From: Perkinsus marinus ATCC 50983
Taxonomy: Eukaryota; Perkinsozoa; Perkinsida; Perkinsidae
Direction: 5' to 3'
Length of the DNA stretch: 43,164 nt
Assembly (NCBI RefSeq): GCF_000006405.1
Contig: NW_003211409.1
Location: 1-43,164 of the forward strand
Positions 1-43,164 of the stretch are shown one piece after another (position 1 is the stretch's first letter; the number at the start of each line of letters is the position of its first letter). Below the pieces are notes generated by a model. It ran no database searches. It was not told the DNA's origin and saw nothing but the letters and a program-made list of their open reading frames with translations. Both the position numbers and the translations under genes were made by a program.

Positions 1-3000
1 TGGCATCAATTTTGAAGTCACTCCCAATGGGACCTTCGACCGCCCATCCCATATGGATTGCAATACTAAGGTCAACCTAACGTAAGGCACTTAGCCAATG
101 TAGTTGAATAAGCAACATAATCGGTCCAAGACCCCACCGTTGCCGTGGAATGTTGACTCTTTGCAGGAAGCGGGGCATCCTCTCCCTGACAGTGTAGGCG
201 AAATTGGGATGAGTGACTAAACGACTCTCACCTCAGTGGCACCACTCCTACGGCTGGAGAATCGTTCAAGTTGAGATAACATTTTCAGACCACAGAAGAA
301 TGCCTTGTCTGCCATCTTGGATCGCTTGAGAAGCACCTCCTGTGGCATAAGAAGAGCAGCGAGTGTATCAGTCGGAGACTCACGTTCTTGAGGTCCACCT
401 TGCTGGATTGAGGATCGTACTGATTATCTAGCTTCCATACGAGAAAGAAGCCGTTATCGATATTCTGATTAGGAACGCCACCCCTGAGAGGTGCATAATG
501 AATCGTCTTTGGTGTAGATTGTGCCAGATCCAATCAAATAGATCTATCACGAGCCAGACCCAAATGTAACATACCAATGCTTAGCACAACCATGGATGAT
601 CTTAGCAACCTTGTTGACCAGAACAGTTACGTCCTGACCATAACTGTCGGCGAGGGATGCCAGCCGATTGATACCCACATATGCAAATATACCTACAGAT
701 GTCAATCTCCAAGATCTACCGATTCATACCATATGTAAGCCTACCTAATATACATCGTCCTGGCATCATGATATTCAGTTCACCATCCCCACGTTTCATA
801 CTATTGCCCACTATTTCCGCACCGGCTGTACCGAACCCCACCTGCAAAGTTAACAGATGGGTTGTCGATCGACACTCTTCAAAGTCCAGCCCAACCTGCA
901 GAAGCATGCCAATCTTCAAGATAGTATTCTCCAACATCCTAGTCTCGAGTTGAGGTCCAGCGGAAGTATCATCCTCCTCAAAGTGAGGCGACATGCTTAG
1001 AGACTGCTGCTCCATCTTATCTATACTAAGACATGCTCAATCAAGTATACATGATTCAATGCTGGGGTTGGTTACCGGATGGGTGATGGACTTCAGTATC
1101 CTGAACCTGAATACTTGCCACCAGAGCAGAGATGAACCCAGTGTTATCTTACTTCACGTTTACGGAGAGGATCCTCAGCCAACTGCTTGATTATGTTGAC
1201 CATTTTCTCAATTGGGCCGATGACCAATTTCTGTGTGTCGTTCTGGAACTGTATACTCAATGTACCTGACGAAAACGAATCGTGTTACATAATCCCGACT
1301 CCAAATGTGGACAACATCATCATTTCGAAGAAATGGGAGTAGGAAGGTTCCGGGCGCCTTCCGTACGGACGTTCCCTCATGGGAATCCACGAAAGGCTTC
1401 CATCGATACAGGAGTGATAATATTATCGAGCATAGACTGAGCTCTATAAACTATAGTGATGGTATAGCTATGTCCGGGCTGCACTACCTAATAGGATACA
1501 GACAAAAAGTGTGGATATCATATCCAACGCGTTCGATGTCTGTTGAAGAGACTTTGTCTCGAATCGAGCATAGGCTATAGCTTTGTCGCATCCGGGAGTT
1601 TCAGCAAGCATGACCGAGTCATGATCAGATGAACCTAACATAATCATGTTCAGCTTGAATAGTCCGATGATGATGAGGATGGGAATCTACATTCAATAGG
1701 GCTGTAGCTGTATGTAGAAATCTCTTCATGTCGATACGGGCAATCAGATGGCAGTTGAACCCCTGCACAGCTTTTCGTCTGATTCCACGTACCAAGTTCC
1801 GAGTCGATAGATAAGACCTCGAAGTCAGAATAACATAGGCCCTCAGATTGAAGTTGTTCGTCGGCCTCACATCTCTCAGCCTTCCATCATTAAGATAGTC
1901 TGGTACCCTGAGCCAGAGTAACTTATAAGGAGGATCTCCATTCCAATAACTGCTCATAGAGAGACGAGAAGAGTCAATCACGGTCGCCGTAGTGCACAGA
2001 CATCTACCCCTCATCAGTGGGATAATATTTGGCTCTGAATCCTGATCTGGAATATATCCATAACATGTTCTTCCATCCATCCTCTTCTATCCAAGACGAT
2101 CCAGCCTTCTGTATCTGTTATGGATAGAATGATAGTCATACGATCATTCAGTACCCCAACCTGCCCATCACAGCCGAAAGATGCATTCTCTGATGCAGTA
2201 TCGCATCGACTACGACCGAACCAATAGAGCTGGGATAGGCCAGTGTAAAAGGCCTCATCTGAAATTGAGTTCTGCACCGCCGTGACTCCAAGGCACCACG
2301 TTGATGACAACCTGAGTACTTGTCTCTGAATTCTGTAGAAGTGGCATGATGAACAACATAAGGAGGACACCAACAATAACCCTGCGAGTTGTCAGCTCAG
2401 AAAGTGCTCTGCCCAGTCTTGATGCTTCTATGCGCTTCAGCGCGGCCTACAATCTACTAGATCTCGGAGCACACAACCTCAAATTCATGAACACTTGTTT
2501 AGCGTTCTGCGCAGCCCTCGCCTGAGCTTTTAGTTTCTCCTCTTGATCGGCATCCTGCGCTTTAGACACCATGCTATACCTATCGGGACTTGATCATAGC
2601 AGTATTCATCCACAGATTGCACGTTTGTGGCTCTCTTACAGTTTGACAATTCGGATAAGCCGTATAAGCCGCACCAGACGTACAATACGAGCAGTGCCTG
2701 AGTAAATGGTTATGACAGGATCCACAGCCTCTCTAACGAGAAACTCACGTGCCTTGTCCAATCCTCCAGTGGAAGATGTTCCTACTCCCTCAGATGTACC
2801 ATTCATGATATACGCAAGTGCGCTCATTATCCAGGGAATATCAGGTATGATTGATACAGCCGAAATTAGATCGAGAACCTCGAGACTTCCTCCTTAGTTC
2901 GAGTGATGAGGGATTGTCACGTACAAAAAAGAATCCCCACTTGTACTCTGGTTTGGCAACTGTGTTAATAAAGAATTCAAGAAAGAACATGAAGAGTGCG

Positions 3001-4746
3001 AATGCCTAAGATGACAAATGAATTCAAGACAACGACGAAGCCTCACTAGATCCTTACGAATAACACATAGAATACATTGTCAGCATCCTTGTCGAAGAAA
3101 GCCACACGCATATTATCACCCCATAGTGCAAATATAGTAAGCAAGGTCATCACAACAGTCATCAGTTTACCGTCTACGAATGCCTCTAGGCTCTTGGCAG
3201 TATCATTATCTGAATAAGCTGCAGGCGTAGTAAGACAGCTATGTATGTCTAGTATCCCGCGAGCTTAGTATATGTTAGAAGCCCACAGCCTTACCATCAG
3301 CCTCCTCCAGATCTCTATCTACATCATCTACACCGACCTTCAATGGGTCATTCGCTCCACCAGACTTGGCACCACCAAACCCTTGCATTGGTCTCCAAGA
3401 AGATATTAGGGAATAATGAAATCGAGTCCTATAATCTTTATCATTGAAATTCACGGCCACATTCTCAATGCAATGACGGAACCACACCCACATACTGGTT
3501 GTGGTGATAGATTGATTGTATTGGATGTGATCGAACCACGATAGTCATTTCTCTGATTGTATTGGTATAAGATGACAGATTGACATATGTTGTCTGGATG
3601 CTGATACTCCAGCTATTGTACCATGATGTCATTGCATTGACTCAGAGACATCGACAACACAACAAGTCCCCATCATCGTTCATGTCACATGAATCATGTG
3701 AAATGAGGAGAGGAACCCATCCATCCGATTTGCCCATTTCTTCCGCTACATGGCCCTGAATTACTATCCCAATGACAGTTCGCTCTATCAGTAACGAGGG
3801 TGAACCCAGGAGCAAAAGTAAGTCCACCTGAGAGTAACTCATATGAAGGATAGCATCACACGACTCATCATATTCACTCACATCAGTCGGAGCCTAATGA
3901 TCATCGGGGTCTGCATCTCATTCAGCGCATCGAACATCTGTGTGAGTGTATCCTCTGGATTGCTCGGTACGAGACGGGTCTGACAGCACAACCCGTATCC
4001 CAAACCCATCGAGATGTTGAAGGATGTATTATTTTGTCCGATCACCTCTGGCGCGTCCTCTACCTCGTCATCATCATCCTCGGATACTTTCGGCTCCAAG
4101 TTGGAGCTTTCAACTGTACATACAGACAGGGTTCGGGAATCTCCCCACCGGAATAAGAGATACCATTCGTGGGGGCATCCGAATCTCATCTAGTTCAATA
4201 GCCGTGGTAGCATGAAGCCGAAGGCTTTTGTACTCAATGCCAAGGCCAAAAGTCTCATTCTCAATCGATGATAGCCAGATCAGCCTCTTCGATTATGTTA
4301 TGAAAATAACCTGTAGAAATCAAGACACTGGCCTGTGACATATTAGTAAGCTCACCCTGATCCCCAGACATGCATGATCGACATAACAGCGAGCTTGAGG
4401 GAACTGATGAGGGGACACATTATCATCCATGACGACGACGACGATTGGAATAGATAACCTTATGCATGATATGCCTCTTCGAAAGCAGCCAGCATAACTC
4501 CTCAGCTCCAGCACGTGGAATGATTAAAGAGACTCCTTAGGGGTCTCCTTAATCATTCAACGATCATCCACCGAATCACTAGGGGTCGCCCCTAGTACTG
4601 AACAGTCATGCAAGGTAGCCCTGCTACCCTCAACCTAGTACTATGAGCTGAAGATGTATTTGCATCTGTGGAAGGGAGTTGTTGAATCTCGGGATTGACG
4701 ACTTACCGCACAACCAATACGATATCCAGTACTCAGGATCATACAT
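1..4746 (-). CDS. Voltage-sensor-linked class III nucleotide cyclase, probable pseudocyclase (partial, runs off left edge)
   Basis: Multi-exon minus-strand gene. Proposed start is ATG at 4746, a short exon ending at GTAAGT, with a TATATAAA sequence just upstream; this start is tentative. An S1-S4 voltage sensor is read from about 3170 to 2640: S1 near GKLMTVVMTLL, S2 near FMFFLEFF, S4 RIVRLVRLIRLIRIVKL. A charged linker follows, then ALSELTTRRVIVGVLLML (about 2400-2340), a probable membrane helix. The cyclase domain occupies about 960 down to 1: GFGTAGAEIVG, GIFAYVGINR, VLVNKVAKIIHG, GGVPNQNIDNGFFLVWK, then HMGWAVEGPIGSDFKIDA at the edge. Alveolate relatives join ion-channel voltage sensors to adenylyl or guanylyl cyclases and make cyclic nucleotides at membranes. 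Here the metal-binding Asp of FxxCDIR is Gly and that of NIGDAF is Asn, so catalysis is unlikely. Introns in the cyclase part are about 45-70 nt, with one longer. I see no pore helix. The exact exon set between 2640 and 960 and above 3500 is uncertain. Confidence 0.8.
4518..4558. repeat. Long triloop hairpin
   Basis: Inverted repeat with outer arms GAATGATTAA and TTAATCATTC, one A/C mismatch, then inner arms GAGACTCC and GGGGTCTC with one T-G wobble, closing on the loop TTA. The stem is about 19 bp. It is the first of three consecutive hairpins. Confidence 0.9.
4578..4596. repeat. Triloop hairpin (ACTAGGGG arms)
   Basis: Perfect 8-bp inverted repeat ACTAGGGG / CCCCTAGT with loop TCG, 19 nt after the previous hairpin. 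Both share the CCC/GGG-rich core. Confidence 0.9.
4614..4628. repeat. Triloop hairpin (GGTAGC arms)
   Basis: Perfect 6-bp inverted repeat GGTAGC / GCTACC with loop CCT, 17 nt after the second hairpin. A weaker AGATG/CATCT pair follows at about 4652-4667. Confidence 0.85.
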
Positions 4747-5057
4747 GATCCCACTGACCTTCGCCGGCCTTTATATATCCTTTACACGAATGTGTGATTT
4801 GATATGAGTTATTACATAACGACATCCTTCGCAACTTGGTGAAGAGACCAAAAGTAAGATTGTAAGAGGAGCGATCGAGATGCTCTTGGATTAGATATAT
4901 CCGAGAACCACCCGTATGCCAAGCCGTGCCGTCAGGCGTTCCACTCGGCTCTCGGCTTCACGTACGATATATCATCGCTTGCTTGAGGCTACGGTACTAC
5001 TTTGATCTTACCTCTTCATCGACGACAAAACCACCACGATCTTCATCCCCGTGAGAA
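4747..5057. other. Intergenic stretch between divergent genes
   Basis: No convincing exon. On the minus strand TATATAAAGGCC lies about 25-40 nt upstream of the ATG at 4746 and could be a core promoter element; this is inference from position and sequence alone. The right end may hold the first exon of the plus-strand locus that follows. Confidence 0.35.
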
Positions 5058-5315
5058 TTGTTGCTGTCGTGTCCACTCTCCTCGACTGTAGAAAATAGAT
5101 GCGCCCAACGAATCATCGGTAATAAGATCGACTATCTCCATCAACTCAGTGAGAGAAGGTCACGCAGATTGTACCACTCGACGCCGTTGCGAAGTTTCTT
5201 TGACAAGGAGCAATCAAATACCGATTCCTCACAGACTGTTTATATTAACGAACTCAACATTAATCAACTTGAAAAACGATGTAAACAGTGCTTGCTCCTA
5301 AGTAAGCAACACTAA
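4997..5315 (+). CDS. Small unrecognised plus-strand gene, two candidate exons
   Basis: I do not recognise this product. A plausible 41-nt intron (GTGAGA...CTGTAG, about 5051-5091) separates an upstream Ser/Thr-rich reading from a longer 3' exon. Two frames stay open after the acceptor. One, ending at 5315, reads a Lys/Arg-rich, then Asn/Gln-rich and Cys-containing tail (for example NELNINQLEKRCKQC). The stop lies only about 70 bp from the convergent 3' end of the first aminotransferase gene. No start codon could be fixed. Confidence 0.3.
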
Positions 5316-5385
5316 CGCATATTCAGTTGATAAAAGTCTGAGCTTATCATTCGGTATCGAAGAATACCAATCCACACATAGACAA

Positions 5386-6591
5386 TTACGCATTACGCAC
5401 ACACTCATCCATAGCATCGATAACGTACTGAATATTGTGCTTGTTTAAGCCGGCCATAGAGATACGGCCATTCTTGAGCATATAGACATGATGCTTGTTA
5501 ATCATACGCTCAGACTGAGCAACAGTGAGACCAGTGAAGGAGAACATACCAATCTGCTTCTTGATATGTCCCCAAGTACCAGGAGTACCCTTGGCGGTCA
5601 ACCCATCAGACAGAAGAATACGCATCTCACCAATCCTTCCACTGATAGCAGTCAACTCATCTCTCCACTCCTTCTCATAGGCGGGGTTCTCAAGAATAGT
5701 CTTAACAATTAAACCACCATGAATCGGAGGAGAAGAATACATGGGACGAATGATGAGCTTGAGCTGACTAAGAGCACGAGCAGCCAAGTCAGCACTCTTG
5801 GTCACGAAGTGGCACATACCAGCACGCTCACCATAAAGACCAAAGTTCTTGGCGAAACTCTGGGCTACAAAGAACTCCATACCGGACTGATAGAATAGGC
5901 GAAGAGCATAAGCATCTCTATCCAAATCACCAGAAGCATATCCCTGATAAGCACAATCAAGAAGAGGAATAAGATGCCTCTCTTGAAGGAGCTTCTGAAC
6001 TTCCTGCCACTCCTCATGAGTGAAATCCATACCAGTGGGATTGTGAGCGACGGCATGAAGAAGGATAACAGATCCAGCAGGAGCCTCAGATAGACAGTCC
6101 ATGCACCCACTGAAGTCCAAGCAACGGTTCTCAGTGTCCCAATAAGGGTATCTTCTAATCTCTAGGCCTGAACCAGGAGCACCGAACACCTTCAGATGGT
6201 TACCCCACGTAGGATCCGAAATATAAATAATGGGCTTGTTCAAAAACTTCGCAATGAAATCTCCAATAAGGCGGAGTGCACCAGTACCAGATATAGCTTG
6301 ACTGCTAGCAATCCTATCACTGGACTCGCCGAAGAGGAGTCGTTGACTGAGAGGCTTGAGAGCCGGGAACCCATCAATGGGAGCATACTCCTTATCGACC
6401 TTCATATCAGCAGCTAACTGCTGATCGACCTTACGAACAACATCGAGCACCTTAGGGTTGCCATTCTCATCACGGTAGGCACCGACACCGAGGTTGACCT
6501 TCTTCGGGAAAGGATCGGCCTTGTAGGCGACAGTAGTACCAAGAATAGGATCCGGAGGAGCAAGATCACACGATTCGAAGATTGAACTCAT
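5386..6591 (-). CDS. Aspartate aminotransferase, copy 1
   Basis: Intronless gene of 401 codons plus stop. It catalyses PLP-dependent transfer of the amino group between aspartate and 2-oxoglutarate, joining amino-acid metabolism to oxaloacetate. Fold type I, class I features are complete: TWGNH near residue 130, HNPTG at about 183-187, the cofactor Asp in LDCAYQG (about 212), the PLP lysine in SFAKNFGLYGER (about 248), and the substrate-binding Arg in GRISMAGLN near the C-terminus. Length matches the 400-410 aa of cytosolic enzymes; no targeting extension is obvious. The frame opens 23 codons further up, but the ATG at 6591 aligns with copy 2 and sits right after a pyrimidine-rich stretch ending in CAG, a possible splice or trans-splice acceptor. 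Copy 2 starts about 700 bp upstream of this gene's 5' end in the same orientation. Confidence 0.95.
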   Translation of the reverse strand: MSSIFESCDLAPPDPILGTTVAYKADPFPKKVNLGVGAYRDENGNPKVLDVVRKVDQQLAADMKVDKEYAPIDGFPALKPLSQRLLFGESSDRIASSQAISGTGALRLIGDFIAKFLNKPIIYISDPTWGNHLKVFGAPGSGLEIRRYPYWDTENRCLDFSGCMDCLSEAPAGSVILLHAVAHNPTGMDFTHEEWQEVQKLLQERHLIPLLDCAYQGYASGDLDRDAYALRLFYQSGMEFFVAQSFAKNFGLYGERAGMCHFVTKSADLAARALSQLKLIIRPMYSSPPIHGGLIVKTILENPAYEKEWRDELTAISGRIGEMRILLSDGLTAKGTPGTWGHIKKQIGMFSFTGLTVAQSERMINKHHVYMLKNGRISMAGLNKHNIQYVIDAMDECVRNA

Positions 6592-7298
6592 TCTGCGATA
6601 AAACTTGAAAACTAAGTAGATAGATAACTCGTCAATGAACAACTCATTTTCCAAGAACAATGCTTACTATGAATCACTGAATAAAAGCAGACATGCCTTT
6701 AGCGATAAGAAGCGCAAATGCTAGTGAAGCTTAGCTAGTAGTCACACAGTTTCAAGCTTAGAATCTAGCTGAGGAGTATGATGGATTCCATTCTATTATC
6801 CACAACATTCCTTATGCAGTCGATAAAAGATGATCGAGGTTGGTGTAGCAACAAAGCTTCTATAGAGAACTTCATCTATATGAAGCGTGTCCAAAAACCC
6901 TGCCGACCACAAATTCACCCTCACAAAGCTATGTATACATCCACAAATTCTGAGAGTACAACATAATATATCTCATTCATCAAACGAAAATGTGCCTGGC
7001 CAGATAGACTGATATCAGACTCAATAACTCCCGTACCAATCCATGCAACTCACCTTGACAATGTTAATGATCCCAGTACAATGTCACCTTTACTCCCCAC
7101 ATCGTCTAGTGAACACTGTTCACGAGCGAGGGGACCTAATAACGCGAGACCCATCGAAACTATACACAACAACATTATCCTTAGTAAAAGAATCGAAGCG
7201 CTACGGATCGTCCTACTGAGGAGTCTGAACTCAATCAAAATCATCTGCAATAAATGATGTGATAATGCTCACCATAACCCATTTTGGAAGATAACTTA
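6592..7298. other. Spacer between the two aminotransferase copies
   Basis: About 700 bp, including the 5' flank of copy 1 and the 3' flank of copy 2. Short open frames (plus 6778-6966, minus 7050-7250) have no family resemblance or supporting splice pattern. The spacer shows no obvious similarity to the flank of the other copy, so the duplication boundary is at or inside the coding sequence as far as I can read. Confidence 0.6.
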
Positions 7299-8504
7299 TT
7301 ACGCATTACGCACACACTCATCCATAGCATCGATAACGTACTGAATATTGTGCTTGTTCAAGCCAGCCATAGAGATACGACCATTCTTGAGCATATAGAC
7401 ATGATGCTTGTTAATCATACGCTCAGACTGAGCAACAGTGAGACCAGTGAAGGAGAACATACCAATCTGCTTCTTGATATGTCCCCAAGTACCAGGAGTA
7501 CCCTTGGCGGTCAACCCATCAGACAGAAGAATACGCATCTCACCAATCCTTCCACTGATAGCAGTCAACTCATCTCTCCACTCCTTCTCATAGGCGGGGT
7601 TCTCAAGAATAGTCTTAACAATTAAACCACCATGAATCGGAGGAGAAGAATACATGGGACGAATGATGAGCTTGAGCTGACTAAGAGCACGAGCAGCCAA
7701 GTCAGCACTCTTGGTCACGAAGTGGCACATACCAGCACGCTCACCATAAAGACCAAAGTTCTTGGCGAAACTCTGGGCTACAAAGAACTCCATACCGGAC
7801 TGATAGAATAGGCGAAGAGCATAAGCATCTCTATCCAAATCACCAGAAGCATATCCCTGATAAGCACAATCAAGAAGAGGAATAAGATGCCTCTCTTGAA
7901 GGAGCTTCTGAACTTCCTGCCACTCCTCATGAGTGAAATCCATACCAGTGGGATTGTGAGCGACGGCATGAAGAAGGATAACAGATCCAGCAGGAGCCTC
8001 AGATAGACAGTCCATGCACCCACTGAAGTCCAAGCAACGGTTCTCAGTGTCCCAATAAGGGTATCTTCTAATCTCTAGGCCTGAACCAGGAGCACCGAAC
8101 ACCTTCAGATGGTTACCCCACGTAGGATCCGAAATATAAATAATGGGCTTGTTCAAAAACTTCGCAATGAAATCTCCAATAAGGCGGAGTGCACCAGTAC
8201 CAGATATAGCTTGACTGCTAGCAATCCTATCACTGGACTCGCCGAAGAGGAGTCGTTGACTGAGAGGCTTGAGAGCCGGGAACCCATCAATGGGAGCATA
8301 CTCCTTATCGACCTTCATATCAGCAGCTAACTGCTGATCGACCTTACGAACAACATCGAGCACCTTAGGGTTGCCATACTCATCACGATAAGCACCAATA
8401 CCGAGATTAACCTTGTTTGAGGAAGGGTCAGCCTTGTAGGCGGTGGCAGTGCCAAGAATAGGATCCGGAGGAGCCAAATCACAAGATTCGAAAAGGGAGG
8501 ACAT
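7299..8504 (-). CDS. Aspartate aminotransferase, copy 2
   Basis: Intronless, 401 aa, same enzyme as copy 1 with every catalytic residue intact (PLP Lys in SFAKNF, HNPTG, DCAYQG, GRISMAGLN). Copy 2 lies at a constant 1913-bp offset with no indels. From 7381 to 8377 I see no difference from 5468-6464. Outside that tract the first 45 residues differ at several positions (SSIF/SSLF, TTVAYKADPFPKK/TATAYKADPSSNK, GVGAYRDEN/GIGAYRDEY), with silent changes too, and a few silent changes lie near the 3' end. The ATG at 8504 is the first in frame. The two proteins should be functionally equivalent; separate 5' flanks may give different expression. Confidence 0.95.
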   Translation of the reverse strand: MSSLFESCDLAPPDPILGTATAYKADPSSNKVNLGIGAYRDEYGNPKVLDVVRKVDQQLAADMKVDKEYAPIDGFPALKPLSQRLLFGESSDRIASSQAISGTGALRLIGDFIAKFLNKPIIYISDPTWGNHLKVFGAPGSGLEIRRYPYWDTENRCLDFSGCMDCLSEAPAGSVILLHAVAHNPTGMDFTHEEWQEVQKLLQERHLIPLLDCAYQGYASGDLDRDAYALRLFYQSGMEFFVAQSFAKNFGLYGERAGMCHFVTKSADLAARALSQLKLIIRPMYSSPPIHGGLIVKTILENPAYEKEWRDELTAISGRIGEMRILLSDGLTAKGTPGTWGHIKKQIGMFSFTGLTVAQSERMINKHHVYMLKNGRISMAGLNKHNIQYVIDAMDECVRNA

Positions 8505-8835
8505 AGCTAGGAGTGTCCCAGTCCGACTGGGTGAAATGGTACTTTAAGGATCCGATTAGAAAAACAGAACATCCTGTAACCGATTCCAATGCCTAGAGCA
8601 GCACCTGCCAAATATGTCTTATCAGGGTGGACCTTCCTAGGATTGGAGTCAGCTCATTTAAACCATCGCTGCGATGGCCCATGTTTCGCTATAATGCGCA
8701 GTCACGAATATGCAGCAAAAATGCTTGGCCCAGGGATAGAACATCCACGGGCGAGCCGGCTACCGGGTCCCGGTGGAGGCACTTTCCGGTCCCGACGGAG
8801 GCACTCGATAAAGGAATGTTATTTTTAAGAGAGGA

Positions 8836-8854
8836 GGCGGGCCTCCGGCCCGCC
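8836..8854. repeat. GC-only triloop hairpin
   Basis: Perfect 8-bp inverted repeat GGCGGGCC / GGCCCGCC with loop TCC. It has the same geometry (perfect stem, three-base loop) as the hairpins at 4518-4628. Confidence 0.9.
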
Positions 8855-9230
8855 AGGCCCAAACAATGTGTTCTCGGACACACGCCCTACCGTACGAGTT
8901 GATCAAAGATCTGGGTTCGAGCCAAGCGGCCCCGACGTGGGCAGTTTACGGGTCGAACGCAGTCAAACCGCTAGGGGAATGATTAAGAAGGTTATACGCG
9001 GGGACCTCCGGCCCGCTTTCACCCTCACCTAACCAGAGAAGGCGTGGAAGGTGATTCACTCAGAAACTATGAAGCTAACCCTATGTATATGTGTGACTAC
9101 CCTCAGCACGTCAGGATGCGTGTCTTGGAATTTCGTGGCGCGCGGTAATTTTATTTCGGAAAACCGCCGATACCGCGGATCGAACCAGGATCTCGCCATC
9201 GCGGCATCGCGGCATCGGTGTTGCGCTGAC

Positions 9231-9249
9231 GGTACCAACTGTTGGTACC
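9231..9249. repeat. Palindrome next to the tandem array
   Basis: GGTACCAAC / GTTGGTACC, perfect 9-bp arms around a single T. It ends seven bases before the first copy of the 574-bp unit. Confidence 0.9.
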
Positions 9250-9255
9250 AACGTT

Positions 9256-11065
9256 CGTCTGTTCGTTAGCTTTTCATTGAATAGCCGATGCTCAGGTGAA
9301 GAACAGACCTCGTCCCGGTAACGTTTTACAGCACGCCTTGTATTTCAACCTTCTTCGAGTTGGCATTTCTCAAAACTCGTTCCACAAAGCTCCTGCGGTT
9401 TCAAGAAAAAGTTACCGAGTTTGTCGGTGACCAGAAGCGAGCGATTGTTGTCGAAATACTCAGGAAAACAGGCTACGTGTTGCGCACATGGTGCTCAACC
9501 CGGAAACAGTGCCTCAGCCGAAGGTGTAGCCCAGCTACTGCATGTCTTGGCCCCTGGCTCACATTGTACTTTCGTAAAGTCTTGCCCAGCGTATTTCCCA
9601 TCTGAGTAAGGGGTAGTTGAATCATATGTTGAAGTGAATACATTCGGACTCCGCTTATACTTGACGTAGTGAGTGCTCAGTGCGAATACCGTCCTCGCTT
9701 CGCAGCGCTGTGTATTCGCTCCCACTGTGCTTCTTCCTGCCACGACCACGGTCATTAAACGAATCTGTCTCGAAAAATGAGTTTCCAACACTATAACAGA
9801 TTAGTTGTGTCAGAAGATAACACGAAAACGTCTGTTCGTTAGCTTTTCATTGAATAGCCGATGCTCAGGTGAAGAACAGACCTCGTCCCGGTAACGTTTT
9901 ACGGCACGCCTTGTATTTCAACCCTTCTTCGAGTTGGCATTTCTCAAAACTCGTTCCACAAAGCTCCTGCGGTTTCAAGAAAAAGTTACCGAGTTTGTCG
10001 GTGACCAGAAGCGAGCGATTGTTGTCGAAATACTCAGCAAGACAGACTACGTGTTGCGCACATGGTGCTCAACCCGGAAACAGTGCCTCAGCCGAAGGTG
10101 TAGCCCAGCTACTGCATGTCTTGGCCCCTGGCTCACATTGTACTTTCGTAAAGTCTTGCCCAGCGTATTTCCCATCTGAGTAAGGGGTAGTTGAATCATA
10201 TGTTGAAGTGAATACATTCGGACTCCGCTTATACTTGATGTAGTGAGTGCTCAGTGCGAATACCGTCCTCGCTTCGCAGCGCTGTGTATTCGCTCCCACT
10301 GTGCTTCTTCCTGCCACGACCACGGTCATTAAACGAATCTGTCTCGAAAAATGAGTTTCCAACACTATAACAGATTAGTTGTGTCAGAAGATAACACGAA
10401 AACGTCTGTTCGTTAGCTTTTCATTGAATAGCCGATGCTCAGGTGAAGAACAGACCTCGTCCCGGTAACGTTTTACAGTACGCCTTGTATTTCAACCCTT
10501 CTTCGAGTTGGCATTTCTCAAAACTCGTTCCACAAAGCTCTTGAGGTTTCCAGAAAAAGTTACCGAGTTTGTCGGTGACCAGAAGCAAGCGATTGTTGTC
10601 GAAATACTCAGGAAAACAGGCTACGTGTTGCGCACATGGTGCTCAACCCGGAAACAGTGCCTCAGCCGAAGGTGTAGCCCAGCTACTGCATGTCTTGGCC
10701 CCTGGCTCACATTGTACTTTCGTAAAGTCTTGCCCAGCGTATTTCCCATCTGAGTAAGGGGTAGTTGAATCATATGTTGAAGTGAATACATTCGGACTCC
10801 GCTTATACTTGACGTAGTGAGTGCTCAGTGCGAATACCGTCCTCGCTTCGCAGCGCTGTGTATTCGCTCCCACTGTGCTTCTTCCTGCCACGACCACGGT
10901 CATTAAACGATTCTGTCTCGAAAAATGAGTTTCCAACACTATATCAGATTAGTTGTGTCAGAAGATAACACGAAAACGTCTGTTCGTTAGCTTTTCATTG
11001 AATAGCCGATGCTCAGGTGAAGAACAGAGCCCGTCCCGGTAACGTTTTACAGTACGCCTTGTATA
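9256..11065. repeat. 574-bp tandem repeat, three copies plus a truncated fourth
   Basis: Each unit begins CGTCTGTTCGTTAGC at 9256, 9829, 10403 and 10977; spacing is 573, 574 and 574 bp, the first unit lacking one C. Copies differ by only a few substitutions. The fourth copy keeps about 88 bp and then diverges after 'TTGTAT'. Every full unit carries, on the minus strand, an open frame that could start at MTVVVAGRSTVGANTQ and ends ...SAEALFPG with five Cys-flanked or Tyr/Ser-rich stretches such as YSDGKYAGQDFTKVQC. The frame has no in-frame stop in any copy. Whether this is a gene fragment carried along or a non-coding satellite cannot be settled here. Confidence 0.9.
9495..9758 (-). CDS. Candidate exon or small ORF inside repeat unit 1
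   Basis: Unrecognised protein of about 87 aa if started at the ATG near 9758. Near-identical frames recur at 10069-10332 and 10643-10906 in the next two units. The C-terminal half is rich in Ser, Thr, Tyr and Gly with two Cys pairs (VQCEPGAKTCSS). A stop follows directly after FPG; a GTTGAG...CCGCAG segment beyond it could be an intron leading to a further exon, but that is speculative. Frame conservation across three copies is weak evidence because the copies have barely diverged. Confidence 0.3.
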   Translation of the reverse strand, partial: LMTVVVAGRSTVGANTQRCEARTVFALSTHYVKYKRSPNVFTSTYDSTTPYSDGKYAGQDFTKVQCEPGAKTCSSWATPSAEALFPG

Positions 11066-11861
11066 TCAGCAAATTGCTAAGAGACTATGAGCGCATCAAG
11101 CCGAGGATACCTTATTCTCAAGCCTCACACAACCTCAGCGGAAGTAGGGATGATACCGGTAAAGGCCTTCTTGAGCATGTTCCCAAAACCAGGGTGACAT
11201 ACACTTGAGTACTACAACGAACATTCAAATGTGCAATGAGGAAGAATGGGCAAGCGGTTGTCTACGGTCGTCATGGATGAGCTCAGCGAATAACTTAAGG
11301 CAACACTTGAGAGATGCGAAACATTTATAAGGTGTGCATTCTTGATGCAATGAATAGTCAAGGAAGGAGGAAAATACCTTCTCAGTTGAACATACCCCAT
11401 CAAGTATGGTATAGTTAACAGTCCAGCGAGTAAAACTAATTGGAGCCTAGAGAGACCATTGCAGTTCAGCAAAACTCTGAAAAGTAGTGAAAAGCTTCAA
11501 GAAGCAAAACAGCTCCATAAAGCTAGCACGCATGCGCAGATCGTCTGCCCAGGTTCGAACCCGAGTCTCGACTATTTTCAAGATTTTTTTTCTAGTTGCA
11601 ACGTCGTATGTCAGAGCATTTGATAGAATTTGCTCGAGTTGATATTGGATAGGACCTGCCTATCACTGCTGTAGTGAGCTGAAGGCTTGAGGCGATCCCA
11701 CTCAAAAAAGTCCGAATACTATCACGGTGATAGTGATAGTTGTGGTGATAGTATCACCACAACTTCCAAGGTACATTAGCATAGGAACATTCGTTCACAA
11801 CCCTGAGCACCGCTTAGTATAGGATACGGCCCTAAAGATGCGGCTTAGGCTCGGCGGGCCG
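11066..11861. other. Spacer from repeat end to assembly gap
   Basis: No gene supported. A minus-strand frame at 11212-11472 has no motif. The sequence GGTTCGAACCC near 11552 looks like a tRNA T-loop but does not fold into a tRNA. Two perfect palindromes lie at 11719-11733 and 11738-11764. Confidence 0.5.
11719..11764. repeat. Two adjacent perfect palindromes
   Basis: CTATCAC / GTGATAG around one G (11719-11733), then 13-bp arms AGTTGTGGTGATA / TATCACCACAACT around one G (11738-11764). They lie about 100 bp before the gap. Confidence 0.9.
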
Positions 11862-11961
11862 NNNNNNNNNNNNNNNNNNNNNNNNNNNNNNNNNNNNNNN
11901 NNNNNNNNNNNNNNNNNNNNNNNNNNNNNNNNNNNNNNNNNNNNNNNNNNNNNNNNNNNNN
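11862..11961. other. Assembly gap of exactly 100 N
   Basis: Exactly 100 unknown bases, a conventional placeholder length, so the true size is probably unknown. The base before it closes the GC-rich string GGCTCGGCGGGCCG. Confidence 1.
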
Positions 11962-13020
11962 AGAAGCTTGGTATCCCGATTGATGCTCCTCCCCAGTTGG
12001 TGCGGTCAGCATATCGAAGATTGGCCCTAAAGCTACATCCCGATAAGAACTTTACTTTAGATGCTGCGCATCAATTCCAACAGGTCAGATTCTCGCATAG
12101 TTTCTTGCGATTGTAAATTCCGTAAGCTGAGTTTGCCTGCTCACCGCGTAGGATAGGCGCATGCTCGAATAGAATGATCTCCAGCCCGTCGAGTACAGAA
12201 CCGAAGCTGCTCAAATGTAGAAACTATCGTAGTAAAAATATGGGGCGTACCACCAATTTGATAAGAAAATCCACAGTTGCAGGAATGCATACCCAAGGTA
12301 ACATCGATTGTTCGTTATTGTGCGATTCTAGAGCGTATATTACATCTGTACATCGTCCACACTCGGGTGCATACTTCAAAGTGGTCGTACGAGGCTCTCC
12401 TAAAGGTGGAGCGAATGTGAACGTCACAGATATTGGCAGCTCGAGATATCATGCTAGAGGAGGGTGCTGTCACCCGTATGGACCCATCGACAGGCTCTTT
12501 CACCAGTCGTGAACCTCATCACAGGACAAACAACGCCAAGCAATTATCTCGTGAAGAGAAGGAGAGACTTGATAGGTGCCGTGCACAGGGATAACTGGAT
12601 ACGCATTCGAGGATTCCTGTAGATGCTTCTGGCGATACCACATGGAAACGTGGGGATCATGGAATTGCAGGATCTGCGAACAAGAATGTTTCAGGCTGCG
12701 CAGGTATAACTGGTAGCTGCTTTGAGCAGGATATATGCTATGTGAAGGGATACACATGAATGTGAATGTGGCCACCGTCTCGCACAGCATGAGCCTACCA
12801 CTCAATTAGGATACTGCTCTATACAGGGATGCACTTGTAATCATACCTTCACATTCTGGGACAGGTATCATCACTATCTCGAGGTACTCAGTTTGTGCTA
12901 TCTTTGAAGCGTCGGAGATGCTCCAGATGTAACTATCTGTGGGCCAGCTGTGTATGCCCTGGAGGGCCAGTAGCTCTATGTAGCTGTGGACACGATGTCA
13001 GTCATAGTGGGCATGGGGCA
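11962..13020 (+). CDS. J-domain (DnaJ-like) protein with Cys/His-rich segments, 5' end in gap
   Basis: The first readable exon encodes J-domain helices II-III with the invariant HPD: AYRRLALKLHPDKN, then DAAHQFQQ and a GT donor at about 12083. J-domains stimulate the ATPase of Hsp70 partners. Helix I is lost in the gap. Exon joining downstream is uncertain. Several stretches read as coding: a basic Ser-rich linker (about 12170-12290), an acidic/basic stretch around 12480-12590, and Cys/His clusters DSCRCFWRYH (about 12620), CTCNHTFTFWDRYHHYLE (about 12830) and RRRCSRC...CVCPGG...CSCGHDVSHSGHG (about 12910-13024), ending at TGA near 13026. The repeated C-x-C...F/W..RYH pattern suggests a metal-binding repeat. 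Whether all belong to one gene is inference. Confidence 0.55.
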
Positions 13021-13249
13021 AAGTGAGACCTCTTGTTAACGCAACTCACGCTGCTGCTCACTGCATCAATGAGGTTCTATTGGAGCCCGATACAACGGGA
13101 GAGTAAGGACCGACAGAGGACTCGGAACACTGATGTCAAACTAAGGCGTAAGGGCTGGACTCGTGATGATAAAGTAGTGGGAGACAGAGCACCCAAAACG
13201 GAAATTCGGAGGAGTGAGATGTGTATGAATACTATTGATACATGATTGA

Positions 13250-13772
13250 ATGAACAGGATCAAGGATGGAGGAGATATCTGCACGTTTGAATCATTCAGA
13301 GAGACCGACACCAGGTGAGGTGCGTCTGGGATCACACAAGGATAAGGAAGTGATACAGTCAAGGTTAGCAATGGTGTAGTTCATTAACTCTTAGATTGAT
13401 GACCTTCTGGCATCAATTCTCCCACTGCCTCGTGGAAGCCTAGGCTCTATTATGAAGAATAGGATGAGAGACCACCTACGGTACTTGGACGTGTTCAGCA
13501 CATCACATAGGTCAACCCATCAGGGAAACAGTAGACACCTACCACACTCGCAATCACGTGGACAGGGTGCCCATGGTGGGCACAAGGCGAGGGAAGGTCC
13601 CAAATGTTATTCCATTCACTGCTCGATGATGATCATGATCATGACAACTGACTGTCTCAACTGTGGGATCTTGTGTATGCCTAGTATAACTAATGGATGT
13701 TCCGAGTATAGCATGTTCCACTCAAACACAAGTATAAGCCCTCGAGAAACTATGAAGATCACCGAAACATGA
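13250..13772 (+). CDS. Unrecognised plus-strand exons, possibly 3' part of the J-domain locus
   Basis: A candidate exon NRIKDGGDICTFESF (about 13250-13314) is followed by a possible intron (GTGAGG...TCTTAG) and a longer frame reading DDLLASILPLPRGS, MKNRMRDHLRYLDVF and then a His/Gln/Ser-rich stretch. The last part contains a Cys-rich run (DCLNCGILC). No family recognised. Strand follows from the splice-like signals only. Confidence 0.3.
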
Positions 13773-14178
13773 GCTATTGATACTGAGGGTGGATAGGTAC
13801 GCTATCATCCGTACCTTAAGAAGCCGAACCAGTATTGGCTGATCTTAGGAGTGATAATATTACCTCCTATACCCTGATGATGACCACTCCATCCCTTCGG
13901 TACAGGGTCCGGTATACGCCTCTTCTGGAGCTCAGTCCACCCTGTTGTATTGGAGGATACTCTGACGACAACAAACAAACATTAGAGGGATACATGTCTT
14001 GATAGTGAGAAAACCCTACTTGCAGAAAGGATTCGTGCTCTTGCGATATGGTACCTACAGTATACATGAACAGCAGTTAGAGATCGAACTCACGATATTG
14101 GGTATGCAACGCCGCCATGTAAAGTACTTAGTCTTATGTATTCTAGCGGTCCATGTTCCGGACGGTTATCAGCACCTA

Positions 14179-14562
14179 TCAACAGCGTAATTTGATAATC
14201 ATCCCCTTGTAGAGAGCACCACCTTTAGTAGCATTGAGACCCTTGGTTGACACACCATTGGTCTTGATGTCACAGAAGACCTGCATCGTCGGTGCCATCT
14301 TCTGGTCCTTCAGAAGGGCTTGTCGAGCCTTGAGGGTTCGAGCATCTCCAAGACGGAACTCATACCGACTTAGCTAAGCACCTTCTTTTCCATGTAGAAT
14401 TCATAATGCCAACCGAAGACCCTCCATTTAAAGTCTCTTATCCATGGACGCATACCCATACGCTGAATGGTTGATCCCCCTCTTATGAGAAGCATGGTGG
14501 CCCACCTCCTCGTGCATGCGGTGTTTGATCCTATCACCTTCTCGACGGAATCGGAATGCCAT
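14179..14562 (-). CDS. Small unrecognised basic protein, two exons
   Basis: A 3' exon ends at TGA (14179-14181) and reads RYEFRLGDARTLKARQALL, then MQVFCDIKTNGVSTKG and ends KGMIIKLRC. A phase-0, 47-nt intron (GTCTTC...CTTAG) joins it to an upstream exon with GSTIQRMGMRPWIRDFKWR. The size and basic character would suit an organellar ribosomal or import protein, but no family is recognised. The start is not fixed. Confidence 0.4.
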
Positions 14563-14705
14563 TGCTTAGTCGACTATACCAACTAATCCTCATGACCTAG
14601 TCAATAACTCAAAGGAGGTTGAGACACATCAGATATCGAAACATATAAAGCAGCGCTATTTTCCAGCGCTTGCTCTTCGTACTACAGGGTTTGGGCTGTA
14701 TTTCG

Positions 14706-15074
14706 CTAACAAGATTCTGGATAAACAATACCTAAGAAAGTGTATCTAGAAGGCAAGGGATCTGAGGAACACATGAGACATACTCTCCTACCCATATCCC
14801 TGGCCCTCACTGCTCTAATTTGCGATTCAACCTCCTTTCGTAATACGAATAGCACCATGGTAGTGGCAAGGACATTACTCATGTCGCCTTTGGTAGCATT
14901 GAGCTGGTGATGATAAGGGTTCACTTCACAGAGAGTAGCTAGAAGGGAAATATCAATCGGAATGGCAACGGGGTCTAAAGCAAAATCTATACTGCTTGTA
15001 AGTGTGCCAATTGCGGTTGTATTGTGAAGTGGCCAATTGCACCAAGATCCGAGAGTAGTACACACTTCCTGCAC
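14706..15074 (-). CDS. Unrecognised minus-strand exon with hydrophobic segment
   Basis: Single long open stretch; the most protein-like part reads DFALDPVAIPIDISLLATLC, then NATKGDMSNVLATTMVLFVLR and EVESQIRAVRARDMGRRVC. One moderately hydrophobic segment could cross or sit on a membrane. No start or splice partner could be fixed. The NATKGD string resembles NATKGG in the preceding small gene, probably by chance. Confidence 0.35.
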   Translation of the reverse strand: MQEVCTTLGSWCNWPLHNTTAIGTLTSSIDFALDPVAIPIDISLLATLCEVNPYHHQLNATKGDMSNVLATTMVLFVLRKEVESQIRAVRARDMGRRVCLMCSSDPLPSRYTFLGIVYPESC

Positions 15075-15484
15075 ATAACTTCATATACCTGTAGAGAGGA
15101 GGATAAGTCCTATGCTTGATATAGTCGGTGATACGATCCAGTAGAATATGATTCGAGTGAGACCTGATCGAATGTTTGAGTTCATTATATGAATACTTCC
15201 AATGAGACAGAACACCAAACGTAAGCCGACTTAGTAAAGCCCATTAGCCAGTGTGTACCCCATCTTACTCAAGTCACACTTCGACATTACATAACTGGCT
15301 TCTAATGACCAAAGCAGCCTGAATTGATGGGCCCCTCATATACGTAGTAGCCGATATACGTTGCGTATCGATAGCCGCCGTCCCGATATACTCGCTAGCC
15401 TTCCCCGGTTCCTTCCTTATCGCGTTGATAGAGCAAAGATAGGTCTTAGCCTACTGGATATCACACCTCATAGTAGTTATCGTG

Positions 15485-15888
15485 CTATCTAGTTTCTAGA
15501 TCACAATGCCTAGGAATCCAATCCCACATATCGATAACAGGAGGGAAGACTCGTTGATATTGAGATCTGCCAGACCATTGCAATCCCGTACTACATAGCC
15601 GTATATTCGGGCTTAGTTTATTCAGAGTCCTTTCGGATTGCTGTAGGGGCCCAAGTACTGAATCCCCTGTGTCTACCATTTGTATATAGAGTGACCTCGA
15701 AACACTAGCTCTTCAGATAATACTTGGTACTCCGGAAGTGGTAGGCCTATTCCAGAGGCATCGTCGTCTTGGGAGATGGAATCGGTAAGAGTTCGATTTG
15801 AAGATGCCCTGAGTATGTTAGCCCATTTTAAACTATAAACGGCTCTGAGCTTCCACTGATCCTCGCGCGTGCCAACAACACAACGCAT
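15485..15888 (-). CDS. Two overlapping unrecognised minus-strand frames
   Basis: Frames at 15673-15888 (VGTREDQWKLRAVYSLKW...) and 15485-15679 (SPNIRLCSTGLQWSGRSQ...) could be exons of one gene. No motif, and no clear intron between them. Regions 15075-15484 and 15889-16430 show nothing I can support. Confidence 0.2.
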
Positions 15889-16430
15889 GACCGCGTCACA
15901 AAATCAGTGTTGAAACGATCGATACTTATGGTCCTTCTGTTGACTTGTCATTCTTGCTCACCCGGAGTGAATAAGAATCATCGAATAGCAGGCTAGTGGA
16001 TGAAATGGTATAAGTACCTTACTACTGGATACCAACCTTCATTATATTTCCATCTCTGCGATATATGGGAGGCTATCAGTGTCAGAGTCGGCGCAACTTG
16101 GTAATTCCAAATGATTGAACGACCGCCTGTGTTTAGGTATGAGGTGTTGAACTCCTAACACTTGGTTAAGTGCTGGCAAACGGGGTGAAAGTAACATGGG
16201 AGGAATCTCGAATATGTTATTAATTTAAGATGTATCAACTGATGATTCGATACCAGCCTCCGAGATAACCCAACAATTGGGTAGCAACAATGCCTACGAC
16301 ATGGTGAATAGCTATACACTAAGTATGGTAGAGACCTATGTCACAAAACGATTTCGTTACATGGTAGTATATGGGAAGGCTGTTTTTGATGATGATGTCG
16401 AGGGGAATACGACCTTGTCGCATTCACGCG

Positions 16431-18280
16431 ATGCATATATTCAGAAGTAAGGCTGTGTCTAGTGGGTTGAGAGAGAAGCGAGAGGCTCCAGATCATCCGA
16501 CAATATTCAATTATCTGATCGAGGCATTAGAAAGGAGAAGCATCCTATAGAGAAACATATTATATATCTAAGTGGAGAATTAGTGAAGACATCAATCGAT
16601 AAGAAGGATATAGCAGAAATCATGCGACCGACATTGGTTCACAAGATGTAGCTCTCTTCACTCCATACGAGACCGTTATGTTCATAGATTGGTACATGCG
16701 TCGCCCGAGGCTTGTGCATCGGTATTGCTACAGTATTGTTACAGATGGCTAGCGATACTGGTCCTTTCTGCACATAATAGCTACCTCCGAGTTGTGTAAG
16801 GCGGCCTGTGCTATTCCTATCCATAGTACCTGGCAGAGTGTAACGTTGTTTTCTCTGCATTACCGTTGTCAAGTGTTGAGCATGCTAATACATGCTTACG
16901 GTTTCTGATCAACACGCATACCATGTTGAGTTGTTCACTGAGTAGTCAAGGAACTCGACAACTCCTCCCCTCCTATTCAGTTGGTGAGTGGTGTTTGTCC
17001 TACTCCAACTGTCTATGGCTATCACTACTTGTGGAGGAGGATGCTATCATTTCGTAGGACGTGTATTGGAAGAGGTCAGGCATCCCAGGCGGCCGGTAAC
17101 TGTGCTATACACCTCAATACCTATACTCATTTACAGGTCTTCTCCCCTACTTTGGCACTCACCAATGTAGTTCCTGTAGGGCCCTGGTCCCAACGTATTG
17201 CCAACCACGACACTCGTATGATATCTCCTAATATCGATATCGATCATGCTAGCTATTGTGGTTATTTGTATAAGCAATCTAAGCACTTGAAGAGGTTTCG
17301 ACGACGTTACTGTGTAGGAATTAACACCATCTGAGTGCTGCTACTAGATTCATCATCATCATCATTCTAGGTTCTCATAATAGATAAGCTATATACCTTC
17401 AAACAGCCAGAGGATGTCCCTCGAGGGCTCGTCACCGAGGTAGTACCCATCGTTAGTCTTGAAGGAGATACTGTTGTAGATATTGGACCTGGCTCTAGCA
17501 GATTATCTAGTGGAATGGGAGATATCTCCACGAGTACCCAATTATAATATGATAGCAGGAAAGTAGTAATAGGTAGAATACTGATTCTGGTCATAGTATG
17601 GTATGTTTGTAGGTTCTCCTTTGAAATCGGTACTGAGGCTGAGACCCCATCTCGGAGGGAATGGATGTTTGCAGCAGAATCCGAACACGACAGGCGTGAA
17701 TGGATTCATAAGCTTGGTAGCTACTGCAGGTACGTTTATTACCAATACTTTGCCCATTCTTCCACATGCTTAGACATGTGTGGCGTCCATCACGTAGTGG
17801 TCTAGAGGGGCAACTTCGATTATTCTCGGCTTCCAATAAGGTCAACAAGACTAGGCTAACTCTGAGTGCTCCATCTGGTCGGACAATACATATACCTCTA
17901 AAGGCTCCTCCTTCCATTGCAGGACCGAACAAAGGTCATATTCTCTATGTCGGCTCCCACAGAGTTACCGTTATCAGATCATCAATCATCACAAGAAGAG
18001 GAGAAAGGAGGTGGTGTGGCCGACCTTTGTCATGATAATGATGATGATGATGAATCCATCATTGATTGTGAATACAGCGAGTGTTGTTGTATATGTCTGA
18101 AGCAGTTCTCAAGGGATGAGAGTGTAATGAGCCTAATCTCCCTGCAGGCACACTGCCATGTATTATGATCATCATTATCAGGTATGGCAACTATGCTGTG
18201 GTCATTACTTCTGTGTACGGTGTATACAGAATTGGTCCAAGTATAAGAGGACATGCCCTGTTTGTAGAGATGTCTTCTAG
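16431..18280 (+). CDS. PH-domain and C-terminal RING-finger protein (putative membrane-recruited E3 ligase)
   Basis: Recognised exons: 17137-17313, 17371-17533, 17597-17729, 17798-17934, 17978-18147 (or 18159), 18182-18280. The first three make a PH domain: GYLYKQSKHLKRFRRRYC, then VLIIDKLYTFKQPED, then VCRFSFEIGT and the C-terminal helix REWIHKLGSYC with the conserved Trp. PH domains bind phosphoinositides or protein partners at membranes. The last two exons encode a C3HC4 RING: CCICLKQF ... CCGHYFCVRCIQNW ... TCPVCRDVF, stop TAG at 18280. RING domains recruit ubiquitin-charged E2 enzymes. Exons join in phase with introns of 43-68 nt; the one inside the RING is either a 34-nt GC-AG intron or a 22-nt GT-AG intron. 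Likely upstream exons begin near ATG 16431 (MHIFRSKAVSSGLREK) but the 16540-17136 structure is unresolved. Confidence 0.75.
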
Positions 18281-18803
18281 CTATTCTTAATTATGATCAT
18301 ATCTACTATTACTCTGCTCAAGACCATTCCATCGATTTATGCTGAAGCATTGTGCTGCAATCGTATATGATAACAACCACAAGATGATCGATTCTCAATT
18401 ATCATTATCATACATCCAAGGAGATAAGCTTCCCTGCTGCTGCTGCTGTTGCCATAAATGGTACTTCATAACCCAAACTGGGTGCAGCTGCTGCCACTGC
18501 TAATGCTGGTTTCATGTGGATGATTAAGGTACCGCTCATTAGCATACCAATACTGCTGCTCATCTCTGTGTATCCACTATTTTCAACTAAGTATTTGATT
18601 AGATTTACACAGTCTACGTATATGTCGAGTAGGCATGCTGTTGAGGGGAGGGGATCATACCAGAGGGGTCATCCCAATTCTAATCGATAATCAGAAATTG
18701 GTGGGATGCGTGGTGAACTGATGATGATGATAGTTGTAGCCATGGTTGAAGCCATTACCAGCGTTGTGCCATTTCCTAAGCATACCCTTGTCAGTACCTT
18801 CGT
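18281..18803. other. Intergenic stretch
   Basis: No gene supported. Contains short CTG/GCTG-rich runs (about 18430-18510) of low complexity, probably the 3' flank of the PH-RING gene and the promoter region of the next gene. Confidence 0.5.
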
Positions 18804-20700
18804 ATGCCACCAGCCAGGCACTCCTTGAATACCATCCCAGCAGCAGGAGCAGCAACAGCACCATCACGACGGAGGAGTTCAGTGGTGTCAGGTCTGTCGT
18901 CGTCGTCGGCCCTCTCAGCGGATGCTGTTACTACTATTGCCAATGTCGATGAATTAGTGGATACCCTCAACTCGTCCTTGGACGTTATGAAGGATGCACT
19001 TAGACAACCTGCTACTCCTGATAGCGTTGACTTTATCAATAACCTCATGCTCGAGGTGAAACTACTATTGGGCCTATCTTTAGTGGAGGCTAGTTACTCT
19101 TCACAGATACAACAGAATAGAGATAGGTTACAAGCTCGTGCCGAAGAGTTAGTTGAGAATGGTCAGTTTGGCAGTACTGATCGGATATTTGAAGTACTAG
19201 AACAGGTATGACACCACCTTAGCAGTTAGTCGCCTCTTCTTACCAGTTAAGTTGTAGGTAAGTCAAATGGAATCCCGTTTTGATAATTGGACTCGGAGTA
19301 TTACACAACGAGACCAACAAGAAGATGCTAGGAATAGGCAATTTGGAAGAGGGAATAGTCGATTCAATACTCGAGATGGTGAGCTCAGATCTCTCTCATC
19401 GATTACCAATCCGTCCACTGTAGGAGGGAATACCACGGCAGCAAGCATGAGAGACCCATTAGCTACTATACCATCCTTTGGATTCAATGAGGAGACACAA
19501 CGGCTCAATGATGCTACTGATGATGATGAGGAGCCTGATGAGGATAATGATAACGCATATGAGGACTATGGATTCAAAGTATGATAGTATACCGAATAAA
19601 TATTCCTATCGAATTTTTACGTTCCACACCGCTCATAACTCACAGCAATTCCTACCAGGCACTCGAACCCGTACCAACACTAGCTCTGCCTGGTGTTGCT
19701 GGCCGCTCTAGACAGTCTGACAAGGTATCATCGAGGGGTAACCATGGTGGCAGTAGTAAGGCTCGACGACCCGAGTCGAAAGCTCACAAGAAGAAGTACC
19801 ACATTAGCACAGATAGCAGCACCACGTGACGTGATCCACTCACAACCTTAGAATACGCTCAGCTCGGCGTACCTCACCCCGTGAGGAGAAGGAGGAGGAG
19901 GAGGAATCGTCGCCCTTCGGTACGGTGTTGGAAACTACTGATAAACTACCACGGCAACATCCAACAACAGATGACCATCACCTTGCATGGGATGTAGGAA
20001 GAGCCGTCCCACTACAGTATTATCATACCCACCAATATCCCCTCGTCCTTCTCAGGCTTTACCTTTCCGAGGCACATCATCGAATGCTGCTGCAGAGGCG
20101 GTAGCTGCTGTAGGAATATTCACCCGCCTACTGCTGCTGCTGCTGGTACGATGATATTGCTTTCAGTGGGACAATGCTTTCGGCAATCCTAATGAAGATG
20201 CCTTCCAAGTCGGCTTTCCAGACCTGACCATGGCTGGTACACAAAAGGCGAGTTTTGGTCAAACTAATGGGGCGGCGCCCAAACAGAAGAAGGAAGCAGG
20301 CTTCGACCCAAGCCTCCAACGTGGCATCAATGATAATGATGCAGCCTTTGGTGGTGGGACATCAGGTGGGGTGTGCTTTCTTCTCGAGACCCTTCTCCCC
20401 CTCCACTATGGGCTACATCTTCCTAGGCTATCAGAAGGGTGTATGTACTGCCTCGTATTCGGCGGCCCGTATGCGTATTGATATTGGATGGGATAGTGGT
20501 GCATCGGATATGTTCGGTTCCGATAAGAAGACTGCTCGTGCCAATCTAGAAGGGTTGTTCATTGACGTAAGACTGGACTAGCTGCCATGTTGTCGTATTG
20601 GCCCCGTGCAGTGTATGATGCACCCCTGTGTTGTTAGGCTGTTGCCAAGGCCTTGAAGATTGATCCATCGAGAGTGAGAGTCAACAACGTAGTATTATGA
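18804..20700 (+). CDS. Adaptor-like protein, helical N-terminus and disordered acidic/basic tail (485 aa, eight exons)
   Basis: Exons by phase-consistent joining: 18804-19205, 19258-19578, 19659-19795, 19852-19993, 20056-20109, 20167-20365, 20427-20566, 20638-20700; the sum is 486 codons including TGA. After a Ser/Ala-rich start, residues of about 45-150 form a helical region (VDELVDTLNSSLDVMKDALR, FINNLMLEVKLLLGL, DRIFEVLEQVSQMESRFDNW). This resembles a GAT-type or SNARE-like helical bundle, but I am not sure. Then come an acidic run (DDDEEPDEDND), a basic run (SKARRPESKAHKKK), a Glu run, and WDNAFGNPNEDAF with FG and DP motifs as in endocytic adaptors. The tail ends VAKALKIDPSRVRV, a motif common in alveolate multidomain proteins. 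Function: possibly membrane traffic (inference). A longer 3' end is possible because a GT donor overlaps the final codons. Confidence 0.6.
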
Positions 20701-20879
20701 TTAGCACTATCGTCAACTGTTCATTATTACTCGACATTTTCTAAACGAAAAACTACAGGAAGTTTTTCTAACAATCCAATGAAGTTGAATCGTTCATTAG
20801 TAGTAACAACGACAGTCTGTCGTCGACAGATATACATTCGTTGTGATTCCCTGGCCTTACCTGGATCCTTGCTGGATGC

Positions 20880-22023
20880 GTTATGATGGGTGGTTATCCT
20901 AGCTCAGCAGAGTCAAACGCAACCAACTTATCATCGAACCCAATGGTCTGAGATGATCTAGCTAATTTCTCCAGGGAGAGAGGTAATCTTATTGATGGTA
21001 ATCTACTTCGAATAGAGTATGCACTAGCGCAAGCCGTCCTCGATGATTCTGACGTATTTCAATCTCTGGGGAGAGGAATATCTTCTCTAATAGAGATGTG
21101 ATCTATGCTTGGTGCCCAAATAGTATGATGAGAATATCAACTATAACGACTGTATGTGGGTCGCGTAATCAGAGTAATCCTACCAAGTCGGATCAAGGAA
21201 GAGGTAGTGGGTACAGCATGAAGGCCATGATGGTAGCGGAGTACTCCTCTACAGAAATGAACCCTTCCATCTAGTCCTGTCTACATGATATGCACTAGGT
21301 GGAGAGTCATCAAGCATCGTGTTGTCCAGCCAGGAGGGCGGCGGCTAACAGCAGAGCCTCGCTATAGCTTTGAGGACTCATATTCCCCTCAATGGCGTAG
21401 CAATGACAGACCCACATGATTTTATGGGAGTATGTCGTTCGGGGAAAGGTCGTTGGACGATAATGATGATGTTGATCATACTGGGGAAGGTCTCATCTAG
21501 AATTGCTATCATGATTTTTGAGTTACTAGTAGGCTGGGTATGAGAGCCATTTATGTTAACATCGGTGAATGTGGCACGTATGAATATAGCATCACGTGAC
21601 TTCAATAACCTCATGACGGGGCAAGATTATGAGAATATCCTCAGAGATCCCTAGATTATATGGCATCAGCTAGGTTATATGGCTCTCGCCATACTCCTCA
21701 GCTAAACCTAGCTAGTAGTCATCGTGTATTGGCAAGCATTGAGGGTCAGTCTCATACCACCATTACCCTTTTGAGCAAGTAATGAGCAATTGCAATGATC
21801 CCAACTACGGCAGACCGGACTACTGACATAACTCAAACGGTGGTATCGTATAGAAGCATGGTACTACCAACAAAGGGTTATCATTGATATGGAGGGTGAT
21901 CATGGACTGACACTTCACATGAGGCTACTACTAGGGAATTACAAGCGGTTGGATGAAGTTATCATGATGATGCATGCACTGATGGTACCTGAATGGTCGG
22001 TATCAGCATTGAACCTTATCTAA
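20880..22023 (+). CDS. Unrecognised multi-exon plus-strand gene
   Basis: Candidate exons read RGNLIDGNLLRIEYALAQAV (about 20974-21105), ASRDFNNLMTGQDYENIL (about 21590-21650) and DYMASARLYGSRHTPQLNLA (about 21655-21750). The best exon ends the gene: RWYRIEAWYYQQRVIIDM, HMRLLLGNYKRLDEVI, MMHALMVPEWSVSALNLI, stop TAA 22021-22023. Splice sites between them are not resolved. Met- and Leu-rich helices predominate. It may be a separate gene or a continuation of the preceding locus. Confidence 0.4.
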
Positions 22024-22078
22024 TACATGATCACGTCGTCTATACAATGTTGTTCATTGTGATGGTGTAGATGACTTA

Positions 22079-23385
22079 CTATTGTGTCGTAGTGGGTGTG
22101 GGATTGTTGTTTTCAATCATCTTTTCCTGTTCTAGCTTTCGAGCCAGTACACGTCTTCTACCCTCCTCTCGCATACGCTCTAATTTCTCAGAAGTACCAC
22201 TACTCCCAGATGATACCTGCCTATCCCTCAAAGCACATAGGGCCATCCCCTTGTCCCACCTTGTCGCTCTCATCATCCCTAGCCATTCGATTCAGATATT
22301 CATCATCCGAACACACATCACTCACAGTGGGTGTTGGTATCCCAGAGAAATCGATAATAGTTTCTAATGATGGTATATCATGTTACTCATGAAAAAGAGC
22401 CATATATCCTCACGTCTATTACGTCTATGACCCGATGCATGGACCTCTGGGCTCGTGAGCGTTGACGATACGCAAGTCGAGGGTGGAGGCTGAGACCACG
22501 AAAATAACAACATACCGATATCAACTGTGTTGGTGTAACCTGATCTCCTCTAGGCCTAGGTAGTAAGATGCTGCTATCTACGCCAGAACCCATGGTATCG
22601 CCAGGCTTATCCTGTCGTGGACAGCTTCCTTCTCCTTCACCTCCTCCCAATGCTGCTGTGGGTGTGGATGTATCATCCCTGGCCCCATAATCGAGAGCAC
22701 TAATATTGACAGGTATTAGGGCTTCAGTAGCCTCATGACTATTGAGATCTTGATTAGGAGAGGTTACTCTGGCCCACGAGCAAAGGCTCAGGAAGAAGTC
22801 TGTTACTCGCTGACCTGATTGATAGAGATAAGATACAATATTGAGTGACGGTGAAGTACACATAGTAGTATGCTCATGGGATGATGACTCTTGAAGGGAT
22901 ACAGCAATGTCGGTAGTTATGGGGAGGCTCTCGGACATAGTTCCAATAACAACAATAAGGAGTCTAGCGTCATTGACTAACACCAACAACAACACCACAC
23001 TATCAGACTATCAGTGGGTATATGACCAGGCTCATGGTCTGCTGCAATACGAAGAGCAATATGTAATGGTATACGTATGTGATAGAACATAAGCTGCCAG
23101 TGATGACCCGAAGCGGTCAGTGAAGGAAAGGCCCCCTCTCATTATTATGAATGTCACACCTTGGGAGAAGGATGTCATCAAAGTCCATCCCTATTCAATT
23201 CTACTGTTGGTGGGCTGATGCTCGTGAACATTGTCGACGGTTCTCTCTACTTCTAGTCTAACCCCTTGCCATGATAGGGAGACAATATCCATCGTAGTTT
23301 TCCGTAGGAAGGCCATGGACACGCGTGCCCAGCGCAACAGTTTACTCCTCATTCGTCGGTCCAACCTCATTGTCTCTTCGTCCAT
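22079..23385 (-). CDS. Unrecognised multi-exon protein with basic C-terminal coiled coil
   Basis: Starts at ATG 23385 (MDEETMRLDRRMRSKLLRWA, then AFLRKTTMDIVSLSWQG). Further exons plausibly include YHIRIPLHIALRIAADHEPG (about 23085-23010), a Ser/Pro-rich middle with SGQRVTDFFLSLCSWARV (about 22840-22760) and GVDSSILLPRPRGDQ (about 22600-22535). The last exon reads SEKLERMREEGRRRVLARKL and ends PTPTTTQ with the stop at 22079. No domain is recognised. Introns are inferred from GT/AG and frame only. The gene diverges from the phosphotransferase gene, sharing a roughly 0.5-0.7 kb upstream region. Confidence 0.45.
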
Positions 23386-23873
23386 TGTTCCTTAGCCCTC
23401 CGTCGTCTTCTCGGGGAGCCTTCTCGGTCCTACACAAAATTACAGGGATATAATAGCGGCAACAGCTCACTAACCATAAACTCACCGCCGATTATCATCC
23501 AGTGATTGTGGTCTCATATCTGGTATGTGAATATACGTGTTAGATTGTGATATAGATGCATGTTACTCAAGGTGACGACTAGTGATCTGATATTGTGGGC
23601 CCACGACCTTGAGGACCACACACAACACTTGCTATTGTATGATGCGGTGTCTAGAGAATGTCACGACAACATCATTAATCCGTGTGTGTCACCGGGATAA
23701 AGTAGCCTATTGGACATTAGGCCCATTGTGCGCTCCACCGTTTGGAACTCTTAAGTGAGCAAGATTACGTAAGTGCCCCCGCCGCCCGCCTAGGCTACCA
23801 CCACCACGTGTGCGACCATGGCCTGCTGGGAGGATGTAGTTAGTTCAGTGCTGCCCCTTTTTGACTAGTGTCT
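23386..23873. other. Divergent intergenic region
   Basis: Lies between the minus-strand gene starting at 23385 and the phosphotransferase locus. No exon supported. It presumably contains both promoters; I see no clear TATA element. Confidence 0.4.
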
Positions 23874-24125
23874 ATGGTATCATCATCATCATCAACCAGG
23901 TGTAGTAAAGCCTCTGATAGATCACCCAGAGAGAGCTCCTCTACTACTAGTAATAGCAGGAGGCGGGGGCGGCCTAGTCGGTCGTCGTCTACCAGTACTA
24001 CCACTCGGAAGCGAAAACTTAGTAGTGAGGGAATAGGAGGGCCGGAGGGTCGACATCGACAACAACGGCAGGCAGATGGTAGTGATGATAGGCAAAGGAG
24101 GATAGATCTTATTAAAGCCAAGAGG
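23874..24125 (+). other. Ser/Arg-rich in-frame extension upstream of the phosphotransferase
   Basis: Open frame continuous with exon 1: RGRPSRSSSTSTTTRKRKL and [17 protein letters not shown]. It could be a genuine disordered N-terminus or translated-looking 5' leader. Low complexity makes open frame alone weak evidence. Confidence 0.4.
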
Positions 24126-25617
24126 ATGAAGATCACAGAGGAGGTGAATCTTACTAGTATCCTACTACATTAATACTACGTGCTGTTGTTAAGGGCCTTA
24201 AGACTCTATCCAACTACGAGTTTAATCCTGGTACAGCAACAATGTTGGATAACTTTATGAATCAGTATTGGTGGAATAAGGTCATACTACTTGTGCCCAA
24301 GGAGGTAGTAGAGACCTCATCATCATCATTGAGTGTTATGAACATCATTTGGTTAGATAGCACCGAACATGATAACTCTAGTAGGATTGGTAGCGATGAT
24401 CCTATCGTACTTCTCTATAGCTTATTACACACCGACCTTCACTGAGGAGTCACCAAAATGGACCTATCTAGCCAATGCATTTGGCCTATTTTTGTAATGG
24501 TGACAACAACTCATGAAAGCCGACTATATATTACCAGTTATCAAACGATGGATGCGATAGACGGTAAACAGGCCCGACGGACAGGAAGTGCTGGACCTCT
24601 GGGTCAATTATTTGATCACGGTTGTGACTCTATCTCTACCACCTTCATATGTATGAGTATTATGGCAAGTGAGTAGTAGTCTCGTCAACCTTCTCTCCTC
24701 ATCGTAGCTTATAGATAATGCTAGGTACTGCTCTAGGAAGCGGCCCTCAGGCCATGGCGTTGCTCATGTTCATGATAGTACCCTTTTTCTTGGCACAATG
24801 GGAGGAGTAAACACAGTTGAGGTATATGTATATGGTATATGATCTCAGATATCATACTCGTGTCTTCCGTTGTGGTTTGTCGTTTTATGGTGTCACAGAA
24901 GCAGAATTCACTTGCATGGCATTGCACATAATAAGCTACTTCTTTGGACCAAGAGTGTAGTCCCATCACGATCATCACTCTAGCCCTGTTATGAGCCGTC
25001 TTCTTTATAGATGGCATATACAACCTATACCATCCCTCCACCTCGAGATCATAGACTATATTATGATATTCAACTGCTGCGTTACTGTATATGGTAGTAT
25101 TGATGCTATGTTTAATGTGGCCAGGCATGCAAAGCACATAGTGAGTAGGGAATGTGGCCGATACACAACACGATAGATACCTCCTCTTAATGTATTCCTA
25201 TCTCAGCATACTGCGATGATGCAATTAATCCCCGTCATGTCCCTTATGGTGTGTGGCATGCTCTGGACCCTGATACCAACAGTTCATCCTAGACTCGTCC
25301 TAGGAACCTTTGGTAGATGGAGGCTCTATCTGTTTACCATTATTAACATCTTTAGGCATCGCCTTTACCTATCTAACGAATAATATGATATTATGTGGTA
25401 TGACGAGGATGACTTATCCCAGATATCATTCCCTCTTGGTAGATAGTGATATTATCGTTGCTCATCCACACTACCTTAGGTACCATTACCCATCATATTC
25501 GTGATAGACTACTTACAACTCTTTCCACGTCACAGTGATGTCATCTTGGGACTGTATCTAGGATTCCTGATTTATAAAAGCTGGAAGTATTGTGACATTG
25601 CCTCGAGCGTTCCTTAG
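24126..25617 (+). CDS. CDP-alcohol phosphotransferase, ethanolamine/choline type (ten exons, 347 aa)
   Basis: Transfers phosphoethanolamine or phosphocholine from the CDP donor to diacylglycerol, the last step of the Kennedy pathway, in ER or Golgi membranes. The family signature DG-x2-AR-x8-G-x3-D-x3-D is intact: DGKQAR...GQLFDHGCD. Exons: 24126-24143, 24194-24304, 24357-24493, 24538-24668, 24725-24806, 24849-24956, 25011-25140, 25207-25312, 25356-25438, 25480-25617. All joins keep phase; introns are about 41-66 nt. Landmarks: [13 protein letters not shown] before the signature, [16 protein letters not shown] and [19 protein letters not shown] after it, then several membrane helices and [11 protein letters not shown] at the end. 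Length is close to the 350-400 aa norm. An in-frame ATG at 23874 would add an 84-aa Ser/Arg-rich N-terminus; I prefer MKITEE because the family usually starts there. Substrate preference cannot be read. Confidence 0.93.
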
Positions 25618-25650
25618 TCATTTGTATGTATCAGATTTTTAACAGACTCT

Positions 25651-26642
25651 ATGGAAGAGATAAGCATGTATTTGGGTATATACGCTCTATCGATAACCAA
25701 GAAGCGGGGCCAAGCAGTATGAATAGACGCATACCACGAGGCTACTCGTGCTAGTTGACTATGGTTCTCTCTTCATTGCTGGGCATTGGGCTATCGATCG
25801 CTATCACCGCGTACTCCCAGCTCTATTCATTGTTTCAATTTGAGAACTCTGATTGGTTCTAATGATACATTATAATGGTACGTAGTAGTATTGAGTTATT
25901 AGGTATAGTGGCGTCCTCACATACCCCCTCATGTGATGACAGATAGACGATGCAGGTTGGCTCAATTCGACTATGGTCGGTCCCTTCTCTTAGCTTTAAA
26001 GTAGCCTCCCCACTGGGAGGTCAGTCAGTGCTCCCTGCTCTATGCCTTGGACACTCCCTGAGGAGTAGCCTTGAGTTCCGGTTCATTGTTATGACACCCA
26101 TCTTTATCTGTGTTGGATCCCCTATCCTATGCTACTCGCTATGTCCATAATGCATCACTAATCCTTTCCCCCATAGCCTATGTTTCAGGGATCAAGGCCC
26201 CTAGGGCATACCTCATTCCCGTCACCACCTTACGTGATACTCTCATATACCGTACATCACAGGGTATAGGAGGGTGATGGCAAGGAGTAACTGATGCTCA
26301 CCTCTTCATCGAAGGGCAGTTCTGGCGTGTACCCTTTGGGGAGGAATCATCAAATATGGGTCGGAATTGATTCCACCACTGAATCCACACTGGGTCTGTA
26401 TTTAGTAGTTGGGTTCACAGCCCAGTGATGTATAATTACGCCCTAAGTATTGTTAAGGAGTATTATATATCGTACATGAGCCGGATCCTTTTGTCCACTA
26501 CTACATTCCATTACCTCCGTATACATCCTGTAGATTGAAGTACCCTGAAGTAGGGGTGATATCTGTGTGGTCGTGGAACAAGTCGTTATTCCTTAGCAAC
26601 ACTATACCGTTTCGAGATATAAATGGTAGAGACCCAGAATAA
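25651..26642 (+). CDS. Unrecognised multi-exon membrane protein
   Basis: Exons that join in phase: 25651-25716 (MEEISMYLGIYALSITKK), 25755-25855 (VLSSLLGIGLSIAITAY), 25956-26000 (LAQFDYGRSLLLAL). Later coding-looking stretches read RFIVMTPIFICVGSPILC (about 26075-26140), YVSGIKAPRAYLIPVTTLRD (about 26180-26240), HLFIEGQFWRVPFGEE (about 26300-26350) and YPEVGVISVWSWNKSLF to DINGRDPE with TAA at 26640-26642. Two or three hydrophobic segments suggest an integral membrane protein. Family unknown. It follows the phosphotransferase stop by only 33 bp on the same strand. Confidence 0.5.
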
Positions 26643-26793
26643 ATTAGCATATCCCAGAAGCAGTGTGTAATCAGAGTGTCGTAGGGTTTCTTGCTACCTG
26701 TGTGTTGTGTTGTAAAAGGACCGGGAAGAAATGGTCGTACGCTAACTTGCTCATTCACTCAGCTATTACCACAACACCACTTTCTACTCCATT

Positions 26794-27545
26794 ATGATCA
26801 CCACTTTCGTCGGTCAAGTTTTCATTCTCTCTGTGAGTGAACTTAATGCACTTTGCTAATACAATAATAAAATCCTCAGATCATTAACGTACTAACTTCT
26901 CTTGGTACGGAGATCTCTCGTCATCATCATCACCACCACACCGTCCATAGTGGAAAGAAGGTCCTACAAAAGGGTCATTTCATGCATGTACTCAAGGAGA
27001 AAGGTTTGCTCTCGAATAATAACAACGAGGAGGAGAAACCTCTACCAAGCCCAATCCATATGGAACCTGTGCAGATAGACTTCAGCAAAGTATACCACTG
27101 TTTATTCGCGCGCAATATTAATATCACTCTGTCACTCAGGTCCGCCAAGGTTTACAGAGGAGGATCAGGAAGGATGAAGGTATACGGCTAATGGTGGATG
27201 TACGCTGTAACACGACGACCACGACGTCGCTTTATAGATGCACTCCGCGGATCCCTTGGTGGGCTCAATGGATGGGAGGACGCTGCTAAGGAAGACCTCA
27301 CACGTCTGGCTGAAGAGAGCGATAAAGGGTACATCTAAGCAAATGACTCATCATGTCGAAGTGGCCCCATAGATATCTAGCTGATCTCAGTACCATGCCA
27401 CGTCAAGCCAAAGAAGCCCACGAGGAGATGATGGTAGTAGACAACCTGAATATATCGAGATTGTCGTATACTCTTAACTGCTTAGAGAACACTGAAGGGA
27501 CCAGAGAGTAACGATGCGATCCGTGCAGCCGCTATTGGAGTTTAA
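26794..27545 (+). CDS. 166-aa protein with N-terminal membrane anchor and hexahistidine run
   Basis: Exons: 26794-26832, 26880-27089, 27140-27179, 27238-27328, 27373-27433, 27486-27545; sum is 167 codons with the stop. Introns are 44-58 nt, GT-AG and phase-consistent. The N-terminus MITTFVGQVFILSIINVLTS is a probable signal anchor, followed by RHHHHHHTVHSGKK, a Lys-rich stretch, an acidic Asn/Glu run, and two charged helices (QGLQRRIRKDEDALRGSL; DAAKEDLTRLAEESDKGY) ending SNDAIRAAAIGV. A shorter reading stops at TAA 27336-27338; joining onward via GTACATC...CATAG keeps phase and is preferred. No family recognised. The natural histidine run could bind metal, but this is not demonstrated. Confidence 0.6.
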
Positions 27546-27671
27546 TCACTCAATGATGTTAATGATGAATGTCATGATATAAGCTCGTTAGCCTTTGTCA
27601 TTGAGTAACTCAAGCTTTGTGTTAGTCTCCATTGCCAAGGCATCACAACAGAATGATTATCTAGGCAACAG

Positions 27672-27890
27672 TCATAGCAGCAATCTACGTTGGAGGTTAC
27701 TACTAGATGGAAAGAAGTAGAAGAACAGCAGACCAAACGCACCGTTCAATGCAGTAGTGATATCACAGGCTAACATCGAACTTTCCGTTTCAGAGGAACC
27801 CTTTTTGTTGAGGACATTCCAGTAAGTGTACATCACAACATTATGTGTAGTATCAGGGTAAAACGCGTATAATTTCCTCAACAGTTACTA
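27672..27890 (-). CDS. Unrecognised minus-strand exon with hydrophobic tail
   Basis: Open stretch reading RKLYAFYPDTTHNVVMYTYW, then ACDITTALNGAFGLLFFYFF and a short basic end, stop at 27672. The hydrophobic segment near the C-terminus suggests a tail-anchored or multi-pass protein. No ATG or upstream partner exon could be fixed; 27890-28099 holds nothing else I can support. Confidence 0.35.
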
Positions 27891-28099
27891 TAATAACAGA
27901 ATGATGATGATAATACAAGAGCAAACAGAACCGTTTCAACGGTCGACACGGAGCACCCAATATAGTAACCATGATGTCCACACCACTCAAGAGAACAGAA
28001 GGAGACACTTAAAAACTCCTTTCATGTCGCTCTACCTGATAGCACTATCATCATAGTTACATCAACAACAACAACAACCTAGTTGTTCAACATCGCCCC

Positions 28100-28855
28100 T
28101 CAATGCAGAATAACGGCTAGAATACAAAGAGGAAGGAATAGTGTAGTAACGAGAGAGCTGACATCAATGAGGCGAGAAGCAGAACTCGAAGGCTGTGGTG
28201 GGGGCACAGCTGGAGGCGTCTTTTGACCATTATTGTTATCCGGATCAGTTGGATCAAAAGGATTCCAAGGTGGTGACAAAGTCGTTGTTGTTGTAATAGG
28301 TTGAGGATATGAACAGTTTACAGCAGGTAACCATCCACTTGGTTGTGAACCGGGGACAGCAGTAATCGTAGATGTCGAATTGAAGGAATCACACTCGCAT
28401 GCAATAGTATCATTACCATAGCATACACGTCCAGCGGGGGTCTGCCAAGACTTACAATAGGAACCCTTATCCTGACCGGGGTCAATGACGATTCCACCAG
28501 TGGGGACAGAAGTCGGGAAAACAACATTAGCCTTACAATAGGAGTCCCAACAAGGACCTAGCACAGTTGGATCAGGTGTAATGCAGGGACTACCGGGGAA
28601 CCACATCGTGTCACGGCACCAACCAGCTGGGCAGTACAACTCTGGTGGTGGCACCGTCGTTGGTACAGGTGTTGTTGTTGGAGTGGGAGTTGTTGTTGGA
28701 GTGGTAGTTGTTGTTGTTGGTAGTAATGTTGTGGTGACGCTGTTCCCTGTAGCAGATCCCGTCGTAGGTGCTATAGTAGAAGGCAACCCTGATGTTGAGT
28801 TATCTGCCAATACACTCACAATGAGACCGAGGGACGACGACAGGATAGCCTTCAT
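28100..28855 (-). CDS. Secreted mucin-like, Cys-rich, probably GPI-anchored surface protein
   Basis: Intronless, 251 aa from ATG at 28855. Signal peptide MKAILSSSLGLIVSVLADNS. Residues about 20-70 form a Thr/Pro-rich, low-complexity stalk (long Thr runs), a likely site of O-glycosylation. Ten cysteines lie in the central part (CPAGWC, CITPD, CWDSYC, YCKSWQ, VCYGND, CECDSF, VNCSYP), suggesting a disulphide-bonded domain, possibly two related halves. Several N-glycosylation sequons are present (NST, NDT, NST, NCS). The C-terminus, VSSLVTTLFLPLCILAVILH after small Ser/Ala residues, fits a GPI signal. Intronlessness sets it apart from most neighbours. Role: cell-surface or wall protein, inferred from architecture only. 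Confidence 0.85.
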   Translation of the reverse strand: MKAILSSSLGLIVSVLADNSTSGLPSTIAPTTGSATGNSVTTTLLPTTTTTTPTTTPTPTTTPVPTTVPPPELYCPAGWCRDTMWFPGSPCITPDPTVLGPCWDSYCKANVVFPTSVPTGGIVIDPGQDKGSYCKSWQTPAGRVCYGNDTIACECDSFNSTSTITAVPGSQPSGWLPAVNCSYPQPITTTTTLSPPWNPFDPTDPDNNNGQKTPPAVPPPQPSSSASRLIDVSSLVTTLFLPLCILAVILH

Positions 28856-28913
28856 TATCATCACTTAATGAGGAGATAAAACGGAGAGAGAGGAGAAAAC
28901 ACACTCAACTGTG

Positions 28914-29120
28914 GAGGGGGACAAAGCTAGGGACACCACGACACAATCCTTGCGTGCACATTCACGAAACCAACTAGGCGTGCAATTCCTAGTACAATCT
29001 GAATATGAAGCCTCTCATTCAACACAACAGGATATGAGGTATGAACGTATTACTGAACACCACAGAGCACGAGTAGCAGCAGCAATAACGTTAACGATGA
29101 TCGGATTAGGTATAGCGTGA
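28914..29120 (+). CDS. Possible small plus-strand exon
   Basis: Open frame without ATG until RYERITEHHRARVAAAIT, ending with a hydrophobic tail (TLTMIGLGIA) and TGA at 29118-29120. It sits between two minus-strand genes. It could be the last exon of an unresolved gene or chance. Confidence 0.2.
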   Translation, partial: EGDKARDTTTQSLRAHSRNQLGVQFLVQSEYEASHSTQQDMRYERITEHHRARVAAAITLTMIGLGIA

Positions 29121-29231
29121 TAAGCATCTCTGGGTCACCCTTATTGGATGATACATAGCTAAATGGATTGGGTGATGAGGATTGAGGTTGGCGGTAGTAG
29201 TGCCGCACTACTAGTGCGGATATGATGATCA

Positions 29232-30855
29232 TCACATAATGATCTGACCATTAGTGGGTACAGAGTCCTTGATACCCTTAAAGGGCAGGAGGAATGCTCC
29301 GTTAATATACAATTCTGATTTGATGTCAACCTAAAAGGGACAAGACTAAGTCCTATTTAATCCGTTAATGCTAGAGGCTGCTTACACTCTCTGCAGCAAC
29401 AGTCATTGGGTCTACTCGAGTCCAACTACCAATACGTGATTTCCATCCAATAATGGATCCAAAAACAGTAGCATAATCGGAAATCTAATAATAGAATGAT
29501 GATGATAATAGGAATACGATGCAAGTAAAGTGTATATACCACAGCATCATCCATCACAGCACTGCCCTTTACACGACACCCTCGACCAATGACAACACCT
29601 GGGCCTATGGTCACATCAGGACCTAGCTTGCTGCCTTCTCCTATCTTGGCACTCTCATCTATCAATACCTAACCAGAGAATACCACCATCACCAGCATGT
29701 ATGACTTGCGTCATAGACTCACGTTGCCGACTATTTCCACGCCTGGGAGGGACCGTGCCAACTTCTCATGAGTCTTAGTAACCTGAGATAACACTAATAG
29801 CGACGATATTATCAGCATCAACCACATGCACCCTTCCAGCTCTTCGTCCCAATTCCAATCTCTCCTTTTACCTTGTTATCCTCATTCTTGTGGGATAGGA
29901 AGTTTAAATGCATGCTCATCCCTCTAAGGTAATCCTTAGGTTGCCCTATATCTGCCCAATACCTACTATCAGATACTTCAGGATTGATGAACAGCTCCTG
30001 GTACTACCGACCCTTCAAGTTGGAAACAATACAGCTGAGCATCAGTAGCCATCTGAGGGAATACATCAGTCTCTATCATCATGAATCGGGGACCTATCCT
30101 CTGCTCTATGACCGAGTTAGATAGGATGTACCTGCCACAGATGATGATGGTATGATCATGTATGTGAATACTACAGGCCAGCATTTATCCTGTCTCCTAC
30201 GAACTCCTTAGGCTTCTCAACAAAACGATCTATCTTACCAGTCAGTTCATCATAGACTACCACACCAAACCTGGGTATAGAAGAGATGGTAAAGGGAGTA
30301 CTGAGTCTACTTACCTGGATGGATCCTCCACTTTGGTTACCACGATGGTACCCTCTTTACCATGGCTCTTGTGGAACTTCAACAGGTCTTTCAAGGGGAA
30401 ATCGCATATAACATCCGAATTAAAGACGAATATAGGTTCATCGTCCGATAGTAGGATATCACGGGCCAGGTACAACTGCAAAAGAATGGATAATCCTACT
30501 TAGGCTACATGCCGCCTCCTCCTTCTGGGAAGTACCGGTCCAGCAGTGCCCAACGGCTCTGTCTCGATGCTGCATGTTATCTTCACACCATACTTGGTCT
30601 CCATCTCCTTGAGGGCATGTTGCATATGTTCAGGTTGGAAGCCCACAGCAAGGACGACATGATCCACACCACACTCTACCTATGAACAGTAGGGACGTAT
30701 GCTACTGTAGGTTGCTGGTATAGCAGCCTTACAGCAGCAGCTATTTGGTGTTCCACAATGGGTAGGTTGCAAAAAGGGACCAACGATTTGGGGCTAGTAA
30801 GTGTGAGTGGACGGAGTCTTGTACCGTAACCACCGACTAGGATCAAGCATTTCAT
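29232..30855 (-). CDS. GMPPB: GDP-mannose pyrophosphorylase (mannose-1-phosphate guanylyltransferase), ten exons, about 373 aa
   Basis: Makes GDP-mannose from mannose-1-phosphate and GTP in the cytosol; the product feeds N-glycans, GPI anchors and O-/C-mannosylation. Exons in transcription order: 30855-30733, 30679-~30536, 30475-30315, 30270-30175, 30131-30012, 29962-29872, 29782-29723, 29668-29540, 29484-29386, 29330-29232. The start [20 protein letters not shown] carries the nucleotidyltransferase signature with GTRLRP. Further landmarks: [46 protein letters not shown]. The C-terminal left-handed beta-helix reads [20 protein letters not shown], then [14 protein letters not shown] and [16 protein letters not shown], ending GQIIM. 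Introns are 43-65 nt. The domain layout and length match the beta-subunit type throughout eukaryotes. The exon 2 end may be off by one base in my count. Confidence 0.95.
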
Positions 30856-31033
30856 TGCAGCAAGGGCCCTAGACGGGAGTAGAGTAAGAAAAACTGGCGG
30901 CGCTGAGGATGATAGTGATACACCAGAGGAGAACTAGTTAATCCGACTGGAACACAATACTGTTACGTGGTTACATACGGGTAATCAGACAAGGAGAGGG
31001 TTGAGATTACATGTGCGAGGAGCTGATCTAGGC

Positions 31034-31735
31034 TTATGCTCCACGGGACTGTAGGTTACCCCTTAAATGGGTAGTATCCACAGTCATCGCATGTGCTCGA
31101 TATTCCAGCATACTAAGATCTCCCGGATGGTCCTCACTAAGGGCTGCCCTCAGTGGCTCACTGTGTGATAATAAGGATATTCACCATTGATAGCACGGTT
31201 CATGTTACTACTACTACTACACACAACGGGACCCCATAGTACGCCCACCAAGGCAGCAGTGACATCAACACGGCATTGTTGAAGGCTGGCCACTTTAACA
31301 GGATAGCCTCACTACATACCCCTATAGCCTCGACATGCTTGTCATAGCAATGCACCTCATCCTGATATCGATACCTAGCTCAGTATCCACGACTAAGGGT
31401 GTGACTCAGTGAGACACATCTTCCTCCCTTACCAGGGAGTTAACATCTACACAACACCACGGAATATGACATCAAGATGGAGCCAATTTACAAGAGCCTT
31501 CTTAGAGCCCACCACAAGCTCGTAGAGAATTTGATAGCGGTGTCCTCCACTATACTATACACAACGTAATGAGCAAATGTAGACTACCTACATGACTCAC
31601 TCGGCCCAGGAACCACTCCGTCATCAACTCGTGAATGCAACCTAAAAGCTCCCCTGATGTTGACGAGTAACTACACGCTGCCATTTTGTATGACCACGTC
31701 GGTGGGACATCGTGGTCGTAGAATACAGCGCTCAA
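31034..31735 (-). CDS. Unrecognised minus-strand multi-exon gene
   Basis: Last exon ends GNLQSRGA with TAA (31034-31036) and contains EPLRAALSEDHPGD and SMLEYRAHAMTVDTTHLRG. A phase-2 donor joins it to an exon with YDKHVEAIGVCSEAILLKWP and SLLPWWAYYGVP (about 31330-31220). Further upstream are EDTAIKFSTSLWWALRRLL (about 31550-31495) and VFYDHDVPPTWSYKMAACSY with SGELLGCIHELMTEWFLG (about 31735-31600). Trp-rich, weakly hydrophobic segments; no family recognised. It lies head-to-tail with the GDP-mannose pyrophosphorylase gene, 178 bp apart. Confidence 0.4.
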
Positions 31736-32360
31736 GGGTACATTCTGCTACCAGCACCTATCCGATCATTCCTCATATGAGAGTTGTCCCAAGTAGATAC
31801 TAGAGTATGCCCTCTACAGGCGATGACCAGTAGCTTTACCATATATGGCTCCCCTATATCATATCCTTAGGAAGTCATTCATGGTCCCACAGCTGTTATT
31901 CCGCTTTACTAGCACCAGTGAGCTCCTCCTCCTTACACTGCCCGTTACGCTAGCCCGTTAAATGACCTTTGCTCAACCCCGGACTTCGTGGAGGGGCGAT
32001 AAGAGGGCAAGTTGGCAGTGTTAGCGACGGGTGCAACATAGAGTACTGACGGGTTGATTCTGTACAGTGTGTAAAGATTCTCCCCACCAAACTTGCATGC
32101 GGGGCGTGAGCTCATTTCACTTTAGCTTCGATCGAAGTAATCTCTGCCAACCTTACTAAGGTAAGGTTGTTGCTGTCCGTAAAATACGCGAGAACATTCA
32201 ATGTTTGAGAGTTCAACCATCGCGAAAACGAACGATGATGTGAGATGAAATTGGACCCGAAGCTGTATAGATCCTTGAAGACTAGGAGGATAAATACGCT
32301 GTTACCGGAGTGAACAAGGTGTTACCCTTCTATTACAGTATAGGTTCCCCACAGTGTAGC
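31736..32360. other. Intergenic region with palindromes
   Basis: No gene supported beyond a possible short exon near 31800. Contains the palindrome CTTCGATCGAAG (32126-32137) and a 9-bp hairpin CAACCTTAC / GTAAGGTTG (32148-32169, loop TAAG). Probably the upstream region of the RRM gene. Confidence 0.5.
32148..32169. repeat. 9-bp perfect hairpin upstream of the RRM gene
   Basis: Arms CAACCTTAC and GTAAGGTTG around TAAG, 10 bp after the palindrome CTTCGATCGAAG. Confidence 0.85.
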
Positions 32361-35300
32361 ATGTCCCCGCCTAGGGATCGACAGTCCCGGGACCCATCTG
32401 CAGTGAAGCTGAGTAGTCGGACATCGAAGAGTGATAGGGATGAAAGCTCCACTACTACTATACGGATAAGGGAAGATAATGATGATCATAATGTAGGGGA
32501 GGTACGGTATTATGAGGAGTAGTGTGACTATTAGGGATCTACACGACGTCAAGGTGGTGGCGATAGTAGTAGAGTTGGAGTAACTCTCACCCCTGTTGGT
32601 ACCTCATCGGACAATATTAGTACACGAGATAGGAAGAGGCGCTCATCTGAGCCTGGTTCGGGGAGCTATGAGAAGTATTATTATATGACCTTTAGGCTCA
32701 TTATGGTAGAGTTATGAATAGATACGATGACAGTAACCGACGCCGTACCCGATCAAGACGAGATGCAGATAGGGGGGATGGGGATGGGCAATCTTGGTAT
32801 AAGAAGGAGGGGTGATACTTGGTGTGTATGGGGTACTTGTAGTACATTCATATTCAATCTAGTGATGGGAGTGTGAAGCGTGAGCAGCAGCAGCAGAGTG
32901 ATGATGATGATAAGAAGCCTAGTGGTGGTATACGTGCTAGCTACGAAGCCCATATAGAGTAGGATGGAGTATAGCAAGTAATCGGATTACCGCTATTACC
33001 CTTCAGTCATCGTGGTAGCCATAATGACACTCAACGTGTTGAGGATGGTAGTCGTAGAGGGCGGGGTCGGAGAGCAGAAGATCGTACGTTATAGGGCTCA
33101 AGAGTACCTGCTCACCTGGCATCATGATCATCATCGCGATCAGGGTCTCGCCATAGTAGTAGTAGAGAGGATTCCCGATGGTATGATGCTCCTGATCATC
33201 GTCATGCTGCAGAGTCACCTAGGCGTGCTCGGAGCCGGTAGTAGTGGCATGGCAGTTGTCGTAGACTAGCAGATGCATCCTACTCAGAGATAACCGGCAA
33301 GATGAGCATAACAGTGCTCATGCTCATCGGTATCATCGTTCTCGGGGTCGTGAGGATGTCAATGACGATGAGGGCGAGGAGTGGTATTCTAGTAATAACA
33401 GCCGATGGGGAGAGAGTAAGGGCAGGTCCTCTTGGGATACCAGAGGTACTACTATCAATATATCTAATACCTATCTAAGGTAGGGTATTACTCTCAGGAC
33501 GGGGTAAGGGGTCACGCAGGCCGCCTTCACATCGTGGTGATAGTAGAGACTTCGAACCTAGAGGGAAGATAGAGGGTATAAATGGGTTACCCTTCACTAC
33601 CTGATAATCATCACCATCAGGTTCGTCTACAGTATGGGTTGGATCTCTACCTAATTCCATCACTGATGATGAGTTTTATGACATCATGTCTAGATATGGT
33701 GTAGTTGAAGGCATGAAGCTCGTAGCATTAAAAGGCTTTGCATACGTGAAGTAGTAGTGGGATTGGTTACCCTAACATGACCATTGACACCCCTCTAGGT
33801 ACACCGATGAAGAATCAGCTGATGCTGCAGTGAAGGCACTGAATGGTGAGGTATTGGTAGATATTGCTGGAGATAAACCTAAGCATGAGTTGAAGACCAA
33901 GGTGGATTATGTAGAGGATATGGGATATCTTCATCACCCGTAATGATGTCCATACGGACTGCACAGGAATACTAGTTATCTAAGGTATAAGCCTCCACTT
34001 GATAAGAAGCCTGATGTTGTGCATACTCTATTTGTGGGCAACCTACCTGTTGAGGTAACTGAACAGGATATACGTGAAGTAATACTACTACTAGTAGTAG
34101 TAGTATTATTATTATCCATCACTTGTCTCAGTTCTTCGAGCGTGACTCCAGTATTAGCATAGAGCAGGTTGCCTTACGTAGAGGATCATATAAGCAGATG
34201 TGCTATGCTCACGTTAGGTGATGATGGCGTATGTGGCGGTGGTGGGAGTATACCATTATATCACAGGTTTGGGGGAGATGGTGATGCTGAGAAGGCTGTA
34301 GCGGAGTTTGCTGGTGATAAGATAATAGGTCGTAATAGGGTCAGACTAGATTGGGCTCAGGATAAACACATGCAGGTGAGTAGTAGTAGTGATAAGAGAG
34401 AGAGATACTATGATGATGATTATCGTATTGGTAACTAGGTCCAGAACAATGAGTATCTACGTGGAGCAACTCCACGTATATATATTGGTAACCTACATGA
34501 TGGTATGTCTGAGAATGCAATCAGAGATGCTTTACAGCAGGCATTTGGTACAGTAGTAGCCATTAAACTACATAGAGACAGGTGATGATCATAGTGATGC
34601 CATAGAACATGATGTCATAAGACTATCCCTACTCTTAGGAATGGTGCCCTAGCATACGGTTATATCACATTCGAAGACAACCAAACAGCAGAGAGGGCTG
34701 TTGAGGAGATTTCTAACATGTAGTGCTGGTCTTTGGCCGTGCTCCATCCATACACTCCTTCAGACGGATAGCTAACTCCTCCATACGAGCTGATTTCGCT
34801 AAACTACTGGAGCCTAGGAGGTCTTTGCCAGGAGGGGTAGTAGTAATAGCAATCTCCTCCACTAGGTATGTCTATGCTCAGACCCGGCCCAATGCTATAG
34901 GACACCAACCACAGCTGCTGGGAGGGGGATATGGACAACAACAAGGCGATGGTGGTGGTGGTGGCGTATTCGATCCATTAGTGACAAATGTATGGTTATT
35001 ACTCTGATGAGCTTATCATTATCATTGCTGTTGCTGTTAAATAGATGTATGCAGCAGCAGCAGGAGCAGCAGGAGCAGCAGGAGGAGGAGGCCAACCCCC
35101 TCCGCCACCACCATCCGAGGGTGATAATGCATATGCCCCACTTTACAAAGATGATAAGCCCCAGAGGCAAGGACGACGAGGAGGAGGAGGGTAGGAGGCC
35201 GCCAGTGGACGATGTATCATGCTAGTGTGTTGCAGGTCAACTGCTGTTGGCTCAGTGAGGAACCCCTCTATTGAACGTGATACGAATGTAACATGGACTG

Positions 35301-35496
35301 TCCCTGAGGAGTAAGTAGATGTACCAGCTTCATACCTACTACTGCTACTCGGATCAGGTTTATGGCAGATGATGAGCAGACCTATTGCTCCGACTCAGAC
35401 TACTACTATGGTACTTCATATATAGACCCAACACATGGAGGCCAGAAGAGAAGGACTGATGATAGATCACCTAAACGGCGACGGCAACGACACTAA
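32361..35496 (+). CDS. SR-like RNA-binding protein: RS-rich N-terminus and three RRMs
   Basis: ATG at 32361 opens MSPPRDRQSRDPSAVKLSSR, followed by many Arg/Ser/Asp-rich short exons to about 33600. RRM1 (about 33613-33900): RNP2 VWVGSL, RNP1 KGFAYVKY. RRM2 (about 34019-34375): LFVGNLP and YAHVRF, separated by an intron. RRM3 (about 34470-34720): IYIGNLHDGMSENAIRD and YGYITFEDNQTAERAV. The tail is Gly/Gln-rich (GGGYGQQQGDGGGGG) and ends RSPKRRRQRH, stop TAA 35494-35496. RS domains plus RRMs are typical of splicing regulators acting in the nucleus. The three-RRM layout resembles U2AF65 or RBM-type factors, but the RRMs do not match U2AF65 closely by eye. Exon boundaries in the RS part are not all resolved; introns appear to vary from about 45 to over 100 nt. 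Confidence 0.8.
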
Positions 35497-36457
35497 GGAG
35501 GGAGTTCCCTATTCACCGCTCTTGCGTTCCCACTGTTATCCTCATTTGCGGTATTTCGTACGTTTCATTTGACCCGTAATGCGTGTATTGAGTTCGAGTT
35601 CACGTTTATCGTTATCACTTCTTTTCGTGCACAATCTATACGGGAGACGAGCTCATCATGTCCATCACACATGGCGAGATGATCCTCACCACGAACGTAT
35701 CGAGTAGTAGAGATGATCCTCGAAGGGCGATCATCATCATCAGCAACGGGGGTAACCTCAAGGGTAGCAGCTGTAAAGTAAGCAGGAAGGATAATAAATT
35801 GGTAATAGACATATACATGTATGTCAGGCTAACAGGGCGATAGGACATCGTGATATATGGTGCACTCGAAAGTGCACATCTATAACACAGCTCAGTTGAA
35901 AATTAGTGAGGAGGGGAGATTTTTGGATGTGGAGTAGGTATTCAATTCTACAGATACTCTAAAGCAGACGACGACGACGACGACCTCTTCTTTTTCTATT
36001 CCTCATACATCCAATCACTATGACTACTCACTGTGTGCAAGCAACTGCAGGTATGCCCTCAGTATGACAACCTGCAGAATACAGAATGCACTTTAAGAAG
36101 GTGTTGTCAATCCGATACACGGTGTATCATACACCATCACAGCTCAACAATCTCTCTCTACTGTATGCTCTTCGGCAAACGCTTACACCATATCACCATC
36201 CAACAGGGAAACGTTAGCTGAGGCATCCGGGAGTGGAGCCTTCACCACGATGTTCGCCTTCCCATGGTGTACATACTATACATACTCCTCACCCCAAACC
36301 GTTCTGAGTTACTAGTACATGCAGGGAAGGAGATGTCATACAGGAGTTAACCAAGGGAGTCTCTAACTGGTATTGGATGATTTACCTTGTAGTACTCCGG
36401 TTAGTTGTCTTCTCTCCAAGGCATCTACTACAACCTGTTATATCTCTTTATTACACA
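35497..36457. other. Intergenic region with one weak ORF and a hairpin
   Basis: A plus-strand frame at 35658-35843 (MSITHGEMILTTNVSSSRDD...) has an ATG but no motif; its complement is also open, so evidence for coding is poor. At 35860-35877 lies the hairpin GTGCACT / AGTGCAC with loop CGAA. Nothing else seen. Confidence 0.45.
35860..35877. repeat. 7-bp hairpin with CGAA loop
   Basis: Perfect arms GTGCACT / AGTGCAC around a stable-type tetraloop. It could act in RNA 3'-end structure, but no poly-U or other terminator feature is present. Confidence 0.8.
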
Positions 36458-39400
36458 ATGGCTCTGCCAGCAATTCTATCCAATGAGGATATAGCTAAGT
36501 TCCGTACTAGTACATGTGAAAGATTTGCTACTACTGGGGAATGTCTATTCTCTAGTAATAAGAATAATAGTTATAGATGAGGTACAGTGATGATGCTTAC
36601 ATCAGGTAGATGTCAATACAGTCATAATGTTGAATGGAGGAGGAGGTCTCCACTGAAATATCGGTAGGCTTTAGGAAATAGGCTAAGGCGGCCAACATGA
36701 GTATGTATAGTTACGAGCCACGACTATGTGAGCACTATGCTGATGCTATATCATATATAATGATGGATACTGACCCAACCGATAGGCCAGAGAGTAATAA
36801 TAAATCTCCCCTACAGCCACCTATGAGGATGCGCTGTCGATGGTGAGGACCTTAGTACCTATCATGGTAACAACAACAATATGTACCCGATCAGTCCACA
36901 AGGCCGTAGCTGTCGTATGGCCCATTCTGAGGAGGAAGTCCTTTTCCACCCTTGGGTGTATAAAACGATGTTGTGTGAGGATGTATGTTGTACAAGGTGG
37001 TGATCATACCCTACCATCTTACCTACCAACTATCCTCATAGATACTATTGTCCCTTTGCCCACTGCCCAGAGGAATTAAGAGCATCCCCACTCAGTAACA
37101 CCAGCCTTCTATATATGTTACATGCATCCAAAGACCTTAGGCACTGATCAACTACGGGAATGGCTCCGCCCTTTCCTAGAATATGGTGCCCATCATAGAC
37201 AGCAGATGGTATGGAGACAGAATAGCATGCTCACTGGAGAAGCTTCCTTTGCTGTGGATGATAATGATGATGAGCAGTCCTCCTCGGATGACGGGGAGAA
37301 TAGTGACGGTCCAACTATCTCGAACCTGGATCATGTAAGAAAAGAAGATGGTGGTCAGTTGGGTTGCATGAGCCACTAGACGCTTCCCTCATCTCGTCAA
37401 GATTATCAAGTGTTGCAGGCACAACACTTACTAACACCCTCGATTGCCACTACTATCAATGAGATGACGATCATCAACAGCAGCAAATCATCTAGTGTAC
37501 AGGATTGGGATGTTCTTGTATCACTTCTACTACTTCTATCATGTATACACCATGCGAGCTCTTTTAGGCGGATGGTCTCTTAAGAGTGTCCTCGTCTTCC
37601 GTCGTCAACCTTGTACATCGAGCAGAGGAAGACCTAAGTTTTAGAGCGGGGCGTGGAGGCTCCACCAATACCGCTGCTACTGGCAATGAACCATGTGTAG
37701 GACACTATTATCTCTCATTATCAGTGATAGTATAGCAGACCCAGCAGCAGACCCAGCATGAGTATCATCAGTGCTTAGCGAAGATACTGCCATTCCGTAG
37801 ATCCGACGAGGAACGGGATGCTCACGCGTTCATGTGCCACTTGGCAACAGCATTTCCAGATCAAGTACTCTCTAGGATCCTGCCACTCTACCGTCTCATC
37901 GTGTATCAGGTCATACCCCCTTCCACCTCTCGTCCTACTACCAGCCCTTTCGAGGCCCCCGTAGTAGTATAGTACGCTCAATCGCTATACAATTCAGTCG
38001 AGGCAGGTATATGGTCATGGAAGGTCGTCGTTGAGTCTACGGCAGATAGGACGGGAATTAGCATTACTAGCCAGATCACCTCATCCCAACATCCTACATC
38101 TATCCCACATATACGAGGTAAATCAGCACCATGCTTGTCGCCGTCACCACCACCACCAACTTACTCCACATTACTATAGTCAACGGCAACCGATGGTGCT
38201 TTCCGTAACGGTGCTTTGATCCTCACTATGAAGGAGTGTGACATGTCTCTTAATGAGATGTTAGCGGGACTTGGAGCCTCTATCGACTCTACTGGTAAAA
38301 CCAACAACAATAGCTGTTCACCGGATTCTTCTTCATCATTCACCCCCGTCTAGATCCTTCTAGTACAGCCCTTTCTGGGGATACGGTCCAGATACTAGCT
38401 CGTGACGTGACTGCTGGACTACAGAGGATGCATGTACTATCCTACTATCAACATGTTCTATACCAATGCTGTCTGCCTCTTAGTTTTTCAACATGTACCA
38501 TACACGACTATCTGCCAATAATGTACTAGTAGACCTACCAGGTGGCCGCAATGATGTCTCTAGAGTAACCTTCAGACTGGCTGATCATGTAACTGTTCCC
38601 ATGTATCTCTCTGATGTCCGATGTTCTCTTATTCTTAGATGAGTAAAGTGAAATTGTTTGATATTATGCACAAGGTGAGAACGGCTCTCGCAGCGAGAAG
38701 CGAGCAGGTTGGCGTATCCGCTACACCAGCCCCTTCATTATTGAGGAGCATACAGTCGGATAGTATAGAGTTGATGTCAGAGCAGCATGCTAAGGAAGGG
38801 TGGTACCCAGCTGAGGTATGTTCCATCCTATAATCAACTGTTCATTACTCTAATAACCCACCAGGTCATGGAAATGCTGCAGCAGTTATCTTTGAGTCGT
38901 GAGAATGTCCAAACAAGCGAGATCCAAGGACTATTAGACGCCATTGAGTGGCCCTTAGTGAGAGGGGAAGGGTGGTTCGGAGGATGGTAGTGAACTCAAC
39001 GTCGTATCCTGCTAGGTTGATGTTTGGGGTCTTGGTGCTGTTGTGCTATTCGCAGTGAGTGGGATGCTACCTAAACAATGGAAGACTTCCCTGTATAGTA
39101 CAGGCAATGGAGGCACGGATCACTCACCCTCCTGGCGGCATCTGGAAGCTCTCAATCCCCTATTCATGGTAACTGGTGCATGGTCTCGTTTGGAGTATGA
39201 GCGATCTCTAATCAGGATTACCTCTCAAGGTTGGTACGTTCAAAGGCACATCTCAGAGAGGACTTGGCTACATCAGCTTGCCATCCGCTGTTGAGGTATG
39301 AATTTGGAACTCAGCATCTAAAACAAGAACACACTTCAGGGATCCAGAATCCATTTTGGACCTTATACGCCGTTCACCAAGCAACGATTCTGTTGATGCC

Positions 39401-39540
39401 AAAGATGTCCATCGACTGGAAGCAGCTATATTACCTTCCCCCATGGCATACAGTAGGGACAGGATGATTACAAGTGTAGGGTACATGGAGTGGACAAGGC
39501 CGCCGTCGTCATTAGTACTTGATATGTTAGCTGCGATATG
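36458..39540 (+). CDS. CCCH zinc-finger array fused to a pseudokinase domain
   Basis: ATG 36458. Exon 1 (to 36554) and exon 2 (from 36606) form CERFATTGECLFSSRCQYSH, a C-x8-C-x5-C-x3-H finger. Further Cys/His segments follow: LCEHYADA, RCRCCRMAHSEEE, VLFHPWVYKTMLCED and YYCPFAHCPEELR, like the plant TTF-type CCCH proteins that bind RNA. Phase-consistent introns lead through a linker (TDQLREWLRPFLEYG; acidic DDNDDEQSSSDDGEN; NLVHRAEEDLSFRAGRGG) to kinase-like exons: ELALLARSPHPNILHLSHIY, ALILTMKECDMSLNEML, ILARDVTAGLQRMH joined to MYHTRLSANNVLVDLP, then TFRLADHMSKV, WYPAEV and DVWGLGAVVLFAVSGMLP. The catalytic-loop HRD is HTR and DFG is DHM, and no VAIK lysine is visible, so it is probably an inactive kinase. 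The exact 3' end is unresolved. PAN3 also pairs CCCH with a pseudokinase, but this sequence does not resemble it. Confidence 0.65.
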
Positions 39541-40265
39541 CTGGTATTGGGTCACAGGCAGGCAGAGGGGAAGGAGACTGTGCTGCAGATGCAAAAGTCT
39601 TCTGTGACATGTGCAGGGTGATGGTCTGGGAGGGGTATTTGCATCATCAACGCCATTGCGAATAGGTCCCCTTGGACAGTTGTTGTGATGAGCTCAGTAC
39701 ACAACAGCCGTCGAGAAGGACGGTACTACAGCTGTTGAGGTATGTCCGGAGGCGGGCTGACGACTATGATCATACTGATGATTACGAATGTACCTAGCAT
39801 GGTGATCTAGCTCTCGGTAATGGTAATCTATAGATCACCGATGGTTACAAGATAGCATATCAGTACTGTTGAAACATCCAGCAGCATTGATCATAGCATT
39901 CGATGCGGTAGGTTAAAGGTTACTACTATTCTCTTCATTCGTGCTACTCCTGCATCAGGATCGTATATCTCGCCACATCACATACGCCGATTACACCCAG
40001 AGATACCAACAGCAATACCATGACCTCAATCAGAGGTATGCTGTCACTGGGGCTTGGTCGTCGTATCATAGCCGTACAACATCTTTGTAGTTGGATGGTG
40101 ACGATGATGCCGAACCACACCAATCCCTCGAAGCTCACCCGTAATGGTGATGATGAATGTGGCCAACGAGACCGCTTCAACAAGGTGATGGAGAATATCA
40201 TATCATACCGCAACTTTGTACATGAGACCCTCTCCTCCACCTCCACCTCGTCATCTCCCCAGTAG
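39541..40265 (+). CDS. Candidate coiled-coil exons, possibly 3' end of the pseudokinase gene
   Basis: Plus-strand stretches read ITYADYTQRYQQQYHDLNQRY (about 39970-40035, given here as its first part YADYTQRYQQQYHDLNQRY) and RDRFNKVMENIISYRNFVHE, ending SSSPQ with TAG at 40263-40265. The pattern of Tyr/Gln heptads loosely recalls the occludin/ELL helical hairpin, but this is only an impression. Splicing between the parts and to the kinase exons is unresolved. Confidence 0.3.
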
Positions 40266-40508
40266 CTTGTGGAGGACTTCATTCCCTCCCAGGGGACTCA
40301 TCGAGATTTGCTGTTGCTCTAACGTACCATCTAGTGTCGACACCTTCCTAGGTGCTGATATCTACGATTATGATTATTGTGTTGATACATTGTGTTCCTG
40401 TGGTTGTCCTGCTTCTGATTGTCACTCGATCTGTCGCGTTGTATTTCGTGATGGGTCAGCATCTATATTCCTCCGGTTTTGCCTTACTATTGATAACTCC
40501 ACCTCGGT

Positions 40509-40760
40509 CCCGAAGACCCTTCGGGTCGAAGAGTGTAGTTGTGTAGAGTGCACAACTATGGAATCTTAGCTTCGTCCGAAACTAGTTGAATCAACAGTAC
40601 CAAGTCGATCAGATCGGCTCGGCAGTGCCGAGTCGGCAGTTCTTTGACTAAACTTAACGGTCTCCGTCGCCTGACTACCTCCAGGGTTCGGCTCGGGAGT
40701 CGTCTCCACAGTGTGGACCGCCTTGCACATTTTATGGCATAGGCTCACCATCTGGTGAGC
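40509..40760. repeat. Cluster of five perfect hairpins
   Basis: CCCGAAG / CTTCGGG, loop ACC (40509-40525); TAGTTGTG / CACAACTA, loop TAGAGTG (40536-40558); CTCGGCA / TGCCGAG around one G (40618-40632); TCCACA / TGTGGA around one G (40705-40717); GCTCACC / GGTGAGC, loop ATCT (40743-40760). They lie in the region just upstream of the next gene. Confidence 0.9.
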
Positions 40761-40860
40761 ATGTGAATCATAGTATTCCTCCATCAATGTGTTTCTTTCT
40801 TGGAAGAGTTGCTGTGGTATTCAATGGGGCCAATCCGTTTGTGGTGTTTTTTTCTCCCCC

Positions 40861-42635
40861 ATGAGCATCTGCTGCCTCAACTTGGCTGAAGACGTGGCTC
40901 TTGCCGAAGGTTTCCGTACCATAACCTTGAGGTCTATCCCCGATATGGGTTGTGGTTCGGCGAAAGAGATGCGACAGAATCGTCGCACGAAACTGGTGGC
41001 ACGCCTCCTCTATTGTAAGAGGCCTGATTCGACTGGGAGGTTCAGATATACCAAGCCTGGTGAGAAAAGAGGCTCCCCAAGGCTTCCCATTGATATCTCG
41101 TATGATCGGTGGTGCCTCTTTTCCGAAGTGAGCACCGGCACCCCTTTCATAATATTGACTCGTGACACAACGTCTACTAATAACCTTCTCCACTATGCCG
41201 ATTGCATTTCAGTAGGCGATTCTTTCTGCTTACTGCAGTGCAGTGGCCACGGCCAGATGGAAAACGGTACTCGAGTTCTTGAAACGCGCAGCCCATTGAT
41301 ACCAATCAAGGTGGTGGAGTCCCCTGAAATCCTACCCCAGTCGAATCTCACCGCGACATGTTTCCAAACGTTCCACTTGCCAAAATGCACTGTCGAAATC
41401 ATCGACTTCGGCATAGTCAAAGATGCCTGTCCCGGTTTGCTGTGCGATGCCCAGTCATCGAAGATGTGTGGTTGCAAAGTCGTTCTCTCCAAGAATGCTT
41501 GGGTGGTTAAAGCGAAGGTATGCATCGAGCAGCTGGGAGCCGATGAAGAGGTCGAAGTTACTGGAATGAACTTCTCCAAGGTTTTCGTAGATCCTGTTGC
41601 ACTTGACGTGAGTTGACGCTCAAATTTCGTTCGGCATAGCCAACTAAGTTAATTCAGTCCAAACCTGAGCTGGCGCGTCCTGTTCAAATATGGGATGTGG
41701 CTGACCGCATTTGCGACTATGTGAACGCTACTGCTGGCGGGTGGATGGCTATCGGTTGGTACAAGGCCGGGGCTACCACCGCTGCCAATGGGGAGGTGGC
41801 AGTCATATCTCGGCCTAAATTTCATGTCGTACGCCTCCAACCCGCTTCTCTTTCACCAGAGAATGAGGCTTGGATTAACAACAACAGGTAAATTGTAGGA
41901 CGTTGCTTAGAATAGCAAATCAGTATCGATCGCCTCTCCATCTTTTCAGATACACTATTGCCCAAGGCGGACGAGTTGTTCTCGGGAGACGCGAGTTACC
42001 TGGCCCATACGTTCGAGATGAGCGCATTGTGAGTCAAGAGCTTCAGGTTGCTTAAGAACATTCAGATATTCCCCTTTCGTGCAGATGAATAATCGCCTAG
42101 CACAGGCAGCTCCGAATCATGCAGGGCAGAATGCACAATCTCCGGGGCGGAATGGACCACCGTTGGGACAGAATACCACACAGCAACAGGTATGCTTAAC
42201 GGTTTACTTTTGACTTGAAAGGATGCTCGATTTCTTTCAACTTAGTCTCGTTGGAGGAGTCGTTTTGGGATGTTGACTTGTGGTGTGACTAATGATTGTT
42301 GAACTGATGACCTGTGGTTGTAAAATTAACCGACTTGAATTGCTGCTGTTCAGGTCATTCAGATAGGAGCTCGAAATACACAGCAACGCGCAACGGGTAA
42401 GACCTCCTTTGAGAGTTTCTTTGCGTGTCTATATTCACTGTTTAAGGTCACGGTGATGGTGCGAATCATGTGCCGTTCGCTGGCTCGGTAGGAAACTTCA
42501 AAACCTTCATCGGCTTGACATTTATCACAGGTTTTCGCTACGGGAGGTGCTCCAAGAGTCGAAAGAGCTCGCCAGAGAGACAGTGAGGATGGAGACAGGG
42601 CTGGTAGAGAGGTTGAGGACGAACTTGAAGATTGA
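40861..42635 (+). CDS. Unrecognised 449-aa protein, seven exons, Cys-rich N-terminal half
   Basis: Exons: 40861-41607, 41658-41887, 41950-42028, 42085-42189, 42354-42396, 42447-42487, 42531-42635 (TGA). All joins keep phase; introns are 43-62 nt except one of 164 nt. The start is the first in-frame ATG (MSICCLNLAEDVALAEG); the open frame extends to 40774 without another ATG, so a missed upstream exon is possible. The N-terminal half holds many cysteines (LLYCKRPD, CLLQCSGHG, CPGLLCDAQSSKMCGC). The middle reads VQIWDVADRICDYVNATAGG and YTIAQGGRVVLGRRELPGPY, with a beta-rich look that could be an OB-like fold (guess). The tail is Asn/Gln/Gly-rich, then charged and acidic (REVEDELED). Function unknown. 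The long first exon differs from the short-exon style of most neighbours. Confidence 0.65.
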
Positions 42636-43164
42636 GTACCGGTTGAAACAACACTATGACCGGTCAGTTCTACATACTTCTATTCATTCAGGAATGGGTC
42701 ATCTTCATAGTTCCTGTTCGTCTTGCAGAAATTCCGGCGTTTTCTCCATCGCGATCAAGGTGGTGACCATATCGTCACTTTATTGTCACTAATCTGTTGC
42801 TTTTCAGGTTTGCTCGCTTTCGTTGAATTTTTCCAGTCATCGTTGACACCGTTCTTAGAGGACCGTGCTGTATAAGCGGGTACCGTTGTTGCTATCTAAA
42901 CTCCCATTAGAGTGTATTTCGTATTTGAACTTCATGCTTCCAATGGTGGAATTTAACATGATGTTTCTATAACAAGCCCATCGCGCTAGCGTTTGCGTTG
43001 ATCTAATGGGAGATGCTCATAGTCTTCCTTTCATATTTTATATAGATCAGGCGTCAGTATAATGTCGCTTATACAGTTTTATACAGATTACAGTATAAGT
43101 ATTACTAATATTGATTAGTAGTATAAGTACTTTTTGTTGTACTTGAAGTATTAGTAGAACTCTT
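42636..43164. other. AT-rich terminal stretch
   Basis: No gene supported. The last about 120 bases are strongly AT-rich with imperfect inverted TATTACTAAT / ATTAGTAGTA repeats around 43090-43130, perhaps 3' flank or scaffold-end sequence. Confidence 0.5.

What the first reader, a model, noticed from the sequence alone, without database searches (positions are those of the whole stretch)
1..960. Voltage-sensor cyclase with both metal-binding aspartates replaced
The cyclase domain is well conserved around its active site (GFGTAGAEIVG, NKVAKIIHG, FFLVWK, HMGWAVEGPIGSDFKIDA), yet the Asp of the family's FxxCDIR motif is Gly (FAYVGINR) and the Asp of NIGDAF is Asn (NIDNGF). Class III cyclases need both to hold the two metal ions. 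The remaining fold, splice sites and frame look intact, so this reads as a maintained pseudocyclase, perhaps a voltage-sensing or dimerising partner of an active paralogue, rather than decay.
Basis: partly seen in the sequence, partly recalled or inferred. Interest (0 to 1): 0.75.

Follow-up and report, generated by a model that had tools for sequence, protein, structure and literature searches.

The report
Conserved dead cyclase with voltage sensor
In the oyster parasite Perkinsus, a gene joins a predicted voltage sensor to a nucleotide-cyclase domain in which both metal-holding aspartates are replaced; a sister species keeps the same replacements, so the protein likely serves as a regulatory subunit and would make no cyclic nucleotide itself.

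Summary
On the minus strand, window 3388..1 carries a 21-exon gene of Perkinsus marinus type, 700 codons without a stop, cut off by the contig end. It encodes S1-S4 with a five-arginine S4, two more membrane helices around an extracellular part, and a class III cyclase domain. Metal position 1 is Gly, metal position 2 Asn, the Lys position Gln. Orthologues show this is no error: P. olseni shares all three and also lacks the transition-state Asn and Arg (five of six catalytic residues gone); a partial P. chesapeaki record shares the Gly. Frames are open, but the cyclase part evolves unusually fast (top of 28 rows): a kept but relaxed pseudocyclase. Two trees place it in a clade that mostly keeps the metals but not Asn/Arg; the sister clade mostly shows the reverse, and its Perkinsus member (C77) has lost Asn/Arg too. 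My reading: a voltage-sensing, non-catalytic subunit of an ancestral two-gene cyclase. Voltage sensing, dimerisation and function are inferred; a family-wide test of the two-halves idea was negative. The window gene's C-terminus is not in the assembly, and dN/dS could not be computed.

The parts
1..3388 (-). VSD-extracellular-cyclase gene, 21 exons, 700 codons, no stop, open at base 1 because the contig ends there
   Evidence: structure corrected against P0006-P0009
2640..3209 (-). exons 2-5: S1-S4 with S4 TARIVRLVRLIRLIRIVKL (five Arg at every third place)
   Evidence: the five S4 Arg are at least 90% conserved in a 33-row alignment
2320..2579 (-). exons 6-7: linker helix and fifth membrane helix (EASRLGRALSELTTRRVIVGVLLMLF)
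   Evidence: 62 of 66 residues identical to P. olseni P0007 and to P. chesapeaki P0008
1488..2258 (-). exons 8-12: predicted extracellular part, ending in the sixth membrane helix
   Evidence: (hydropathy, earlier model)
1153..1265 (-). exon 13: juxtamembrane stretch QNDTQKLVIGPIEKMVNIIKQLAEDP
   Evidence: many nearly invariant columns in alignment A1
1..1020 (-). exons 15-21: linker end and class III cyclase domain, C-terminal part missing
   Evidence: spliced aligner against P0009 gives the same introns except in the variable linker, where it read through a stop
673..675 (-). codon GGT = Gly at metal position 1 (Asp of FxFCDIR)
453..455 (-). codon AAC = Asn at metal position 2 (Asp of NIGDAF)
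465..467 (-). codon CAG = Gln at the substrate-specifying Lys position
   Evidence: also Gln in Toxoplasma P0028 and Besnoitia P0027
456..458 (-). codon GAT = Asp one place before metal position 2 (NIDNGF)
5..7 (-). codon GAT = kept Asp of KIDA

Best explanation
The gene encodes a membrane protein whose class III cyclase domain has lost both metal-binding aspartates in two Perkinsus species, so it likely acts as a non-catalytic, voltage-sensing subunit that would dimerise with a paralogue and pass voltage or extracellular signals to it. Shown by sequence: the open frame, the architecture, Gly and Asn at the metal positions, and the same losses in P. olseni, which also lacks the transition-state Asn and Arg (pattern G-Q-N-D-T-A against D-K-D-D-N-R); P. 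chesapeaki shares the Gly, and its record ends before the rest. Shown by two trees: it sits inside a clade (A2) whose other members mostly keep the metal Asps and mostly lack the Asn/Arg pair, the make-up of a C1-type half, while the sister clade (A1) mostly keeps Asn/Arg and has lost a metal Asp, the make-up of a C2-type half. Inferred: A1 and A2 proteins paired to build one shared active site; in the Perkinsus ancestor the A2 subunit dropped its metal site while its sensor and transmission parts stayed under constraint. The likeliest partner is the A1 paralogue on contig C77, which like its P. chesapeaki orthologue has Ser at both Asn and Arg positions, so that pair would lack any complete canonical site.
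Against: Over all rows, metal loss and Asn/Arg loss are not anticorrelated (30/29/25/17 of 101 rows, Fisher p 0.42; independent-pairs test not significant), so the two-halves idea rests on particular clades, and the Fisher tests use hand-picked rows and ignore relatedness. 17 of 101 rows and 35 of 197 lack a residue of both sets. Clade A2 as a whole is supported at 94/93 and 85, not above 95. The cyclase domain of this gene has the fastest relative rate of 28 rows and keeps only 32 of 52 near-invariant non-catalytic columns, as expected also of slow decay. No orthologue record covers the whole protein: P0007 lacks S3-S4 and a linker as annotated, P0009 begins in the extracellular part, P0008 is partial. 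C77 has kept or regained both metal Asps, which a simple A1 partner would not need. No interaction, expression or voltage data exist here; the sensor model found only weak whole-model matches (best E 0.12; Ci-VSP sensor 4g7v E 0.40, prob 0.98, TMt 0.63). Asn/Arg of P. marinus itself were not found in the assembly.
Confidence: 0.62

Rival explanations
1. A gene on its way to becoming a pseudogene: the enzyme is dead and the cyclase part drifts, while the protein is only residually used.
For: Highest cyclase/non-cyclase rate ratio of 28 rows, and 2.34 between P. marinus and P. olseni P0007; 20 of 52 near-invariant non-catalytic columns changed.
Against: Open frames in three species, the P. olseni ones reaching the C-terminal part; 68 of 88 cyclase residues shared with P. 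chesapeaki, against 76 of 91 for the same stretch of C77; linker plus fifth helix 62 of 66.
Confidence: 0.17
2. Still an enzyme: either the Asp one place before the second metal position takes over, or the chain completes a site together with a paralogue.
For: NIDNGF keeps an Asp next to the site and KIDA keeps the base-recognising Asp. Class III cyclases that need two different chains are known (PMC8815786 passages).
Against: No acidic residue lies within four places of metal position 1 (FAYVGINRL, FAYVGMRRL). In P. olseni Lys, Asn and Arg are replaced too, so the chain could supply neither half. None of the four paralogues found has all six residues.
Confidence: 0.1
3. An artefact of splicing or assembly.
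For: The gene runs off the contig end; exon choice was made by hand and revised once.
Against: An older P. marinus record (P0001) and two P. olseni records show the same residues; no alternative frame holds the motifs.
Confidence: 0.03

Closest known systems
Voltage-sensor/cyclase proteins of stramenopiles and alveolates (Phytophthora parasitica PPTG_13136 and PPTG_13761; PMC12223298, section 15 and find passages read)
   Same: [quoted passage not shown] PPTG_13136 immunolocalised mainly to one zoospore flagellum; two genes sharing 38.75% identity.
   Different: The passages read treat both as cyclases, and the term heterodimer does not occur in the paper. Named oomycete relatives retrieved here have Ile and Ser/Ala at the metal positions but keep Asn and Arg (IKSDNR/IKADNR); in P. 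olseni the Perkinsus protein has lost both sets.
ACalpha of Plasmodium and the Paramecium channel-cyclase (PMC5746546, passages read)
   Same: Membrane helices like those of voltage-gated channels fused to a class III domain; Paramecium rows retrieved here belong to the wider family.
   Different: ACalpha is described as having all canonical residues and confirmed activity; Paramecium tetraurelia P0143 is DKDDNR. The window gene is GQND then cut, P. olseni GQNDTA.
Heterodimeric class III cyclases: mammalian membrane AC (C1/C2), soluble GC, chytrid NeoR/RGC (PMC8815786 passages; PMC3591389 abstract start in a search listing)
   Same: Different domains or chains supply different halves of one site; a non-catalytic site can be regulatory.
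   Different: There a productive site is complete across the pair; in Perkinsus neither C77 nor the P. olseni orthologue of this gene has Asn/Arg. RGC1 and RGC2 keep the catalytic residues.
Voltage-sensing phosphatase (Ci-VSP; recalled, plus a weak 4g7v match)
   Same: A voltage sensor coupled to a cytosolic domain without a pore.
   Different: The effector here is a degenerate cyclase, and an extracellular two-helix module lies between.

Membership tests
Class III nucleotide cyclase, catalytically competent | Two metal-binding aspartates | tested here: not met
   Gly and Asn; same in P. olseni
Class III nucleotide cyclase, catalytically competent | Transition-state Asn and Arg | tested here: inconclusive
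   Beyond the contig end in the window gene; Thr and Ala in P. olseni P0007/P0009
Class III nucleotide cyclase, catalytically competent | Substrate-specifying Lys and Asp | tested here: inconclusive
   Lys is Gln, Asp kept
Class III cyclase fold (homology domain) | Cyclase fold and flanking motifs | tested here: met
   [not shown]
Voltage-sensor/cyclase family of alveolates and stramenopiles | S1-S4 with arginine-rich S4 ahead of a cyclase domain | tested here: met
Voltage-sensor/cyclase family of alveolates and stramenopiles | Sensor moves with membrane voltage | not testable with these tools
   Needs electrophysiology
Voltage-gated K+ channel | Pore loop with selectivity filter | tested here: inconclusive
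   No channel Pfam match at E <= 1 (earlier model); fifth and sixth helices flank about 170 residues; no dedicated pore search made
Pseudogene | Stops, frameshifts or lost splice sites | tested here: not met
   None in the 21 modelled exons; orthologue records open
Obligate heterodimeric cyclase subunit | Physical pairing with a different chain | not testable with these tools
   Only residue patterns and clade contrast available

The most novel reading that the evidence does not exclude
Voltage-sensor cyclases split into two partner genes, each keeping one half of a shared active site; in Perkinsus both partners then shed exactly the half they supplied (this gene its metal Asps, C77 its Asn and Arg), leaving a conserved voltage-sensing, extracellular-ligand-sensing complex with no enzyme left: a receptor made out of a dead cyclase pair, perhaps in the zoospore flagellum.
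Probability: 0.25. Interest if true: 0.78.

Novelty: new variant of a known kind. Interest (0 to 1): 0.56.

Why it matters
Pseudoenzymes are best known among kinases (recalled); a search for the word pseudocyclase returned no paper. A voltage-sensor protein that keeps sensor and transmission parts while its cyclase site is stripped gives a natural test of what these sensors do besides making cyclic nucleotides. The wider table (64 of 197 rows with both metal Asps and both Asn and Arg) says that annotating this family as 'adenylate cyclase' one gene at a time is unsafe, and it gives two-gene predictions for Amoebophrya, oomycetes and other flagellates.

Tried and rejected
Another splice restoring a DIR motif: none found (7 hits to a loose pattern, none CDIR). 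My first 20-exon model was wrong in its exons 2, 4, 7, 8, 10, 11 and 12; it was corrected to 21 exons by comparison with P0006/P0007 (with a slip). Another reading of exon 20 (frame RMPRFLQRVNIPRQR) was dropped because P. olseni reads GDAPFALTSLQSTIAAVDVGIAFH. A general rule 'metals lost or Asn/Arg lost, not both' was tested and not supported. The rest of the gene was sought in the genome and not found (3 matches, all on the paralogue contigs C217 and C137). No second copy or allele of window 1-1200 was found. For the cyclase part or the earlier full model, Pfam gave no match over a curated cut-off and PDB sequence search gave none; tRNA and Rfam scans of the window found nothing. dN/dS was not run: no orthologue DNA is held.

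Papers: PMC12223298 section 15 and find passages; PMC5746546 and PMC8815786 passages only; PMC2447327 searched, no passage; PMC3591389 and others only in search listings. Searches. No title or abstract start in these listings names this Perkinsus gene; only open PubMed Central papers are held. The C1/C2 roles of the six residues are recalled.

Dropped rows: the protein searches listed 120 of 189 and 120 of 200 hits, so the family table is incomplete. In the tree, seven fragments and most rows at 93% or more identity were left out (102 of 128 kept). Two of 208 rows lacked the domain, and nine of the other 206 lacked one or more of the six positions. The trees used hand-picked sets of 46 and 28 rows.

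Full report
What is there. The window is the first 43 kb of an 805 kb contig of a 54 Mb genome. It is Perkinsus marinus or very close to it: P0001, named P. marinus ATCC 50983, matches the shared exons with one difference. On the minus strand a gene begins at 3388 and runs off the contig at base 1. Corrected by comparison with orthologues, it has 21 exons and 20 GT-AG introns (44-91 bases apart from one of 222), and 700 codons without a stop. A spliced alignment to P. olseni P0009 gives the same introns in the 3' half except in the variable linker, where it read through a stop; there the P. marinus record P0006 agrees with my exons.

Architecture. Exons 2-5 give S1-S4, with S4 TARIVRLVRLIRLIRIVKL; its five arginines are conserved in at least 90% of a 33-row alignment. 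Then come a linker helix, a fifth membrane helix, an extracellular part of about 170 residues, a sixth helix, a juxtamembrane stretch and a class III cyclase domain. Structure support for the sensor is weak: no match at E <= 0.001, best E 0.12, the Ci-VSP sensor at E 0.40 and prob 0.98 (model of P. chesapeaki P0008, mean pLDDT 70). Structure support for the cyclase fold is strong, although it was made on the P. olseni orthologue.

The catalytic positions. In the order metal 1, Lys, metal 2, Asp, Asn, Arg, the complete pattern is DKDDNR. The window gene has G, Q, N, D and then the contig ends. Both P. olseni records have GQNDTA. P. chesapeaki has G where its partial record allows. Five of six are therefore replaced in P. 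olseni. The window DNA shows codons GGT and AAC plainly, and no other frame could supply the motifs.

Kept or decaying. Three species hold open frames with the same replacement at metal 1. No single orthologue record covers everything: P0007 as annotated lacks S3-S4 and a linker, P0009 starts in the extracellular part, P0008 is partial. Identity of P. marinus to its relatives is 62 of 66 over linker and fifth helix, 174 of 201 from sensor to fifth helix (P. chesapeaki), 142 of 197 over the cyclase domain (P. olseni P0009; 127 of 189 for P0007) and 68 of 88 over the part held for P. chesapeaki. As a control, the paralogue C77 has 76 of 91 over the same stretch. But the cyclase domain has evolved about twice as fast, relative to the rest of its own protein, as in other rows: ratio 1.5 for the window gene and 1.43 for P. 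olseni, the top two of 28. It keeps 32 of 52 near-invariant non-catalytic columns. I read this as release from catalysis with the fold and frame retained, not as strict conservation.

Place in the family. A tree of 102 cyclase domains with the catalytic columns blanked and a tree of 46 proteins without the cyclase domain agree: the Perkinsus gene sits in clade A2 with proteins of Amoebophrya, Toxoplasma, Vitrella and Chromera and unnamed ones. Support for A2 as a whole is 85 and 94/93; the smaller groups that hold the gene have 98 (23 rows) and 100/100 (13 rows); its exact sister is unresolved. A2 rows keep both metal Asps in 12 of 17 cases and Asn+Arg in 1 of 17. The sister clade A1 keeps both metal Asps in 2 of 11 and Asn+Arg in 7 of 11. 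The two A1 rows with both Asps are C77 of this genome and its P. chesapeaki orthologue, both with Ser at Asn and Arg. So the Perkinsus A2 gene lost the metal site and the Perkinsus A1 gene lost the Asn/Arg site: each lost the part its clade otherwise mostly keeps. A second contrast lies outside clade A: named oomycete proteins have IKSDNR or IKADNR, and a sister group of unnamed sequences in the cyclase tree has DKDDER (support 86 for the pair; in the non-cyclase tree one such row, P0078, groups with them at 94/91). P0096 (Phytophthora rubi) and P0078 are 39% identical, close to the 38.75% that PMC12223298 reports for its two P. parasitica proteins; that these correspond is a guess.

Limits of the two-half idea. 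Over 101 rows, loss of metals and loss of Asn/Arg are not anticorrelated (Fisher p 0.42; independent pairs not significant). 35 of 197 rows lack a residue from both sets and 64 have all four. Lacking both metal Asps is itself not rare: 42 of 206 rows (fragments included), 4 of them Perkinsus. The idea is thus a reading of particular sister clades, with p values that ignore relatedness.

Paralogues. Besides this gene I found C77 (DKDDSS), C217b (DKDDNS), C217a and C137 (both DREDNR). None is complete; C217b with C217a or C137 would come nearest to a working pair, the latter two having Glu at metal position 2. The 31 exon-level PF00211 matches lie on other contigs and were not examined further; they suggest that the organism has other cyclases.

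Mechanism. Most likely the protein senses voltage and an extracellular cue and passes them through the linker and juxtamembrane stretch to a dimer with a paralogue, contributing fold and regulation but no chemistry. Shown: sequence, frame, losses, kinship, and the fold of the orthologue's model. Inferred: voltage sensing, dimerisation, partner, site in the cell. The flagellar location is borrowed from one oomycete relative (PMC12223298).

Verdict. It is a new variant of a known kind.

Noticed in passing
window 5386-6660 and 7299-8504, minus strand: Two tandem aminotransferase-like genes (aspartate type by eye); 30 differences in 1206 aligned bases, 27 of them in the first 127, as after gene conversion.
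   Followed up: partly
window 4514-4562: 24-base inverted repeat (88% complementary) with a 1-base loop, upstream of the gene.
   Followed up: no
oomycete proteins P0091, P0092, P0096, P0099, P0112, P0116, P0200: Oomycete voltage-sensor cyclases lack both metal Asps (Ile, Ser/Ala) but keep Lys, Asp, Asn, Arg.
   Followed up: partly
L021 and L022 (contigs C217, C137): Two paralogues with Glu for the second metal Asp and Arg for Lys (NRNLGEAF), the other four positions canonical.
   Followed up: partly
P0178, P0170, P0173, P0176, P0177, P0182, P0188, P0192: Rows including Stentor P0178 with no metal Asp (second position Gly) and neither Asn nor Arg: another possible pseudocyclase line.
   Followed up: no
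P0001, P0006: Public P. marinus models of this gene are fragments that end in introns read through (VRVA; YVTFGSGS).
   Followed up: yes
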